Positions 1 to 64,000 of a stretch of DNA of 64,000 nucleotides are shown here, in pieces. Below the pieces are notes generated by a model that did not search any database, had not been told where the DNA came from, and saw only the letters and a list, made by a program, of their open reading frames with translations. Source of the stretch: an uncultured bacterium (lineage in GTDB: Bacteria > Cyanobacteriota > Vampirovibrionia > Gastranaerophilales > Gastranaerophilaceae); assembly GCA_902760645.1 (NCBI GenBank), contig CACWHC010000001.1, positions 186,001 to 250,000 of the forward strand, read 5' to 3'. The position numbers and the translations under genes are program-made. Position 1 is the stretch's first letter; every line of letters begins with the position of its first letter.

Positions 1-390
1 ATGCCCTACACGGGATTTCCCGCACAATTTGTCAGTATAAAAAAATGGCGGAATAACGTATGTCAGAAAATCATTGGATAAGATATGTCCTTCACCGTAC
101 ATTTCCTTTGGGCTTGGAGCAAAAACAATGTCAACACCCGCAGCTTCACAAAGTTTGTTATCCTCTTCAAGAGTTCTCGGATATTTATCCAAATCCTCTC
201 CCGGACAAAATTGTATCGGATTTACGAATACCGAAACAACAGTTTTATCGCATTTTTCTACACTTTTATCAATAAGGCTTTTATGACCATTATGTAAAGC
301 CCCCATTGTAGGAACCAAACCAACTGTTAAACCTTGCTTTTTCCACTCTTTTATTTGTTTTCTTACTTCATCTACTGTATGTAATAACAT
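1..390 (-). CDS. panC: pantothenate synthetase, N-terminal part (cut by window edge)
   Basis: Condenses pantoate and beta-alanine with ATP to make pantothenate in the cytoplasm. The frame is open from an ATG at 390 to base 1, so only the first 130 residues are present; the family is usually about 280. The HIGH-type nucleotide-binding motif is seen as PTMGALHNGH near residue 30, followed by VFVNPIQF, and the fragment ends in LCGKSRVGH, matching the family's LCGxxRPGHF segment. It lies 63 bp downstream of panB on the same strand, giving the usual panB-panC pair. Identification is firm; the C-terminal half is outside the window. Confidence 0.93.
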   Translation of the reverse strand, partial: MLLHTVDEVRKQIKEWKKQGLTVGLVPTMGALHNGHKSLIDKSVEKCDKTVVSVFVNPIQFCPGEDLDKYPRTLEEDNKLCEAAGVDIVFAPSPKEMYGEGHILSNDFLTYVIPPFFYTDKLCGKSRVGH

Positions 391-453
391 TTGTTATACC
401 TCTCTTCTGAAATTTTTTAAGACTTAAATGTACAAATCCGAAAAAACACTCAT

Positions 454-1254
454 TTAAAAAACCTCCGATTCATCGGGGAATTTGCCGTTTTTAACATCAT
501 CATTAAATTTTTTGGCACTATCAAATATTAATTTTCCCATATCAGCATATTTTCTTGCAAATTTAGGCTTAAATTCCGGATATTTGCCAAATACATCATC
601 AGAAACAAGAACCTGTGCATCACAATATCTCCCTGCACCGCAAGAAATTGTCGGAATTGTCAAACTATCTGTTATATATTTTGCACTATCTTCCGGCATC
701 ATCTCAAGAACAATAGAAAATACTCCTGCCTTTTCCAATTTCTTTGCTTGTAACAGAATCTTATTGGCTGCCTCTTTGGTTTTTCCCTGAATTTTATATC
801 CGCCCAACTGATTCAGGAATTGCGGAGTAAAACCCAAATGCCCCATTACAGGTATTCCTACGGAAGTTAATCTCTCAACAACAGATATAATATAATCACT
901 TCCGCCCTCTATTTTTACCCCGTTAGCACCAAATTTTATCATTTGACCGCAATTTTTGACCGCATCTTCTATACTTGTATGATAGCTTAAAAACGGCATG
1001 TCGGTCACGACAAAAGCCCTGTTTACACCCTTTGCGACAGCCTTTGTAAATATACTCATTTCTTCAATTCCGACAGAATTGGTATTTTCATACCCTAATG
1101 CCACCATAGCAAGACTATCACCAATTAAAACTATATCTATTCCTGCTTCATCCAAATATTTTGCGGTATAACAATCATAAGCAGTTAAGACTGAAAATTT
1201 TTCTTTATTTGCTTTGTATTGTTTAATTATATTAACGGTTACCTTTTTTGACAT
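454..1254 (-). CDS. panB: 3-methyl-2-oxobutanoate hydroxymethyltransferase
   Basis: Transfers a hydroxymethyl group from 5,10-methylene-tetrahydrofolate to 2-oxoisovalerate, giving ketopantoate, the first committed step to pantothenate and CoA. At 266 residues it has normal family length. The (beta/alpha)8 landmarks are visible: LTAYDCYTA near 23-31, metal ligand Asp46 in IGDSLAM, Asp85 in VVTDMPF, VKIEGG near 113-118, MGHLGFTPQ, and the catalytic Glu184 in IVLEMMPE. The late glycine loop reads PTISCGAGRYCD, against the more usual PTIGIGAG. It sits in a minus-strand run pxpA-yvcK-panB-panC with gaps of 26 bp upstream and 63 bp downstream, so co-transcription is likely. Confidence 0.95.
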   Translation of the reverse strand: MSKKVTVNIIKQYKANKEKFSVLTAYDCYTAKYLDEAGIDIVLIGDSLAMVALGYENTNSVGIEEMSIFTKAVAKGVNRAFVVTDMPFLSYHTSIEDAVKNCGQMIKFGANGVKIEGGSDYIISVVERLTSVGIPVMGHLGFTPQFLNQLGGYKIQGKTKEAANKILLQAKKLEKAGVFSIVLEMMPEDSAKYITDSLTIPTISCGAGRYCDAQVLVSDDVFGKYPEFKPKFARKYADMGKLIFDSAKKFNDDVKNGKFPDESEVF

Positions 1255-1280
1255 AATAACAGTACTCCGGTTATCTTAGA

Positions 1281-2612
1281 TTAATCCTCATCTTTTTTAT
1301 TTTTACCGTTTTTAAGTTCTTTTCTGAACCAGTAGTATATAGCTCTTGCAACACGGTGAGAACTGTGTCTTACAAGACCTTCTCTGCTGTCTTCAATTAA
1401 TTTTTTAGAGAATATTTTAACACCCAGTTTTTTAATATTATCCGAATCAATTTTTACCGGATATGAGTGTGCCATTCTGTATTTATCTGCCAAATTTGGA
1501 GGTAAATAATCGTTAACCAAAACAGCATCAATGAGTTTTCTGCTGTTTGCATGACGCATCAATGCCTGAATATGGTCAGAAGCCGAATATCCATCAGTTT
1601 CACCGGGTTGAGTCATGATATTGCAAACATATATTTTCTTTGCATTAGATGCGACAACCTCTTTTGAGATTTCTTCTATCAAAAGATTTGGAATAACACT
1701 TGTATATAAGCTTCCCGGGCCAAGTATAATTAAGTCGGCACTCTTTATTGCAAAAATAACCTCTTCTAAGGCTTTACACTTCTTAGGGTCAGTATACAAT
1801 CTCTTAATTTTACCGTTAGCTTCAGGAATATTTGACTCACCGTGAACAATTCTGCCGTCTTCCATTTCTGCAACAAGCTTCATATCATCCAATGTAGAAG
1901 GCAAAACCCTGCCCCTGATAGATAATACATTTGAGGATTCTTTAACCGCACGAACCATATCACCCGTAATTGAACATAAAGCCGTAAGGAATAAATTACC
2001 GAAACTGTGACCTTCAAGACCCTCACCTGATTTGAAACGATATTGGAAAAGCTTTGTAACCAAATCTTCATCATCCGCTAACGCAGCAATACAGTTTCTG
2101 ATATCACCGGGAGGCAGTACACCCAGTTCTTCCCTGAGTCTTCCTGAGCTACCGCCGTCATCACCGACTGTAACAACTGCCGTAATATTGTTTGTAATAT
2201 GCTTTATACCTTTCAACAACATTGAAAGACCTGTGCCACCGCCTATTGCGACAATTTTCGGACCTCTGTTTAATTTTCTTCTCCTGTATAAGGCTTCAAG
2301 TAAAGTTTCGTTTTCTTTGCCGTTGTTTAAATCGAGCATTGAAAGATTTGTTTTTTGCCAGCCTTTAAAAAATAATGCCGCACCGAACATAACAACAGCA
2401 AACGCAATCCATTCGGTAGAAACCCTCATTGCTAATTTTTTAATGAATTCCATTGTATAAAATATTGGTCTTATATCACATAATATCAATAGTCCGAGGG
2501 CAATAAGCACCGCACCGACAAATATCATTATAAACCATCTTTTTACCTGCAAGCCCGGAATTAACCAACCGGCATCTTTCGGTATTTTCATATTATCAGT
2601 AAATTTACTCAT
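1281..2612 (-). CDS. yvcK: YvcK/CofD-family gluconeogenesis factor with N-terminal membrane anchor
   Basis: The YvcK family binds UDP-sugars and in Gram-positive bacteria affects carbon metabolism and cell-envelope synthesis; its chemistry is unsettled. The core starts near residue 118 with KIVAIGGGTGLSMLLKG, then VTVGDDGGSSGRLR, PPGDIRNC, and the LGPGSLYTSVIPNLL stretch. Before it lie two hydrophobic segments (about residues 28-49 and 66-84), making 443 residues against about 320 for soluble YvcK. Such N-terminal extensions are, to my knowledge, common in cyanobacterial homologues. The start at 2612 is backed by GGGATATAA just upstream. Second gene of the pxpA-yvcK-panB-panC run. Family assignment is firm; cellular role here is inferred. 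Confidence 0.9.
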   Translation of the reverse strand: MSKFTDNMKIPKDAGWLIPGLQVKRWFIMIFVGAVLIALGLLILCDIRPIFYTMEFIKKLAMRVSTEWIAFAVVMFGAALFFKGWQKTNLSMLDLNNGKENETLLEALYRRRKLNRGPKIVAIGGGTGLSMLLKGIKHITNNITAVVTVGDDGGSSGRLREELGVLPPGDIRNCIAALADDEDLVTKLFQYRFKSGEGLEGHSFGNLFLTALCSITGDMVRAVKESSNVLSIRGRVLPSTLDDMKLVAEMEDGRIVHGESNIPEANGKIKRLYTDPKKCKALEEVIFAIKSADLIILGPGSLYTSVIPNLLIEEISKEVVASNAKKIYVCNIMTQPGETDGYSASDHIQALMRHANSRKLIDAVLVNDYLPPNLADKYRMAHSYPVKIDSDNIKKLGVKIFSKKLIEDSREGLVRHSSHRVARAIYYWFRKELKNGKNKKDED

Positions 2613-2640
2613 ATTTATATCCCAACCGTTTTATTCTTTA

Positions 2641-3435
2641 TTAATCTACCCATCCTGATTTGCAGGCATTCTTATAGTTTACCGGAACAGGTACTATAAT
2701 TTCTCTTGCCTGCTTAATCAAAGCTTCCGCATTAGCAATTTTATTGGAAAAATGTATTGTATCAACTTCCACAGGAGTTCTTCCGCCTGCGATATTATCA
2801 ATTTGAGATGTTGCAAGAAGTGTTTTTAACCGGTTAATTGAACCGAAAATATTTTCAACATCTTTTCTTGAAAAATCAATACTTCCATCTACGTTATAAT
2901 TCTTTTCGAGGTGAATTTCCTGAGCAACAGGAAGATTTATATACTCTCCGACTTTTTGGGTAACTTCACCTGCCGCACCGTAATAAACAAGCCATTGAGA
3001 ACACTTTTTAACAGCTTTTGCAATAGCACAGGCAAAATTAAAATCCTCCGCTGCCTGCTGATACATCGCACCATGCGGTCTTACATGTTCAATTTCAAGT
3101 TTATATGTTTTTGCAAACGACATCAATGCACCTACCTGATATACAACAAGTGCTTCAATTTCATCTTCCGACAGCTCCATCTGACGATACCCGAAGCCCT
3201 GAATATCATGAAATCCTATATGTGCACCAACTACAACATTTTTTTCTTTTGCTTTTAGTAATGCCTCTCTTATAGACATCGGATCACCTGCGTGAAATCC
3301 GCAGGAAATATTTACCGAACTTGCATAATCCAATAAAGATGTTTCCGCATTATTTTTATAAAAACCAAAGCTCTGTGCCAAATCTATATTAAAATCGACA
3401 TTTTCTATTTTTCTTCTCTCAACAGTCTGTTGCAT
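2641..3435 (-). CDS. pxpA: LamB/YcsF-family protein (5-oxoprolinase subunit A-like)
   Basis: PxpA homologues, with PxpB and PxpC, convert 5-oxoproline to glutamate using ATP. The 264 residues align with the family through NISCGFHAGDP (about 43-53), VVGAHIGFHDIQGFGYRQM, HVRPHGAMYQQA and a C-terminal GGRTPVEVDTIHF. The N-terminal family motif NxDLGESFG reads NIDLAQSFG here, so the usual Gly-Glu is Ala-Gln. No pxpB or pxpC gene is adjacent or elsewhere in the window. First gene of a minus-strand run with yvcK and panBC; a promoter with an overlapping palindrome lies just upstream. It may have a different substrate from classical 5-oxoprolinase. Confidence 0.82.
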   Translation of the reverse strand: MQQTVERRKIENVDFNIDLAQSFGFYKNNAETSLLDYASSVNISCGFHAGDPMSIREALLKAKEKNVVVGAHIGFHDIQGFGYRQMELSEDEIEALVVYQVGALMSFAKTYKLEIEHVRPHGAMYQQAAEDFNFACAIAKAVKKCSQWLVYYGAAGEVTQKVGEYINLPVAQEIHLEKNYNVDGSIDFSRKDVENIFGSINRLKTLLATSQIDNIAGGRTPVEVDTIHFSNKIANAEALIKQAREIIVPVPVNYKNACKSGWVD

Positions 3436-3466
3436 AATAAAATTTTTTCCCTTAACTTAATAATGC

Positions 3467-3482
3467 ATCATTTATAAATGAT
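3467..3482. promoter_or_regulatory. perfect 16-bp palindrome at the pxpA start site
   Basis: ATCATTTATAAATGAT is a perfect palindrome. It begins at the -10 box (TATAAT on the minus strand, 3481-3486) and extends over the expected transcription start. The position fits an operator for a dimeric repressor, but no regulator gene is adjacent. Confidence 0.4.
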
Positions 3483-3508
3483 TATACTTCTAAAATATTT
3501 TTATGGAA
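3481..3508 (-). promoter_or_regulatory. promoter of the pxpA-yvcK-panBC run
   Basis: On the minus strand a perfect TATAAT (3481-3486) is preceded after 16 bp by TTCCAT (3503-3508), a weak -35 match. It lies 46 bp before the pxpA ATG. Confidence 0.45.
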
Positions 3509-3551
3509 GTATCTTTACATAATTTTAACTTAACAGGAACAAATAATAAAA

Positions 3552-3579
3552 AGCGGATAATGATAATTCATTATCCGCT
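3552..3579 (-). terminator. intrinsic terminator after the parvulin lipoprotein gene
   Basis: A perfect 12-bp stem (AGCGGATAATGA / TCATTATCCGCT) with a 4-nt loop, followed on the minus strand by TTTTTATTATTT. It ends the mfd-lipoprotein transcription unit. Confidence 0.85.
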
Positions 3580-3608
3580 ATATTTTATCTTACTACCTTT
3601 GCTTAATT

Positions 3609-4751
3609 TTATTCTTTTGCATTATCTTTAGCCGCTTTTTGAGCTGCTTCGGAACTGTCCATTATAGCTTTTTGAACAGCTTTTTGAACTTCTTCAGGAT
3701 CGTAATCCTTATTTACATATTCTATCTTAGCATTTTTCTTTAATGATTCAACCAACTGGTCAACTTTTTCCAGCTGTTTTTGGTTCTTAATATGTTCCTT
3801 AATGCTATTCTTTTCTTTTTCAAACGGTTTTTGACCTGCAGCCATTCTGTCTTTTACATAAATAATATGATAGCCGTATTGAGTTTTAACAGGTCCTACA
3901 ACAGTTTCAGGTTTAGCACCGAAAGATGCGTTTGCAAATTCGGGAACCATTTCCTGTTTAGCGAAGAAACCTAAATCGCCGCCTTTTTGAGCAGAAACTG
4001 TATCGTCTGAGTTATCTTTAGCTAATTTTGCAAAATTTGAAGGATCTTGTTTTGCCTGATTGAAAAGTTCTTTTGCTTTTGCTTCTTTAGCTTTAATTTC
4101 TTCCTGAACTTTTGCTTTAATTTCAGCCTCGCTTAAATTAGCATTTTTAGAATCAGATTTAATAATTTCCGTTATTTCTTCAGGATTAACAGCGATTAAA
4201 ATATGAGAAGCTCGTACCTTATCAGGGAATTTGAACTTTTCAATATTTTTGTTGTAAAATTCTTTGGCATCAGCATCAGTAACCTCATAGCTGCCAAGGC
4301 TTTCAGCTAATTTTTTCATCTTAACCTGTTCTTTTAAATCTTTTTTAAATTCTGATGCAGAAACACCGTTTTGTTTCAGTATCTTGTCTAAATTTTCTTT
4401 TGAACCGACTTTTTCAACTATATCTTTAATTGCATCATTTATATCATCGTTAGTAACCTTGATACCTCTTTTTGCGATTTCATCATCTAATAATGTTTTA
4501 ATAATCAATTCATTTACAATTCTTGATTTAACAAGATTGTACATAAAAACATTGTTTGCATCTTTAATATTAACTTTCAGAGGACTAGCCTGAATAACTT
4601 TTGCTTCCTTATCCAATTCAGCATCAAACTGTGCCTGAGAAATGTTCATATCATTAACCTTAATAATAGTTTCTGCAGATTTTATTCCGCAACCTGAAAA
4701 TAACATTGCAGAAGCTGCCAATGTAATAAGTAAATTTTTTCCCTTCATCAA
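3609..4751 (-). CDS. peptidylprolyl isomerase lipoprotein, PrsA/SurA-like
   Basis: An exported parvulin-type prolyl isomerase and chaperone that would help fold secreted or envelope proteins. The N-terminus is a lipoprotein signal: basic start, hydrophobic run and lipobox LFSGC with the lipidated Cys at residue 21. A SurA_N-like helical chaperone region follows (about 30-170), then one parvulin domain (about 178-298) with VRASHILIAV, a long charged insertion, KGGDLGFFAKQEMVPEFA and TQYGYHIIYV. The tail is acidic and rich in Ala and Lys. It lies 15 bp after mfd and ends at a strong terminator. The single parvulin domain and lipid anchor are nearer PrsA than classical two-domain SurA. Confidence 0.88.
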   Translation of the reverse strand: MMKGKNLLITLAASAMLFSGCGIKSAETIIKVNDMNISQAQFDAELDKEAKVIQASPLKVNIKDANNVFMYNLVKSRIVNELIIKTLLDDEIAKRGIKVTNDDINDAIKDIVEKVGSKENLDKILKQNGVSASEFKKDLKEQVKMKKLAESLGSYEVTDADAKEFYNKNIEKFKFPDKVRASHILIAVNPEEITEIIKSDSKNANLSEAEIKAKVQEEIKAKEAKAKELFNQAKQDPSNFAKLAKDNSDDTVSAQKGGDLGFFAKQEMVPEFANASFGAKPETVVGPVKTQYGYHIIYVKDRMAAGQKPFEKEKNSIKEHIKNQKQLEKVDQLVESLKKNAKIEYVNKDYDPEEVQKAVQKAIMDSSEAAQKAAKDNAKE

Positions 4752-4766
4752 TATCTCTCTCTTTCT

Positions 4767-7700
4767 TTATTTTGAGTATTCGTTACTTACTTTATGTATA
4801 TAATAAAACAAATCTGTTAAAATGTTAAATATTTCATCAAAATTCATATAAGAATTGTTAAGCAATAATATGGAAATCCCCTCCTGACAAGACGGAGGTG
4901 CCTGCATAAACTTTATTCTTTTCAGTATTTCGGATGGTAATTGTGCCTGAATAAGTTTCCATTCCATACTTGTGTAAGGAGTATAAATTCTTATATTTTC
5001 AGGAGTTTCTCTTATTAATGAAATTCCTACATCAGTTGCCGCAAGTCTTATTTTTATAAGCTTTATTAGGTTTTCAACACTTTCGGGAGGTTTTGAAAAA
5101 CGGTCTTTCCATTCCTCAGTAATATAATCCAGTTCAACATTATTTTTTACATCCGCCAAACGCTTATATTCAATCATCTTCTGCTCTTTTGAACCTACCC
5201 ATTCATCAGGAATAAATGCCGTTACATTTATATCAACAATGGTATCGACTTTATTTTCAATATGCTCGCCCTGAAGCTCATGGACTGTTTCTTCCAATAA
5301 TTGGCAGTATGTATCAAATCCGACATTTATCATATGCCCATGCTGTTTTGTCCCGAGAATATTTCCGATACCTCTTATTTCAACATCTCTTAATGCAATC
5401 TGATAACCGCTTCCTAATGTCGTAAATTCTTTTATTGCCTTTAATCTTTGTACGGCTTCTTTTGTCATGGTTTTTGTATGATTATAAAAGCAATAACAAT
5501 ATGCCTGACGCTGGCTTCTTCCCACACGTCCTCTTAACTGATAAAGCTGTGCAAGCCCAAAACGATCCGCATCATGCACAATCATTGTATTTGCATTAGG
5601 AATATCAATACCGTTTTCAATAATTGTCGTTGCAAGCAAAATATCGTATTCATGATTTGAAAAATCCACAATAACCTGCTCAAGCTGTTTTTCGTCCATC
5701 TGCCCATGCCCTACGGCAATTCTGGCATTCGGTACAAGCTGTTGAAGTCTGAATTTAAATTCTTCTATAGTTTCAACCCTGTTGTAAAGATAAAATACCT
5801 GACCTTCACGGTCTAATTCATGGATTATGGCATTTCTTGCCATATTTTCATTCCATGCCCCGACATAAGTCTTTATAGGCAATCTGTTTTTAGGCGGAGT
5901 ATTAATTACCGACATATCCTTTATCCCTGACAAAGACATATAAAGAGTTCTTGGAATAGGTGTTGCCGACATCGTAATAATATCTATATTTTCCCTTAAT
6001 TGTTTCAGTTTTTCTTTATGACGAACCCCGAAACGGTGTTCTTCATCAATAACCAAAAGTCCCAAATCCTTAAACACAATTCCGTTTTGCAATAATCTGT
6101 GCGTACCTATAACAACATCACATTCGCCTGTTGCCAAGTGTTTTACTGTTTCTTTTTGTTCTTTTGACGTTCTGAATCTGGATAAAAGTTCCACTTTTAC
6201 CCCAAAAGGGCTGAAACGTTCCGACATAGTCTGAAAATGCTGCAGGGCAAGAATTGTTGTCGGGACAATAACGGCAGCCTGTTTCCCTGATGTTACGGCT
6301 TTAAATATTGCTCTCATAGCAACTTCTGTTTTACCAAAACCAACATCGCCGCAGACAAGTCTGTCCATAGGATTTTCACTTTCCATATCGGATTTAACTT
6401 CAACAATTGCACGCATCTGATCAGGTGTTTCTGTGTACTCAAATGCGTCCTCCATCTCAACTTGCCAATTAGTATCCGGAAGAAACTGTATGCCTTTTTG
6501 CATTTTTCTTCGGGCATAAAGCCTTAATAAGTCATAAGCAACCTGTTCTACTTCTTTTTTAACCTTAGCTTTCGTATTATCCCAGTCTTTACCGCCCATA
6601 CGGGAAAGCTTCGGTTTAACCGAACCCGAACCTCTGTACCTGCACAGCAGATTAATTTGCTCCGCAGGAATATGAAGTTTATCGTTGCTTGCGTATTCAA
6701 TAGTCAGATAATCCTTTAACTGACCGTCAATTTCCTGTTGTGTTAACCCTTTATATATCCCGACACCGTGAATATTATGTACGACATATTCACCCTCCTG
6801 AATATCATTTATACTCTCAATATATTCGGCTTTTTCCTTATAATAAGACTTCCTTGAAGAAGTAACTTCCTTATTACGCTTATTAAATAATTCTCTGTCA
6901 GTTATAATAATTGTTTTAAAGTCATCTAAAATACATCCGTGAGAAGTTATTGACTGAATGTACTCAATATCTTTACAAACGCCCCGTTCGGTTAAAATTT
7001 CATTCACTCTGTCAGGATAATCAGTCGAAATAACTATATTATAATCAGGATTATCAAGTATAAATTGTGCCGCATCATCAGGATTAATAGAAAAATTTCT
7101 TACAGGCTGAGTGTTGAATTCAATTAATTCCATAGAATTTGCCTCTATAAAATTATCCAATCCGACACGCATAAACCGTGCCATATTTTTTTCAAATTCA
7201 TCATAAGTCTGATGATTTTTTGTTTTCAGTTTTTTAATCAGCTCTGATTTAAGATTTTCTTCAAGCTGCTCATCGGCATTTTTATCCAAATATTCGTATT
7301 TGGCATATATTTCTGAGGTTTCGTCACAAACAATTATATAATCTTTAAAATAATCAAAAACCGTAACCAAATCAGGATTAAAATAACTCTGATAAACTTC
7401 TATTCCCTCAAAGTACCCCTCTTCATCCGAAAACTCCGTTTTTTCGGGTGCAATAAACTTATATATCGGCATTAAAACAGCTTCTTTTATTTTTTCAACG
7501 GATTTTTGGGTTTCATTGTTGAAATATCTTATATCAACGACTTCATCACCCCATAATTCAATACGCACCGGGAATTTATCAAGAGAATACACATCTATGA
7601 TATCTCCTCTTATACTGAATTCCTGAATATCAGTAACCATGGTTGCTCTTTTGTAACCAAGATTTGTGAGTTTTTTGGCAAATTTTTTTGTATCAATTTC

Positions 7701-8114
7701 ATCCCCGACTTTTATGCGAATTGAATTATTTTTATAAAAATCTTCTTTAGGGAATTTTTCCAAAAGGGACTTTACGGGTGCAATAACAATTTTAGGCTTA
7801 TTTAAAAGCACTTCGACCTGTTCTGAGTAATTATATTTGTTTGAACCAACCGCCTCATACAACGATATATCCTGAAACGGAAAAACTTCAGCATCTTCTT
7901 CAAAAAGTTTTGAAAAATCATTTTTGTATTTTAAGGCACTCTGTTCGGATGAAGTAATAAACAGTACATCCTTTTTTGAATACTCCCCTGCCTTAATTGC
8001 AAGATATAAACGCAAAACGGATGTCAACCCCGTAACCTCAAACGGGATTGAATTTTTTACGTTATGCCTGAATAAATCAAACGCTTCATTATCAATATTC
8101 TTAAAAGAAATCAT
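4767..8114 (-). CDS. mfd: transcription-repair coupling factor
   Basis: Removes RNA polymerase stalled at DNA lesions and recruits UvrA. The 1,115 residues have the family layout: a UvrB-like N-terminal region with IRGDIIDVYS and RIELWGDEV, the RNA polymerase-interacting domain starting at EGEYVVHNIHGVGIYKG (about 438), then the RecG-like SF2 translocase with Walker A GDVGFGKT (about 590), DEEHRFGV (about 688) and SATPIPRTLYMS, the TRG motif region, and a C-terminal regulatory domain. The ATG at 8114 has no Shine-Dalgarno; a TGCTAAAAT element ends 6 nt upstream, so the message is probably leaderless. The lipoprotein gene follows by 15 bp. Confidence 0.97.
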   Translation of the reverse strand: MISFKNIDNEAFDLFRHNVKNSIPFEVTGLTSVLRLYLAIKAGEYSKKDVLFITSSEQSALKYKNDFSKLFEEDAEVFPFQDISLYEAVGSNKYNYSEQVEVLLNKPKIVIAPVKSLLEKFPKEDFYKNNSIRIKVGDEIDTKKFAKKLTNLGYKRATMVTDIQEFSIRGDIIDVYSLDKFPVRIELWGDEVVDIRYFNNETQKSVEKIKEAVLMPIYKFIAPEKTEFSDEEGYFEGIEVYQSYFNPDLVTVFDYFKDYIIVCDETSEIYAKYEYLDKNADEQLEENLKSELIKKLKTKNHQTYDEFEKNMARFMRVGLDNFIEANSMELIEFNTQPVRNFSINPDDAAQFILDNPDYNIVISTDYPDRVNEILTERGVCKDIEYIQSITSHGCILDDFKTIIITDRELFNKRNKEVTSSRKSYYKEKAEYIESINDIQEGEYVVHNIHGVGIYKGLTQQEIDGQLKDYLTIEYASNDKLHIPAEQINLLCRYRGSGSVKPKLSRMGGKDWDNTKAKVKKEVEQVAYDLLRLYARRKMQKGIQFLPDTNWQVEMEDAFEYTETPDQMRAIVEVKSDMESENPMDRLVCGDVGFGKTEVAMRAIFKAVTSGKQAAVIVPTTILALQHFQTMSERFSPFGVKVELLSRFRTSKEQKETVKHLATGECDVVIGTHRLLQNGIVFKDLGLLVIDEEHRFGVRHKEKLKQLRENIDIITMSATPIPRTLYMSLSGIKDMSVINTPPKNRLPIKTYVGAWNENMARNAIIHELDREGQVFYLYNRVETIEEFKFRLQQLVPNARIAVGHGQMDEKQLEQVIVDFSNHEYDILLATTIIENGIDIPNANTMIVHDADRFGLAQLYQLRGRVGRSQRQAYCYCFYNHTKTMTKEAVQRLKAIKEFTTLGSGYQIALRDVEIRGIGNILGTKQHGHMINVGFDTYCQLLEETVHELQGEHIENKVDTIVDINVTAFIPDEWVGSKEQKMIEYKRLADVKNNVELDYITEEWKDRFSKPPESVENLIKLIKIRLAATDVGISLIRETPENIRIYTPYTSMEWKLIQAQLPSEILKRIKFMQAPPSCQEGISILLLNNSYMNFDEIFNILTDLFYYIHKVSNEYSK

Positions 8115-8120
8115 AGCTAT

Positions 8121-8129
8121 ATTTTAGCA
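8121..8129 (-). promoter_or_regulatory. extended -10 giving a leaderless mfd mRNA
   Basis: On the minus strand TGC-TAAAAT ends 6 nt before the mfd ATG (8114). Transcription would start at or within a base of the A of the ATG. No ribosome-binding sequence lies between. Confidence 0.55.
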
Positions 8130-8148
8130 CGAAATATCGTTCTGCGAC

Positions 8149-8649
8149 TTATCTGTAGTTTGTAAACTGAAGCGGATAATCGTATTTTTCTTCGTTTGAG
8201 CGAAGCATTCTGATTACTTCCTGAAGATTATCTTTATCCTTGCCGGAAACTCTTATCTGGTCGCCCTGAATAGATGCCTGAACTTTTATTTTGGAATCTT
8301 TTATATCGGCAACAATTTTCTTTGCCAGCTCTTGTGTTAATCCTTTTTTAAGGTTATAAACCCTTCTTACACGACCGCCAAGTGCATTTTCAACAGGCTG
8401 AGGGTCAAGTATTCTTATATTTAAACCTCTTTTTACGATTTTAGATTGCAGAATATCATATATATTACGCAATTTCATATCATCGCTTGTAGTAATGGTA
8501 ATAGATTTATCTCCCTCCAACTCAATTTCGGAATTAGAATCCTTTAAATCAAATCTTGATGATACATCTCTTTTTACCTGATCGACAGCGTTAACCAGCT
8601 CTTGTCTGTCAAATTCAGATACTACATCAAAACTGCAATCTTTTGCCAT
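8149..8649 (-). CDS. yajQ: YajQ-family nucleotide-binding protein
   Basis: A small cytoplasmic two-domain protein of the UPF0234 family; some homologues bind cyclic di-GMP, but the general role is not established. The 166 residues match throughout: start CSFDVVSEFDRQELVNAVDQ, SSRFDLKDS, the central GLNIRILDPQPVE, KKGLTQELAKKIV, and the end IRVSGKDKDNLQEVI then DYPLQFTNYR. It has a strong AGGAGG 6-7 nt before its ATG, unlike mfd downstream, which has its own promoter element. A long inverted repeat (8665-8710) sits immediately before its ribosome-binding site. Two HD-GYP-type proteins are also encoded in the window. Confidence 0.93.
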   Translation of the reverse strand: MAKDCSFDVVSEFDRQELVNAVDQVKRDVSSRFDLKDSNSEIELEGDKSITITTSDDMKLRNIYDILQSKIVKRGLNIRILDPQPVENALGGRVRRVYNLKKGLTQELAKKIVADIKDSKIKVQASIQGDQIRVSGKDKDNLQEVIRMLRSNEEKYDYPLQFTNYR

Positions 8650-8664
8650 AAAAACCTCCTAAAT

Positions 8665-8710
8665 AAAATAACAAATGTCAGGAACATGTTACCATAACAT
8701 TTGTTATTTT
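8665..8710 (-). terminator. long perfect inverted repeat between an unknown gene and yajQ
   Basis: Two perfect 14-bp arms (AAAATAACAAATGT and its complement) enclose 18 bp that themselves contain the palindrome AACATGTT. On the minus strand the stem ends in a T-rich run, so it may terminate the gene ending at 8737. It abuts the yajQ ribosome-binding site, so an attenuator or operator is also possible. Confidence 0.5.
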
Positions 8711-8736
8711 GGAATATATTTTATTTAGAATAAATT

Positions 8737-9048
8737 TTATTTGAATAATTTTTTATAAGTTTTAGTGTTTGCAATAGCTTTGCCCAATTTGTGGAATCTG
8801 CTTAATATCAAAGTACCGCCTAAAAATGTTCCTAAACCGATAACAGCCTTTTTCAGATACGAAAGATTGCGTCCCTGTTCGTTCTTAATACTATGGTAAA
8901 CATCCTTGGGAACACCTGTATATAACATTGTTCCGCCAAGAAAATTCGTCTGATAATAAGGATTTCCTACACCTAATGCCATACCCATAGGAGATGTAGA
9001 TGCACCTATCATATCTCTGTACATTGGTGATGTAAACATGTCATCCAT
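8737..9048 (-). CDS. small uncharacterised protein with a hydrophobic C-terminal half
   Basis: I do not recognise this 103-residue protein. The first half is rich in Met, Gly, Pro and Tyr (TSPMYRDMIG, TSPMGMALGVGNPYY). A moderately hydrophobic stretch (about residues 66-84, AVIGLGTFLGGTLIL) could be one membrane segment, and the last 18 residues are basic. AAAGGTTAGG lies about 8 nt before the ATG. It is divergent from rpmI and ends before a long inverted repeat. Codon use looks like its neighbours, so it is probably a real lineage-specific gene. Confidence 0.6.
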   Translation of the reverse strand: MDDMFTSPMYRDMIGASTSPMGMALGVGNPYYQTNFLGGTMLYTGVPKDVYHSIKNEQGRNLSYLKKAVIGLGTFLGGTLILSRFHKLGKAIANTKTYKKLFK

Positions 9049-9106
9049 AATAAACCTAACCTTTATTTACCTTCCTGTTTATATAAAGTCATGATTTTTC
9101 ATGAAA

Positions 9107-9134
9107 TTGACTGCATTTGAGATATTGTTACATT
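9107..9134 (+). promoter_or_regulatory. candidate promoter and leader of rpmI-rplT
   Basis: TTGACT (9107-9112), 16 bp, TACATT (9129-9134) with a TGT extension. About 140 nt of leader would precede rpmI. In many bacteria L20 represses through this leader; I see no clear L20 site by eye. No infC is present upstream. Confidence 0.35.
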
Positions 9135-9275
9135 TTGTTAACATGTATAAAATTCCTCAGCAACCCGCTTGAAAAATAATTTTGCTCGTAATAGTATAAA
9201 GGGACGAAGATTTTACGGCTTTGGTATGCCTAAAATTATTCAATAACACTTTACTTAATTAAAAAGGAGAAGAAA

Positions 9276-9485
9276 ATGCCAAAACTTAAAACACACAAAT
9301 CTGCTGCAAAACGTTACAAAGTAACGGCATCAGGTAAAATTCAAAAAAGACAAGCAGGTATAGGACACTTGCTCCAACACAAATCAGGATCTAGAAAACG
9401 CAGAATTTTCAAGATGGTTGATGTATCTGAAACACATGTAAAACTGGTATCTAAAGAGTTACCATACAAGAAGTATGCAAGATAG
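9276..9485 (+). CDS. rpmI: 50S ribosomal protein L35
   Basis: A small basic protein of the large ribosomal subunit. The 69 residues carry the family start PKLKTHKSAAKRYKVTASGKI and the GHLLQHKSGSRKRR core. AAAAAGGAGA lies 6 nt before the ATG. rplT follows after 12 bp, the conserved rpmI-rplT order; the infC gene that often comes first is absent here. Confidence 0.97.
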   Translation: MPKLKTHKSAAKRYKVTASGKIQKRQAGIGHLLQHKSGSRKRRIFKMVDVSETHVKLVSKELPYKKYAR

Positions 9486-9497
9486 GAGCAGTGAATT

Positions 9498-9848
9498 ATG
9501 AGAATTAAACGTGGAAACGTAAGTCGCAACAGACATAAAAAAATCTTAAAACTTGCTAAAGGTTTTATCGGAGCAAGAAGCAGAATATTTAAAGTAGCTA
9601 ATACAGCTGTTATGAAAGCATTAAAATATGCTTACAGGGACAGACGTACTACAAAGAGAAACATGAGAAGACTCTGGATTGTAAGAATTAACGCTGCAGT
9701 CAGAGAACGCGGCATGAGCTATTCAAGATTTGTTAATGCCTGCAAAAAAGCTAACATCTTAGTTAACAGAAAGATGCTTGCTGAATTGGCAGTAAATGAC
9801 AAAGAAGCTTTCGATGTGGTATTTGAAGCTGCTAAATCTGCAAAATAG
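9498..9848 (+). CDS. rplT: 50S ribosomal protein L20
   Basis: A large-subunit assembly protein and, in several bacteria, autogenous repressor of its own operon. The 116 residues match the family: [27 protein letters not shown] at the start, then [35 protein letters not shown] and [10 protein letters not shown] ribosome-binding GGAGCAG precedes the ATG. A strong terminator follows. Confidence 0.97.
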
Positions 9849-9871
9849 TTTTTGCGGATATACAAGACTTA

Positions 9872-9903
9872 AAAAACCCTCTCAATAATTTGAGAGGGTT
9901 TTT
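9872..9903. terminator. bidirectional terminator between rplT and the prepilin gene
   Basis: A perfect 14-bp stem (AAAAACCCTCTCAA and its complement) with a TAAT loop, A-rich on one side and T-rich on the other. It serves rplT and the convergent prepilin gene. Confidence 0.88.
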
Positions 9904-9922
9904 AGTTACTAAACAAATCAAA

Positions 9923-10813
9923 TTAATTCCACGGATAATTTTTCGGCATTGTCCATCCGTTTACCATAATATATGCTGCACAGTTCATTCTGTTACCGTT
10001 AACACAACCTTCAACTCCCCATCCTGCCTGAGAAGATGTACACATTTTTATTCTTGCCGGATCATTATCTTCATAACTAAAACATGTAGGATATATTGAA
10101 TGTCCGTTTGCACCTAATCCTTTCCCATTATGACCTGCGGCATAACTAAATACAAATAAATCCTTACCAAAAGTATTATATCCTTTGTAAGGACCGTCTA
10201 TATCAATAAAAAACTTTCCAGCATTACTACCGGTCCATGCATAAGCCAACCATAATACACATGCTCCGTTTGGCATCTGAGCGGACCAACTGTATGTATT
10301 AAAACCATCAGTTGTTGCATATTCAGTTCCAAAGTTAGTCGCATATTTATACTTATTGTATGGCTTTCCTTCATAACACATCGTTTTATCAGTTTCCGTA
10401 GCCTGTGGATACATCTTTGCACCGATTTTTTCAAAAACTAAATAAAAACAGTTTTCCTGATTATATTGACCTTCTGCCCAACCCTCATTACAAGACCAAT
10501 TATGCATCGGTAATGTATCAAATTCAGCGGCTACAGCTTCAATACCTGTTGATATTTGGGCATAAGTCTGTTTAAGCTTATTCAAAGCAATATGTTTTTG
10601 ATAATTTTGTATTAATGTCGGTAATGTCATCGCAGCAACTACGCCGATAATACCGAGGGTGATTAGAACCTCTGCCAAAGTAAAGGCGGCACGACGAGGC
10701 TTTGCAGACTGAGCTACGTGCGTAGCACCTTCTGCTAATGTAAATGCCTTCAAACCCCTACTGTGAGAGGTTTTGCCCCCCCCCCCTAGCGAAAACATAA
10801 ATATAGACTTCAT
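9923..10813 (-). CDS. type IV prepilin / pseudopilin-like protein with duplicated cleavage motif
   Basis: An exported pilin-like protein, processed by prepilin peptidase and assembled through its N-terminal helix. The functional signal is RRAAFTLAEVLITLGIIGVVAA, with probable cleavage before the Phe and the conserved Glu5. A long Cys-containing globular domain follows, rich in Tyr, Trp and Gly. I place the start at 10813: AGGAGGG lies 6 nt upstream, and the longer reading frame to 10849 begins inside the -10 box. Two oddities precede the signal: an 11-G tract just after the start, and an extra AFTLAE followed by GATHVAQ, 20 residues before the real one. Divergent from dapB. Confidence 0.85.
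   Translation of the reverse strand: MKSIFMFSLGGGGKTSHSRGLKAFTLAEGATHVAQSAKPRRAAFTLAEVLITLGIIGVVAAMTLPTLIQNYQKHIALNKLKQTYAQISTGIEAVAAEFDTLPMHNWSCNEGWAEGQYNQENCFYLVFEKIGAKMYPQATETDKTMCYEGKPYNKYKYATNFGTEYATTDGFNTYSWSAQMPNGACVLWLAYAWTGSNAGKFFIDIDGPYKGYNTFGKDLFVFSYAAGHNGKGLGANGHSIYPTCFSYEDNDPARIKMCTSSQAGWGVEGCVNGNRMNCAAYIMVNGWTMPKNYPWN
10713..10726. repeat. palindrome inside the duplicated prepilin leader
   Basis: GCTACG-TG-CGTAGC, perfect 6-bp arms with a 2-nt centre. It encodes the ATHVA part of the extra segment between the two AFTLAE motifs. Confidence 0.6.
10776..10786. repeat. 11-bp C/G homopolymer in the prepilin coding region
   Basis: Eleven consecutive C on the plus strand, coding four Gly codons on the minus strand at about residues 9-12 of the prepilin. 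Such a tract is striking in an AT-rich genome and is a classic slippage site. At 11 bases the gene is in frame. Confidence 0.85.
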
Positions 10814-10837
10814 TTCAGACCCTCCTGATGTATTATT

Positions 10838-10866
10838 ATTATAACACATTTTTGAAATAACCGCAA
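10838..10866 (-). promoter_or_regulatory. promoter of the prepilin gene
   Basis: On the minus strand TTGCGG (10861-10866), 17 bp, TATAAT (10838-10843). The start lies about 18 nt before the AGGAGGG-preceded ATG at 10813. Confidence 0.7.
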
Positions 10867-10923
10867 GTGCTAAAAAAATTTATTTCATATTTATGTGGTA
10901 TCATAGAGAAAAAGGAGAAAATT

Positions 10924-11673
10924 ATGATAAAAGTAGCAGTATGCGGTGCATTAGGGAAAATGGGAACAGAAGTTTGCAAGACAGTTTTATTAAACAACGA
11001 TATGGAACTTGCGGCAAAAATTGATATAGCAGGGGAAGATACCTACAAATCAATTCAGGACGCATCAAATGCTGTTAAAATAGATTTGCTTATTGATTTT
11101 ACGCAGCCAAAATCTATCTTTGAAAACGCTAAATTTTGCCTTAATAACGGGATTAAAATTGTTATAGGCACAACAGGGCTTAAAGATAACGAAATTGAAT
11201 ATCTGAAAAATCTTTCAAAAGAAAAAAATACAGGCTGTTTAATTGCCCCGAATTTTTCTACAGGTGCAGTATTGATGATGATGTTCGCCAAACAGGCTGC
11301 AAAATATTTTGATAATGCTGAAATTATTGAACTTCATCATAATCAGAAAAAAGATGCACCGTCAGGTACGGCAATTAAAACAGCATTAATGATGTCCGAA
11401 GAAAATGACGATTTCACAACCGGCAACTGCCCTGAAACAGAAACTATAAAAGGAGCAAGAGGCGGGATATCATACAATAATATACATATACACTCCGTCA
11501 GAATGCCGGGATTTATGGCATCTCAAGAAGTATTATTCGGTTCTGACGGACAAGTATTAAAAATCCGTCACGACTCAACAGACAGAAAATGTTATATGAA
11601 CGGAGTTATGCTTGCCGTAAGACATACCTTTAAATACAATGATTTTGTATACGGACTCGAAAATATTATGTAG
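10924..11673 (+). CDS. dapB: 4-hydroxy-tetrahydrodipicolinate reductase
   Basis: Reduces hydroxy-tetrahydrodipicolinate with NAD(P)H in the lysine and diaminopimelate pathway, feeding peptidoglycan. The Rossmann fingerprint GALGKMG is at residues 7-13, DFTQP near 62, GTTGL, and the catalytic/substrate segment ELHHNQKKDAPSGTA (about 137-151). I use the ATG at 10924, preceded by AAAAGGAGA; an upstream ATG at 10867 would add 19 residues before the Rossmann fold. The 249 residues are slightly short for the family (about 240-273) but complete. Its last 8 bases overlap the convergent gene's end. Confidence 0.95.
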   Translation: MIKVAVCGALGKMGTEVCKTVLLNNDMELAAKIDIAGEDTYKSIQDASNAVKIDLLIDFTQPKSIFENAKFCLNNGIKIVIGTTGLKDNEIEYLKNLSKEKNTGCLIAPNFSTGAVLMMMFAKQAAKYFDNAEIIELHHNQKKDAPSGTAIKTALMMSEENDDFTTGNCPETETIKGARGGISYNNIHIHSVRMPGFMASQEVLFGSDGQVLKIRHDSTDRKCYMNGVMLAVRHTFKYNDFVYGLENIM

Positions 11674-12196
11674 CATTTTCCTTTAGAGATTCCGACTGAC
11701 CTTCAACTATATCAAGTTTTTTCAGTTTGGCAGATGCCTCCGAAATAGACTTTAGCTCAGGCATAAGCTGATAGGTATAGTGTTTTGTAGCTGCATAAGT
11801 TCCACCGATAAACCCGCCTATCGCACCAAAAAATGCAATCGGAATAGAAAGCCCCCATTTTAAAGCTTTAGACATCTTTGTCAGAGAAATCCCGATAGCA
11901 GGCAAAGCACCACCCAAAACAGCACTCGATATACTGACAAATCTCATTTTTCTATTTACCGACTCTTTATTAAAACTTTGTTCACGCTGTTTTATCTCAT
12001 CAGGATTGACATTTTCCACAACATTAATTAATGTTTTAAAGTTCTTTTCGTATTCGAACGTATCCTTCTGAGCAACACTCACAGGAGTGATAGTTTTTGC
12101 TTTATTATCAATTACTTCGTATTTTTGTCTGCCGTTTTCGACAATATCTGTTTTTACCAGTCTGCCATCACGATTAGATATAATAATTTCTGACAT
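11666..12196 (-). CDS. uncharacterised membrane protein
   Basis: I do not recognise this 176-residue protein. It has a charged soluble N-terminal part (residues 1-80), then two hydrophobic segments (about 90-105, VSISSAVLGGALPAIGISL, and about 115-135, LSIPIAFFGAIGGFIGGTY), and a charged C-terminus. I use the ATG at 12196, preceded by AGAAAGG; a TTG six bases upstream is the only longer option. Its 3' end overlaps dapB's stop by 8 bp, tail to tail. Confidence 0.65.
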   Translation of the reverse strand: MSEIIISNRDGRLVKTDIVENGRQKYEVIDNKAKTITPVSVAQKDTFEYEKNFKTLINVVENVNPDEIKQREQSFNKESVNRKMRFVSISSAVLGGALPAIGISLTKMSKALKWGLSIPIAFFGAIGGFIGGTYAATKHYTYQLMPELKSISEASAKLKKLDIVEGQSESLKENAT

Positions 12197-12258
12197 AAAC
12201 AACCTTTCTTACACGTTATATTATAATTAAAACATTATTCGTGCAAGAATTGCCTAAA

Positions 12259-12528
12259 TTACATTGTAACTATATTATCAGATTTTATAAATTTTTCGCT
12301 ATACTGTATAATTTTATCGGCAAACTTCGGATGTCGAACAAGTATAGGATTCAACACATCGAGTGTTTTAAAAATAAATTTATTCCAAAACCCAAAATGA
12401 GAATCATTAATCATAGTATTTGCATTGTTTGCTTTGGATTCGTGAACAATATTACTTTTCAATAATCCGGATTGGGGAAGCTTTCTTGTAGGGACAGTTC
12501 TCCCAACTCTGTATATTTTCATAGGCAT
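12259..12528 (-). CDS. small uncharacterised protein
   Basis: I do not recognise this 89-residue protein. It is basic with no clear membrane segment or signal. It carries NDSHFGFWNKFIFK around residue 42, with an FG pair seen in several unknown proteins of this window. GGGAGAT lies about 9 nt before the ATG. It stands alone between two minus-strand genes, so it could be a spurious frame, but base composition and spacing fit a real gene. Confidence 0.45.
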   Translation of the reverse strand: MPMKIYRVGRTVPTRKLPQSGLLKSNIVHESKANNANTMINDSHFGFWNKFIFKTLDVLNPILVRHPKFADKIIQYSEKFIKSDNIVTM

Positions 12529-12715
12529 AAATGTATATCTCCCATCGTCTGTACTAAAGCTTTATAATAATTGTATTTCTAACACTTTTTATTGTAGAGC
12601 ATAATTTTATTTTTTTTATAGCAAACATGGCTAAAACATCCGGCTATTTTTTAAATATTCACAATTTGGACATTTTATAAAATTATTACTGTCATTTATA
12701 TCAAAAAACCGTTAA

Positions 12716-15700
12716 TTAATTCAACAGAACCCTGTCAATACAAGCTTTGTTGGAATATTGCCATTCCCTAAATGTTATACGGTTAACTTTAAAACCGCAG
12801 CGTTCCAGGATAGCTTGTTTTTTCATATTTGAAATTCGTTGATTTACGTTGTCTTCAACACCGTCAACTTCTATGATAAATTTCTCATCTACAAGTAAAT
12901 CCGCACTCAAACCTGCAATATCTACTCCTGCTTTTACATCATGCCCTAATTCGCGGATTTGTGCGGCAATTTCACGTTCAAGCTTATTTTTATAGATATT
13001 TTCGTCAATATCAGGATTTTCCAAAATGTCTTTATGTTCATTATATTCTTCAATATATGACATATAATCTCTGAACAAACCTTCCTGAATATCTTTAGGA
13101 TCTCTGGATACGAAATTTATAACCTTATACCTTGCACGGGTAATTGCAACATTGAACAAATTAGGTTTTTGCAAAAATGTCAGACTCTGAGGAAAACTGT
13201 TTGGTGCAAAAGCCCACGACATAAGAATAATATCACGTTCATCACCCTGAAAAGTATGAGCTGTACCGACTTCAATTTCATGTTTTTTCTGCATGTGATC
13301 CGACAATACTTTTGAAATCGATATTTTTAACTGCTCAACCTGTGCTCTGAATGGTGATATAACACCGATAGTAACCGGTTTATCCGGATTTTTTCTCTCA
13401 TCTTCAACAACAATATCATACAAGCGTTTTACCAAAGCCTCGATTTCCGGGAGATTTCTTGTAGCATCACCATCAACTTTCCCATCAGGAACGACAACCG
13501 TTTCCAACACTCTATCGCTGCCTGTATCTTTTTTCATAATACGAATTCTGCCGCCATAAAATTCCTTATTTGAAAAATCAATAATCGGCGGAAGGCTTCT
13601 GAAATGTTCATCAAGCATAACCGAATTTAATGAATAATAATCAGCTAAATCAAACATTGAATTTGTTCTGAATCTCCACATCAACTGGTATCTTTCCGGA
13701 ATACCGTATTGAGTTAAGAAAGATTGCTCTTTAGCCTTTTCAAGGAATGACAAATGCGGAAGCTGTTTATCATCACCAACAATTACAGCACGTTTTGCTC
13801 TGAATAATATAGGGAAACAACTTGCAATATCGCATTGAGAAGCTTCGTCAATAATTGCGACATCAAACATTCCCGGTCTTAAAGGCATAGAACCCGATAC
13901 TGCGTATGTCGTAACACACCAACAAGGGAAAGCCTCTAATAACGGTTTAAAATCTTCCGTTTCCAATATCTTATTTTGTTTATTCTGACTTCTTTGGCAG
14001 ATAGACTGCGCGTGGATTTTTAAGCGATTTTTCTTTACCATATCCTGTAATAATGCTTTTATACTTTCACGGCGTCTGCCTTTTAAAATATTTATGGCAA
14101 GCGGTTTTTGTTTCTTTTTCATCTGGCGGATTTGCTCTGATAATACATGCAGATTGCCTGTCTTTTGAATATCAGATTCTATCTTTCTCAATTTCCAAAC
14201 CATTGCGGAAACTTCAAGTTCGGATTTTAGTCTGCCCAAATTTTCATAATTTACATCAAAATCTTTTAATTTCAGAATTTTTTTCAGCTTGCTCAGACTG
14301 CTAAAGTTTGCAATATTAGCAAAGAAACCCGTTTTTTCAATATTCTTTTCTAAAGTATCAATTATCGCAAGTATATCTTCTATTTCTGACTTTTTAAGAT
14401 TGGATTTTATAAAAACACGATTACCTATTGATTTGTCATGTTCTTCAACTTCATAAGACATATTTGTCCAGTCTTGTTCAAGTTTTATAATTTGTTCACT
14501 TTTTTGTTCACAGGCACGAATTGCGTCTATATGCTTTTTCATATCGTCAACACCGACAAACAAACTGTCTTCAAAGTCGCTGTTTATATCAATTTTTTCA
14601 TTAATCAAATCTTTAAGTTTATCACTTAATTGTCTTTGATAATTTAATCTGCCTGCACGAAGTGCCAAGAAAGGTGCTCCTAAAGCATTTAATCTGTCCG
14701 CAACAACATCTACCGCCTTATCCATACGGGAAGCGACGAGAACCGTCTTACCGTTTGCAACAAGGTGTGCCACAAGGTTAACTATAGTCTGAGATTTACC
14801 GGTTCCCGGAGGTCCTTGCACCGCAATAAACTTGTTATTTTCGATATTTTTAATGACCTGCTCCTGACTGTCACTCAATGCCAACGGCGTTACGGGATAA
14901 AAATCCGAAATACTTTTCATATCCTTAATCGGAGCAGATTTTTCTTTCGACATAGAATATTCTTCATTGATTACACTCAATGCGGTTTCTCTGTAAACTC
15001 CGCTCGGTTTTTCCGCAATTTGGGTTAATTCATGAAGAACACCTGCCGTAACACTCGGGCGTTTGGTCAATATAATGGCAGCCTGACTTGTCAGATTAAT
15101 TTTTTCTAATTTCTTAACTTGTTTTTGTTTGTTTTCTTCGGAATTTATGACTTCGTCAAAATTTTCACCGTCAATTTTTTCGTTATAAAAATCATTTTCA
15201 TCGTCTTTTGATAAGTTATCTTCATCAACATTATTACTGTCATCAAGATTTATATCGATTTCCGGAATAATAGACTTCAGCGTAGTAAGGAATATATCCA
15301 TACTTTCCTGAGTAATAGGCATTGTCGGAACAACCTCCAGCAACCCCTCCAGCATTGAATCTACTTCATCATCGTCATCACTCTTTTTCATTAACGCCGT
15401 TAAAGCACCTGTATTAAGTGATAATACTTCTTCCTGCGGAATACAGTTTATATTTACACCATTACGTTCAAGGTGACACGGAAGATATAAAAGCGGAGTT
15501 AAAAATTCACTTGCACGCCTGTTTTTTGAGTTTTTACCGACAAGGAACAAATAACCGTATATCAAATATTTGTCTTTAACGGAATTATTTGACAAATTCA
15601 TTAATTCGGTTAATTTTGCATCACTTCCGTCAAGACGCAAAAATTCTTCATCACTGCTTAAAAGACTTTCTTGTCCTTTCAGGAAAATCCATTTATTATC

Positions 15701-15835
15701 TTTATCCCCTTTAAGATTTCTGAAAGTTGAACTTTGTACTTCTTCTCTTACGCAATCATGAAGATACAGGCTCAATTTTTTTATAAAACTGTTATTGAAT
15801 GCCGAATTAATTGCCTTTGTCGCTTCTTGTAACAT
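12716..15835 (-). CDS. SF1 DNA/RNA helicase with C-terminal DUF559-like nuclease domain
   Basis: A 1,039-residue AAA_11/AAA_12-type helicase. Walker A GPPGTGKSQT is near residue 340, TVLVASRMDKAVDVV follows, a coiled-coil insertion spans about 430-620, Walker B is VAIIDEASQCD (about 658), motif III GDDKQLPH (about 684), and late motifs TAHTFQGDERDIILMS and NLFNVAITRARYKV are present. The last 90 residues (ADLLVDEKFIIEVDG) look like a DUF559/Vsr-type endonuclease fold with the Asp and Glu-x-Asp positions visible. An acidic linker lies near 195-235. AAGGGAA precedes the ATG. Function is unknown: repair or defence are both possible. It stands alone, not in a recognisable defence island. Confidence 0.82.
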   Translation of the reverse strand: MLQEATKAINSAFNNSFIKKLSLYLHDCVREEVQSSTFRNLKGDKDNKWIFLKGQESLLSSDEEFLRLDGSDAKLTELMNLSNNSVKDKYLIYGYLFLVGKNSKNRRASEFLTPLLYLPCHLERNGVNINCIPQEEVLSLNTGALTALMKKSDDDDEVDSMLEGLLEVVPTMPITQESMDIFLTTLKSIIPEIDINLDDSNNVDEDNLSKDDENDFYNEKIDGENFDEVINSEENKQKQVKKLEKINLTSQAAIILTKRPSVTAGVLHELTQIAEKPSGVYRETALSVINEEYSMSKEKSAPIKDMKSISDFYPVTPLALSDSQEQVIKNIENNKFIAVQGPPGTGKSQTIVNLVAHLVANGKTVLVASRMDKAVDVVADRLNALGAPFLALRAGRLNYQRQLSDKLKDLINEKIDINSDFEDSLFVGVDDMKKHIDAIRACEQKSEQIIKLEQDWTNMSYEVEEHDKSIGNRVFIKSNLKKSEIEDILAIIDTLEKNIEKTGFFANIANFSSLSKLKKILKLKDFDVNYENLGRLKSELEVSAMVWKLRKIESDIQKTGNLHVLSEQIRQMKKKQKPLAINILKGRRRESIKALLQDMVKKNRLKIHAQSICQRSQNKQNKILETEDFKPLLEAFPCWCVTTYAVSGSMPLRPGMFDVAIIDEASQCDIASCFPILFRAKRAVIVGDDKQLPHLSFLEKAKEQSFLTQYGIPERYQLMWRFRTNSMFDLADYYSLNSVMLDEHFRSLPPIIDFSNKEFYGGRIRIMKKDTGSDRVLETVVVPDGKVDGDATRNLPEIEALVKRLYDIVVEDERKNPDKPVTIGVISPFRAQVEQLKISISKVLSDHMQKKHEIEVGTAHTFQGDERDIILMSWAFAPNSFPQSLTFLQKPNLFNVAITRARYKVINFVSRDPKDIQEGLFRDYMSYIEEYNEHKDILENPDIDENIYKNKLEREIAAQIRELGHDVKAGVDIAGLSADLLVDEKFIIEVDGVEDNVNQRISNMKKQAILERCGFKVNRITFREWQYSNKACIDRVLLN

Positions 15836-15933
15836 AACTATTCCCTTTTCCTCAGCAGACCCAAATCTGCTCTTAACCGATTATACCATTTTACGCTAAA
15901 TTCGTCCATAAAAACATCATTAATTTATATGAG

Positions 15934-15963
15934 TTAGTACATTATTGTTTCTTGTGCTAAAAT
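15934..15963 (+). promoter_or_regulatory. extended -10 promoter giving a leaderless cca mRNA
   Basis: TGC-TAAAAT (15955-15963) ends 7 nt before the cca ATG, placing the expected start at the A of ATG. TTAGTA at 15934-15939 is a weak -35 at 18 bp. There is no Shine-Dalgarno. Confidence 0.55.
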
Positions 15964-15970
15964 TTACAGT

Positions 15971-17086
15971 ATGAAAATTAATGAAGCGGAAAATTTATAT
16001 TATATCGGCGGTATAGTACGAGATGAAATACTCGGGACGAAAAGTTTTGACATTGATTTAACTTATGTCGGGAATGCAATAGATTTTGTAAAAAAGCTTG
16101 ATGATATCGAAATATTAAAAATTAACGAACCGTTTGGAACAGTACGAATAAAATTTAATGGAAAAGAAACAGATATAGCTTCAACACGTTCGGAAATATA
16201 TGAAAAAGCAGGACACCTCCCTACTGTGACAAAAATCGGCTGTTCTCTTAAAGAGGATGTTCTACGCAGAGATTTTACAATCAATGCAATGGCAAAAAAT
16301 ATTAAAACCGGTGAAATAATAGACTACACAGGCGGATTAGAAGATATTAAAAAGAAAAAACTCAGGATACTTCATAACAAAAGCTTTGTTGATGACCCGA
16401 CAAGAATAATAAGAGCTTTAAAATTTGGAGTCAGATTTAATTTCACATTAGATGAAAATACGGAAAAACTTCGTAGTGAATATCTTAAAAATGTAAATTA
16501 TGATATGAGTTATAAAAGAGTTAAAAAGGAATTAATTGAAACCTTTAATCTAAATTCTCAAAAAGCCTATGACGAATTTTGTAATGCTAAAATATATAAA
16601 TTAATTACTACCGGAAATATTAACAAACCTGAAATTAACATCGAAAATTTAGTAGATAAATATAAATCAATCTTAAATGAAAATAATATTTGGCTGATTT
16701 ATGCGGGCACAATTCAGGATTTAGCTAATCTTGAACCTACATTTACCAAAGATGAGCAAAAAATTATAAATGATTTTAACGCAATTAAAGATAAAGAATT
16801 AAAAAATGATTACGATATATACAAAACTTTTGAAAATATCAGAACAGAAAGCATATTGCTGTATGCATTACTTAAAGATGCAGGGACGGCAGAACATTAT
16901 CTTAATAACCTCAAAGATATAAAAATTGAAATTACGGGGAAGGATTTATCCGAATTGAATATACCCCCATCACCCGAATATCAGGAATGTTTTAATTATA
17001 TTTTAAGGAAAAAACTTGAAAATAATTCTATTGATAAGTTATGTGAATTAGAATTAGCCGCAAAATTTTTTCATGATAAAATATAA
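15971..17086 (+). CDS. cca: tRNA nucleotidyltransferase / poly(A) polymerase family
   Basis: A class II nucleotidyltransferase that adds or repairs the 3' CCA of tRNAs. Catalytic motifs are clear: YIGGIVRD (residues 11-18), the metal-binding pair in FDIDL (Asp27, Asp29), RRDFTINAMA (about 98) and DPTRIIRALKFGVRF (about 140). The C-terminal half is helical and poorly conserved. At 371 residues there is no HD domain. The single tRNA gene in this window lacks an encoded CCA, consistent with the need for this enzyme. Whether it adds CC, A or all three cannot be told by eye. The start has no ribosome-binding site. Confidence 0.9.
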   Translation: MKINEAENLYYIGGIVRDEILGTKSFDIDLTYVGNAIDFVKKLDDIEILKINEPFGTVRIKFNGKETDIASTRSEIYEKAGHLPTVTKIGCSLKEDVLRRDFTINAMAKNIKTGEIIDYTGGLEDIKKKKLRILHNKSFVDDPTRIIRALKFGVRFNFTLDENTEKLRSEYLKNVNYDMSYKRVKKELIETFNLNSQKAYDEFCNAKIYKLITTGNINKPEINIENLVDKYKSILNENNIWLIYAGTIQDLANLEPTFTKDEQKIINDFNAIKDKELKNDYDIYKTFENIRTESILLYALLKDAGTAEHYLNNLKDIKIEITGKDLSELNIPPSPEYQECFNYILRKKLENNSIDKLCELELAAKFFHDKI

Positions 17087-17108
17087 ATAAGATAAGGAGA
17101 ATACCCCA

Positions 17109-17369
17109 ATGAATGTTGCCCCAATTACACCTGCATTTACCGGTGCTTCTGTAAGATACAGAATTAACCCTAACAATACGAAAACTTCAGCAGTACAATT
17201 TTTATATAATGATGTTTTAAAAATCGCCAGAAATTATAAAGTTCCTGCAAATTTCAGCAATAAACATATTGATATTATCATAGAAGATATGAAATATCAG
17301 GCAGAACTTGCAAAAACCATCAGAAAAGAATTACGAACTTCAAATATCTCTTACAGGAAAGTTAAGTAA
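17109..17369 (+). CDS. small uncharacterised protein with FTG motif
   Basis: An 86-residue basic protein that I do not recognise. The N-terminus reads NVAPITPAFTGASVRYRIN, with an F-x-G element shared with other unknown proteins of the window. The rest is predicted helical and rich in Lys, Asn and Ile. AAGGAGA lies 9 nt before the ATG. It follows cca by 22 bp and may be co-transcribed. No signal peptide or membrane segment is visible. Confidence 0.65.
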   Translation: MNVAPITPAFTGASVRYRINPNNTKTSAVQFLYNDVLKIARNYKVPANFSNKHIDIIIEDMKYQAELAKTIRKELRTSNISYRKVK

Positions 17370-17416
17370 TTACATTATTATTTTTGTAGCATATTGTAAA
17401 GATATCTGTAACTTTC

Positions 17417-17445
17417 TTGCCAGCATTAAATAAATAATATAAAAT
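17417..17445 (+). promoter_or_regulatory. promoter of the beta-lactamase-like gene
   Basis: TTGCCA (17417-17422), 17 bp, TAAAAT (17440-17445), 34 bp before the ATG at 17480. Confidence 0.65.
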
Positions 17446-17479
17446 AATTATTACTAGGGATTATAGGAGATATTCGGGA

Positions 17480-18682
17480 ATGCCGGAATTAGCAAGAAAG
17501 TACGAAGAACGCTACTATTATTATGGCGAACAGCGTCGTACCTGTACAGCAATACCTGACAGACGACCTTTCGGGCAAAACGTAGTTCCCGTAAAAAAAT
17601 ATAAACATACACAACCTAAAAGACAAAGACACGCAAAAGCTGATAAAGATGTTTTTATTGCAAGATTTTTGGGCATATTCCTTTTACTGACAATCGGAAT
17701 ATTTATCCTGCCATCCGCATTTAAAAATATTACCGGTTCAATGTTTACAAAATCCCCATATCCTAAAATTAAGGCTGAATACCGAAATATTGTTTTCCCT
17801 ACGTTAAATTATATAAATAATAATATCTTTTTAAATGAATTATCTTTAAACGGCACTGCAAGCAAGAAAAAAGCGCTTATGAAAGAGCTTCCTGTATCTG
17901 GTGAACTGACAGATTTAGAAAACAGTATAAAAAATATTATGCCAATGTATCCTGCAATCCATCCGGCAGTATTTGTTTGGGATTACGATAGCGGAAATTA
18001 TGCCGATATAAATGGAGAAGAAATATTCCCGGCCGCAAGTATTATCAAAATTCCGGTATTAATACAATTATTCAAATCAATAGAAACAAAACAGCTATCA
18101 CTATATGACAGTATGGAACTTACAGATTACTACAGAGCGGAAGGCTCGGGTAATTTACAATTCAAAGCCGAAAATTCAACATATACAATTGATTATCTTG
18201 CCCGAATAATGATTACTGATTCCGATAACTCGGCAACAAATATGCTTATGTCAAAATTGGGGTCTATGACAGATGTGAATCAGGGACTTAGAGATTGGGG
18301 AATAAAAAGAACTCAGGTTAAAACCTGGTTACCTGATATGCAGGGAACAAATTATACTACGGCCAAAGATTTAGCAAAAATGCTGTACAATATAGAAAAC
18401 CCTAAATTCCTTTCAGACGACTCAAGAACAAAAATAATTAGTTATATGAGTCACGTTAAAAATAATCGACTTATTCAGGCAGGTTTAGGCAGCGGTGCAT
18501 CTTTTATTCATAAAACAGGTGATATTGGGAAGATGCTTGGAGATGCCGGTGTTGTAACAACCCCTAACGGTAAAAAATATATCGTAATTATTATGGCAAA
18601 TCGTCCTTATAATTCACCTGAAGGTAAAGATTTTATAGTAAAGGCATCTGAAATAATATATAACTATATGGTGGTAAAATAA
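17480..18682 (+). CDS. membrane-anchored class A beta-lactamase-like serine hydrolase
   Basis: A penicillin-recognising fold protein with a basic cytoplasmic N-terminus (1-57), one membrane segment (about 58-80) and an external catalytic domain. The active-site triad motifs are present: S187-x-x-K190 (ASIIK), S248-D249-N250 (TDSDNSATN) and K345-T346-G347 (HKTGD). The omega-loop region reads KTWLPDMQGT, with Leu where class A beta-lactamases have the deacylating Glu166. It therefore probably forms slow acyl-enzymes or acts on peptidoglycan or another substrate, rather than hydrolysing beta-lactams well. AGGAGA lies about 10 nt before the ATG. Monocistronic by its own promoter and the convergent gene downstream. 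Confidence 0.82.
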   Translation: MPELARKYEERYYYYGEQRRTCTAIPDRRPFGQNVVPVKKYKHTQPKRQRHAKADKDVFIARFLGIFLLLTIGIFILPSAFKNITGSMFTKSPYPKIKAEYRNIVFPTLNYINNNIFLNELSLNGTASKKKALMKELPVSGELTDLENSIKNIMPMYPAIHPAVFVWDYDSGNYADINGEEIFPAASIIKIPVLIQLFKSIETKQLSLYDSMELTDYYRAEGSGNLQFKAENSTYTIDYLARIMITDSDNSATNMLMSKLGSMTDVNQGLRDWGIKRTQVKTWLPDMQGTNYTTAKDLAKMLYNIENPKFLSDDSRTKIISYMSHVKNNRLIQAGLGSGASFIHKTGDIGKMLGDAGVVTTPNGKKYIVIIMANRPYNSPEGKDFIVKASEIIYNYMVVK

Positions 18683-18687
18683 AATTT

Positions 18688-20076
18688 TCAGAATATCTTA
18701 TACGGATTTAAAATATTATTTGGGTCAAATACACGCTTAATTTCCCGCATATAATCAAGCGAAGTTTTACTTACGACTTTTGATATATATTGACGTTTGT
18801 CAGCGCCAATACCGTGTTCTCCGGAAATAATACCTCCTAAAGAAGCTGCTAAATCATATATCTCTGATTTAGCAAGTTTAAACCGTCTGTATTCATCCTC
18901 ATCTCTGTAGTCAATCGGAATCTGAGGATGTACACTGCCATCCCCGACATGACCCACAAGACAAGATGTAAGATTATATTTATTACAAATCTCCCTTATT
19001 CCATAAACGAGTTTTGCCAAATTTTGACGGGGAACAATTACATCATCAGTAGTAACATTCGGTTTTAGCTTTGCACAGGCTCCCATTGATGAACGCCGAG
19101 CCATCCAAATCCTGTCATATTCTTCCTCACTATGAGAAACCTGAATTGCTGATGCCCTGCATCTTTTTAATATATTTTCTATAATTTTCTGCTGATAATC
19201 GATAGATTCAGCCATTCCGTCAATTTCAATTACAAGAGCAGCATCCTTATCACACAATAAACCTGCAGGATAAAATTTTTCAACAGTATTAATTGCATTT
19301 TTATCCATAAAATCAATGGTAGCAGGCATAATTTTTTCGTCAATAATCATATCCACTGCACTAACAGCATCTTCAACAGTATCAAAATACGCCATTATAA
19401 CTTTTGTTGCTTCAGGTTTTGGAATGAGTTTTAATACAGCCTCCGTAATTATACCGAGAGTTCCCTCAGAACCTACAAACAAACTCGTCAAATTATAACC
19501 TGTTGCATTTTTTACGGTATCAGAACCTGTTTTAATGATTTCACCATTTGCCGTAACAACTTCGAGATTTAAAACATAATTTTTTGTAGAACCATACTTA
19601 AATGTTTTTGCACCGCCTGATGCCTGAGCAATACTTCCGCCTATTGTAGACACTTTCAGGTTAGAAGGATCAGGCGGATAAAATAAACCCATTTTTTCAA
19701 TTTCTTCGAGTAAATCCCCGAGAATAACACCCGGTTGAACTTTTGCGGTCATATTTTGCTTATTAATTTCCAAAATTTTATTCATTTTTGAAAAATTCAA
19801 AATTATACCGCCATGTTCAACTCTGCAGGCACCTACAGTATTCGTACCCGCACCACGGCATATTATCGGAACACCATATTTTCTTGCTTTATTAACAACT
19901 TCTATAACATCTTCTTTTGAACGAACAAATACGACAGCATCAGGGATATTTGTTATAACTCTTGAATTGGAAGCATCCTGAGCATAGGCATAACATTCCT
20001 CTTTTGTTGATAAAACATTATCGGAGGATAGTTCACTTTTTATTTCTTTTATAAAATTTTCCGTACTAGTCGACAT
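18688..20076 (-). CDS. glcD: FAD-linked oxidase, GlcD / D-lactate dehydrogenase-like
   Basis: A VAO-type flavoprotein oxidising 2-hydroxy acids such as glycolate or D-lactate. The FAD-binding segment CRGAGTNTVGACRVEHGG is near residues 80-97, then STIGGSIAQASGGAKTFKYG and NLTSLFVGSEGTLGIITEAVLK; the C-terminal oxidase lobe holds LVGHVGDGSVHPQ and the signature GEHGIGADK. I use the ATG at 20076, which overlaps the end of the preceding giant gene by 11 bp, so translation may be coupled; a TTG at 20094 is less likely. No glcE or glcF partner lies nearby. Substrate cannot be decided from sequence alone. Confidence 0.88.
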   Translation of the reverse strand: MSTSTENFIKEIKSELSSDNVLSTKEECYAYAQDASNSRVITNIPDAVVFVRSKEDVIEVVNKARKYGVPIICRGAGTNTVGACRVEHGGIILNFSKMNKILEINKQNMTAKVQPGVILGDLLEEIEKMGLFYPPDPSNLKVSTIGGSIAQASGGAKTFKYGSTKNYVLNLEVVTANGEIIKTGSDTVKNATGYNLTSLFVGSEGTLGIITEAVLKLIPKPEATKVIMAYFDTVEDAVSAVDMIIDEKIMPATIDFMDKNAINTVEKFYPAGLLCDKDAALVIEIDGMAESIDYQQKIIENILKRCRASAIQVSHSEEEYDRIWMARRSSMGACAKLKPNVTTDDVIVPRQNLAKLVYGIREICNKYNLTSCLVGHVGDGSVHPQIPIDYRDEDEYRRFKLAKSEIYDLAASLGGIISGEHGIGADKRQYISKVVSKTSLDYMREIKRVFDPNNILNPYKIF

Positions 20077-23000
20077 AAGAAGCCAGCTTTTCAATATTTT
20101 TACTTAATCCGGATAATTTGTTATCCAGTTCATCAATTTTCTCAGCCGTATAAGTGTTGTTGTCACGAGCTTCAAGTGCTGAACAAATTCTGTCTAACTG
20201 CATTTCTATTCTGTCCAGTCTTGATTCCTGACGACTGATTTTTTCTTCGACAAAGCTTTGTAATTTACTGATTTTAGAATCCTGACTCATCAATTTCCCT
20301 TCAATAATACTCTGGAGTTCTTCTGCTCTGAACTCACTTTGGGATACGACATTGTCAAGAATATTTTGCATATTTTCAATATTTGCTTCCTGTTGATAAT
20401 ACTTAGATTCAATAAATTTATATAAATCTGATTTTGCAGGAAGTATATCTTTTAAATCATCCGCAATTGCACCTGATACTGATTTATCATAAATAGATGC
20501 AAGAGTATCGGTTGTTCCGTCCATCCATTCACCTAAATACATCATCACATTTTTCAAAATAGTATTAACCTGAACGGTATATTCTAATTTTTTATCAATC
20601 TCCGAAAGATGTTTTTCAATTCGCCTCATAATAAGTTTGCTGTCTGAACCGAATGCATTAACAACACCTTCTTCAACCTGATTAATTAATTTTTCATCAG
20701 AATTTTGCTGAATAATCATAAGTTTATTTAATCTTGAACTTATGCTTAGGATTTCTTCACTTAATTCTTCATACGAAACACGCTTAACCTCGGATTCAAT
20801 TATGACATCCTTTAAATCTTCCATTGACTTGGATATTCTTGTAAGATTTGCCGAAACGACAGCTAATTCATTATCTGATACCTTGCTCGACATATCATTT
20901 ACAACAAGACGCAACTTCGCCAAATCTGATTCTACATCTTGCATAGTGTATGTATACAAATCCATATCATCACCGGCATTGGATATTGCAGATAACTGAT
21001 GTTTTACATCCAATAGCATCCGATGAAGCTCATTTGTTCTGTCATTTACGAAATCTTTTATTTCTTCACTTTCTTCAGCAAATGAAATACCGTTTGTCAA
21101 AGAAACTACAGCAGAAATTACCGAATCCTTTATTTCAGCGGCACTTTTTGACAAATCTATATTTTTTAAACTTGTATCAATCTTAACAAGTTCATCATTT
21201 AATTTTGTGTAAACATTGTTGGTATTATCTGATGAGGCTTCTTTTAATGCATCTATTTGAGCCTCAACCATTCCTTTTATTTCGTATATTTCATCAAGAA
21301 CTCCGTTATCATCAGACATAGCAATAATATCGACTTTACTGTTAAGCTCCTTGATTAAGTTTTCCACGGATAACCCGGCTGTAGTGTTTGATTTTGAATA
21401 TTCTTCCAGACTTGTTTCCGTAGCTGCCAATTGCGACTTCAATTCATCAAATTTTTTCTTGAATAACTCTTTGTCAATTGTATTACCACTTGAAGATTCA
21501 ATACTTGTTTTTACAGACTGCACATCCTCACTTAATTTTTCGATATCAGCAGCAACATCACTCAAAATTTCTTCACTACTGTCTTGTGCAAGTATATCCA
21601 ACTTCGCATCAATTGATTTTACAAAATTATCTTTTAAATCTCTAATATCATCAATTATAGAATCAACACTATCAAAGATTTCTTCGTTCCCGGACTGAAC
21701 AATAATATCCAGTTTTGAATTTAATTCATTAACTTTTGAATCAATTACCGAATAAATTTCTTTATTGGATAAAATTGAATTAATATCATCTTTAATATTT
21801 TTTATATCTTCAAAGACACCCGAATCTTTATCATCAGAACCACCGCTTGCTAAAACTACAAGACCTACTTTTCTATCTAATTCATCTAACTTATCAATAA
21901 TTTTTGAAGCATTTTTATTTGAATTTTCAAATTTTTCATTAATTAAATCAAGCGTATAATCAACCGTATTCCGGACTGAACCAATAACATCCGCGATATC
22001 CTGAGCTGCCAAATCGGTATCCTGCTTCATCTCAATAATTTTATCAGCAAGACTCTTGTTCAAGCCACGTATTACATCAAATAATTCCTCATTATCAACA
22101 GCCGGTAAAACTGTATCTTTAAATATCTCTGTACCGGAAGATTTATTCTGTTCAATAAGATTTTTAATCTCTTGTAACTTTTCGGTTATAGACTCATAAT
22201 TTGATTTGCCTGCATCTTTTAACCTTGTTTCAAGATTTATTAAATCACTCTGAAATTCAGACTGAATTTCTTCTGCAATAGAAAAATTACTCTGAGTTAA
22301 ATTATGAACATTTGCAAGTACGTTATTAATAGTTTCCAAATTTGCATTTATTGAATCATTAACAACTTCTTCCAAAGCCGAAAGTCTTGCAACCGCATCC
22401 TTATATGATTCTTCAACTTTGCCGGTTGAAAATTCATCCTTAAGCAAATCTTTAACTTCATTAGAAAAAGTAACGTAAGAAAGTTCAATCTGTTCTTTTA
22501 CAGCAGCAAGCATATTTGCATAATCAAAATTCGCATATCCATCAATTGCATTCTCCAACGGACCAAAATTATCTGCTACAGATTTTAATTTTTCCTCAAT
22601 CGTATTTGAAACATTTTCGGCTAAATTATTCAAATCCGCTCTGATTGATGAAATACCGGAATCAAGACTGGCTATAATATTTCCGGAATTTTCCGTTTGA
22701 TTTGTATAAACTTTTTCAACATTTTGCCCTATCAAATACAAATTGTTATTAATAATTGCAAGGATTTCATCAAGAGTAGCTTTTACATCCTCTACCGCAC
22801 CCGTTCTTTCTTTTTTAATCTCACTTGATAAAATATCAAACTGTTGTCTTATATTTGCAAGAATTTCAATCAATCCGGAATTACCTACCAAATTTGTCAA
22901 TTTTTCAGATAATTCATCAAATCTTGTCCTAATGCTGTTAAATTCATTCTCAGAATTTTCTAAACTATCATCAGTTTCCTTAGATACATTTTGTACAGCC

Positions 23001-25606
23001 TCAACATAATTATTCAGTCTGCTGCTTAATATAGCTATAGACTGTTCATAGTTTTGAGAATATTCTGCAATTTCTTCATCAATTAATGACAACTTTGAGG
23101 ATAATGCCGAATCATCGTATCCCGAAGCAACATGTCCTAAGTTATCACTAATTGCTGATATTGAATCTCTTATCGCAGATATTTCCGCTATAATATCAGA
23201 CTTATAATTAAGCAAATTATTATTTATAATATTTTCCAAATTTTCTATAGCGTGTTTAGAATTTGATGCCAATGCCGTGTCATTTGCAATTAACTTAATT
23301 TCAGACAATTCCGATAATGCCGTATCAGATTTTTGCTGCATATTTTCTGATATTTTTTCTAACGACTCCCTATATTCATTTACTAAATTTTTCAGAGTTT
23401 CAAGCTTCTCATCCTTGGAACGGCTATTATTATCAATTAATTCACGAAGTTCATTAAACTTGTTTTCATCACCGCCAATTGAATTACCGACTATTTCTTT
23501 GATTTCATTGTAACGACCATTCTCCGTTAAGCTCAATTCATTGACAATATTTTTTATATCTTCGAGTTTTTCATCTTTAATTGAACTGTTATTACGAATT
23601 AAATCGTAAATACCATTCAATTTTTCATCTTTTGAATTGCTGTTTGTATAAATTATATTCTTTAACTCGTCAAATTTATCATCATCATTTTCTACGTTAA
23701 GATTTGAAAGTAAGTTTTCTATACTTGCAAGTCGTTCACTATCCGCAGATACATTCAAATTTGAAACAATACTTTCTATTTTCGCAAGTTTTTCATCTTT
23801 TGATGAACTGTGACCGTTAATTAAATCTTTTAACTCCTGAAGTTTTTCTTCTCTTGAAGAAAGCTGATTATTTAAAAGATTTTTAATTTCCTCTAATTTT
23901 TCATCTTTTGAATTTGATTTTTCCTCAATTACCGCTTCAATATGACTGAAATCAACATTTCCGCCTACATTATCTTTGATAGAATCAATCGCTGCCGCAT
24001 TATTTTCAATTAGAGTTTGTAATCTTTCAAAATTTTCATTCTTTTCCGCATCAAATCGGTTCATTATATCTTCAAGTTTTGAAAGCTTATCAAGAATTTC
24101 TGTATTGTTTTGAGAATTTTCTACTTTTGAAGAAAAATCTATAAACAATTCTCTCAAAGTATCTAAATATCCGTTCAAATTATCTGCAGCAGAATTTTTA
24201 AATGCTTCAACCGAATCATTTACACCTTCAACTTTTTCAACCAGAGCATTAAAATTAGATGATGATGATGAAAGTAATTCGTCTTTTAGATTTACAATCT
24301 CTTCAATATCAGTTTCCTGCAATCTCCTAACAACTTCTTCCGAAGCTTGAACAAGAGAAGAAGATAACTCTTTTATTTCTTCAGAAGAATTTGCCATCAT
24401 TTTTTCAAAACCGCTGTTAACATCCTGAAGCTGGGTGCCCAGTTCAGAAAGTCTGTCGGTTAAATAAGTCTGATTATCCACCTTCAAAACAGCAACAGCA
24501 TCTTTTAAGGCATTGATAAAATCTACTATTTCATTTACTTTTGCTGCTACGAGATTTTCATAATCATGAGCTTTTGAAGTAATAATATTCTCAATCTGCT
24601 TAAAATTATCAAGTATGTTATTAAAGTTATTTGATGCAAGATTTGCATAATCCTCAGACTTTGAAATAACTATATTTTCTACTCTTTTAACATTATCAAG
24701 GATGTCGTTTCCAAGCATAGTACCGGCCTCATCTCCGGTTTCAATTTTTGTAGTTATATCCTTGTTCAATGCTGCGAATTCATCTTTTAAATGATCAGAA
24801 TAGTCCATTATATTTGCTTTTAAAACTTCAATAGTAGTTTTAAAATCGATGGAATTGCTATTCATAGCCTCAGACATATTACTGCTCAGATATTTCAGAT
24901 GATCAAATCCGTCATTTAATATTTTTTGAATATCATCACCCATAGAGTAAAGCTTGGAATTTACATTCCCCAAATTAGAAGAAACAGTTGACTCCAAACC
25001 TTCTATCTTTGAGTTAGTATCATCTATTGAACGCTCAATCGTCCCGTATACATAATTATTTTTTGAGGAATAGTCATCTATTTTATTTTTTAAATCAACA
25101 AGAGCAGAAACCATATTCCCGTGGCGAAGATTTGAATCTGATATGAAATTTTCATAACCTTTTACCAAATCATCAGTTCTGTGACGCAATGTTTCAATCA
25201 TAGCACCGTTTTTTACGGCACTTTCAAGTGCATCAAGACGATCTAAAATAAGATTTTTCGCATCGGCATCACGGTTTGCAAAATTTACAACAGAAGTGAA
25301 TCCTGACTTAAAATTATCAGAAAGTGTTTTTACTTGACCTGTAAGCTCGGAATAATCGGTAGAACTGTTAATTGCATTTCTCAAACCTTCAAGTGTAGCA
25401 TCAATTTCGGATATTTTATCACTATCCTCCGACAGCTTCATATCAATCAACCGTCTGACACCGGCAAGAGCCTCGGCATTATCTTTTATGCCATCAACTT
25501 TTTCTTTTATTTCAGCTAAAATTCTTCTGTAATCTTCATCATTAACTTCGTTATTACGCTTTAAACCTTCTATAAGGACTGCAATTTCGTCTATGTTTTC
25601 TGCCAT
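20066..25606 (-). CDS. giant repetitive coiled-coil protein (1,846 residues)
   Basis: I do not recognise this protein. It has no signal peptide, no membrane segment, very few Cys and Pro, and is acidic and almost wholly helical. Residues about 555-745 hold roughly nine tandem units of about 20 residues with the core (N/S)SKDEKLEEIKNL(L/V)N. About 1240-1425 holds a second family of about four looser repeats around LxSKLDIIVQS. The C-terminal 100 residues form another coiled coil ending IEKLASYVD. AAGGA precedes the ATG and an extended -10 promoter lies upstream. glcD overlaps its end. The architecture resembles large cytoskeletal, tether or structural maintenance-like proteins, but no ATPase head is present. 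Confidence 0.85.
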   Translation of the reverse strand: MAENIDEIAVLIEGLKRNNEVNDEDYRRILAEIKEKVDGIKDNAEALAGVRRLIDMKLSEDSDKISEIDATLEGLRNAINSSTDYSELTGQVKTLSDNFKSGFTSVVNFANRDADAKNLILDRLDALESAVKNGAMIETLRHRTDDLVKGYENFISDSNLRHGNMVSALVDLKNKIDDYSSKNNYVYGTIERSIDDTNSKIEGLESTVSSNLGNVNSKLYSMGDDIQKILNDGFDHLKYLSSNMSEAMNSNSIDFKTTIEVLKANIMDYSDHLKDEFAALNKDITTKIETGDEAGTMLGNDILDNVKRVENIVISKSEDYANLASNNFNNILDNFKQIENIITSKAHDYENLVAAKVNEIVDFINALKDAVAVLKVDNQTYLTDRLSELGTQLQDVNSGFEKMMANSSEEIKELSSSLVQASEEVVRRLQETDIEEIVNLKDELLSSSSSNFNALVEKVEGVNDSVEAFKNSAADNLNGYLDTLRELFIDFSSKVENSQNNTEILDKLSKLEDIMNRFDAEKNENFERLQTLIENNAAAIDSIKDNVGGNVDFSHIEAVIEEKSNSKDEKLEEIKNLLNNQLSSREEKLQELKDLINGHSSSKDEKLAKIESIVSNLNVSADSERLASIENLLSNLNVENDDDKFDELKNIIYTNSNSKDEKLNGIYDLIRNNSSIKDEKLEDIKNIVNELSLTENGRYNEIKEIVGNSIGGDENKFNELRELIDNNSRSKDEKLETLKNLVNEYRESLEKISENMQQKSDTALSELSEIKLIANDTALASNSKHAIENLENIINNNLLNYKSDIIAEISAIRDSISAISDNLGHVASGYDDSALSSKLSLIDEEIAEYSQNYEQSIAILSSRLNNYVEAVQNVSKETDDSLENSENEFNSIRTRFDELSEKLTNLVGNSGLIEILANIRQQFDILSSEIKKERTGAVEDVKATLDEILAIINNNLYLIGQNVEKVYTNQTENSGNIIASLDSGISSIRADLNNLAENVSNTIEEKLKSVADNFGPLENAIDGYANFDYANMLAAVKEQIELSYVTFSNEVKDLLKDEFSTGKVEESYKDAVARLSALEEVVNDSINANLETINNVLANVHNLTQSNFSIAEEIQSEFQSDLINLETRLKDAGKSNYESITEKLQEIKNLIEQNKSSGTEIFKDTVLPAVDNEELFDVIRGLNKSLADKIIEMKQDTDLAAQDIADVIGSVRNTVDYTLDLINEKFENSNKNASKIIDKLDELDRKVGLVVLASGGSDDKDSGVFEDIKNIKDDINSILSNKEIYSVIDSKVNELNSKLDIIVQSGNEEIFDSVDSIIDDIRDLKDNFVKSIDAKLDILAQDSSEEILSDVAADIEKLSEDVQSVKTSIESSSGNTIDKELFKKKFDELKSQLAATETSLEEYSKSNTTAGLSVENLIKELNSKVDIIAMSDDNGVLDEIYEIKGMVEAQIDALKEASSDNTNNVYTKLNDELVKIDTSLKNIDLSKSAAEIKDSVISAVVSLTNGISFAEESEEIKDFVNDRTNELHRMLLDVKHQLSAISNAGDDMDLYTYTMQDVESDLAKLRLVVNDMSSKVSDNELAVVSANLTRISKSMEDLKDVIIESEVKRVSYEELSEEILSISSRLNKLMIIQQNSDEKLINQVEEGVVNAFGSDSKLIMRRIEKHLSEIDKKLEYTVQVNTILKNVMMYLGEWMDGTTDTLASIYDKSVSGAIADDLKDILPAKSDLYKFIESKYYQQEANIENMQNILDNVVSQSEFRAEELQSIIEGKLMSQDSKISKLQSFVEEKISRQESRLDRIEMQLDRICSALEARDNNTYTAEKIDELDNKLSGLSKNIEKLASYVD
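23370..23935 (-). repeat. tandem SKDEKLEEIKNL repeats within the giant protein gene
   Basis: About nine consecutive units of roughly 60-66 bp, diverged in DNA but clear in protein (SSKDEKL, SSREEKL, SADSERL, NSKDEKL, SIKDEKL, RSKDEKL). Boundaries are approximate. Confidence 0.7.
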
Positions 25607-25641
25607 TATTAATTTTCCTTAAAATACACTTTCCCAATAAT

Positions 25642-25671
25642 ATTTTAACAGAACAATGGGGAATATAGCAA
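25642..25671 (-). promoter_or_regulatory. extended -10 promoter of the giant coiled-coil gene
   Basis: On the minus strand TGT-TAAAAT (-10 at 25642-25647) with TTGCTA 18 bp upstream (25666-25671), 35 bp before the ATG. It is divergent from the korDABC promoter. Confidence 0.5.
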
Positions 25672-25726
25672 AATGTTAAGCAATTTTATTAATTGTAACG
25701 AAAAAGAAAGCAAAAAATTTATTAAG

Positions 25727-25735
25727 TGTTATAAT
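25727..25735 (+). promoter_or_regulatory. extended -10 promoter of korDABC
   Basis: TGT-TATAAT (-10 at 25730-25735), 29 bp before korD. I see no good -35. Confidence 0.5.
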
Positions 25736-25764
25736 ACACATGGCATGGTTGAGAGGATTTAGGA

Positions 25765-25977
25765 ATGAGTCACATTGTAATTGATAAAAACAGATGTAAG
25801 GGATGTTATTTGTGCATTGAAGAATGTCCCAAAAAATTATTAAAAATTGGAGAAGAAGTAAACAATCTGGGTGTACATCTGGTGGAATTTGATGATCCCA
25901 ACCATGAATGCTTAGGTTGTGCAATGTGTGCAACAAGATGCCCTGATATAGCTATTACTGAAGTGTACAGAGGATAG
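25765..25977 (+). CDS. korD: 2-oxoacid:ferredoxin oxidoreductase, ferredoxin (delta) subunit
   Basis: A 70-residue dicluster ferredoxin subunit passing electrons from the thiamine-diphosphate centre to external ferredoxin. Two complete [4Fe-4S] motifs are visible: Cys11, 14, 17 and 21, and Cys49, 52, 55 and 59, each CxxCxxCxxxCP. A GAGAGGATTTAGG ribosome-binding region precedes the ATG. First gene of a compact four-gene operon; korA starts 3 bp after its stop. Confidence 0.93.
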   Translation: MSHIVIDKNRCKGCYLCIEECPKKLLKIGEEVNNLGVHLVEFDDPNHECLGCAMCATRCPDIAITEVYRG

Positions 25978-25980
25978 AAA

Positions 25981-27060
25981 ATGACTGAATGTTTAATTGA
26001 AACAGGTAAAAAAGTATTAACAAAAGGTAATTACGCAATTGCAAATGCAGCAATACTTGCAGGTTGTGAATGCTATTTCGGATACCCGATTACTCCACAA
26101 AGTGAAATCGGTGAATTTATGAGCGGAAAAATGCAGGAGCTTAAAAGAGCTTATGTTTCTGCAGAAAGTGAACTGGCAGCAATTAATATGGTTATAGGAG
26201 CTTGCTCTACAGGTGCAAAAGCAATGACATCATCTTCTTCCTGTGCGGTTGCACTTATGCAGGAGGCATTATCTTATGCTGCATCAGACGAATTACCGAT
26301 TGTATTGGTAAGTGTTATGCGTGGCGGTCCGGGTTTGGGAAATATTTATCCGTCACAGGGTGATTATAATCAGGCAACAATTGGCGGCGGTGACGGAGAT
26401 TATAAAATTATAGTACTTGCACCGTCCACTGTTCAGGAATGCGTAGATTTAACCTACAAAGCATTTTATCTTGCACACAAATACAAAAATCCGACCATTA
26501 TGCTGGCTGACGGATTATTGGGGCAAATGATGGAACCTATTGAATATAAAGAATACCCGTATCCTGAAATTGATAATTCCGATTGGGCATTAACTGGGGC
26601 AAAAAACCGTCCGGCAAAAGTAATTCGCTCATATGCTCCAAGTGCGGATACTCAATGCGAATTTCTGAACAGATTACACGCAAAATATAAACTTATCGAA
26701 GAAAATGAAACAGAATGGGAAGAAATTAATACGGAAGATGCGGATATTATTCTTGTAAGTTTCGGTTCTCCTGCAAGGAACGCAAAATCAGCTATGAAAG
26801 AATGCCGTAAATTGGGCATTAAGGTCGGATTACTAAGACCTATTACTTTGTTCCCATTCCCTTCAAAGAGAATTGCGGAACTCGCTGATACGGCAAAAAT
26901 GTTTATTTCTGTTGAAATAAATATGGGACAAATGATTAGAGATGTAAAATTAGCGGTTAACGGCAAAGTTCCGGTAAAACTGTTAAACAAACCGGTTGGT
27001 AATCCTCCGTCTGTTGAGGAAATTGTATCCAGAATCAAAAAAGAAAGCGAAGTGTTATAA
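25981..27060 (+). CDS. korA: 2-oxoacid:ferredoxin oxidoreductase, alpha subunit
   Basis: The pyrimidine-binding (alpha) chain of a thiamine-diphosphate 2-oxoacid oxidoreductase. Landmarks are GNYAIANAAILAGCECYFGYPITPQSEI (about 17-42), SAESELAAINMVIGAC, MTSSSSCAVALMQEALSYA, and PGLGNIYPSQGDYNQ. At 359 residues it matches the KorA/VorB alpha class, without fusion to gamma. The stop overlaps the korB ATG by one base (TAATG). Substrate could be 2-oxoglutarate or branched-chain 2-oxoacids such as 2-oxoisovalerate; the sequence does not decide by eye. Confidence 0.92.
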   Translation: MTECLIETGKKVLTKGNYAIANAAILAGCECYFGYPITPQSEIGEFMSGKMQELKRAYVSAESELAAINMVIGACSTGAKAMTSSSSCAVALMQEALSYAASDELPIVLVSVMRGGPGLGNIYPSQGDYNQATIGGGDGDYKIIVLAPSTVQECVDLTYKAFYLAHKYKNPTIMLADGLLGQMMEPIEYKEYPYPEIDNSDWALTGAKNRPAKVIRSYAPSADTQCEFLNRLHAKYKLIEENETEWEEINTEDADIILVSFGSPARNAKSAMKECRKLGIKVGLLRPITLFPFPSKRIAELADTAKMFISVEINMGQMIRDVKLAVNGKVPVKLLNKPVGNPPSVEEIVSRIKKESEVL

Positions 27061-27827
27061 TGGCAGCATTAACTCAAACATTCAAAATGCCCGAAAGTAT
27101 AAAAAAGGGTTCTAAATTTTCATTCTGCCCGGGATGTGACCATGGGGTTGCGGTAAGGCTTGTTGCAGAAGTTCTTGATGAACTCGGTTTAAGAGAAAAT
27201 TCTATTCTTGTTGCATCAATCGGATGTTCGGTTACTCTGTACGACTTTTTAGAAGTTGACAGTATTGAAGCACCTCACGGAAGAGCATTGGCAGAAGCAA
27301 CAGGAGTTAAAAGAGCAAGACCGGAAAGAACGGTATTTACCTATCAGGGAGATGGCGATTTTGCCTCTATTGGTATGGCAGAAAGCTTACATTGTGCATT
27401 GAGAGGTGAAAATGTTACTGCCATTTGTATTAACAATACTACATATGGTATGACGGGAGGACAGCTTGGACCAACTACTTTGCTTGGTCAGGTTACTACA
27501 ACATCACCTACAGGAAGAAATCTTGATTATTACGGATATCCGATTAAAATTGCGGAGCATATCGCATTATGTGACGGAACTGCTTATTCTGCAAGAGTTT
27601 CATTGGATACCGTTTCAAATATCAGAAAAGCAAAAGCAGCTATAAAAAAAGCTTTTGAAATTCAGCAAAAAGGGTTAGGTTTCAGTTTTGTTGAAATACT
27701 TTCAACTTGCCCTACAAACTGGAAAAAGACGCCGCAGGCAGCACACCAAAGAGTCAGGGAAGAAATGATGCCTGTATATAAACCCGGAGTATATAAAGAT
27801 ATTACAGCAGATGCGGAGGTAAAATAA
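27060..27827 (+). CDS. korB: 2-oxoacid:ferredoxin oxidoreductase, beta subunit
   Basis: The thiamine-diphosphate-binding (beta) chain. FCPGCDHGVAVRLVAEVLDELG (about 22-43) is the family signature, SIGCSVTLYDFLEVD holds a conserved Cys, and GDGDFASIGMAESLHC followed by INNTTYGMTGGQ is the TPP/Mg site. The 255 residues are of normal length. One-base overlaps with korA and korC (TAATG both times) imply coupled translation and stoichiometric synthesis. Confidence 0.93.
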   Translation: MAALTQTFKMPESIKKGSKFSFCPGCDHGVAVRLVAEVLDELGLRENSILVASIGCSVTLYDFLEVDSIEAPHGRALAEATGVKRARPERTVFTYQGDGDFASIGMAESLHCALRGENVTAICINNTTYGMTGGQLGPTTLLGQVTTTSPTGRNLDYYGYPIKIAEHIALCDGTAYSARVSLDTVSNIRKAKAAIKKAFEIQQKGLGFSFVEILSTCPTNWKKTPQAAHQRVREEMMPVYKPGVYKDITADAEVK

Positions 27828-28381
27828 TGGAAAACAATTTTATGATAGCAGGTTTTGGAGGTCAAGGCGTGTTATTGGCAGGCGAGGTTTTGGCAAACGC
27901 ATTTATGCTTGATAATAAAAATGTAACCTGGTACCCGAGTTACGGTGCAGAAATGAGGGGCGGAACCGTTAATTGCGAAATCGTTATGAATGATATTGAA
28001 GATGTAAGTTCTGTAAATAAAGCTGAAACAGATTTTATTGTTGCATTAAATCAGGCTTCGTTCGACAGATTTTTATCAAAAGTTAAAAAAGGCGGTTGGA
28101 TGATTGCCAATTCAACACTTGTAAAACAGCTTAAACCAAGAGCGGATATTAATTATATTTTTGCTCCGGTTACGGCATTAGCTGATAAACTCGGTAATGT
28201 TAAAATGGCAAACATATTATCACTCGGAGTACTCGCAAAAATCAGCAAGCTGGTTTCTGTCAGCACATTGGAAAAAGCGTTAAATACTGTAATTCCGCCG
28301 CACAGAAAGAATTTATTACCATTGAATATTAAAGCATTAAATCTCGGCTATGAGTATGATTTATCTTTAGTAAATGCATAA
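27827..28381 (+). CDS. korC: 2-oxoacid:ferredoxin oxidoreductase, gamma subunit
   Basis: The 184-residue gamma chain, which in the pyruvate-type enzymes contributes to CoA handling and assembly. It begins MIAGFGGQGVLLAGEVLA, the family glycine loop, then TWYPSYGAEMRGGTVNCEIVM. The last gene of korDABC. The complete operon indicates ferredoxin-linked, oxygen-sensitive oxidation of 2-oxoacids to acyl-CoA, or the reverse reductive carboxylation, and so an anaerobic lifestyle. Confidence 0.92.
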   Translation: MENNFMIAGFGGQGVLLAGEVLANAFMLDNKNVTWYPSYGAEMRGGTVNCEIVMNDIEDVSSVNKAETDFIVALNQASFDRFLSKVKKGGWMIANSTLVKQLKPRADINYIFAPVTALADKLGNVKMANILSLGVLAKISKLVSVSTLEKALNTVIPPHRKNLLPLNIKALNLGYEYDLSLVNA

Positions 28382-28483
28382 AATTCACCTAAAAAGTCGA
28401 TTGAAAAATTTCAAAAAAGTATTATCCTTATAATGTAAACAAAAAGGATTTATAAGGTAATATTTAAAGAGGTTTTCTTAAAA

Positions 28484-28711
28484 GTGAAACGCAAATTAAT
28501 TGAACAAATAGCCAAAAAACAGGTTCAGCTTGACAAATTAGCCGAACATGTTGAGAAAAGCTGCATCTGCTCCCAATTGTATAATAAAGTGGTTATTGAA
28601 AAAGCAATACTGAAAAAGCAGCTTGATGATTTAAACAAAAACAAGCTCGCCGAAAAAGTTGTAAGATTATTCCCCCACAAAAAAACATTAATCTGTGATT
28701 ATTTTCAATAA
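28484..28711 (+). CDS. small basic coiled-coil protein
   Basis: A 75-residue Lys-rich protein that I do not recognise; most of it is predicted helix with heptad spacing (IAKKQVQLDKLAEHVEK, AILKKQLDDLNKNKLAEK), with a Cys-x-Cys in the middle. It starts with GTG at 28484; AAAGAGG lies about 11 nt upstream, and a TATAAT sits at 28429-28434. Located 100 bp after korC on the same strand, probably separately transcribed. Confidence 0.55.
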   Translation: MKRKLIEQIAKKQVQLDKLAEHVEKSCICSQLYNKVVIEKAILKKQLDDLNKNKLAEKVVRLFPHKKTLICDYFQ

Positions 28712-28727
28712 ATAAATAAATTTGGGC

Positions 28728-29087
28728 TTAAAGTTCTATATCTATGTCTTTTCCGAGCTTATCAATCATCGGTTTAACCTGCTCATATATCTCAGCTTTC
28801 GAAATATAGCTTCTCTGAGATTTAATTTCTCTTATTTTTGCCGTAATCTCAGCAATTTCCGGGTATTTAGCACAAATTTTTTCCCCAAAAATTTTGGCAT
28901 AATGCTTAAAACCCTGATGACCGGGAAATTTTAACGGTCCGCCATTCAAAGCAGTAGTAACCTCTTTTATACCCTCAATATTTTCACTTTTAATAACAGT
29001 TTGAGAAGTTGTTTCGAGAACTTTGACAGTATCAAGTTTTACACCAAAATTAGTTTTATAGTCATAATTGCAATTATATATTTTCAT
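28728..29087 (-). CDS. uncharacterised protein with N-terminal NFG motif
   Basis: A 119-residue protein that I do not recognise. It begins KIYNCNYDYKTNFGVKLD, with an FG element near residue 14 like several other unknown proteins here. The remainder alternates strand and helix and is charged, with no signal or membrane segment. It lies just downstream of the 472-residue membrane protein on the same strand, 42 bp away. Confidence 0.6.
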   Translation of the reverse strand: MKIYNCNYDYKTNFGVKLDTVKVLETTSQTVIKSENIEGIKEVTTALNGGPLKFPGHQGFKHYAKIFGEKICAKYPEIAEITAKIREIKSQRSYISKAEIYEQVKPMIDKLGKDIDIEL

Positions 29088-29129
29088 ATCGTATTTAAAC
29101 CTTATAAAAAATTTTTTTTGCCAAGAGTT

Positions 29130-30548
29130 CTATATTTTAGAAGCTATTTCCTGTTTCAATTTATTTTCAATATCTTCTCTTACTCTGTAGCCCTGATTAT
29201 CCTTGTCTAAAAGCCTCCAGGCAACAATTACACCCGGCATAATCAAGCCTAACACCCCGATACATGCTCCGATATTCTTTATCGTTGCCCATCTGTTAGC
29301 TTTTTGAACTTTTTTGAGATAGGTTTCCAGCATTTTAGTTCTGTCGGTTTCGGACAATTCTTCTACCTTCAAACCAAGTCTGTCAGCCTCTTTTTGTACA
29401 AATTCCTGCCCTTTGTCATAAAGCATTTTTAATTTGTTTTTAACACCGACAACATCATCCGTATTAATATATTTTCTGTTATCAACAGAACCCGTATCTT
29501 TTGCTTTTGAGAATAATCCCGTTTTTTCCTTTACAGTTTCGATAATATCGGATTTTTTTGCCATCTTAACAACAAGATTATCGGGATTATCGTTTACAAA
29601 TCTGTACACATCCGCATTTGAAGGTTTATTTTCAAGCGGAAATTCATTAACGTGTTTCATAATCTTGTTATTTAAAAGTGCATCTTTTAATTCTTCTGAT
29701 TCAACAACTCTTGAATCTAAATCAATCGGAAGATTTTTCTTTGTCAGAGAATGTTTTTCAAGGAAATTCTTAATTTGAGCACCTGCAAAATACATAAAGA
29801 ACCAGAAAAATCCCTCTTTAATCACATATTGCATAAATTCCTGACTGTTTTTGGATTCTCCGAGTCTTTCACCGGTAATAGCAGCATCAACAAGCATCAT
29901 ATTTTTAACAGGAGAAAACATTACGTCCTGAATACCCGTAAACGAAGTTTGACCTTTATTTACTTTTGTCTGATTTTGATTTTTAGAGCCAGATGATTGT
30001 TCTTCAGATTTAATTTTTGCCTGCTTTTCATAAAACTCTTTCTTAATCTTATTTTCTCTGTAATCGTGTCTGAATTTTGTTAAAGCACCGTATGAAATAA
30101 TCGTAAGTAAAGTAGATGCAACAAATTTACCAAACGTCAAACCCTTAAAATATTTAGGATTTTTCGCTGCTTTTTCAAGACTTTCGGCAATTTGTTTTAC
30201 ATTTTTATTATTTTTATATTTATCGTCATGTTTTTTAGCGTATTTTTTAGCTAATTCAAATACCTCAGGGTCTTTCATAACTCTGACATCAACTCCCGCA
30301 TCATAACCGAGCGGCTTGAACATTGTCCAATCCAAAACTTTTTTATATGCCGGAATACCTAATAACCAAATGGCTTGCGTACCAAATTCATCAATAAATC
30401 TGTCATGACTTTCGGCACTCTGACCTGTTATATAAGAACCTGCCGTTAAACCTAAGCTGTTTGCCGTATCTTTGATGCCCATAGGTACCAAAGAATTGTT
30501 ATTGCCTAATGTAGAAAATATTTTACTAACCGTAATCGGGGAAATCAT
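29130..30548 (-). CDS. uncharacterised membrane protein (472 residues)
   Basis: I do not recognise this protein. Hydrophobic stretches lie near residues 137-155 (FVASTLLTIISYGAL), 238-258 (GFFWFFMYFAGAQI) and 425-445 (IGACIGVLGLIMPGVIVAW), separated by Lys-rich loops. A low-complexity linker near 185-200 is followed by GQTSFTGIQDV, repeating the F-x-G element of its neighbours. GAAAGG precedes the ATG. A short ORF with its own promoter and ribosome-binding site lies 50 bp upstream and may be its leader. No enzymatic motif is visible. Confidence 0.68.
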   Translation of the reverse strand: MISPITVSKIFSTLGNNNSLVPMGIKDTANSLGLTAGSYITGQSAESHDRFIDEFGTQAIWLLGIPAYKKVLDWTMFKPLGYDAGVDVRVMKDPEVFELAKKYAKKHDDKYKNNKNVKQIAESLEKAAKNPKYFKGLTFGKFVASTLLTIISYGALTKFRHDYRENKIKKEFYEKQAKIKSEEQSSGSKNQNQTKVNKGQTSFTGIQDVMFSPVKNMMLVDAAITGERLGESKNSQEFMQYVIKEGFFWFFMYFAGAQIKNFLEKHSLTKKNLPIDLDSRVVESEELKDALLNNKIMKHVNEFPLENKPSNADVYRFVNDNPDNLVVKMAKKSDIIETVKEKTGLFSKAKDTGSVDNRKYINTDDVVGVKNKLKMLYDKGQEFVQKEADRLGLKVEELSETDRTKMLETYLKKVQKANRWATIKNIGACIGVLGLIMPGVIVAWRLLDKDNQGYRVREDIENKLKQEIASKI

Positions 30549-30598
30549 TTTTATTCTAACCTTTCGGGAGCAGTACGCTCCTCAACTTAACATGAGTA

Positions 30599-30682
30599 TT
30601 ACAAACCCCAAATTAAATTCATTAATTTGACGATTGGGGCATTCGCCTTCACTGTTAAGTTTCGTAGGATATTATATTTCAT
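30599..30682 (-). CDS. 27-residue candidate leader peptide or small protein
   Basis: The frame starts ATG at 30682 and stops at 30599, with AAAGG 7 nt before the start and a good promoter just upstream. The peptide is basic-hydrophobic (MKYNILRNLTVKANAPIVKL then MNLIWGL). Its end overlaps a perfect AAATTAA/TTAATTT hairpin bracketed by CCCC and GGGG, and a GGAGC/GCTCC hairpin follows before the 472-residue gene. This layout is leader-like, but it could be an independent small protein. Confidence 0.45.
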   Translation of the reverse strand: MKYNILRNLTVKANAPIVKLMNLIWGL

Positions 30683-30698
30683 ACTGCTACCTTTCACT

Positions 30699-30727
30699 TT
30701 TATACTAACGTTTGTAAACCTGTTAAA
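30699..30727 (-). promoter_or_regulatory. promoter of the small ORF and 472-residue membrane protein
   Basis: On the minus strand TTTAAC (30722-30727), 17 bp, TATAAA (30699-30704), 16 nt before the small ORF's ATG. Confidence 0.5.
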
Positions 30728-30765
30728 TTGCTAAAAATATAATGTATATTTTACGTTTTTTAACA

Positions 30766-30900
30766 AAAAAGAAGACCTTTTTTCAAAAGGCCTTGTTCAT
30801 GATTTATTTTCCACAACATAAGTAAGTGTCTTATTTTTCTAAACAAGCCCTTTAAAAATTACTTACTGTACGTCGGTTTTGAATTCTTTTTATCATAACT
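30766..30900 (-). ncRNA. candidate small RNA in the 480-bp gene gap
   Basis: No gene is visible between 30683 and 31030. On the minus strand a TATAAT (30903-30908) would start a transcript at about 30897 that ends at a hairpin plus T6 (30772-30794). Inside it AGTAAGT and ACTTACT pair across 45 nt. The -35 is poor and I recognise no known RNA family. Confidence 0.3.
30772..30794 (-). terminator. intrinsic terminator with no gene upstream
   Basis: AAGGCCTTTT/AAAAGGTCTT stem with one mismatch and a 3-nt loop, followed on the minus strand by CTTTTTTG. It points away from the divergent gene at 31031, so it must end a non-coding or unseen transcript. Confidence 0.6.
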
Positions 30901-30976
30901 GTATTATAATAACCAAAAAGAGTTTATTTGTAAACCCCCCATACTAAAAAACAGTACGGCAGGTAGGCTCGCCTGC

Positions 30977-31004
30977 TTGCAAAAAGTTTATATAATGATA
31001 AAAT
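30977..31004 (+). promoter_or_regulatory. promoter of the GT-C-type membrane protein gene
   Basis: TTGCAA (30977-30982), 16 bp, TAAAAT (30999-31004) with TGA extension, 27 bp before the ATG. Confidence 0.6.
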
Positions 31005-31030
31005 TATAAATAATAACAAGCGGGGATTTT

Positions 31031-33166
31031 ATGGTTTTATTGGTTATTTCTATATTATTAACACTACTTACGGGATTTTTTGTATCTTCAATTTTTGAAA
31101 ACAAAAATATTATAAAAATATTTATATGCTTTTGTCTGACTATGTTTGGAGCAATCGTATTAAATGCGGAAATTTTATCTTTATTCTCAAAAATTTCGGC
31201 TATAAATATTTTAATATTAAATTTTGTATTCGCAATTATATCGGGTTTTATATGGGTAAAAAACGGCAAACCGTTATATGACATAAAAATTAAAAGAAGC
31301 CTGAAACGTATATCTTATGCCCTGTTAAAAGACAAATATCTGTTGGTACTTTGTATGGCATTTATATTTATGTGTATGGTTTCTCTGTTTTTAATATTTA
31401 CTTTACCCGTAGTTAACCCTGATGCAGAAGCCTACCACATGCTAAGAAGTTTATTTTGGATAGGGAACGGGAATTTAAATCATTTTGCGATTGGCGATAT
31501 AAGAAACCTCACAATGCCTATAAACTCTGAAATCCTTTACATGTGGTTATTAATATTCACCAAAAAACAATTTGCTTTCGGAATTGTTTCATTCACGGGA
31601 TTTTTACTTGCCGTAACATCACTTTACGGAATTATGAAACACACAGGAACAACAGAAAGAGAACGTCTATGGGTTATTTTTATTTTGGCATCATTACCGT
31701 CCGTAATAGTTCAAATTTCAGGAACGGAAACCGATATAATTATTGCCGGATTAACTTTAGCCGGAATGTATTTATACATGAATTATTTTAAAGATAAAAA
31801 AACATCTTCCCTGTATTTTTCGGCATTATCTTTCGCACTTGCAATCGGAACAAAAACTCCCGCATTAATGCTGATTTTCCCCGTAGGATTATGGATGTTG
31901 TGGTACGGATACAAAAATTTGGGTAAAGATTTTTATAAACCTTTCATAAAATTCTTCGGATTTGGAGCAATAAACTTTTTAATATTTTCATCATACAATT
32001 ACATACTAAACTTTATTGACTTTGGAAACATCTTCGGACCAAAAACATTTATTCTTCCGCACGCAAATAACCACGGATTAAAGGGAATGATTGCAGGGTT
32101 CATTAAACATATATTCTTATTCTTTGATTTTACGGGATTCAAATGGAATGACACACTCGGAGTACATATTCTTAACCTCAAAGAAAGCATTTTAAATACC
32201 ATAAATCTTAGTGACATTTCTGACGGAATATACACATCAAAAACAGAGGGAATGAATCGTTCTTTACTGGAACCGCTTATGGGAATGGGGATTTTAGGTT
32301 TCCTTGTTTACCTGCCATGCTGGATATATTCACTTATAAAACCGATTTTTGTAAGAAACAAAAAAACAATATACCTATTTTCATTCGGCTTAATTTTACT
32401 CGGTACAATACTTGTTATGTCATATAAAATAGTATTTATGGCATACAGCATAAGATTTTTAACCGCCTTTTGCGTAGTTTCAGCCCCGATACTTGTATAT
32501 TCTTACAGCAAAAAAAATTCTGTTGCGAAATTTATAATAACGCTTTTTGCCCTGTTCGGTCTGCTTTTAATTTCCACTCATCTGTGGGCAAGACCGTTTG
32601 GGAAAATTTACAATTACTTAAAACACGGAGCAACAATATCTGAAATCAGAGAAGTTGCAAAATGCTCTCTTTATTTTAATAAAATACCCGAAAAGCACGT
32701 TAAATTAAATGAAATGTGTAAGGTCGAAAGCAAAATAAGAGAAATTGCCAAAGGTAAAAAATTACTGTATTTTGGGAGCGAAAGCGAAAACCTTTTACTG
32801 ATTAAAATGCTTCAGTTTGAAGGGTACGATATTGATTTTGGACTTGCCGAAAATGCAAACAATATTGATTTTTCCAGGTATAATATGATTGTAAACTTAG
32901 ACGACAGACAGTTGGCATCGAATGTACTGCATCCGACATTTGCACCATATTACAGTCCTGTAAAAGGGGTAATATGCTTATACCTTACAACCGGTGACAA
33001 TCTGTTTTTACCCGGATATAGCGGTGCACCTTACAGAGCAGCCTGTGAAATACATCCCGATTTTTACGAAGAACATGGTTTTGAATTAAAAGACACGTTA
33101 TCAACAACTCTGAGAGAAAATAAAGATACCCTAAAATTGAACTACAAATTTTATGAAAAAAAGTAA
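31031..33166 (+). CDS. polytopic membrane glycosyltransferase, GT-C/PMT-like
   Basis: A 711-residue protein with about 11-12 hydrophobic segments over residues 1-530 and a soluble C-terminal tail. The first large external loop holds NPDAEAYHMLRSLFW (about 131-145), an acidic motif in the place where ArnT/PMT-type GT-C enzymes keep their catalytic Asp, and the next loops hold QISGTETDII. Such enzymes transfer sugars from polyprenyl-phosphate donors to lipid or protein at the outer face of the inner membrane. GGGGA precedes the ATG. No surrounding cell-surface gene cluster is seen. The glycosyltransferase call is from topology and loop motif only. Confidence 0.62.
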   Translation: MVLLVISILLTLLTGFFVSSIFENKNIIKIFICFCLTMFGAIVLNAEILSLFSKISAINILILNFVFAIISGFIWVKNGKPLYDIKIKRSLKRISYALLKDKYLLVLCMAFIFMCMVSLFLIFTLPVVNPDAEAYHMLRSLFWIGNGNLNHFAIGDIRNLTMPINSEILYMWLLIFTKKQFAFGIVSFTGFLLAVTSLYGIMKHTGTTERERLWVIFILASLPSVIVQISGTETDIIIAGLTLAGMYLYMNYFKDKKTSSLYFSALSFALAIGTKTPALMLIFPVGLWMLWYGYKNLGKDFYKPFIKFFGFGAINFLIFSSYNYILNFIDFGNIFGPKTFILPHANNHGLKGMIAGFIKHIFLFFDFTGFKWNDTLGVHILNLKESILNTINLSDISDGIYTSKTEGMNRSLLEPLMGMGILGFLVYLPCWIYSLIKPIFVRNKKTIYLFSFGLILLGTILVMSYKIVFMAYSIRFLTAFCVVSAPILVYSYSKKNSVAKFIITLFALFGLLLISTHLWARPFGKIYNYLKHGATISEIREVAKCSLYFNKIPEKHVKLNEMCKVESKIREIAKGKKLLYFGSESENLLLIKMLQFEGYDIDFGLAENANNIDFSRYNMIVNLDDRQLASNVLHPTFAPYYSPVKGVICLYLTTGDNLFLPGYSGAPYRAACEIHPDFYEEHGFELKDTLSTTLRENKDTLKLNYKFYEKK

Positions 33167-33199
33167 TAACAAATGGGTTTTTGTATAAAAATGCAATAA

Positions 33200-34117
33200 A
33201 TTTCGGTAAAAATAGGTCAAAATTATCCAGATTTAGTTACAGATATTGTAAATGCTGAAAGATTACCTAATGTACCTAATACAAAACCTATAGGAAAGCC
33301 CCATATACTTTATTACGAAGTTTATAAGGGTAAACTTGGCTATCATCTTATAGAAGTTCTAAAAGATGGAGAACGTAGATACTATATTACTGTGGATAAA
33401 TTAGAGAATAAAACAAAAAATATAAAAAAACACTATAAATGTAATGAGGATCTGCCCTCAGACACTTTTGATCGACTTGTCCCCTATAACATAGGGGGGA
33501 CTACCAAAAGTGCGATTGACACTAAAGTCAATACCCCTCCGCAAGCCCATAACCCCGTAAAAGACGAAGTGTACTTGCAAAGAGCTTCGGACAAATCTGA
33601 TGAAATTATAAATGATTTTTCCGAAAAAGTCAATCCCCATGAAACAAATTATACCCTAAAGGGTAAGATAGAAAAGAATATATTTAGAAAACATAATGAT
33701 AATATTACAGGAGGAGCCGCACCTGTAGAAGAAACAAATCCCGGTATGTTATTTGATAACATGATACGTTCAAAAGCTAATGAACAACATAACAGCCATA
33801 GATTTAACGGAGAAAATATCTTTGAAAAACATTTACGCTTAAAAGCTGAAGAAAGAATACGAAGGTATAAAAATTATAAAAATCCGGAAACCGGTGATGA
33901 TAAAATTTATACCCAAGAAGACATTGATAACATGACAAGAGGTGAATATACACATCATGAAAAAGCTATTCAAGCTCAAAAACATTATATTGGAATACCA
34001 ACACATAAAGAACTGGAAAATGTTTCAAAAACTCATGGAGGTATAGTTTACGTTAGTGCATATACTCGATCAGACGGCACTCAAGTCAGAAGTTACTGGA
34101 GGAGTAATCCCAATTAA
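33200..34117 (+). pseudogene. headless ORF, possible remnant of a larger surface, phage or toxin-like protein
   Basis: The frame is open from 33200 to 34117 but has no ATG at its front: an in-frame ATG-CAA-TAA precedes it, and the first usable start is a GTG at 33392 with no ribosome-binding site. The translated region before that GTG reads like protein (NYPDLVTDIVNAERL, GKPHILYYEVYKGKLGYH, KDGERRYYITV), so a 5' part appears lost. The C-terminus (GGIVYVSAYTRSDGTQVRSYWRS) resembles tails of phage-type or secreted proteins. Residues 20-47 past the GTG are coded by three stacked palindromes with atypical GC. If translated from GTG it is 241 residues. Confidence 0.55.
33451..33532. repeat. 82-bp block of three adjacent palindromes inside the headless ORF
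   Basis: Back to back: TCTG-CCCT-CAGA (33451-33462); a 50-bp dyad with perfect ends CACTTTTG/CAAAAGTG and core GTCCCCTAT-AAC-ATAGGGG (33463-33512); and ATTGAC-ACTAAA-GTCAAT (33515-33532). It is GC-richer than its surroundings and keeps the reading frame, like a small palindromic mobile element. Confidence 0.65.
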
Positions 34118-34148
34118 AAATTTGTCGGGCATTAACCCGACAAATTTT
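34117..34148. terminator. bidirectional terminator between the headless ORF and holB
   Basis: AAAATTTGTCGGG and its perfect complement around a 6-nt loop. The holB stop codon lies within one arm. Confidence 0.85.
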
Positions 34149-35016
34149 ATTCCAAAATCAAACCATAAGCCAAATTTTCAACAATAGTCTGAATATTCAT
34201 ATTCAAACGCAATTCCTGTTTTGCGTGTTCTACGCAATTTATATCTTTTATCAATTTTATCTTTATAACAGGACTATCAAGTGATTTTTTCAGCAATGCA
34301 TATAAGTAATTTTGAATTTGATTAAAAATTTCTTCTGCATCATTATCTTTTGTTAGATTAAGAATTTCCGAATAAAAATTCAACACTTCGTTTCTCGGTA
34401 TTTGCAAATAGTTATCCATTACACCGCTCACAAGAGAATACTCTCTGACTTCTTCTTTTAGGGAAGGGACAAAAAAGCATTGTGCCCTTGAAATTATTGT
34501 CGAAATCATATCATCTTTATCTTTTGTCAAAAAGAAAAATGTTGTTCCATGAGGCGGTTCTTCAAACGTCTTTAAGAGTGCATTAGCCGTAGGCTCCTGA
34601 AAATTCGTGGAATTTAAACCGCAAATATTACCGTCCTTATCTCTGTCACAGAATATCAAAACTCTGTGATAATCCGATGTAACAAGCAAACTGTTTTTAA
34701 TCATTCTTGCCTGATCAATAGAAATAACTGTTTTTGAAGTATCATCGGGTTCTTTATTGTCAACTTTTGAAATTGTCATAACGGCAGGATGCTGATTTTG
34801 TCTAATCCAGTTACAATTCAGACAATTACATTCATTACTCCTGTCACCCGTACAATTTAATAATCTTGCAATTTCGATTGCCAAATCATACTGAGCTTCC
34901 AAATCAGTACCATAAAACAGTATACAGTGTGCAATTCCTCTTTCTGAATTTTCCACACCTTTTTTAAAATAATTTATTAAAAACGGATATTTTTCTTCTA
35001 AAAGCGTCGTTCCCAT
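34147..35016 (-). CDS. holB: DNA polymerase III delta' subunit
   Basis: A clamp-loader AAA+ subunit. The 289 residues show the delta'/DnaX layout: HCILFYGTDLEAQYDLAIEIARLLNC (degenerate Walker A), a four-Cys zinc module CTGDRSNECNCLNC (about 52-65), VISIDQARMIKNSL, and the sensor-like ANALLKTFEEPPHGTTFFFLT with SRAQC. The P-loop lacks GKT, as expected for a non-hydrolysing delta' chain. AGAGGG precedes the ATG. holA ends 9 bp upstream, so the two clamp-loader genes form an operon. Confidence 0.88.
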   Translation of the reverse strand: MGTTLLEEKYPFLINYFKKGVENSERGIAHCILFYGTDLEAQYDLAIEIARLLNCTGDRSNECNCLNCNWIRQNQHPAVMTISKVDNKEPDDTSKTVISIDQARMIKNSLLVTSDYHRVLIFCDRDKDGNICGLNSTNFQEPTANALLKTFEEPPHGTTFFFLTKDKDDMISTIISRAQCFFVPSLKEEVREYSLVSGVMDNYLQIPRNEVLNFYSEILNLTKDNDAEEIFNQIQNYLYALLKKSLDSPVIKIKLIKDINCVEHAKQELRLNMNIQTIVENLAYGLILE

Positions 35017-35025
35017 AAACCCTCT

Positions 35026-35982
35026 TTATTTGAATAAGGCATTCTCAATTTCCGTTTCCGGTTCCTGAGATAATCCTGCCTTAATCCTGTATTCTGCTTC
35101 CGTAATATTTTTTTTCAGATTAACCAAATCTTTTAAATTTGATTTTTTAAGTTTTTGCAGAGTCAATTTTACTCTGTATTCATGCCAGCCGACCTCTTTT
35201 GCCAATTCAAAAGCTGACATATCAGAAGCTTTACCCTTTAATATAATCCACTGCCTTAGCATTGTCTGAAGCGGAGATAATATTTCCAAAAAATGTCTTT
35301 TTGATAATAATTTTCTGTATTCCAACAATGCCATGTCCTTTTTACCTGACATAAGAAAATCCGAAAACGCAAATAAATCTTCTATTGAAACACAATTTTC
35401 TTTAACCATCTCTGCCGTAATAAGGTTTTCAGGGTAAGCAATAATCTGTAATTTTTCTAATTCGTTGTCTATCTGTCTTAAATTGTTACCTATCTGAGTA
35501 ATTAATGCGGTTATTGCATCCTGAGAAACTTTTAATTTTTTATGCTGTGCCTGTTTTTTTATCCAGCTTTCCAGTTCTGCAGTTTTATATGTCGGAATAG
35601 TCTGAAATTCTTTTGCATTATATTTTGATAAAAGTTTAAAAAACTTCTTTCTGCTGTCCAATTTTTTGCTGCCATCTCTCGGCAAGACAGCTGAAAATAC
35701 TATATCCAAATTTTCATTATTGTTTTCTAACGCAGATGAAATTTCTTTTATTTCTTTATCCTCGAAAGTCTTTGAAAAATAATCAAGACAATTTATCACA
35801 ACAAGCATTTTCCCAAACATCATAGGCTGAGTACTCAAAACAGAAATTAAATCGGGAAATTTGGGATTATCATAAACTTTATAGCTCATTTCCAAGAAAT
35901 TTTTGTCTAAAGCGTCCTTTAGTTTCGCGATTTCCGCTTCTATATTAAAATCTTCTTCACCATAGAAAAAATAAACTGCCAT
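35026..35982 (-). CDS. holA: DNA polymerase III delta subunit
   Basis: The clamp-opening subunit of the loader. The 318 residues begin VYFFYGEEDFNIEAEIAKLK, the family start, with CLDYFSK, TYKTAELESWIKKQAQHKKLKVSQDAI, QIGNNLRQIDNELEKL and SIEDLFAFSDFLMSG. The AAA+ fold has no catalytic P-loop. The ATG at 35982 has no Shine-Dalgarno; TATAAT ends 6 nt upstream, so the mRNA is probably leaderless. holB follows by 9 bp. Confidence 0.9.
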   Translation of the reverse strand: MAVYFFYGEEDFNIEAEIAKLKDALDKNFLEMSYKVYDNPKFPDLISVLSTQPMMFGKMLVVINCLDYFSKTFEDKEIKEISSALENNNENLDIVFSAVLPRDGSKKLDSRKKFFKLLSKYNAKEFQTIPTYKTAELESWIKKQAQHKKLKVSQDAITALITQIGNNLRQIDNELEKLQIIAYPENLITAEMVKENCVSIEDLFAFSDFLMSGKKDMALLEYRKLLSKRHFLEILSPLQTMLRQWIILKGKASDMSAFELAKEVGWHEYRVKLTLQKLKKSNLKDLVNLKKNITEAEYRIKAGLSQEPETEIENALFK

Positions 35983-35988
35983 ACAAAT

Positions 35989-35994
35989 ATTATA
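35989..35994 (-). promoter_or_regulatory. -10 box giving a leaderless holA-holB mRNA
   Basis: A perfect TATAAT on the minus strand with 6 nt (ATTTGT) between it and the ATG. No ribosome-binding sequence fits between. Confidence 0.5.
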
Positions 35995-36099
35995 GTATAA
36001 ATTATGTAAACTATTGTAACAATAATGTTATATCCGTGAAATACATGCACTTATATATCCTTAGTATATATGCGAGTGAATTATTAAGGAGAACGAGAT

Positions 36100-36375
36100 A
36101 TGGAAAAAGTTAATATTGGTAACGTGAACTTTGATAAAGATGACGTCCTTTGCTCAAAGTATGTATACGAAAAAGGTCAAAAACTTAATTATGTATTTTT
36201 GGTTGGAGGTACAAAAATAATGTTTCCCGACCAGGAAAATGCCAAGGCTGCAGTATCTGTTGCAACAAACTACAACAGCGACATAGCAGAAGTCTGTGCC
36301 TGGTTTAACAATATAAGAGGGCTGATAATTGAAGATTCCCCTCAAAAAAGCAACTATTATGTCAGAGAAACATAA
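36100..36375 (+). CDS. small uncharacterised protein
   Basis: A 91-residue soluble protein that I do not recognise, alternating strand and helix (VNIGNVNFDKDDVLCSKYVY, KLNYVFLVGGTKIMFPDQ, AKAAVSVATNYNSDIAEVCAW). A strong AAGGAGA lies 8 nt before the ATG and a strong terminator follows, so it is a real single-gene unit. It is divergent from holA. Confidence 0.65.
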   Translation: MEKVNIGNVNFDKDDVLCSKYVYEKGQKLNYVFLVGGTKIMFPDQENAKAAVSVATNYNSDIAEVCAWFNNIRGLIIEDSPQKSNYYVRET

Positions 36376-36381
36376 ATAACA

Positions 36382-36412
36382 AAAAAATCCTGAATTAACT
36401 TCAGGATTTTTT
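36382..36412. terminator. bidirectional terminator
   Basis: AAAAAATCCTGAA paired with its perfect complement around TTAAC. It separates the small unknown gene from the convergent glucokinase gene. Confidence 0.88.
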
Positions 36413-36431
36413 TAAATGTATTTATTGTTAT

Positions 36432-37382
36432 CTAACTTTCAATTAACATACTTGCACCGATAACGCCTGCGGTATTTCCAAGCTGTGCCGGTACAATTTC
36501 AACCGCTTCACCTGCAATTTTCATAGCACGTTTTTTAACGGTTTCTCTGATTGGGTCTAACAGGAAATCCCCTGCTGCCGCAACACCACCGCCGATAATA
36601 ACTTTTTCGGGATTTAAAAGATTAATAACACTTGTTAATCCCATACCGATATATTCACCAGTAACGGCAAATATTCTTTTTGCAACAGGATCACCTGCTT
36701 TTGCAGCCTCATACACAACGTAAGGAGTAATATCAGGATTTGCAAGTTCTCTGAATTTAGTAGATTTACCGCCTTTAATATAATCTTCCGCCATAGCAAC
36801 TATTGAAGGACCTGACGCAAATGCTTCCAGACAGCCTGTATCACCGCAACCGCATATAGGTCCGTCTTTCATCTGAAGTTTTATATGACCTATTTCCCCT
36901 GCGGCATTTGATGCCCCTCTGACTAACTTTCCGTTAACGATTAATCCGGAGCCGATACCTGTTCCGACTGTAATACAAATAAGATTTTCACAACCCTGCC
37001 CTGCACCAAAGTTTAATTCACCCAAAGCTGCACATCTTACGTCGTTATCTACACGGGTAGGAATATGAAATTCATCTTCTATCATTTTTGCAATAGGAAC
37101 ATCCACCCAGCCCGGAATATTCGGAGCTAACCTTACTACACCTGATTTGTAATCAACCTGACCGGGAAAACCAAACCCTATCCCCTGAATATCTTCGGGT
37201 TTAGACTCTGTTTCCTTTAATAAATCTCTGATTGCTTCTTTTATATTTTTTACGGTATATTCATAACCCATTTCAGCGTGGGTCGGAATAGAATTTGAAT
37301 ATATTATCTTACCTTCCGGACTGACTAATGCCAATTTTACGTTAGTACCGCCGACATCTATACCAATTCTGTTTTGTGCCAT
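36432..37382 (-). CDS. glcK: ROK-family glucokinase
   Basis: Phosphorylates glucose with ATP. The N-terminal phosphate-binding loop is IGIDVGGTNVKLALV (residues 6-20), then GIGFGFPGQVD, the sugar-binding DNDVRCAALGELNFGAG, TVGTGIGSGLI, and the ROK zinc signature GHIKLQ...CGCGDTGCLEAFAS (about 162-187). The 316 residues are of normal length. GGGAGAAC precedes the ATG. With the GH57 enzyme elsewhere in the window it fits glucan use. Glucose specificity is by similarity to ROK glucokinases; mannose or N-acetylglucosamine kinases share the fold. Confidence 0.88.
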   Translation of the reverse strand: MAQNRIGIDVGGTNVKLALVSPEGKIIYSNSIPTHAEMGYEYTVKNIKEAIRDLLKETESKPEDIQGIGFGFPGQVDYKSGVVRLAPNIPGWVDVPIAKMIEDEFHIPTRVDNDVRCAALGELNFGAGQGCENLICITVGTGIGSGLIVNGKLVRGASNAAGEIGHIKLQMKDGPICGCGDTGCLEAFASGPSIVAMAEDYIKGGKSTKFRELANPDITPYVVYEAAKAGDPVAKRIFAVTGEYIGMGLTSVINLLNPEKVIIGGGVAAAGDFLLDPIRETVKKRAMKIAGEAVEIVPAQLGNTAGVIGASMLIES

Positions 37383-37482
37383 TTTTAGTTCTCCCTTTTT
37401 CTACTGTGTTAATTATAAAACAAAAATAAGAGGGAAAAAAGTAAAAATTTATATTGTTTTGGTATTACTGTAGTAATATCGA

Positions 37483-37860
37483 CTACTTTATACCCTTTTG
37501 AACAAAATTGTTTTTAAATTCTTTTTCATTCATGGATAAAAACCTGTTTATAATCTTTACCAACGTATTTCTGTTTGATATTATATTTATTTTTTGTTTT
37601 TCGTTTCCGTCTTTTACGGCAACAAGATAGTGCTGCCAATTACCGTTATTTGAACGCCTCTCATATTCAAGTGTATAATTATCGTATCCAAAACCCTCAT
37701 ACTCTTTAACTTTTTCGTTAAACTTATACACATTTTCTTTTTTATTTTTCACAATCTGATAATTATAATGGTTATGTGCATTATTAATGAAATTCTTTGA
37801 AACTTTTATTCCGAAATAAGGATTAAATGGTTTTACCTGATAATTATTACTTACCTGCAT
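37483..37860 (-). CDS. uncharacterised protein with NPYFG motif
   Basis: A 125-residue protein that I do not recognise. I use the ATG at 37860, preceded by AAGGAG 8 nt away; the longer frame to 38109 would overlap trpS and has no ribosome-binding site. The N-terminus reads QVKPFNPYFGIKVSKNF, a further example of the FG element shared by unknown proteins here. The rest is charged, strand-rich, with a basic C-terminus. It is divergent from trpS. Confidence 0.65.
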   Translation of the reverse strand: MQVSNNYQVKPFNPYFGIKVSKNFINNAHNHYNYQIVKNKKENVYKFNEKVKEYEGFGYDNYTLEYERRSNNGNWQHYLVAVKDGNEKQKINIISNRNTLVKIINRFLSMNEKEFKNNFVQKGIK

Positions 37861-37937
37861 TATATACTCCTTAAAAATTAACCGTACGCTTATCATAAGA
37901 CAAAAATACCGGAATATAAACACGACATATATTTTCG

Positions 37938-37946
37938 TGTTACAAT
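37938..37946 (+). promoter_or_regulatory. extended -10 promoter of trpS
   Basis: TGT-TACAAT (37938-37946), 28 bp before the ATG; AAAGGA follows as ribosome-binding site. I see no good -35. Confidence 0.45.
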
Positions 37947-37974
37947 AATTCGTAAAAAGAAAGGACATACACTT

Positions 37975-38979
37975 ATGACGCAACAAATTATAGTATCGGG
38001 AATGCGGCCAACAGGAAAATTGCACCTTGGACATTATCTTGGTGTTATTCAGAATTGGGTAGAATTGCAACACAAATATAACAGTTACTTTTTTGTTGCC
38101 GATTGGCATGCCCTGACTACCAAATACGATAAAACCGAAGAATTAAGACAAGACGTACTGGAAGTCGTAATGGATTGGCTTGCGGCAGGTATAGACCCTG
38201 AAATTGCAACAATATATGTACAATCTCATATCCCTGAAATTGCAGAATTAAATATATATCTTGGAATGGCAACTCCTCAAAATTGGGTTGAGAGAGATCC
38301 GACCTTAAAAGATATGGCAAAAATTTTAAGAACAAAAGAAGGTCAAAATTCTCAAATCAGTTACGGTCTAATGGGATATCCTGTTTTGATGAGTGCAGAT
38401 ATTATGATGATGAATGCCGATGCCGTTCCTGTCGGAATAGATCAGGTTGCACACATTGAGATAACCCGTGATATTGCAAGAAGATTTAATAATATATATA
38501 ATACGGAATTTTTCAAAGAGCCGCAGCCGATTTTGAATAAATGCTCATTGATATGCGGACTTGACGGGAATAAAATGGGTAAATCCTTCCACAATGATAT
38601 TAAAATCTCCGATACGGAAGAAGATACCGCAAAGAAGGTTATGACAGCAATTACAGACAGAAGCAGGATGAGAAAAACCGATTTGGGACATCCTGATGAA
38701 TGTGAAGTAGCATTCAAATACTGGCAAATTTTCGGTGCTGAAAATGAAATCTCAGCAGTACGTCAGGAGTGCGAAACAGGTACAAGAGGCTGTGCTGACT
38801 GCAAACGTCAACTCGGTGCAAAAATTAATGAAACTTTGTCACAAATCAGAGAACGCAGAAGATATTATGAAACTCATATTGATGAGGTTAAAGATATCCT
38901 TATTGCAGGTGACAAAAAAGCTCGTGAACGTGCAGGTGAAGTTCTTGCAGAAGTCAGAAACCTTGTTCGTATGTACTAA
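37975..38979 (+). CDS. trpS: tryptophanyl-tRNA synthetase
   Basis: A class Ic aminoacyl-tRNA synthetase charging tRNA-Trp. SGMRPTGKLHLGHYLG holds the HIGH motif (HLGH, residues 17-20), DWHALTT and GYPVLMSADI follow, with GIDQVAHIEITRDIARRFN, and GNKMGKSFHN gives the KMSKS-type loop (about 199-203). The 334 residues are normal. The cognate tRNA-Trp gene is in the same window at about 58.1 kb. A terminator follows the gene. Confidence 0.97.
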   Translation: MTQQIIVSGMRPTGKLHLGHYLGVIQNWVELQHKYNSYFFVADWHALTTKYDKTEELRQDVLEVVMDWLAAGIDPEIATIYVQSHIPEIAELNIYLGMATPQNWVERDPTLKDMAKILRTKEGQNSQISYGLMGYPVLMSADIMMMNADAVPVGIDQVAHIEITRDIARRFNNIYNTEFFKEPQPILNKCSLICGLDGNKMGKSFHNDIKISDTEEDTAKKVMTAITDRSRMRKTDLGHPDECEVAFKYWQIFGAENEISAVRQECETGTRGCADCKRQLGAKINETLSQIRERRRYYETHIDEVKDILIAGDKKARERAGEVLAEVRNLVRMY

Positions 38980-39005
38980 TTTTGATATTAAGTTTTGCAA
39001 AACAA

Positions 39006-39027
39006 AAGAGGCTGAATACAGCCTCTT
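39006..39027. terminator. terminator between trpS and the ribbon-helix-helix gene
   Basis: AAGAGGCTG-AATA-CAGCCTCTT, a perfect 9-bp stem followed by AATTTTT on the plus strand. Confidence 0.85.
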
Positions 39028-39065
39028 AATTTTTAACTATTTATATTTCGGTCTATTTAAACATT

Positions 39066-39254
39066 CTATTCAAGCAAGCTTTCAAGCATTTCAGCATTCC
39101 TTGATGCTGTTGCGGATTGTCTTACTTTCTGTTTGTAAATATAAGTTCTTAATGCTTCTCTGATTAATTCGCTTCTTGAACGATTTTCGTCATCGGCGAC
39201 ATTATCAATCATGTTCAAAAACTCTTCAGGCATTGAAATAAGTACTCGTGCCAT
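39066..39254 (-). CDS. ribbon-helix-helix (CopG/Arc-type) DNA-binding protein
   Basis: A 62-residue predicted regulator. ARVLISMPEEFLNMIDNVA is the beta strand and first helix; ENRSRSELIREALRTYIYK is the second helix of the MetJ/Arc fold, with the typical SRSELIREALR. The last 20 residues are a Ser/Ala/Gln tail. AAAGGAG precedes the ATG. No toxin gene lies next to it, so it is more likely a lone regulator than an antitoxin, though its targets are unknown. Confidence 0.82.
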   Translation of the reverse strand: MARVLISMPEEFLNMIDNVADDENRSRSELIREALRTYIYKQKVRQSATASRNAEMLESLLE

Positions 39255-39357
39255 ATATACTCCTTTGCTTTTTCATATAATTCCGTCTTGTATATATATA
39301 AAAACAATATGCAATAAAAAAGTGCTAAAATTTATATAGAAAATATATATAAATTTT

Positions 39358-39383
39358 AAAAGCCCTGTGTTTGCAGGGCTTTT
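39358..39383 (-). terminator. terminator after the 249-residue unknown gene
   Basis: AAAAGCCCTG and its perfect complement around a 6-nt loop, followed on the minus strand by TTTTAAAATTT. Confidence 0.85.
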
Positions 39384-39421
39384 AGACTTATATTAATGTA
39401 AAGATTTTGTAACATTTTTTA

Positions 39422-40171
39422 TTATTGCTCAGGGAGCTGGACAGCACGATCAGGAGGAACGTTTGCTGCATCTTTTGTGCAATTTAAGCTTCCGTCAGGA
39501 TTGTAGAAATAGTCTTTGCCGCGATTTCTTAATATTTTACCTGTCTTTGCATCCTGTATAAATTGATTTCCACTGATATTTTTTATAATTAGACCTTTAT
39601 CTCTTATATAACACGGATTATGCATGTATATTCGAGTATTGTTAGAGGCATTTTGAGCTGCATCAAAATACGATTTCCAAACATCTGTCAATACTCCATC
39701 ATCATCGTATGTGTAACTTTTTGTATAAATTACTTTTTCACCATCGAGTTTTTGGGCAGAATTCAGTTTACCGTTTTTGTATTCTAAAACCATGCCGTTA
39801 CCGCTATTTGTGTTTGTAGTAATTTTACCTGAATACAGGGTTCCGTCAGAAAGTTTTGCAATGCCTTTTTCAATTTTATTACCTGCTTTTTCAAATGCCT
39901 CAGCAGTCATTTCAGTAAGAGTTTCTTGTACATCATCTACAAGGTTTTTACTCTCCTTGTCAGCATTTCGCCACCAGTTATTTTTATGTCCGATAACTCC
40001 GAGTGCAATAGTTGCCGCAAGAGCAGTAGCACCTACCATATATTTCGCGGATTTACTGATTTTTGCATCTTTGACTTCAGGCTGAGAATTTTTATCCTGA
40101 TTTTCATTTTTTACCTGATTTAAGTTTGGTTTATTAACCTGAACCTTAGATTCTACCTTTAAATCTGACAT
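39422..40171 (-). CDS. uncharacterised single-pass protein with repeat-like C-terminal domain
   Basis: A 249-residue protein that I do not recognise. The first 42 residues are hydrophilic and rich in Lys, Gln and Asn; a membrane segment spans about 43-61 (AKYMVGATALAATIALGVIG). Beyond lie strand-rich segments with MORN/YD-like spacing (DGTLYSGKITTNTNSGNGMVLEYKNGKLN, YTYDDDGVLTDVWKSYFD, FYNPDGSLN). No signal peptidase site is evident, so it is probably anchored. AGGAGAAA lies before the ATG. Its own terminator follows. Confidence 0.62.
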   Translation of the reverse strand: MSDLKVESKVQVNKPNLNQVKNENQDKNSQPEVKDAKISKSAKYMVGATALAATIALGVIGHKNNWWRNADKESKNLVDDVQETLTEMTAEAFEKAGNKIEKGIAKLSDGTLYSGKITTNTNSGNGMVLEYKNGKLNSAQKLDGEKVIYTKSYTYDDDGVLTDVWKSYFDAAQNASNNTRIYMHNPCYIRDKGLIIKNISGNQFIQDAKTGKILRNRGKDYFYNPDGSLNCTKDAANVPPDRAVQLPEQ

Positions 40172-40291
40172 TACAAATTTCTCCTACATACTAATATCTA
40201 TATTAACGTAAAAACAAATTATTTTTTGCCACATCAAAATTCTTAATACAAAATTTGTTACATTTTAACTCAATTTTAGGCATTTTATGTC

Positions 40292-40320
40292 TTTACAAGA
40301 AGTGTTTTTTAATATACTAT
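40292..40320 (+). promoter_or_regulatory. candidate promoter of the pyrH operon
   Basis: TTACAA (40293-40298), 16 bp, TACTAT (40315-40320). It lies 16 bp before pyrH and a weaker register is also possible. Confidence 0.4.
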
Positions 40321-40336
40321 TAAAGGAAAGAGGGAC

Positions 40337-41065
40337 ATGTTTATGGGTAATGGTTTAAAGTATAAGAGAATTTTGATAAAGATAAGCGGAGAAGCACTTT
40401 TAGGGGAACAGCAGTTTGGGATTGACCAAAATCCTGTTCAGAAAATTGCCTTAGAAATAAAAAAAGCAAGAGATTTGGGTGCTGAAATCGCCGTAGTTGT
40501 AGGCGGCGGAAACATTTTCAGAGGAATGAAAAACAGTGCAAAACTCGGCATGGATCAGGCAAGCGGAGATTATGTCGGAATGCTTGCAACTGTTATGAAC
40601 GCAATTGCTTTGCAGAGTGCATTTAACCAAATCGGAGTTCCTTGCAGAGTACAGAGTGCAATTACCATAAAACAAGTTGCAGAGCCGTACATCAGACACA
40701 AAGCTATACGTCATTTGGAAAAAGGCAGAGTAGTCATTTTTGCGGCAGGTACAGGTAACCCGTTCTTTACAACCGATACCGCTGCTGCACTAAGAGCTTC
40801 CGAAATCAACGCTGAAGCAATGCTTATGGCTAAAAACGGAGTTGACGGTGTTTACACTGACGACCCTAAAACCAATCCGGATGCAAAAAAATTAGAAAAT
40901 ATATCTTATGACGATATTATTAAAAACGGGTTAAAAGTAATGGATACTGCGGCTTGTGCATTATGTAAGCAGAATAATATTCCGATTGTAGTATTTGATT
41001 TTGATTTAACTGACGGAATAACCAACATATTGCATGACGAAAAAATAGGTACTTATATCAGCTAA
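40337..41065 (+). CDS. pyrH: UMP kinase
   Basis: Phosphorylates UMP to UDP with ATP; hexameric amino-acid-kinase fold. KRILIKISGEALLGEQQFGID is the family start, then AVVVGGGNIFRG, YVGMLATVMNAIALQ, GTGNPFFTTDTAAALRA and NGVDGVYTDDPKTNPDA. GAAAGAGGG lies just before; the ATG at 40337 and another at 40343 both fit. First gene of pyrH-frr-cdsA-rnc-rpe. Confidence 0.96.
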   Translation: MFMGNGLKYKRILIKISGEALLGEQQFGIDQNPVQKIALEIKKARDLGAEIAVVVGGGNIFRGMKNSAKLGMDQASGDYVGMLATVMNAIALQSAFNQIGVPCRVQSAITIKQVAEPYIRHKAIRHLEKGRVVIFAAGTGNPFFTTDTAAALRASEINAEAMLMAKNGVDGVYTDDPKTNPDAKKLENISYDDIIKNGLKVMDTAACALCKQNNIPIVVFDFDLTDGITNILHDEKIGTYIS

Positions 41066-41086
41066 TATATAAAGAAAGAGGTTAAA

Positions 41087-41665
41087 ATGTCTGAACTTTC
41101 AAGCGAAGCATTAGAAGAATTATTTTTATTCGGCGAAGAAAAAATGGAAAAAGCTGTAAATCAGCTTAAAAAGGAATTTGGTTCAATACGTTCCGGACGT
41201 GCTAATCCGATGATATTGGATAAAGTTATCGTTGAATACTACGGAGCACCTACACCATTAAGACAAATGGCTCAGGTTACCGTACAGGAAGGAACTACTT
41301 TGGTTATCACACCTTACGATAAATCTATTATTAAAGAAATCGAAAAAGCTATCATCAAAGCTGAAATAGGCATTACACCTAACAGTGACGGTACTTGTTT
41401 AAGACTGGTCTTTCCTCCGTTAACGGAAGAAAGAAGAAAAGAAATCGTTAAAGACGTTAAAAAATTGGGCGAAGAATCAAAAGTTGCTATAAGAAATATT
41501 CGTCGTGATATGTCAGATGATTTGAAGAAAATAGAAAAAGAAGAAAAATTACCTGAAGATACGGTTAAAGATAATCAAGACGAAATACAGAAGCAAACCG
41601 ACAAATATGTCGGAATTATTGACAGTTTAGTATCTGATAAAGAAAAAGAGGTAATGACAGTATAA
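41087..41665 (+). CDS. frr: ribosome recycling factor
   Basis: Splits post-termination ribosomes together with EF-G. The 192 residues include the conserved [70 protein letters not shown] and the C-terminal three-helix strand [30 protein letters not shown] precedes the ATG. The stop overlaps the cdsA start by one base. Confidence 0.97.
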
Positions 41666-42540
41666 TGTCTGATGAAATCAAGGGATTGAATAAAAATGCT
41701 ACAAGAATGCTGGTAGGATTCCTATTGGGTGCAGTTGTAATGTGTGCTATTATGTACGGCAGCTGGGCAATACTTGGAATGGTACTTGTTATAGTAATTC
41801 TTGCCACAAATGAATATGTAAAAATCCTTAAACACAAGGGATTTTTCCCAAGTATTAAGGTTATGATTGCATCCGAGTTAATATTGGCCTGGGTAGCATA
41901 TAACCAGCGTTTTGATTTAGCTGCTCTTGTATTAACATTATGTTCTGCCGCTTCATTTATGTGGGTATTATTCTGCGGACGACAGCCTTATATAGCTAAT
42001 GTTGCAACAACATTACTGGGAATAATATATTGCGGTTGGTTCCCACTACACATAATATTCCTGAGAAATTTAAACTGTGAAAGATACGACAGCGGTCTTG
42101 GTTTTGTAGTGTTAATGTTTACCGCTATATTGTTAACAGACATAGGTGCATATTATATCGGAAGACATTTCGGCAAGCATAAATTATCACCTGTGATTAG
42201 TCCTAATAAAACAATCGAAGGCTCTTTGGGCGGAATTGTTTTTGCAGTATCAGGCGCATTAGTTGTAGGCTATTTTATTGATTTGGAATGGTATATGTCA
42301 ATTATAGCAGGACTTTTATGTACTGTTTTTGCACAAATAGGCGATTTATCAGAATCTTTGATTAAGCGTGATGCCGGCGTGAAGGATTCCGGAGATACCC
42401 TCCCGGGACATGGCGGATTTTTGGACAGAACGGATAGTTTTGTATTTACAATACCAATTATGTATTATTTCTGTTATTATTTTATATTTCATAAAGAAAT
42501 TCTTATAGATTTTATCAAATCATTTAGAGGATTAATTTAA
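41665..42540 (+). CDS. cdsA: phosphatidate cytidylyltransferase
   Basis: Makes CDP-diacylglycerol from CTP and phosphatidate for phospholipid synthesis; integral inner-membrane enzyme. About seven hydrophobic segments are seen in 291 residues. The C-terminal signature is complete: SPNKTIEGSLGGIVF and later QIGDLSESLIKRDAGVKDSGDTLPGHGGFLDRTDSF. One-base overlaps with frr and rnc (TAATG) show tight operon structure. Confidence 0.95.
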   Translation: MSDEIKGLNKNATRMLVGFLLGAVVMCAIMYGSWAILGMVLVIVILATNEYVKILKHKGFFPSIKVMIASELILAWVAYNQRFDLAALVLTLCSAASFMWVLFCGRQPYIANVATTLLGIIYCGWFPLHIIFLRNLNCERYDSGLGFVVLMFTAILLTDIGAYYIGRHFGKHKLSPVISPNKTIEGSLGGIVFAVSGALVVGYFIDLEWYMSIIAGLLCTVFAQIGDLSESLIKRDAGVKDSGDTLPGHGGFLDRTDSFVFTIPIMYYFCYYFIFHKEILIDFIKSFRGLI

Positions 42541-43238
42541 TGATATCCGCAGAAATTGAAAAGATATTCGGTATAAAAGCAATCACACCCGAATATTATA
42601 AAAATGCACTAACGCACCCTTCATTTATAAAGGATAACGGTTTAGATTATTCTGAATGCTATGAAAGACTGGAATTTCTTGGAGATGCAGTATTAAAATT
42701 GGCAGTTTCAGATATATTATACAAAAATTATCCTGACTATACAGAAGGACAGATGTCTAAAATCCGTTCAATTATCGTATCTGATAATATTTTATCCAAA
42801 CTTGCGAATAAAATAGGATTGAATAAACTTATAATTGCCGGAGAACACGATAAAAAACAAGGAATTACGGAGCTTGAATCTGTAACTGCCTGTGCCTTTG
42901 AGGCAATACTCGGGGCATATTTTCTTGACGGTAAATTCTACGAAGTTATGGACTTTTTAAATGATGCATTTCACGATGAAATCATAGAAATAGACGAAAA
43001 TTTTGAAAAATACAATGCAAAGGCTATTTTGCAAGAATACACACAAGGTCTTACAAAAGAAACCCCTGTCTACAGGCTTGTAGAAACTAAAGGTGCTGAA
43101 CATAAAAAAACCTTTATTATTGAAGTAGCGTACAGAGGAGAAGTTATTGCGCAGGGTGAAGGAAAATCCAAAAAAGATGCCGAACAACACGCAGCATACA
43201 CTGCTTGTGAAAAATTGGGAGTAATAAAACATGAATAA
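42540..43238 (+). CDS. rnc: ribonuclease III
   Basis: Cleaves double-stranded RNA, including rRNA precursors. The catalytic signature YERLEFLGDAVL is at residues 41-52, with ALTHPSFI before it and VTACAFEAILGAYFLDG (second acidic cluster) near 115-131. A dsRNA-binding domain occupies about 155-230 (NAKAILQEYTQG, GEGKSKKDAEQHAAYTA). The stop overlaps the rpe start by 8 bp. Several structured leaders in this window could be its substrates. Confidence 0.96.
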   Translation: MISAEIEKIFGIKAITPEYYKNALTHPSFIKDNGLDYSECYERLEFLGDAVLKLAVSDILYKNYPDYTEGQMSKIRSIIVSDNILSKLANKIGLNKLIIAGEHDKKQGITELESVTACAFEAILGAYFLDGKFYEVMDFLNDAFHDEIIEIDENFEKYNAKAILQEYTQGLTKETPVYRLVETKGAEHKKTFIIEVAYRGEVIAQGEGKSKKDAEQHAAYTACEKLGVIKHE

Positions 43239-43875
43239 AATTATAATATCACCTTCAATACTCTCGGCAGATTTTGCAAATTTAGAGAGAGATATTAAAC
43301 GGGCAGAAGTTTCCGGGGCTGATTGGCTGCATATAGATGTTATGGACGGACATTTTGTTCCTAACATTACGATTGGAGTACCTGTTACTGCATCAATAAA
43401 AAAAATAACCGAACTACCGCTTGATGTACATTTAATGATAGAAAATCCTCAAAAATATATTGAACCATTTGCAAAAGCCGGTGCAGATATTTTGACATTT
43501 CACTATGAAGCTGTGAATAGCGATGAGGATATTTTTAAGCTTATATCATACATAAAATCATTTAATATAAAAGCCGGTATGTCAATAAAACCAAAAACAT
43601 CCGCTGATAAATGTTTTCAATTTTTACCTGAACTTGATATGCTCCTTGTTATGACTGTAGAACCGGGTTTTGGCGGTCAAAAATTTATGGAAGACTGTGC
43701 AGAAAAAATTAAATATATAAGAGAACAAAATCCAAATATAATAATTCAGGTAGATGGCGGAATTAATGCTGAAACAGGACAAATTTGTAAAAATTACGGT
43801 GCAAATTCTCTTGTTGCCGGGAATTACATATATAAAGCAGATAATATTAAACAGGCAATCGCATCTCTAAAATAG
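43231..43875 (+). CDS. rpe: ribulose-phosphate 3-epimerase
   Basis: Interconverts ribulose- and xylulose-5-phosphate in the pentose phosphate pathway. SPSILSADFANLERD, the metal/catalytic HIDVMDGHFVPNITIG, LDVHLMIENP, TFHYEA, MTVEPGFGGQKFM and QVDGGINAETG all match. The 214 residues are normal. Last gene of the pyrH operon, overlapping rnc by 8 bp, and only 9 bp from the convergent AsmA-like gene with no obvious terminator between. Confidence 0.96.
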   Translation: MNKIIISPSILSADFANLERDIKRAEVSGADWLHIDVMDGHFVPNITIGVPVTASIKKITELPLDVHLMIENPQKYIEPFAKAGADILTFHYEAVNSDEDIFKLISYIKSFNIKAGMSIKPKTSADKCFQFLPELDMLLVMTVEPGFGGQKFMEDCAEKIKYIREQNPNIIIQVDGGINAETGQICKNYGANSLVAGNYIYKADNIKQAIASLK

Positions 43876-43884
43876 ATTTTGAGT

Positions 43885-46800
43885 TTATTTTACCCACTTA
43901 AAGCTTTTTACATAATTCAATCCGTTAATATCACCGTCAATAATTACGGCAAAAATTCTTGCAATACTTGAATTTGCATCGGAAGGTACTTTCTTGATTT
44001 TTTCGGCAACTTCAGGAGAGTATTCAGTATTATTAAGAAACGGAATAGTATTTAACAAAGTATTTAATGAAAAGTTTTTAAGTTTTCCGAAAACCGAAGT
44101 AAGATTATTGGAAAGGGTTCCGTATACCTCCATGTTTGCAATATAAGTTTCAATATCATACGAACCGCTTAAATATAAATTTAAATCCTTGCCTTTAGAG
44201 AAAATTTCCAGATTTTCAACAATGCCTTTGTTTATATCGAAATGACCTTTAATACTTTTGAAATCACCCGTTTTAAGAGGGGTAATCAAATCAATAATAT
44301 TGTTAATTGAAATTCTTGTAATACCACTTGATACAATATTTGTAGCTTTCAACAAATACTCAAGAGAACCCAGCTTTGGCATCCTGCCGTCGATGATATC
44401 AAACTTACCTTTACCAATCATCGTTTTTAAGCATTCTTCCTGATTGTCCCCATTACATCTGATATTCAGAAATCCGTTTAACGTTCCGTAGCACTGACTT
44501 TTCAAATTAAATAAATTATCAGCTAAATTCTGAGCATTAACATTTGTTACCTCGGCATTTAATAACAATTCATTATTCCTCAAGTTATATTGACCGTTAC
44601 CAAACAAAGAACCGTCAACCAATTTAATCGAAAAATCTTTTACTTTAGCGATTTTATCTTTATTTACAGTAAAATTAGCAATAAAATCATTTGCATTAAG
44701 TGCCTGAATTTTAATGGTATCAGCAGTTACCTTGCCGGATTTAACAATCACATCAACCGGTGCTTTAGTACCTCCTTCTACTCCAAGATTTTGTTTATAT
44801 AATGTTGCATCGTAATTTTGAATTGCATCAAATATAACATTCAAGTCCAGTTTGTCAAAATGAACTTTTACATTATTAAACACATATGGGGATACAAACT
44901 TATTCTGCATTATGGCATCAACAATAATTTTATTATCCATAACCGAACTTGTCGCATTTATGTATATATTATCCTGTTTAAAATTAAATTTAACATCTTT
45001 GACGGTTGCATCAACTATTGGAACATCTATACCGGTTACATCAAGATTTCCTACAATTCTTGGAGATAACATATCCCCATTGATTGTAAGATTTGACATA
45101 AACACACCCTGTTTCATAAAAGGTTTTTTAAAAATTATATTAAATATTTTCACATCTGTAGGTGTATATGTTTTAACCCTAAAATCCGTAAATTTTATAT
45201 TATTATTTGAAAAATCAATTCCGCCACCGGCAGATAGCTGAGGGTTAGAAAAATTCTTACCATTTTGGGAAGCCACGCTTTTATCATACTTAAAATTGTT
45301 TATTTTAATCCAATCTTTACCTGAAACGCAATCCGCATTTATATTTACAGGATTTGCCAAATCCCCTATTGTAGCTCCCATATAATATAGCGAAGAATTT
45401 TCATCAAGTTTTAAATTGGTTTTTGATGATAATTTTGAAAGATTTCCCTGAAGTTTTGAAGTTACCAAAATATCACCTTTTAACTTAACAGGATACACGG
45501 ATTTTGCGTTAAAGAACTGATCAAAAAATTCCTGAGAAGGTTTTGCATTAACATATAAATTGAAATCAGGATTATCCGATATAACATCAGATATTTTCCC
45601 GTTTAAAAATACCGGCATTTCGCCTAAATGTGCATTTATATTATTTAAATTTATATTGTCTTTATCATATAAAAAACTGCCGTCTGCTATTTTAACCTTC
45701 AAGTTTTTAGGTTTATAGGTAAATTCGGTATTGTTAATTTGAGTATACAGACGAATATTGTTATTGATAATCTTTGATGCAATATTTGCTGTTCCTGTAA
45801 AATTAACAAAATCTTTAAATTGTGGAATTTCCGGTATTGATAAGTCATTCAGAGCAGAAACATCAAACTTTTTCATTGAAAAAGTACCGTTATATGTCTG
45901 TTTTGGTGTCATTAAATTATCAATATCCAATTGTAAATTAAACGGATAACCTTTCATCATACCTCTTATTTGAGAAGTATGAACATGCCCGTTTTTAATA
46001 TCAAAATCACTATTATTAACCAAAATAGGCGACTTAGCACCGAAATTATTATAAACTTTGCCTTTTGCAACAATCTTACTGTAATCAAATTTGTCAATAT
46101 TTATCACACCTTTATAATGACCTGAAAAGGACGTGCTTACAGTATTTATACCCGGAACGGGAAGTATTCTTTTACCGTAAAATAATCTCGCTATTTTCCA
46201 TCCGTCCCCTGCATTAAATTTGTTAGAATAAGCATTCGCCGTTAAAATATTATTTTTAATTACACCATTCGCACTTATTGGAGAATTTACAAGATTTGCA
46301 GTTATATTAAAATTGCCGTCTTTTTTATCAAAATTAACCGTGCCGTTAATATTTGATGCAGGAACTTTCTGAGGAAAGAACGTCATCGCATTCGATATAA
46401 ATTCTATTGAACCTTTGGCGAATAAATCTTTGTTAAATACCGGTACTTTTCCTCTGTCAACGTGTCCAAAAATTGTCATCTTTAATCTGGTTTTACCGCT
46501 GCCTGAGGTTATCGGCGAAAGCATATGCTGCAACTCAGCTAATATTGGAGAAGTATTTACTATCTTCAGCAAATCAGCCGAGTTTTGATTATCACCTTGT
46601 ATATCAACGGTTAAATCACCTTTTAATGTACATTTCCCGTTAACATTTACCGGAAGATTATTCAGGGTTAATGATGTGGTTTTGAACGTAACATCATCAC
46701 CATCAAATTTAACCCAACCGGCAATATTTTTAGCAAGCATATTATTTATAGTAATGAATGAGGCAACACCGTTATTAAAATTTATATTGCCCCAGCCATG

Positions 46801-48324
46801 AGGGTCAGTTCTTGTCCCTGCGACACGGAAATTCGCATTGCCCGTACCGGCAGCCACATCCATCATAGGAACAGGACCCAATTCAAATTTGAAAACATCC
46901 TTCAACGGAATAAGAACCCTTTTTGCTTCAACTAAATCGATGTTCTTTGTAGTTTTAACATTTATATCCGAATACCTTTCTTTGAAAAGTTTGAAAGCTC
47001 CTTTTACATCTACAAATTCCGTTGGAGCAGTCATTACATGAACATCCATATTCATTGTATGTTCTTTGAACATTAATTTTACTATTCCGTTTTGCGGAGC
47101 TCCTTTTATCGGTTTATTTATAAACACATCGGATAACAAGATGCTGCCGTACAAATTCGGATAATTCGCTTCTCCAACAATTTCCATATTACCTGAAGCC
47201 TTGCCTGAAACATAATTTTCTTTTAATTTATGAAAATCAAAATCAGGATTTAAGTTTTCAAATCCCGGAAATAAAGGCAGTAAATTTTTACCTTCCGCAT
47301 GATTAACTGTAGCCTTTAGATTAAGTATGGGATATTTAGCACTCATTTTAGATACATTACCCGACAAAAATAAATCAATACCCTCAGTTAACAGTTTGAA
47401 ATTATTTATCTTTATCCCGTCATTAATTACATTTATATCATTACTGATAGTAAGAGGATAATCATCATATATCGAAATTACAGTATCCTTGAAAAATACC
47501 CCGAGTTTATCAATATTTAGATTCGTCTTGATATTTTTGTGACCATGCACAGCCTCAGTTTTTGAACTTAAATTGATAACCCCTCTTAAACTTTGAATTT
47601 CCCCATTAGTTAGTGTTTTTGCATACTCACTGAAATCTGACAAATCTAAATTGTTTATTGATACATTGAATTTTAAATTATCTTCCTTTATTTTGTTAAC
47701 AGGCAATGAAGTGCTTATATCAGCCTCGACTGAAGAAATATCTTTCCCGACATATAAATTTGAATTTAAAAAGATATTTAACCTCTTATTTCTTTTATAG
47801 TCGTTGACTTTTAATGATTCAATATCAAACTTCAATTTTTTATTTTGAAGCTCATCATCCATATTAATTGTAGATGCACCTATGCCAAATACCAATCTTT
47901 CAAGAGAAAAATCTTGTTTTTTGTTTAATTTTACAGGATATTCACCTATATAAAAAACTTTATCCTTACCAAACCTGAGATTAGCAATAACATTATCAGC
48001 CTGAGATTTGCTTATAGAAATATTTTTTGACAATAACGGAAGCAACTTAATTGTTAAATAAGGATTTTTTACCGCTAAAGGTACTGTATTATCAGAATTA
48101 ACTATATTCAATTCTTCTGCCTTAAAAATCACAGACGGGATAACACCGGCTCTGATTTTAGGTTTTACAAAATCAACATTTAATCCGGTTTGATTGTATA
48201 TCATTTTTTCGAGAAAATGCTCAAATTTTGAATTATTTGCACAAAGGGGTACTCCTAAGTAATAACCGCCATAAACAGCGGCTAATATCCCAAGGGTTAA
48301 CATTGCAGCAAATTTTCTCTTCAT
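43885..48324 (-). CDS. AsmA/TamB-like envelope protein (1,479 residues)
   Basis: A very long periplasmic protein with one N-terminal membrane segment (about 7-25, MLTLGILAAVYGGYYLGVPL) and no other. The rest is repeated beta-strand units typical of AsmA-like/TamB bridge proteins (GKISDVISDNPDFNLYVNAK, FDYSKIVAKGKV, VNGKCTLKGDLTVDI), with many Asn- and Asp-rich turns. A C-terminal AsmA_2-like block contains GKGKFDIIDGRMPKLGSLEYLLK. Such proteins carry lipids between inner and outer membranes or shape outer-membrane composition, so this supports a double-membrane cell. Own promoter upstream; convergent with rpe. Confidence 0.82.
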   Translation of the reverse strand: MKRKFAAMLTLGILAAVYGGYYLGVPLCANNSKFEHFLEKMIYNQTGLNVDFVKPKIRAGVIPSVIFKAEELNIVNSDNTVPLAVKNPYLTIKLLPLLSKNISISKSQADNVIANLRFGKDKVFYIGEYPVKLNKKQDFSLERLVFGIGASTINMDDELQNKKLKFDIESLKVNDYKRNKRLNIFLNSNLYVGKDISSVEADISTSLPVNKIKEDNLKFNVSINNLDLSDFSEYAKTLTNGEIQSLRGVINLSSKTEAVHGHKNIKTNLNIDKLGVFFKDTVISIYDDYPLTISNDINVINDGIKINNFKLLTEGIDLFLSGNVSKMSAKYPILNLKATVNHAEGKNLLPLFPGFENLNPDFDFHKLKENYVSGKASGNMEIVGEANYPNLYGSILLSDVFINKPIKGAPQNGIVKLMFKEHTMNMDVHVMTAPTEFVDVKGAFKLFKERYSDINVKTTKNIDLVEAKRVLIPLKDVFKFELGPVPMMDVAAGTGNANFRVAGTRTDPHGWGNINFNNGVASFITINNMLAKNIAGWVKFDGDDVTFKTTSLTLNNLPVNVNGKCTLKGDLTVDIQGDNQNSADLLKIVNTSPILAELQHMLSPITSGSGKTRLKMTIFGHVDRGKVPVFNKDLFAKGSIEFISNAMTFFPQKVPASNINGTVNFDKKDGNFNITANLVNSPISANGVIKNNILTANAYSNKFNAGDGWKIARLFYGKRILPVPGINTVSTSFSGHYKGVINIDKFDYSKIVAKGKVYNNFGAKSPILVNNSDFDIKNGHVHTSQIRGMMKGYPFNLQLDIDNLMTPKQTYNGTFSMKKFDVSALNDLSIPEIPQFKDFVNFTGTANIASKIINNNIRLYTQINNTEFTYKPKNLKVKIADGSFLYDKDNINLNNINAHLGEMPVFLNGKISDVISDNPDFNLYVNAKPSQEFFDQFFNAKSVYPVKLKGDILVTSKLQGNLSKLSSKTNLKLDENSSLYYMGATIGDLANPVNINADCVSGKDWIKINNFKYDKSVASQNGKNFSNPQLSAGGGIDFSNNNIKFTDFRVKTYTPTDVKIFNIIFKKPFMKQGVFMSNLTINGDMLSPRIVGNLDVTGIDVPIVDATVKDVKFNFKQDNIYINATSSVMDNKIIVDAIMQNKFVSPYVFNNVKVHFDKLDLNVIFDAIQNYDATLYKQNLGVEGGTKAPVDVIVKSGKVTADTIKIQALNANDFIANFTVNKDKIAKVKDFSIKLVDGSLFGNGQYNLRNNELLLNAEVTNVNAQNLADNLFNLKSQCYGTLNGFLNIRCNGDNQEECLKTMIGKGKFDIIDGRMPKLGSLEYLLKATNIVSSGITRISINNIIDLITPLKTGDFKSIKGHFDINKGIVENLEIFSKGKDLNLYLSGSYDIETYIANMEVYGTLSNNLTSVFGKLKNFSLNTLLNTIPFLNNTEYSPEVAEKIKKVPSDANSSIARIFAVIIDGDINGLNYVKSFKWVK

Positions 48325-48334
48325 AACAAACAGT

Positions 48335-48364
48335 ATTATATTACATATATACCAAAATTACCAA
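48335..48364 (-). promoter_or_regulatory. promoter of the AsmA-like gene
   Basis: On the minus strand TTGGTA (48359-48364), 18 bp, TATAAT (48335-48340), only 10 nt before the ATG, so the leader would be about 3 nt. Confidence 0.5.
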
Positions 48365-48464
48365 TATTTTACATTCAAAAGTTATACTTAATGGGGATTA
48401 GCTTCCCGGATAAAAAGTCCATAATAAATATTAAATTATACGCTAATATTTGGGATATGTATAA

Positions 48465-48629
48465 ATGAATTTACTACATTATGCAAAAAAATTATACAGA
48501 AAAATAAATTTTTATGATAAAAAAGTAGAAAGTAAAAATTATAACAGTCGTAATCCAAATCCTTTCAGTTCAAAAGAACCTCTCAATCTTACGGTAATAT
48601 GGGTGGAAAATAATACTAAGAAGCTTTAA
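48465..48629 (+). CDS. 54-residue candidate small protein
   Basis: The 345-bp gap before ruvC contains one open frame, ATG at 48465 to TAA at 48629, coding a basic, Asn- and Lys-rich 54-residue peptide (MNLLHYAKKLYRKINFYDKK start; NYNSRNPNPFSSKEPLNL later). GGGAT lies about 8 nt before the ATG. No known family is recognised and it may be spurious, but nothing else occupies this gap apart from the AsmA-like and ruvC promoters. Confidence 0.4.
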   Translation: MNLLHYAKKLYRKINFYDKKVESKNYNSRNPNPFSSKEPLNLTVIWVENNTKKL

Positions 48630-48653
48630 TAATATGCCATAATACATAAAAAA

Positions 48654-48662
48654 TGCTAAAAT
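48654..48662 (+). promoter_or_regulatory. extended -10 giving a leaderless ruvC mRNA
   Basis: TGC-TAAAAT ends 7 nt before the ruvC ATG, the same element and spacing as at cca. No Shine-Dalgarno is present. Confidence 0.55.
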
Positions 48663-48669
48663 AAACAAC

Positions 48670-49137
48670 ATGAAGATTTTAGGTATAGATCCCGGAATGG
48701 CGATTGTCGGATATTCTCTAATAGATTTTGACGGAGAAAATTGTTCTCTTATTTCATCAGGCTCAATTCAAACCAAAAAAGGAGAACGAGAATCCGCAAG
48801 GTTGCTTGAAATATACAACGATATGAATACTATTGTTCAAAAACTGCAACCTGAAGTCGCTGCGATAGAAAAATTATTTTTTGTTCATAACCAAACAACA
48901 GTCATGCCTGTAGCACATGCAAGAGGTGTAATTATGACGGTGCTGGAGCAGTACAATATTCCGATTTTTGAATATACACCAATGGAAGTCAAAAAAGTTC
49001 TTACAGGCTTTGGCAGAGCGGGAAAAAAAGAAGTCGAACAAATGGTAAAAATATCACTGCAAACCGACACTCTGCCTAAACTTGATGATACTGTAGATTC
49101 AATTGCAATCGCAATCTGTCATACCAGAAAAATATAA
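48670..49137 (+). CDS. ruvC: Holliday junction resolvase
   Basis: Cuts four-way DNA junctions in recombination with RuvAB. The retroviral-integrase-type fold shows ILGIDPGMAIVGYSLID (catalytic Asp7), IEKLFFVHNQTTVMPVAHARGVI (Glu), TGFGRAGKKEVEQMV, and the final DDTVDSIAIAICH with two Asp. The 155 residues are slightly short but complete. The stop at 49137 abuts the convergent GH57 gene's stop with no gap. The start appears leaderless. Confidence 0.96.
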   Translation: MKILGIDPGMAIVGYSLIDFDGENCSLISSGSIQTKKGERESARLLEIYNDMNTIVQKLQPEVAAIEKLFFVHNQTTVMPVAHARGVIMTVLEQYNIPIFEYTPMEVKKVLTGFGRAGKKEVEQMVKISLQTDTLPKLDDTVDSIAIAICHTRKI

Positions 49138-51366
49138 TTAATCTCTTATTATATTCAACAACATTTCATTAGGAATAAATATATCATTTAATCCCACAAG
49201 TGCATTAACAAAAACAAATTCCATATTTTCACCATAACCTATATCAAGGTCATCAAAAGGAATTTGCAAATCAATTACTTTATTAAAAACGTACTTGATA
49301 TTTTTTGAACTTTGCAAGACCCACAAATTATTTGGTATAGATTTGATTAGCCTTACAAAATTTAATTTCCCATGGAAAATTGATAACTGAATCTCATTAT
49401 GAAATTTTTGTTTTGTAACAGGCAAAACATCTTCAGTTTTATTGATTAATCTGACAGGAGATAAAGAGTGTTTTTTTGATGCACATCTTGTGTATACATA
49501 CATTTGATAAATCCAGTCTTTTTTGGCAGGACTATCAAAAATATAATTATTTACATAAAATCTTAAATACAAATTATCCTTATCATAACCAAAACATATT
49601 CTGTCAAAAAATTTGTTTTCTTTCATTACAGGCCCGTCAGGGATATCTATGCATCCTGCGTTTAGCCATGACTCATCATTCCCTTCACCGTCAATTACAG
49701 GTTTAATTTCACCTTTAGGATACCTTGAAGGCTTTGTAACAACGGAAAGTAAAGGGATATCTAAATATTCAGGTATTTTTATACCCAAATATATGTATAT
49801 ATTCTTCAAATGTTCTCTGAACAGATAATCAAATATATTATCTCTGCCTGAATCATTAGGTTCACCATACCACCAGAACCAGTCACTGCCTTCACATACA
49901 AATAATTCTTTCCTTGCATCAATAATATTTGGATTTTCGGGATGTTTTTTTACATATGAACAAAAATCATCTCTTACATTTTTCAGATACTGCCATGCCA
50001 GATTTTTTATCGGTTCATCAATCCATAATTTAAAATTACGGTTTATCCAGGAACCTGCAGCGATTTTCTGTAATGGTTTATGATTTTTTTCCTTATCAAG
50101 ATAATCACTGATTAATACTGTTTCGAGAGAACTATCCTCATCTATTAGTTTGTACAGCGTATTCAGGAAAATATTTCCGTCCATAGGATAATTTTCCCAA
50201 CAATTTTCACCGTCCATGGCAATTGTCAATAAATGGTTTTCATCAGGAGAAGAAAGTAATTTACTTTGCATTACTTTTATTCTTTCATATAAATCTTTTG
50301 CTGCGGCTTCCGAATCAAAATTCGGATATTCAAATCCGATTAAATTTGAAATCATTGAGTTACGGAAAATCATTTTTATTCCGTTTTTGTATTTATAAGA
50401 TTTAACAAGATGATACGGATCTTCCATGTATCCCTTAAAATCTCTTACAAATTCGCATTTTATAGACTCTGAAAGAATACCCTCATCAGAAATCGTCCAG
50501 TCAACTCCAAGGTTTTTAAATAATTCCAATTCTTTCGGACTTATACAATGCTCTGACGGCCAAATACCTCTCGGACGCTTGCCGAGTACTTCCTGAATCC
50601 TGTCAAGTGCAGTTTCCGTCTGAATTTTTGCATCCAAATCCATTTTTAAATTTGAAGGCAACCCGTCACGATTTGATATATCAATAGAATTTATATCTAA
50701 CAATATAGGTAAAATCGGATGATAATAAGGGCTTGTAGTAACTTCTATTTTCCCTCTTTTCAAAAAATCTCTGTATGTAGGAATAATCCGTCTTATAATA
50801 TCACGCTGTAATTCAATAATCGTACATCTGTCTTCATAAGTATAATTTTTTCCTTTTTTTACAAGTTTTTTTAGCTTTGGATATTCTTTTAGATAAACAG
50901 GGTCGAACCAAACCAAATTAAACAAAGCCATTAAATCGGAATATTCCTGAGCAGAAAATGCATTAACGTCAACTTCTCTGACGGATTGCCTTTTCTGAAA
51001 CAACCTGTTATATTCCGGATAAGGGTAAATCATTGTTTTATAATTTGCATCAAAAAAATTGTTTAAAATAAATTCTTTATCATCATCACTTAAATCTTCA
51101 ATATGAGTAACCGTTAATCTTGAATTTAAGTCATGCGCATTTTTTTCACCATAATCAATAAGAGCATCCAATAATACCGGTACAAGGTTTACGTTTATTT
51201 TTATATTCTTAAAATTATCAGCAATTGTAACCATATCGAGATAATCTTTTACGGCATGCAGACGAACCCAAGCCATTAAATAATCACCATCAGGCGAAAG
51301 CTGATAAACCGGCTGATGCATATGCCAGTAAAACGCAATCGACAATTTTTTGGTTTGACTCATCAT
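49138..51366 (-). CDS. glycoside hydrolase family 57 (alpha-glucan hydrolase/transferase)
   Basis: A 742-residue intracellular glucan-active enzyme. It starts SIAFYWHMHQPVYQL, the GH57 hallmark. RGIWPSEHCISPKELE carries the Glu of the nucleophile segment, and TIAMDGENCWENYP the conserved acid/base Asp region. After about residue 560 a strand-rich CBM9/DOMON-like domain follows (GEIKPVIDGEGNDESW, KDNLYLRFYVNN). No signal peptide is seen, so glycogen or other internal glucan is the likely substrate; amylase, branching and 4-alpha-glucanotransferase activities exist in the family and cannot be separated by eye. Adjacent to ruvC, tail to tail. Confidence 0.87.
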   Translation of the reverse strand: MMSQTKKLSIAFYWHMHQPVYQLSPDGDYLMAWVRLHAVKDYLDMVTIADNFKNIKINVNLVPVLLDALIDYGEKNAHDLNSRLTVTHIEDLSDDDKEFILNNFFDANYKTMIYPYPEYNRLFQKRQSVREVDVNAFSAQEYSDLMALFNLVWFDPVYLKEYPKLKKLVKKGKNYTYEDRCTIIELQRDIIRRIIPTYRDFLKRGKIEVTTSPYYHPILPILLDINSIDISNRDGLPSNLKMDLDAKIQTETALDRIQEVLGKRPRGIWPSEHCISPKELELFKNLGVDWTISDEGILSESIKCEFVRDFKGYMEDPYHLVKSYKYKNGIKMIFRNSMISNLIGFEYPNFDSEAAAKDLYERIKVMQSKLLSSPDENHLLTIAMDGENCWENYPMDGNIFLNTLYKLIDEDSSLETVLISDYLDKEKNHKPLQKIAAGSWINRNFKLWIDEPIKNLAWQYLKNVRDDFCSYVKKHPENPNIIDARKELFVCEGSDWFWWYGEPNDSGRDNIFDYLFREHLKNIYIYLGIKIPEYLDIPLLSVVTKPSRYPKGEIKPVIDGEGNDESWLNAGCIDIPDGPVMKENKFFDRICFGYDKDNLYLRFYVNNYIFDSPAKKDWIYQMYVYTRCASKKHSLSPVRLINKTEDVLPVTKQKFHNEIQLSIFHGKLNFVRLIKSIPNNLWVLQSSKNIKYVFNKVIDLQIPFDDLDIGYGENMEFVFVNALVGLNDIFIPNEMLLNIIRD

Positions 51367-51434
51367 ATATTATTCTGACTCCAAATGTAAAACAATTATA
51401 ACACTCATAATACCTAAAAGCAAATATAAGGGGG

Positions 51435-51462
51435 TTCACATTGATAAGTTTTTCGCTATAAT
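51435..51462 (+). promoter_or_regulatory. promoter giving a leaderless nuclease mRNA
   Basis: TTCACA (51435-51440), 16 bp, TATAAT (51457-51462), then 6 nt to the ATG at 51469. No ribosome-binding sequence. Confidence 0.55.
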
Positions 51463-51468
51463 AATCTT

Positions 51469-52113
51469 ATGCAAGTATTTTCACCTAATATGTTAAAAAC
51501 ATTTGACGAATGCCAGAAGAAATATGAATTTCGCTACATTCAAAAATTAAATGTACCACAACCTGCCGGTGTCTATGAAAAAGGGAAAAAAATTCACGCT
51601 CTTGCACACTATTATTTAAGAGGGGATGATATAGACAAATTTCTGCCGACACTTACCTCGGAAGAAAAAATTATTTGGGATTTACTCATTAATAACACTT
51701 ATTTTAAAATGAAATATATAAATTCCGAGTATAATCTGACATCAAGATTGGATGAATACTGGATTGGCGGAAGGTTAGATGCCTTCATGAAAGATAAAAC
51801 CGATTATTACATTCTTGATTATAAAACAGGTGCAATTCCCAAAAATCCGCAAGAAGACTTTCAAACTATGATTTATTTGATTTGTGCCGATGAAATATTA
51901 AAAAAAGGCTGGGGAAATAATTTCAACCTTAGTTTTGTATATATTGATTTAAAAAATAATGAAAACCACCTTATAAAACTGGATGACAGCAAAAAACAAC
52001 ATTATCGGGAAACCTTGATTTCAACATGCAAAAAAATTACAACGACCAAATCTTTTAATAAAAATTTAAGTCGTTGTAAATTTTGTGAATATAATAAATT
52101 TTGCATTTCCTAA
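51469..52113 (+). CDS. PD-(D/E)XK nuclease with Cas4/AddB-like cysteine cluster
   Basis: A 214-residue RecB-family nuclease domain standing alone. It starts FSPNMLKTFDECQKKYEFRYI (first Cys at 14), then KIHALAHYY (His), GGRLDAFMKD (Asp), ILDYKTGAI (Asp...Lys) and QTMIYLICADEI. The end CKFCEYNKFC supplies three more Cys, so four could hold an iron-sulfur cluster as in Cas4 and AddB. No cas genes or CRISPR repeats are in the window, so a role in general DNA end processing is more likely. Leaderless start. Convergent with the zinc-ribbon gene. Confidence 0.83.
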   Translation: MQVFSPNMLKTFDECQKKYEFRYIQKLNVPQPAGVYEKGKKIHALAHYYLRGDDIDKFLPTLTSEEKIIWDLLINNTYFKMKYINSEYNLTSRLDEYWIGGRLDAFMKDKTDYYILDYKTGAIPKNPQEDFQTMIYLICADEILKKGWGNNFNLSFVYIDLKNNENHLIKLDDSKKQHYRETLISTCKKITTTKSFNKNLSRCKFCEYNKFCIS

Positions 52114-52119
52114 AAGGAA

Positions 52120-52656
52120 TTATATTCCCATTAATTTATTAAACAATTTACCGAGTAAAGAGTTATTTCTTCTGTCTAATCTTCTCTGAACTCTTGCAGA
52201 TGCATTATTTAATGACATCAATTCAGCACCCTCAGGAGAATACAATAAAGCTCTGACAGCCGCATCCGCTCTTTCCTGTTCGGTAGCATACTCAGCTCTG
52301 ATTTTTGTTAACTCACCATGGTCAAGGAATTTTGCACCACAAGAATAACATTCGTCAATTGTAATTTCATTCTTATCACTGGTTGAATTTTTTACCATAT
52401 TAGCACCGCATGCAGGACAAACCCTTACAGCATCTTCATCCGGATGAATTGCAAATGTATTATTTTCAGCAGCCTGAATAATTTCATCAAGATTTTCATG
52501 CTGCTCGTCAAATTTCTTAAATTCACGATTATCAAAGAATATTCCGCCGCAACCGTCCAAACAAATATCAATATTTATACCCGCCTCAGGTAAAAACAGT
52601 TTTTTCATAGGCTTCCCGCAAGCAGGACAATCAATAATTTTATATGTATCAGCCAT
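52120..52656 (-). CDS. tandem zinc-ribbon (zf-TFIIB-like) protein
   Basis: A 178-residue soluble protein with two metal-binding modules: CPACGKPMKKL...CLDGCGGIFFDNREFKKF (about 10-47) and CPACGANMVKN...DECYSCGAKFLDHGELTKI (about 77-115). The C-terminal third is helical and Arg/Ala rich. I use the ATG at 52656 with GGAGG 7 nt upstream; the frame extends to 52692 but without a better start. Function of this widespread family is unknown; nucleic-acid or protein binding is possible. Confidence 0.78.
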   Translation of the reverse strand: MADTYKIIDCPACGKPMKKLFLPEAGINIDICLDGCGGIFFDNREFKKFDEQHENLDEIIQAAENNTFAIHPDEDAVRVCPACGANMVKNSTSDKNEITIDECYSCGAKFLDHGELTKIRAEYATEQERADAAVRALLYSPEGAELMSLNNASARVQRRLDRRNNSLLGKLFNKLMGI

Positions 52657-52715
52657 AACCAAACCTCCGTTATTATGTGCCAATATTAACATATTTTAAC
52701 AGCTATTGTCAATAA

Positions 52716-53648
52716 TTACAGAGTTAAAACAGCATTAATTGCAGATATCATTCCTTTTTCATCAGCTATATTTTTCCCTGCAATATCAAACGCAGTTCCA
52801 TGCCCCGGAGAGGTTCTTATAATATCCAATCCTATTGTCATATTAACGGTTTCATCACCTGCAACTGTTTTTATAGGAATTAAACCTTGGTCATGATAAG
52901 CCGCAATGTAACAATCATAAGGGATTTTTTCTTTTAAATTATATGCCTTTCCTGCTTTTACAAATAATGTATCTGATGGTAACGGGTTTGTTATATTTAT
53001 ACCTGACTTTTTTAATTCGTCAACTGCCGGAAGCATTATATCAATTTCTTCATGTCCTAAAATCCCATCTTCTCCTGCGTGGGGATTTAAGCTGCATAAC
53101 GCAAACTTAGGATTTTTTATATTAAATCTTGATTTAAATAATTCGTTTAAATCAGTAATTTTTTTAGTTATTAATTCTTTTGTTAAATTAATTTCTTTTA
53201 ATGCACAATGCCTTGTTAAAAGTAATACTCTGAAATCTCTTGCTACAAATAACATTTCTGCATGCTGATTATCATGAGCCAAAAACTTATCCAAAACCTC
53301 GGTTTGACCGTTATAAATATGACCTGCCAGATGCATTGCATTCTTTGCAACAGGTGCTGTAACAATGGCTTTGGGCTTAATTTCACACACTTTTTTCAAA
53401 CTCTGATAAGAAAACTCACCTGCGTATTCGGTTATTTCACCGGGTCTAATCTCATCTTCATAAGGAATTTCTATTATTTCATAGTTTTTGTTAAATGCCC
53501 CGTAATAATCAATAATTTTTCTGTTTGAAATCAGTACAATTTTATCCTCCGGTAAATCAAGTCTGTTAAGGGCTTTTATCGTAATTTCAGCCCCTATACC
53601 GTTCGGATCACCCGTCGTTATTATTATTTTATCGGAATAGCTATTCAT
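52716..53648 (-). CDS. pdxA: 4-hydroxythreonine-4-phosphate dehydrogenase family (PdxA/PdxA2)
   Basis: PdxA oxidises 4-phosphohydroxythreonine in vitamin B6 synthesis; the PdxA2 branch acts on 4-phospho-D-threonate or D-erythronate. ITTGDPNGIGAEITIKAL opens the protein, with TAPVAKNAMHLAGHIYNGQTEVL (metal His), CSLNPHAGEDGILGHEE (His) and AAYHDQGLIPIKT (His), then RTSPGHGTAFDIAGKN. I use the ATG at 53648, overlapping the upstream kinase by 8 bp. Coupling to a DUF1537 kinase is the PdxA2 context, so catabolic threonate use is as likely as pyridoxal phosphate synthesis. Confidence 0.88.
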   Translation of the reverse strand: MNSYSDKIIITTGDPNGIGAEITIKALNRLDLPEDKIVLISNRKIIDYYGAFNKNYEIIEIPYEDEIRPGEITEYAGEFSYQSLKKVCEIKPKAIVTAPVAKNAMHLAGHIYNGQTEVLDKFLAHDNQHAEMLFVARDFRVLLLTRHCALKEINLTKELITKKITDLNELFKSRFNIKNPKFALCSLNPHAGEDGILGHEEIDIMLPAVDELKKSGINITNPLPSDTLFVKAGKAYNLKEKIPYDCYIAAYHDQGLIPIKTVAGDETVNMTIGLDIIRTSPGHGTAFDIAGKNIADEKGMISAINAVLTL

Positions 53649-54951
53649 GATTTTCAAAATATTTTAAAATATCTATTAATGTACTTGTAGAACCCAAATT
53701 ACCTGATTTGGTAACTATCCATTGTGCATTGTGATCAAGGCTCAGTGCAATAGCAGGAGCAACCTCATCAATAAGCTGTAACTGCAATGCACCAATTTCT
53801 TTACAGCATTTGTAAGAAGTTTCGCCACCCAAAAGAATTAATATGACTTCTTTTTTCTCCGTTACTTTTTTAGTTAAATCTGCAAGAAAATCCGTAATTC
53901 TGGATGCCAGTTTTTCTCTTGTCAATTCTTCATCCAATGAAGTATCCGAAAACCCGTCAAAACTCTGAACAATATTAGAAGTATGCACAACTACAATATT
54001 ATTTTGCCCCAAATTACTTACAATACGCTCAACAAGTTCATCGCTTACACCTTTCAAAACCGTTTCAGTATCAAGTTTTACAACTAAACTGTTTTCATCA
54101 AAATCATCGGAGGCTTCAAACGCTTTTATCTGATTTGCGGTAATTTCCGTTACACTGCCTGATATAACGAGTTTTGGCAATTCCGGAATAGTTTTATTAA
54201 TATGCTGCGGTTTTAAATCAGGAAACCACATATCACTTAATATCCTTGCTGTAGCAGCCGTTCCTGCAGGTAAAATTTTATAGTCGGATTTATTAACAGC
54301 CAACAAAATCTGCTCAATATCAACAGTTGATACGGCATCAATAACAATAAGCTTTTTACCCTGAGATATTAATTCATTCAAAGTTTTCAATATCGGGCCG
54401 GCACCCTTCATGACATCTTTTAAGTCGAGTGAAGCGACAATATCCTCATACTCTTTTCCGATTTGATTAACAAGCAAAGTAGGAAGATGTGATTCCGTAA
54501 TAGGAGAATGAGGATCCCTTGCCATTTCGGTTCTTTCTATCGGGATACCTTTTAAAAGGTGATATCCGCCTACCGTAACTCTTCCCTCAATAGGAAAAGC
54601 CGGAACTATAATAGCCGCATCCCATCCCAAAACCTCAAGCATACCAAGAATTTCTACCGCAATATTACCTCTGATAGTGGAATCAATTTTTTTGAAGAAA
54701 AAGTCAGGGTTAAATTTTTCCATCATTACACCGGTAATATGTTTAACCTTTTCGTATGCTAATTCGGGTGCTATATTTCTGGACTCCGTAGAAATCGCCC
54801 ACATTTGAGTCCCTTTAATATTAAGCCCTTCAACTTCTTCACTCAACAATATCTGAGTACCTGCACCATGCATCTGAAACTGTAACGCCGAATCGTTAGC
54901 ACCTGTTAAATCATCTGCAATAAGACAGGCTACATTTGAATTAATTATCAT
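53641..54951 (-). CDS. four-carbon acid sugar kinase (DUF1537/OtnK-DtnK family)
   Basis: An ATP-dependent kinase family acting on D-erythronate, L- or D-threonate or 3-oxo-tetronate. The N-terminal substrate domain shows CLIADDLTGANDSALQF, STESRNIAPE, FFFKKIDSTIRGNIAVEI and PAFPIEGRVTVGGYHLLKGIPIERTEMARDP; the C-terminal nucleotide domain holds VISGSVTEITANQI and LLGGETSYKCC. At 436 residues it is full length. Overlaps of 8 bp with pdxA and 4 bp (ATGA) with ssb show one transcript ssb-kinase-pdxA. The usual partner enzymes (aldolase, isomerase) of threonate catabolism are not here. Confidence 0.85.
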   Translation of the reverse strand: MIINSNVACLIADDLTGANDSALQFQMHGAGTQILLSEEVEGLNIKGTQMWAISTESRNIAPELAYEKVKHITGVMMEKFNPDFFFKKIDSTIRGNIAVEILGMLEVLGWDAAIIVPAFPIEGRVTVGGYHLLKGIPIERTEMARDPHSPITESHLPTLLVNQIGKEYEDIVASLDLKDVMKGAGPILKTLNELISQGKKLIVIDAVSTVDIEQILLAVNKSDYKILPAGTAATARILSDMWFPDLKPQHINKTIPELPKLVISGSVTEITANQIKAFEASDDFDENSLVVKLDTETVLKGVSDELVERIVSNLGQNNIVVVHTSNIVQSFDGFSDTSLDEELTREKLASRITDFLADLTKKVTEKKEVILILLGGETSYKCCKEIGALQLQLIDEVAPAIALSLDHNAQWIVTKSGNLGSTSTLIDILKYFENHE

Positions 54952-55283
54952 AAAACTTCCGCATCTTTTTTAGAACCAAGCAATCTTATAGTGTTTGCAA
55001 TAATTATAAAACGTTCTCTGTCACTTCCTGAAGCCTTATCCGTCCATTTATCCTGCTGAATACGTCCGTCAATGGCAACCTGAATACCTTTTTTTACATA
55101 TTCACCTGCAAACTCAGCCTGCTTGTCCCATACATCAATGTTATACCAATCAGTAACTTCTGCTTTTGTTTTTGAATCCCATCTGTTAACGGCAACAGAA
55201 AAATTTGCCTTAACTTTACCTGATTCAAAATATCTTATTTCAGCATCTCTGCCAACACGACCAACTATAACAACTGTATTCAT
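54948..55283 (-). CDS. ssb: single-stranded DNA-binding protein, short form
   Basis: An OB-fold protein protecting single-stranded DNA. The domain is complete: NTVVIVGRVGRDAEIRYFESGKVKANFSVAVNRW, TDWYNIDVWDKQAEFAGEYVKKGIQVAIDGRIQQDKW and RFIIIANTIRLLGS. At 111 residues it stops just after the fold with KKDAEVL, so the Gly/Pro linker and the acidic DDDIPF-type tip are missing. AAAGAGG precedes the ATG. It heads the operon with the DUF1537 kinase and pdxA, an unusual setting for ssb. Confidence 0.92.
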   Translation of the reverse strand: MNTVVIVGRVGRDAEIRYFESGKVKANFSVAVNRWDSKTKAEVTDWYNIDVWDKQAEFAGEYVKKGIQVAIDGRIQQDKWTDKASGSDRERFIIIANTIRLLGSKKDAEVL

Positions 55284-55467
55284 TTATACCTCTTTCTATA
55301 ATATCTTAGTACATATTACAATAAAAACGAATTTGGTTTAAATAAGTATTAACAAACATTAAGTTTGGAGTGTTTACAAAACTTAATAATGTAAAATAAA
55401 AAAGGCAATAATTTTTAGATTACATACTTTATATATATGTAAGATATAAAGAGAGAGATTAAACATT

Positions 55468-55728
55468 ATGTTAGCAAATCCACAGGCACAAAAATTCGGT
55501 ATGATGACTGCAAGAAAAAACAAAAAAGTTAATAATGCAGAATTTGATATTGAAACATATAAATTCATAGGCAAAAAAGACAGAAGAATGCGTTTTAACA
55601 ATGCAAAAGACCCTATCTATTACATATTTGACTGTATAGAAAACAGACCTGTCAGAACATTGGCAAAAGAATTCGTAAAAGATGCATTTTTCGATATAGC
55701 AAACTTTGTATCAAAGGCCGTTGGATAA
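55468..55728 (+). CDS. small basic uncharacterised protein
   Basis: An 86-residue basic protein that I do not recognise. It begins MLANPQAQKFGMMTARKN, with an early FG pair as in other unknown proteins here, followed by charged segments and a hydrophobic-aromatic middle (PIYYIFDCIENRP). AGAGAGA lies about 9 nt before the ATG. A terminator-like stem follows. No signal or membrane segment. Confidence 0.6.
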   Translation: MLANPQAQKFGMMTARKNKKVNNAEFDIETYKFIGKKDRRMRFNNAKDPIYYIFDCIENRPVRTLAKEFVKDAFFDIANFVSKAVG

Positions 55729-55770
55729 TTAATAAAAAATTCAGTTAAGGAAATTAGGATAAGGAAACAA

Positions 55771-55797
55771 AAGCCCGAGCAATTTAGCATCGGGCTT
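55771..55797 (+). terminator. terminator after the 86-residue gene
   Basis: AAGCCCGA and TCGGGCTT pair around an 11-nt loop; the following T run is short. Confidence 0.55.
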
Positions 55798-55804
55798 TGT
55801 TATA

Positions 55805-55840
55805 AAAAAGAATTATCTGCATAAACAGATAACTCTTTTT
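55805..55840 (-). terminator. terminator of the rpmG-rplA operon
   Basis: A 15-bp stem with one mismatch (AAAAAGAGTTATCTG on the minus strand) around a 6-nt loop, ending in TTCTTTTTT, 18 bp after the rplA stop. It could also act on the plus strand. Confidence 0.8.
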
Positions 55841-55857
55841 ACTTATTTTGTAAATAA

Positions 55858-56586
55858 TTAACCTGCGATTAGTTCTTTTACTTCGGCAGCAAATACTTTA
55901 GGATCCAATTTAATGCCGGGACCCATAGTAGTTGCAAGGTAAACAGACTTAACGAATGTACCTTTTGCAGAAGAAGGTTTTGCTCTTAAAATTGCATCAG
56001 CCAAGGTCGCATAGTTTTTAATCAGGTCTTCTTCGCTGAATTCTGCTTTACCGATAGGGCAGTGAATCATACCCTGTTTATCGGCACGGAATTCAACTTT
56101 ACCTGCTTTAGCATCTTTAACGGCTTTTGCTACATCCATTGTAACGGTACCTGTTTTAGGGTTAGGCATTAAACCTTTAGGTCCGAGAACTCTACCGAGT
56201 TTACCCAACATACCCATACAATCAGGAGTTGCAATCAATGTATCAAATTCAAACCAACCGCCTTCAATTTTTTCAATAATATCTTCAGCACCTGCAAAAT
56301 CAGCACCTGCATCTTTTGCCTCAGTAGCTTTAGCACCTTTAGCGATTACACAAACTCTTACAGTCTTACCTAATCCGGCCGGAAGGACAACTGTTGAACG
56401 AATTTGCTGGTCTGCCTGTCTGACATCAATACCTAATCTCATGTGGCATTCAACTGTTTCATTGAACTTTGACAATTCTTTAGATATTTCTTTTAATTTT
56501 TTAATAGAATCAACTGCAGTAGCCGGTTGAGTGAAATCAGCCAACATTTCCTGCATTTTCTTTTGTTTTTTAGTTAATTTTGCCAT
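55858..56586 (-). CDS. rplA: 50S ribosomal protein L1
   Basis: Forms the L1 stalk and often represses its own operon by binding the m[20 protein letters not shown] starts the protein; [60 protein letters not shown] and [15 protein letters not shown] are diagnostic. I use the ATG at 56586 with GAAAGG upstream; the frame extends to 56610 without better support. 242 residues. Last gene of the operon. Confidence 0.97.
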
Positions 56587-56638
56587 TTTAAATTTTCCTT
56601 TCGTGGTCATAACGTGCTTTTTATTGCACTTCCATCAA

Positions 56639-57064
56639 TTAATCTTTTACTGTAACACCCATAGCTCTGCAAGAACCTGCAATCATCTTAACTGCTGCAT
56701 CCATGGTGGTTGCATTCAGGTCATTCATTTTGATTTTTGCAATTTCTTCTAACTGAGCACGAGTAATTTCAGCTACTTTGTCTTTATTAGGAACAGCAGA
56801 TCCCTTAGGGATATTCAACGCTTTCTTAATCAAAACCGGAGCCGGTGGTGATTTGATAACGAATGAAAAACTTCTGTCTTCATAAACATCAATAATAACA
56901 GGAATAATATAACCTGCCTGAGATTCTGTTTTAGCATTAAATTGCTTACAGAAATCCATGATGTTTACACCATGCTGACCCAAAGCCGGACCAACCGGAG
57001 GTGAAGGATTTGCTTTTCCTGCTTCAATCTGAAGCTTAATTTTTCCTACTACTTTTTTAGCCAT
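56639..57064 (-). CDS. rplK: 50S ribosomal protein L11
   Basis: Part of the GTPase-associated centre. [41 protein letters not shown] is the family start; [20 protein letters not shown] and the final [17 protein letters not shown] also match. 141 residues. AAAAGGAG precedes the ATG. A candidate L1-binding hairpin lies immediately upstream. Confidence 0.98.
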
Positions 57065-57078
57065 TTTTTTCTCCTTTT

Positions 57079-57111
57079 GTGGTATTAGCGGGGCAATTAA
57101 GTCCCTTCCAC
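57079..57111 (-). promoter_or_regulatory. candidate L1-binding leader hairpin before rplK
   Basis: On the minus strand GTGG-AA-GGG...CCCC-GCTAATA-CCAC folds as two short helices with an asymmetric internal loop (2 against 7 nt), the general shape of ribosomal protein L1 mRNA sites, and lies just before the rplK ribosome-binding site. Confidence 0.4.
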
Positions 57112-57156
57112 GTTATTTGTACTTATTTGGTGCGTTAACACACACCCTACTTTTGT

Positions 57157-57795
57157 TTATAGTTTATTAATCTGCTTATATTCCAATTCTACCGGAGTTT
57201 CACGACCGAAGATTGAAACATTTGCACGAAGTTTAGACTTATCAGGGTAAACTTCAATAATATCCGCAATAAAGTCTGCGAACGGACCTGAAACGATTCT
57301 GACCTTATCACCTGCTTTAACATCAAGTTCAATTTTCTGAGTTTGAGAAGATGAGCGGTGAAGAATCTTTTTAATTTCACTTTCTCTTGCAGGGATAGGA
57401 CGTTTAGCAGAACCTACAAACTTCGTAACACCTGCAGTGTGTCTTACAACATACCAGCTGTCTTCGTCCATAATCATTTCAACGAGAACATAGCCCGGGA
57501 ATATTTTTTCTTCACGTTCCTGCTTTTTACCGCCTTTAATCTGGGTAACGGTTTTTTGAGGGACTTCAATACGGAAGATTTTTTCACCCATATTCATATA
57601 TTCAATACGTTTTTCCAAGTTAACTTTAACCTTGTTTTCGTGTCCTGAATAAGTGTGAACGATATACCAGCGTTTTTCGCTATTTTTAGCTTTTTTCGCT
57701 TCGTCCTGAGCTTTCGCTTCTTCTTCGGCTGCTTGTTGTTCAGCCAATTTGTCTTCGTTCAGTTCTTCTTCCATTGATTTTTGTTTCTTTGCCAT
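57157..57795 (-). CDS. nusG: transcription termination/antitermination factor
   Basis: Binds RNA polymerase and couples it to ribosome or Rho. The first 40 residues are a highly charged Glu/Ala/Lys tail not found in short NusG proteins. The NGN domain starts RWYIVHTYSGHENKVKVNLEKRI (about 42-64), with IFPGYVLVEM and WYVVRHTAGVTKFVG, and the KOW domain is KAGDKVRIVSGPFADF near 158-173. 212 residues. AAAGGTGG precedes the ATG. Between secE and rplK, the usual order. Confidence 0.97.
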   Translation of the reverse strand: MAKKQKSMEEELNEDKLAEQQAAEEEAKAQDEAKKAKNSEKRWYIVHTYSGHENKVKVNLEKRIEYMNMGEKIFRIEVPQKTVTQIKGGKKQEREEKIFPGYVLVEMIMDEDSWYVVRHTAGVTKFVGSAKRPIPARESEIKKILHRSSSQTQKIELDVKAGDKVRIVSGPFADFIADIIEVYPDKSKLRANVSIFGRETPVELEYKQINKL

Positions 57796-57836
57796 AAGCC
57801 ACCTTTATTCTTTATTTTATTTTATAAATCCGGTTA

Positions 57837-58040
57837 TTACTTTATAAAGCCTAACAAAGCTTTAAAGATAATGTCCATAAAATATACAGCAACAGTAAAT
57901 GCCGAAACGATAACAATTACAAATAACGTTTCCATCATAACCTGATGTCTTTCAGGCCAGGTAATCTTACCCCATTCGGCACGAACACCTTTGAAGTATT
58001 TTTTCATTGAATCTAAAAATGCGTTAAATGAATTATCCAT
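57837..58040 (-). CDS. secE: preprotein translocase subunit SecE
   Basis: Essential small subunit of the SecYEG channel. I use the ATG at 58040 (67 residues), preceded by AAAAGGA; the frame to 58097 runs into the tRNA gene. The conserved amphipathic part FKGVRAEWGKITWPERHQVMMETL is followed by one membrane segment VIVIVSAFTVAVYFMDIIFKALL. A single-span SecE is normal outside enterobacteria. nusG follows after 41 bp. Confidence 0.95.
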   Translation of the reverse strand: MDNSFNAFLDSMKKYFKGVRAEWGKITWPERHQVMMETLFVIVIVSAFTVAVYFMDIIFKALLGFIK

Positions 58041-58067
58041 CGTTTTTCCTTTTGTTATTTCATAAAT

Positions 58068-58140
58068 CGCGCCCTGAAGGACTCGAACCCTCGACATCCG
58101 GTTTTGGAGACCGACGTTCTACCAACTGAACTAAGGACGC
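58068..58140 (-). tRNA. tRNA-Trp (anticodon CCA)
   Basis: A 73-nt cloverleaf on the minus strand. The acceptor GCGTCCT pairs with AGGGCGC (one G-T) and the discriminator is G. The anticodon loop CTCCAAA sits in a GTCGGT/ACCGGA-type stem, and the T arm reads GAGGGTTCGAGTCCTTC. The 3' CCA is not encoded. Located between rpmG and secE, a conserved bacterial order. Confidence 0.96.
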
Positions 58141-58155
58141 TTATCAGAAGTTTTG

Positions 58156-58204
58156 AAGTTTAGAAGCCAGATAATACATTAGTTTAATCCAAGCCTCTAA
58201 ACTT
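58156..58204 (-). promoter_or_regulatory. hairpin between rpmG and tRNA-Trp
   Basis: AAGTTTAGA and TCTAAACTT are perfectly paired and extend with G-T pairs to about 13 bp around a 23-nt loop. It has no T run, so it is more likely an RNA-processing signal releasing the tRNA than a terminator. Confidence 0.45.
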
Positions 58205-58220
58205 ACACACTCCAATACTT

Positions 58221-58388
58221 CTACTTAGTTTCCTTGTGGTTGGTATGTTTCTTGCAAGTTGGGCAATATTTGCTCAATTCAAGTCTGTCTTTAATATTTT
58301 TCTTGTTTTTTACTGTTGTATAGTTTCTTTCTTTGCAATCTTCACAAGCAAGAACTACCATTCTGTCATTTTTACCTTTGATACCCAT
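58221..58388 (-). CDS. rpmG: 50S ribosomal protein L33
   Basis: A 55-residue large-subunit protein. It reads [20 protein letters not shown], then [20 protein letters not shown] and [18 protein letters not shown] and CPTC form a complete zinc ribbon, so this is the zinc-dependent form. AAAAGGAAG precedes the ATG. First gene of rpmG-tRNA-secE-nusG-rplK-rplA, behind a long structured leader. Confidence 0.95.
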
Positions 58389-58431
58389 TTTATTCTTCCT
58401 TTTTGTTTTGTTGTATCCAGTTTTGTCCTTT

Positions 58432-58547
58432 ATAAGCCGTTTCGCCGTTTATATTTTATTTTTTTAGTGTTTCCGGTGTATTCCGGGCTCGCTTTTCGCT
58501 TTTTAAGAGAGAATGTGGGACATCACATTCTTCATTTATCGGCTTAT
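58432..58547 (-). promoter_or_regulatory. structured 5' leader RNA of the rpmG operon
   Basis: The region from the promoter to rpmG (about 160 nt) has no ORF. ATAAGCCG (58540-58547) pairs perfectly with CGGCTTAT (58432-58439) across 100 nt. Enclosed are a perfect 7-bp hairpin GAATGTG/CACATTC (58511-58530) and CCGG/CCGG (58473-58486). I recognise no known riboswitch. Confidence 0.5.
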
Positions 58548-58556
58548 GGTATCTAT

Positions 58557-58584
58557 GTTATAACAAAAAATTTTAAAAATCAAA
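58557..58584 (-). promoter_or_regulatory. promoter of the rpmG operon
   Basis: TGT-TATAAC on the minus strand (-10 at 58557-58562) with TTTGAT 16 bp upstream. Confidence 0.5.
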
Positions 58585-58645
58585 TGTTTGTAAACTAATG
58601 ATAAGATTCTTATATTCTGAAATCAAATAAATCCCTTATGACAAT

Positions 58646-58681
58646 AAAAAGCACCTGTTCATAGCTGAACAGGTGCTTTTT
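58646..58681 (-). terminator. terminator of the coaD-downstream gene pair
   Basis: A perfect 16-bp stem starting AAAAAGCACCTGTTCA with loop TAGC, T-rich on both outer sides. It follows the 197-residue coiled-coil gene. Confidence 0.9.
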
Positions 58682-58696
58682 GTATTTTTAGACCTT

Positions 58697-59290
58697 TTAT
58701 TTCATCACAAAATCAGGAGTTTTGTTTGTATCATAATAGGATGATGCAGAACCTGCAGTATTTCTCTGCTGTTCCAAGTATACCTGATTACTTTTTACAA
58801 CCTGCTGTAACTTATTCAGACCTGTTTCAATATCAGTAAGAATTTGCTCTGCATAAATTTCTGCACCTTCTTTTTTCCTTTGTGCATCTTCTGCAGCCTG
58901 AGAACGAATAATATCAGCTTCTTCAAGAGCTTTTCTCTTTAATTCTTCACATTCTTCCTGAACCTGATTTCTGATTCTGATACCTTCTCTTTCAACAGCC
59001 TTAATAAAATCAGCCTCGCTTAATTTTCTTTCAGCTTCCATCTGAGCATCAGTAATAATTTTTTCAGCTTTTTGCTGAGCCTCTAACTGCAACTCCTCAC
59101 GGCGTTTCAAAAATGCTCTTGCTTCCTGCACTTCCACCGGTAAAGTCGCATATATTCTTTCAATTAATGTATATATTTCTTCGGGTTTAACAACTACAAA
59201 CTTATTAGGTATAATTGTAAAACCATCCTCAATCGCCAATTCCAATAACTTTAATAAATCAAATACTCCACTTTGTTGCATGTCTATCAC
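58697..59290 (-). CDS. coiled-coil protein, DivIVA/F0 subunit b-like
   Basis: A 197-residue protein with a short N-terminal globular part (VFDLLKLLELAIEDGFTIIP, KPEEIYTLIERIYATLP; 1-60) and a long charged coiled coil (about 62-175, AQQKAEKIITDAQMEAERKL), ending in a Ser/Tyr/Thr tail. It resembles coiled-coil proteins annotated as ATP synthase b-like or DivIVA-like beside coaD in cyanobacteria, but has no membrane anchor. The GTG at 59290 has AGAAAGG 8 nt upstream; an ATG at 59281 is too far. The next gene upstream carries two copies of its N-terminal module. Confidence 0.65.
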   Translation of the reverse strand: MIDMQQSGVFDLLKLLELAIEDGFTIIPNKFVVVKPEEIYTLIERIYATLPVEVQEARAFLKRREELQLEAQQKAEKIITDAQMEAERKLSEADFIKAVEREGIRIRNQVQEECEELKRKALEEADIIRSQAAEDAQRKKEGAEIYAEQILTDIETGLNKLQQVVKSNQVYLEQQRNTAGSASSYYDTNKTPDFVMK

Positions 59291-59382
59291 ACATATTACC
59301 TTTCTAACTACATGATTTTACATAAGCTGAAAATAATTGTCAAATTATTTTAAATAAAAAACGGGCATGTCCTTAACATACT

Positions 59383-59742
59383 TTACGATTTTAAAATTTG
59401 CTTTGCAATTTGGACGTTCACAGGCATATCTGCGTATATATTATCAATTATTTCACACATTTTATTACGCGGCAAAACGACAAACGAATCAAAAAGACAA
59501 AAGCCGCTTGCCACAATCATAATTAATCTCTCAATATGGCTGAATACACTGTTTTCGCCCGAATGAATAATCTGCGGTTCTGCCTGCATAACTTCATCAG
59601 GTATACTGCACTTAATAGCAGCTATATGACTTAATACCTCTTTTTTACTGCATATTACATAATTTCCCAAACCCAAGGAAAGACCTCCATCAAAAGCTAT
59701 TTCAAGTTTTTTAAGATTATCGTATATATTACCTGTTTCCAC
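59383..59742 (-). CDS. two-repeat protein related to the N-terminal module of its neighbour
   Basis: A 119-residue protein, unrecognised as a family. It consists of two copies of a roughly 52-residue unit: residues 5-56 (IYDNLKKLEIAFDGGLSLG, NYVICSKKEVLSHIAAI) and 67-118 (VFSHIERLIMIVASGFCLF, SFVVLPRNKMCEIIDNIYADMPVNVQIA). Each matches residues about 9-60 of the coiled-coil protein downstream. The coiled coil itself is absent. Its ATG overlaps the coaD stop by one base, so it is translated with coaD. Confidence 0.65.
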   Translation of the reverse strand: METGNIYDNLKKLEIAFDGGLSLGLGNYVICSKKEVLSHIAAIKCSIPDEVMQAEPQIIHSGENSVFSHIERLIMIVASGFCLFDSFVVLPRNKMCEIIDNIYADMPVNVQIAKQILKS

Positions 59743-60215
59743 TATTTTTTCTCCATCAAATAGTTATATACGGCATCCGGTACAAATTTTGAGATATCAC
59801 CACCATTTATATAAATTTCTTTTATAGTACTTGAGGAAATAAAATTATACTTAGGTTTTGTAGTTAAAAATACCGTCTTAATATCTTCACACATAGCACT
59901 GTTAGCCTGAGAAAGCTGTAATTCGTACTCAAAATCCGAAACGGCTCTGAGTCCTCTTATCAAGACTTTTGCACCTTTTTTCTTGGCATATTCAATAGTC
60001 AGACCCTCAAAACTGTCTGTTTCAACATTTTCAATATCTTTTACGCTTTCTCTGATAAGTTTTACACGTTCTTCAACCGGCAAAAAACCTTTCTTTTCAG
60101 AATTTCTTGCAACCGCAATAATAACTTTGTCAAATATTTCGGCACCTGTTTTTAATATATCTAAATGACCTTTTGTAATCGGGTCGAAACTACCCGGATA
60201 TACGGCAATTTTCAT
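59742..60215 (-). CDS. coaD: phosphopantetheine adenylyltransferase
   Basis: Fourth step of CoA synthesis: ATP plus 4'-phosphopantetheine to dephospho-CoA. KIAVYPGSFDPITKGHLDI carries the TxGH nucleotidyltransferase motif, with VIIAVARNSEKKGFLPVEERVKLI, LIRGLRAVSDFEYELQLSQANS and TKPKYNFISSSTIKEI. 157 residues. GAAAGGAA precedes the ATG. With panB and panC at the other end of the window, several CoA-route steps are present. Confidence 0.97.
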   Translation of the reverse strand: MKIAVYPGSFDPITKGHLDILKTGAEIFDKVIIAVARNSEKKGFLPVEERVKLIRESVKDIENVETDSFEGLTIEYAKKKGAKVLIRGLRAVSDFEYELQLSQANSAMCEDIKTVFLTTKPKYNFISSSTIKEIYINGGDISKFVPDAVYNYLMEKK

Positions 60216-60238
60216 AATAAATTCCTTTCTACCGAAAA

Positions 60239-60268
60239 ATTATACGATAGAAATAAAAATAAGTCTAT
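60239..60268 (-). promoter_or_regulatory. candidate coaD promoter
   Basis: A TATAAT on the minus strand (60239-60244), 24 bp before the coaD ATG; ATAGAC 18 bp upstream is a poor -35. Confidence 0.4.
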
Positions 60269-60272
60269 GTTA

Positions 60273-60318
60273 GGAGGTGAATTAAAACCATTTTCACAAT
60301 ATATGGTATTTATCCTCC
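60273..60318. promoter_or_regulatory. nested dyad between divergent coaD and HD-GYP promoters
   Basis: GGAGG...CCTCC encloses ACCAT...ATGGT, centred between the two promoters. The placement would suit a shared operator; the arms are short. Confidence 0.35.
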
Positions 60319-60332
60319 ATTCGGATGAATTT

Positions 60333-60361
60333 TTGTAAAAAATTATTCAAGTTTTTATAAT
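60333..60361 (+). promoter_or_regulatory. promoter of the GAF/HD-GYP-like gene
   Basis: TTGTAA (60333-60338), 17 bp, TATAAT (60356-60361), 51 bp before the ATG. Confidence 0.65.
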
Positions 60362-60412
60362 GTTATGCCGTAAAATATAACAAAAGAAAATGCGAGTAGA
60401 AGGAAACATTTA

Positions 60413-61708
60413 ATGGAAAACAAAGATAAAAACACAGGCGTATCCCTTTTTGGTCAGTCCGAAGAATATTTTGCCGGTGCAGATCCGATAGAAGAGATTT
60501 TTGCATTAAACCTTGGCGATTTTATGTCAGAACACCTGATTTCAGAGGATTTGGCTAAAAAAATAGGTTCAAACGTTCAGGACAAAAAGAAAAGACTTAT
60601 AGAACAGCTGAAAGAGTTGGTATCCATTTATTCCCTTAAAAATACGCTTTGTGTTTTGGATTTTGAGAAAAAATCAGATTACGCAATATATACGGCTATT
60701 GCAAAATCTATCGTACAAATGTTAGAAGTTGAAAAATGTAATATCTATCTTGCAAAAGATTATGCAAGAGGCATGGCAAACCCTGATTTTGACCTTGTTC
60801 TTGTAGGTTCTTCGGTTGGTAATATAAGAAGAAGCGGCTATAAACTCGGTGAAAAATCAATTATCAGCGTGTGTTTTGTAGAGTGCGATACGATTTCAGC
60901 AGACGGAATTACCGCAGTTCCGATGTCATCAAATGCCAAAAAAGTCGGTGTTATCGCAATTGAAGATAAAGAAGCAAATCTAATAGAAAAATCGTATCTG
61001 TCATTACTTGAAAGTATGGCAAGATTATTCGCCGCATCAATGGCATTACAGGGTGAAATCGATAATACGAATCATTTAATGGAAGATAGTGAAGCACTTG
61101 AAAGTGATTTAAAACACTCTAGAGCTGAATTAACCGCACAAATCGGTGATTTATGCGAGTATCAGCAGGGTTTTGTAGAACATCTTGCCCGGGCAGTTGA
61201 TACAAAAGGTCATTACAAGGTTTCACATTCCAAAAATACCGCAGAACTTGCAAGAAAAATATGCAAGCAAATCGGTTTGAATGAAAAAACTACAGATTTA
61301 ATATATTATGCAGGACTACTTCAGAACATTGGTAAAATAATGCTTCCGGAAGAAATGTTCACTTCAAGCAGGAAATTTACTCCTGAAGAACTTGTTATAA
61401 TGCAAAAGCAATCTAATATCGGCGTAAATCTGCTTATGAATATTAATTTCTTATCGGAAGTAGTACCGTACGTTACATATCAAAAAGAACGTTTTGACGG
61501 TTCAGGAGCTCCGGAGGGATTAAAAGGTATGTCTATACCGTTCGGTTCAAGAATTATTGCCGTTGCGGATGCATACTGTGCTATGACAACAGACAGACCT
61601 TATCGTAAAGCAATGGAGCCTAAACAGGCTTTGGAAATTTTAAGAGAAGAAGCATCTCATAAATGGGATCCTGATGTTGTTAATGCGTTAGCCGAAGTTA
61701 TTAAATAA
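60413..61708 (+). CDS. GAF plus degenerate HD-GYP domain protein
   Basis: A 431-residue signalling-type protein. Residues about 60-215 look like a GAF sensor domain (VEKCNIYLAKDYARG, KVGVIAIEDKEANLIEKSYLSLL), followed by a short coiled linker and an HD-GYP domain (about 255-431). Metal-site residues are largely lost: the HD of LHDIGK is QN in LLQNIGKIMLP, the HP of MRxHP is QS in MQKQSN, HHE is YQKE, and GYP is GAP in RFDGSGAPEG. The fold is otherwise retained (SRIIAVADAYCAMTTDRPYRKAM). It is probably not a cyclic di-GMP phosphodiesterase; binding or scaffolding is inferred. GAAGGAAA precedes the ATG. Confidence 0.82.
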   Translation: MENKDKNTGVSLFGQSEEYFAGADPIEEIFALNLGDFMSEHLISEDLAKKIGSNVQDKKKRLIEQLKELVSIYSLKNTLCVLDFEKKSDYAIYTAIAKSIVQMLEVEKCNIYLAKDYARGMANPDFDLVLVGSSVGNIRRSGYKLGEKSIISVCFVECDTISADGITAVPMSSNAKKVGVIAIEDKEANLIEKSYLSLLESMARLFAASMALQGEIDNTNHLMEDSEALESDLKHSRAELTAQIGDLCEYQQGFVEHLARAVDTKGHYKVSHSKNTAELARKICKQIGLNEKTTDLIYYAGLLQNIGKIMLPEEMFTSSRKFTPEELVIMQKQSNIGVNLLMNINFLSEVVPYVTYQKERFDGSGAPEGLKGMSIPFGSRIIAVADAYCAMTTDRPYRKAMEPKQALEILREEASHKWDPDVVNALAEVIK

Positions 61709-61713
61709 AACGG

Positions 61714-62367
61714 TTATAAACTTAGCAGATATACTTTTGCAAGTTCGATATCACTCTGCGTAGTTATTTTGATATTTTTATAACTTCCGTCAACTACATA
61801 GACAGACTCTCCTGCCTTTTCAACCATGCCTGCATCGTCGGTAAAACTCTGACCCTCATATTTTTTGTGTGCGGAAAGAATTAAGTTATATTCAAATGCC
61901 TGAGGTGTCTGGGTATTATAAAGTTTTGAACGGTCAATAGTTTTGACAATTTTTCCGTGTTCTACCTCTTTTATGGTATCTATTGTTTTTGTCATCACAG
62001 AAAGTGCTTTTACGTCCTTAACCATATCAACACAAACATTTATAAGTTCCGTTGTAATAACAGGTCTTGCGCCGTCATGAATAATTACATAATCACATTT
62101 TTCATGTTTTAATCCGTTATATACAGACTGTTGACGGGTACTTCCGCCCTCAATAATATCAATATTTGCATAATCTTTAAACAGATTTTTTAATTCTTCC
62201 ATTATTGAAATATTTGCACATATAATAATCTTATCAACATTAGAGTACCTGAAAGCATCAACGGTATATTTAATTACTTCAATACCGTTTATTTTTTCCA
62301 AAAGTTTATTTTTTGTACCGAATCGTGATGATGTACCGCCTGCAGTAATTATTGCATTTATTTTCAT
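61714..62367 (-). CDS. ispD: 2-C-methyl-D-erythritol 4-phosphate cytidylyltransferase
   Basis: Third step of the MEP isoprenoid pathway. AIITAGGTSSRFGTKNKLLEKINGIEVI is the nucleotide-binding start, with EGGSTRQQSVYNGL, VIIHDGARPVI, and TQTPQAFEYNLI with FTDDAGMVEKAG. 217 residues, normal. It starts 2 bp after thiL in a minus-strand trio with the HD-GYP-like gene. Convergent with the GAF/HD-GYP gene. Confidence 0.95.
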   Translation of the reverse strand: MKINAIITAGGTSSRFGTKNKLLEKINGIEVIKYTVDAFRYSNVDKIIICANISIMEELKNLFKDYANIDIIEGGSTRQQSVYNGLKHEKCDYVIIHDGARPVITTELINVCVDMVKDVKALSVMTKTIDTIKEVEHGKIVKTIDRSKLYNTQTPQAFEYNLILSAHKKYEGQSFTDDAGMVEKAGESVYVVDGSYKNIKITTQSDIELAKVYLLSL

Positions 62368-62369
62368 GT

Positions 62370-63290
62370 CTACTCCTTAAAATGTTTGTATATTTTTTCA
62401 TCAACATCTTTTCGTATCAGAGTTTCAGAAAAATTATCATAATTTATCTTTACACCCAACCCCTCTTTAACTTCACCAATTACAGTCAAACCATCCGCAT
62501 TATCTACAGTAGCAATAATACCATAATCTTCACCTCCGTACAATATCATATCACTGTAATTCGGAATTATTTCCAAAGATTTATTATGCGGAATTTTTTG
62601 AAAATCTATTTCCATTAATACACTGCTTGCTTCAGAGATTGCCGACAAGGCATCTGCCAAGCCGTCAGAAGTATCCATCATCGCATACTTACCTTTTTGA
62701 GAAGTTGATATTTTTTCTGAAAATTCAGATTTTGCCTGAGGCATAAGATGAGCTTTTATAAATTCTTCTTTTTCAAAGTTACTTAATTCCGGATACATTT
62801 CACCCGATAAAATTTTAAGCCCTAATCCGGAAGAACCGTGTTCCCCCGCAATAACAATTTTTTGTCCTGTTTTAGCATGACTTCTGGAGGATATATTGCG
62901 ATTTTTGGTGACACCTATAGCCGTCACAGAAATATAAATCTTGTCAGCCCCCGTAATATCCCCGCCCACAATTTTTGCACCTAAAACTGCATCTTTTGCT
63001 CCTTTATAAAAATCTTTTATGAAACTACCGTCAACATCATCGGGCAGCGACAAGGCTATTGTAAGATATTTTGGTTCAGCACCGCTTGCACAAATATCAG
63101 AAATATTTACCATAACAGATTTATAACCCAGCTGATACGGAGTTGCAAATTTTCTTGAAAAATGCACATCCTCTACTAAACTATCCTGCGTAACAGTTAT
63201 ACCCAAATCCTCCAATAACGCACAATCATCCCCGATATAAGAGGAATTTAGCGTATCGGTTATTATTTTTATAAAATCTTTTTCTTTCAT
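62370..63290 (-). CDS. thiL: thiamine-monophosphate kinase
   Basis: Phosphorylates thiamine monophosphate to the diphosphate cofactor, which KorAB needs. SSYIGDDCALL opens the metal-binding domain, with TQDSLVEDVHFSRKFATPYQLGYKSVMVNISDICASGAEPKYL, VGGDITGADKI and, in the C-terminal lobe, AMMDTSDGLADAL and LYGGEDYGIIATV. 306 residues. Overlaps the upstream HD-GYP-like gene's stop by one base; ispD follows directly. Confidence 0.95.
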   Translation of the reverse strand: MKEKDFIKIITDTLNSSYIGDDCALLEDLGITVTQDSLVEDVHFSRKFATPYQLGYKSVMVNISDICASGAEPKYLTIALSLPDDVDGSFIKDFYKGAKDAVLGAKIVGGDITGADKIYISVTAIGVTKNRNISSRSHAKTGQKIVIAGEHGSSGLGLKILSGEMYPELSNFEKEEFIKAHLMPQAKSEFSEKISTSQKGKYAMMDTSDGLADALSAISEASSVLMEIDFQKIPHNKSLEIIPNYSDMILYGGEDYGIIATVDNADGLTVIGEVKEGLGVKINYDNFSETLIRKDVDEKIYKHFKE

Positions 63291-64000
63291 TATTTTAAAT
63301 CATTCTCAATAAGAGCAACAAATTCATCCACCAAAGTTTTATTCCATTTTTTATCGGTATCTTTTTTGATTATTTCAAGAGCATCTCGAGGCGATAATTT
63401 ATCCCTGTATGAACGTTGTTCGGTTAGTGCATAAAAAGCATCTACAATTAATACAATTTGAGATGCCAAAGGAATACTTTCATGAGAAAGATGTGCCGGA
63501 TAGCCCGTTCCGTCCCAATTTTCATGATGCGAAGCAACAATAGGAATAACATCCTGAATATATGAAATAGGTTTTAAAATTTCCTGAGCTGCAATTACAG
63601 GATGTTCATATATATGCTGTTTATCCTCGGATGTAAGCGGTTCTTTCTTTTTGAATATCTCCTGCGGAATGAGTAAATTCCCTATATCATACAAAAGCAT
63701 TGCAATTTTAAGGTTATCGATTTCACTTTTAGGTAAATCGAAACGTTTTGCAAGACTGACTGCCGTAAGAACTTTAAGTTTTACACCACCCTGAACATGC
63801 ATGTCGTTATAAGTCTGGGTAAGCAAATCCGCAACAGAATATAACACTTCACTCTGCGGAGTCGAAGCCAATAATTTTGAAGATAAATCATTCTTGAAAT
63901 CTTCCGACAAAGGAATTTTCTTTTTATTCAGAATATCGAGGAATGCACTGACGGCAAGCTCCTGCCAAGAGGTTTCGTTCATAGGTTTTGCCAATGTAAC
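63290..64000 (-). CDS. HD-GYP-like domain protein, probably cut by the window edge
   Basis: The frame is open to the window's end; the first internal ATG is at 63982. The HD-GYP core reads IAMLLYDIGNLLIP (HD changed to YD, K to N), HIYEHPVIAAQEIL (His kept), VASHHENWDGTGYPAH (HHE and GYP intact) and IVLIVDAFYALTEQRSYRDKL. Thus part of the metal site is kept, unlike its plus-strand neighbour. Residues before about 70 are helical with no recognised domain. Its stop overlaps thiL by one base. Weak or absent phosphodiesterase activity is inferred. Confidence 0.75.
   Translation of the reverse strand, partial: VTLAKPMNETSWQELAVSAFLDILNKKKIPLSEDFKNDLSSKLLASTPQSEVLYSVADLLTQTYNDMHVQGGVKLKVLTAVSLAKRFDLPKSEIDNLKIAMLLYDIGNLLIPQEIFKKKEPLTSEDKQHIYEHPVIAAQEILKPISYIQDVIPIVASHHENWDGTGYPAHLSHESIPLASQIVLIVDAFYALTEQRSYRDKLSPRDALEIIKKDTDKKWNKTLVDEFVALIENDLK

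Follow-up and report, generated by a model that had tools for sequence, protein, structure and literature searches.

The operon that carries nusG in this uncultured member of the Gastranaerophilales begins with a leader for which a structured RNA in one closed, multi-branched fold had been predicted, and it raises the question which part of that fold is conserved and what the conserved part might do. The locus lies on the minus strand of the window, by which we mean the whole stretch of 64,000 nucleotides that was analysed, in a genome of 1.96 Mb in 29 contigs. The NusG of the window has a 100% match in the rumen bin RUG12268, and many other near matches are Candidatus Gastranaerophilales. The predicted gene order was confirmed on the minus strand: rpmG (bL33; 58221-58388), the first gene of the operon, is followed by tRNA-Trp (CCA; 58068-58140), secE (57837-58040), nusG (57157-57795), rplK (uL11; 56639-57064) and rplA (uL1; 55858-56610), where secE, with its start taken at MDNSF, rplK and rplA were assigned by inspection. 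A Shine-Dalgarno-like AGGAAG (58395-58400, minus strand) can be read from the sequence before rpmG and, as predicted, the leader contains no ORF of at least 30 amino acids on this strand. nusG was found downstream of rpmG in all 30 loci examined, and tRNA-Trp in 15 of 15. A strong 18-bp inverted repeat that resembles a terminator (58644-58683) separates the upstream gene (58697-59290) from the rpmG promoter.

The pairings on which the large fold was built exist. The minus strand carries AUAAGCCG at 58547-58540 and its full complement CGGCUUAU at 58439-58432, which gives an 8-bp pairing over 100 nt, and enclosed by it are a hairpin with the arms AGAAUGUG and CACAUUCU and a CCGG/CCGG pair (58486-58483 with 58476-58473). 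Folding of the minus strand yielded -27.9 kcal/mol, while dinucleotide shuffles averaged -18.3 (sd 2.8), which gives a z of -3.45 with none of 200 as good; as the plus strand reached a nearly equal z of -3.49, the energy cannot distinguish between the strands. The original prediction had made the fold depend on compensatory changes among relatives. For the 8-bp stem none were found within the genus: CGGCUUAU occurs in 4 of 12 genus leaders, with identical letters each time. The CCGG/CCGG pair was present in the window alone among these 12. In 76 leaders of the family that bear GCCG, the downstream pairing was better than in shuffles at p<=0.05 in 7 (about 4 expected) and at p<=0.01 in 5 (about 0.8 expected). 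These genus and family counts indicate that the long stem is real in a few lineages and not family-wide; as a conserved feature it was rejected, and it is an add-on of those lineages.

If the closed fold were a riboswitch-like switch, the long stem would be part of the working structure. This would fit with its perfect pairing in the window, which none of 200 shuffles equalled, with its retention in three close relatives and with an independent 9-bp version in another genus, where the 5' end of the leader of genome G014 (L054; TACAAGCCG) pairs with the downstream leader in other letters. However, the stem is missing from 8 of the 12 genus leaders and from most of the 76 family leaders, no compensatory change supports it within the genus, and the fold has no match in Rfam, which makes this explanation extremely improbable. 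At the gathering score the tRNA alone was detected in the window and no family matched the hairpin. A permissive scan of 58350-58720 returned 32 matches, none of which reached the cut-off; 31 begin at position 58576 or higher and mostly cover the terminator at 58644-58683, and the remaining one is a match to a microRNA (E 7.2). The statement that the leader matches no known riboswitch thus held in the Rfam scan, and we observed nothing in the leader sequences that would point to ligand binding.

The conserved part of the leader is, unlike the larger fold, the small hairpin just after the predicted promoter. Hence the prediction of a structured leader stands as a conserved RNA element, consisting of a single hairpin at the 5' end and a U-rich stretch, and falls with respect to the one closed, multi-branched fold. 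In the window the hairpin AGAAUGUG-AUGUCC-CACAUUCU spans 58510-58531 of the minus strand, with the arms 58531-58524 and 58517-58510 and a loop of 6 nt, and the tail CUCUUAAAAAGC that follows it (58498-58509) is a weak local form of the U-rich stretch. rpmG was located in 182 of 191 genomes of the family. We read 130 leaders, 30 from the loci of an rpmG search and 100 from fetched regions; the window's family accounts for 122 of them, of which 121 were usable, L073 being excluded with only 14 nt of leader. The hairpin was anchored by script in 117 of the 121, and in two of the other four (L059, L087, L095, L108) variants are visible by eye (L059, L095). For anchoring as well as for T counts, the register table and fold z values, the choice of hairpins was guided by complementarity and by stem motifs from a list. 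The hairpin segment folded with a median z of -4.23, below -2 in 113 of 117 anchored family leaders and at -3.04 in the window, so that it is as stable as an intrinsic terminator or attenuator requires.

In the main clade (52 aligned leaders) the layout is AUAAGCCGA, with its first four letters variable, then 1-11 nt, AGAAUGUG, the loop and CACAUUCU, usually followed by a base, UUUUAAA and AG. The loop length varies from 3 to 13 nt over 123 anchored leaders. Other clades have the stem variants AGAAUGUCC/GGACAUUCU, AGAAUA/UAUUCU, AGAACGC/GCGUUCU and AGAAUG/CAUUCU. In two leaders (L098, L113) an AGAAUGU arm is partly repeated 5' of the hairpin, which could permit an alternative pairing.

For this small hairpin, the compensatory changes that were absent from the long stem were found. 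In the 52 main-clade leaders 92.4% of the cells were paired, a figure that is partly by construction because the hairpins were chosen by complementarity, and neither any of 500 shuffles nor any slid version reached the covariation score. Changes on both sides occurred in only two pairs, since most letters of the core are invariant, and RNAalifold gave 7 pairs, one of them with both-sided changes. Two further measures, the number of pairs changed on both sides and that of additional pair types, were not above shuffles in these 52 leaders. Over all clades, pairs were exchanged at register 1 from G-C to A-U (5 of 115 leaders), at register 2 from A-U to G-C (6 of 115), at register 5 from G-C to A-U (9 of 115) and at register 7 from G-C to C-G (16 of 102); this table omits L092 and L110, and its leader sequences are related.

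The element is tied to one operon. A search of the window's genome for the exact hairpin pattern gave a single site. A covariance model matched strongly (E below 1e-6) in 20 of the 57 relatives, each time at the rpmG leader (15 placed by coordinates, plus G007, G316 and three more), and all 20 lie within the 34 relatives of the window's family; genera with other stem letters escape the model. Nineteen weaker matches that were fetched resemble ordinary terminators after genes, or chance, and one (L163) lies before rplF. A regulon, or a second copy at another operon, was thus not seen with either the exact pattern or the covariance model. When the model was run on 71 of 80 named loci (9 with shorter upstream parts were omitted), each of the 71 gave one sense-strand match, 504-817 nt before nusG and with the rpmG start 15-102 nt downstream, where many of the genomes overlap the model's training set. 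Another 52 antisense matches were the same hairpins.

The hairpin probably lies at the very beginning of the transcript. The predicted promoter (58555-58583, minus strand) consists of a -35-like TTGATT (58583-58578), 17 nt and a -10-like TAACAT (58560-58555). The latter was chosen from the alignment and the spacing in relatives and lies 7 nt from AUAAGCCG; the script had chosen TATAAC (58562-58557), which is 9 nt away. In 50 of 76 leaders the best -10 match is spaced exactly 6 nt from AUAAGCCG, and this spacing puts the predicted start of transcription at the first A of AUAAGCCG, position 58547, within one or two bases. The transcript would then begin with the conserved bases AUAAGCCGA (58539-58547). 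Position 58547 is also the first base of the 8-bp stem; a start downstream of the stem, which would have spoken against the original prediction, is therefore not what the spacing predicts. The GCCGA of this segment is invariant in all 52 aligned leaders and has no evident pairing partner in most of them. The promoter stretch itself (58555-58605) is T-rich and unusually conserved across the family; its commonest -35 is TTTGCA, and TTTTGTTTG stands before the -10.

Most leaders of the family have a U-rich tail behind the stem. Counting T over the 9 nt that follow the GC-closed stem gave 5 or more in 97 of 117 leaders of the family as compared with 2.8% of windows further downstream, an enrichment that is partly due to pairing because the T run often mirrors an A run before the stem. 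The other 20 leaders have fewer than 5 T; in the window, where the GC-closed stem has -6.9 kcal/mol, there are 4.

A hairpin at the same place was also found in a second order, that of genome G206, where a search for rpmG was positive in 36 of 37 genomes. Among 30 loci the start of rpmG could be read in 28 (in L182 and L198 the wrong ORF had been picked), and in all 28 a hairpin comes shortly after the -10 box. Twenty-six of these leaders, one of them a duplicate, are from family f3 and mostly show GCCUC-loop-GAGGC and a T run; two from family f8 have a longer AU-rich hairpin. After two leaders with a longer hairpin (L191, L194) and one duplicate (L196) had been left out, 25 f3 leaders were aligned. 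Their 5-bp stem was paired in 94.4% of the cells, which is again partly by construction because the hairpin pattern was built from stem starts seen beforehand. The covariation score was matched by none of 500 shuffles, and ten cells were changed on both sides, as reached by 3 of 500. The T run is conserved in the 25, and in most of the 28 readable leaders the hairpin with its T run looks like an intrinsic terminator. Judged from the alignments, the hairpins of the two orders share place and architecture and have nothing evident in common in their letters.

A terminator scan of 26 promoters of the second order found a site in 23 and none in L185, L188 and L191. The best site was this hairpin in 17, and another site scored better in 6 (L180, L189, L193, L194, L196, L202). 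Of 20 shuffles per promoter, 7 were as good in the case of L180 and no more than 1 in any other. In several leaders, among them L177, L178 and L179, a further small hairpin of the CUGG...CCAG type directly follows the T run. Beyond these two orders the pattern turns up sporadically. Among other families an imperfect version is visible by eye in L115 (f2) and none in L122 (f4). Counterparts in Cyanobacteriia were sought in 20 nusG upstream regions from other branches of the phylum, in 6 of which the script named an rpmG, once spuriously (L206); a terminator-like hairpin near the promoter was present in 2 (L209, L210) of the 5 rpmG leaders.

A possible interpretation, which we favour tentatively and give somewhat less than an even chance, is that the element is a promoter-proximal transcription pause or attenuation hairpin of the rpmG-trnW-secE-nusG-rplKA operon. 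It builds on the observed position, conservation and co-variation of the hairpin, the U-rich tail in most relatives and the terminator-like form in the second order; from these we infer the start site, the pausing or release and the regulation. RNA polymerase would initiate at AUAAGCCGA and pause, and some complexes would release a short RNA, so that the fraction reading through would set the output of rpmG, trnW, secE, nusG, rplK and rplA. With only about 16 nt upstream of the hairpin in the window, there is no obvious space for an antiterminator; control should therefore act on the hairpin or on the elongation complex. The favoured effector would be NusG itself, together with NusA, which would result in negative feedback; the assignment of this role to NusG is plausible but speculative, and in our estimate unlikely. 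In line with a brake of this kind, none of 20 relatives, all from the window's order, gave a hit for the RNA-binding domain of Rho in a search that was positive in 9 of 14 control genomes. Against the interpretation count the weak U tract of the window, the other family leaders with fewer than 5 T, the second-order promoters for which the terminator scan preferred another site or gave none, and the scattered occurrence beyond the two orders. The stem is also more constant in its letters than a terminator would demand, and this could point to a binding protein.

Such a protein could be a product of the operon other than NusG. In an autogenous ribosomal-protein leader, L33, L11 or L1 would bind the hairpin and the unpaired GCCGA and repress its own operon. 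The leader indeed belongs to a ribosomal-protein operon, and nearly invariant stem letters next to an invariant single-stranded GCCGA (52 aligned leaders) are what a protein site would have. An RNA structure in the 5' UTR of such an operon is also what the element has in common with the 20 candidate ribosomal-protein leaders of PMC7247131, as far as excerpts of that paper describe them; its main text does not mention nusG, rplK or L33, and rpmG appears there only in a reference. However, no mimicry of E. coli rRNA by the full element was seen: matches to 16S and 23S rRNA were not significant, with 57 to 194 of 200 shuffled queries scoring as high. The 8-nt 5' arm alone has an exact match in E. 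coli 16S rRNA, where 5 of 200 shuffled queries scored as high. Moreover, a quite different hairpin sequence stands before the same genes in the second order, and L1 sites, according to the part of the review PMC10931766 that deals with them, precede rplK or rplA, with rplA as the gene concerned in Cyanobacteria. We therefore consider a ribosomal-protein leader rather unlikely.

This difference in sequence would be no obstacle if the stem-loop simply stabilised the mRNA, shielding the operon transcript from decay at its extreme 5' end and regulating nothing, as a structural demand alone permits different sequences in each order. The stem also begins near the predicted 5' end in both. On the other hand, the U-rich stretch, the invariant stem letters of the main clade and the conserved T run of the second order would be left unexplained, and a mere stabiliser is in our view a minor possibility. 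It is also conceivable that the inverted repeat acts as DNA, i.e. as an operator bound by a protein in the initially transcribed region. The repeat is near-perfect, its letters are conserved and it overlaps the start region, but with a gap between the half-sites that varies as widely as the loop, from 3 to 13 nt in the 123 anchored leaders, an operator is very improbable.

For a pause or attenuation hairpin before nusG, the closest published analogue is the rimP-leader. Excerpts of PMC2965389 describe it as a conserved terminator before rimP-nusA-infB with conserved stem letters and no antiterminator, for which NusA was proposed as the effector. Like the rimP-leader (RF01770), the present element is a short hairpin of terminator-like form that keeps its stem letters and lies in the 5' UTR of an operon for a Nus elongation factor, has no visible antiterminator and occurs once per operon. 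It differs from it in the operon (nusG instead of nusA), in the letters (AGAAUGUG or GCCUC instead of GGGc...gCCC) and in lying right where the transcript is predicted to begin. It is not a member of that family: it stands before rpmG-secE-nusG, has other letters and gave no match above the cut-off at the hairpin. The Rfam model reached 24 bits, where its cut-off is 47, with a match (58625-58714) that lies over the separate terminator at 58644-58683 and not over the hairpin.

In B.subtilis, NusA is autoregulated by attenuation, as stated in an excerpt of PMC12288461, and NusG-dependent terminators have weak A-U or G-U pairs at the stem base and distal interruptions of the U tract, as stated in an excerpt of PMC8060035. 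Compared with that description of the NusA- and NusG-dependent terminators, the alignments show the same weak A-U stem base and interrupted U tract in most Gastranaerophilales leaders. Unlike there, termination is putative here, and the exact NusG motif TTNTTT of the non-template strand is present in only 23 of 117 leaders (12.3 expected, a mild excess) and not exactly in the tail of the window.

In the open PMC literature we found no paper on a leader hairpin of a nusG operon. A wider reading, speculative and in our estimate unlikely, would be that two orders of non-photosynthetic relatives of cyanobacteria have a leader family not yet catalogued, by which NusG brakes its own operon in that it strengthens a pause or terminator at the start of the transcript. 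This would be the NusG counterpart of the NusA loop at the rimP-leader, arisen or remodelled with quite different sequences in each order. If true, it would be a compact feedback circuit for a universal elongation factor, with Rho undetected, beside the known NusA circuit. The element has no Rfam family and could become one. The NusG proteins of all 30 loci have the residues R-H-T, of which we take H-T to be at the same position as N-T in the B.subtilis protein, a difference that counts against the interpretation as a pause or attenuation hairpin under NusG. That B.subtilis NusG has N-T is given in an excerpt of PMC12288461.
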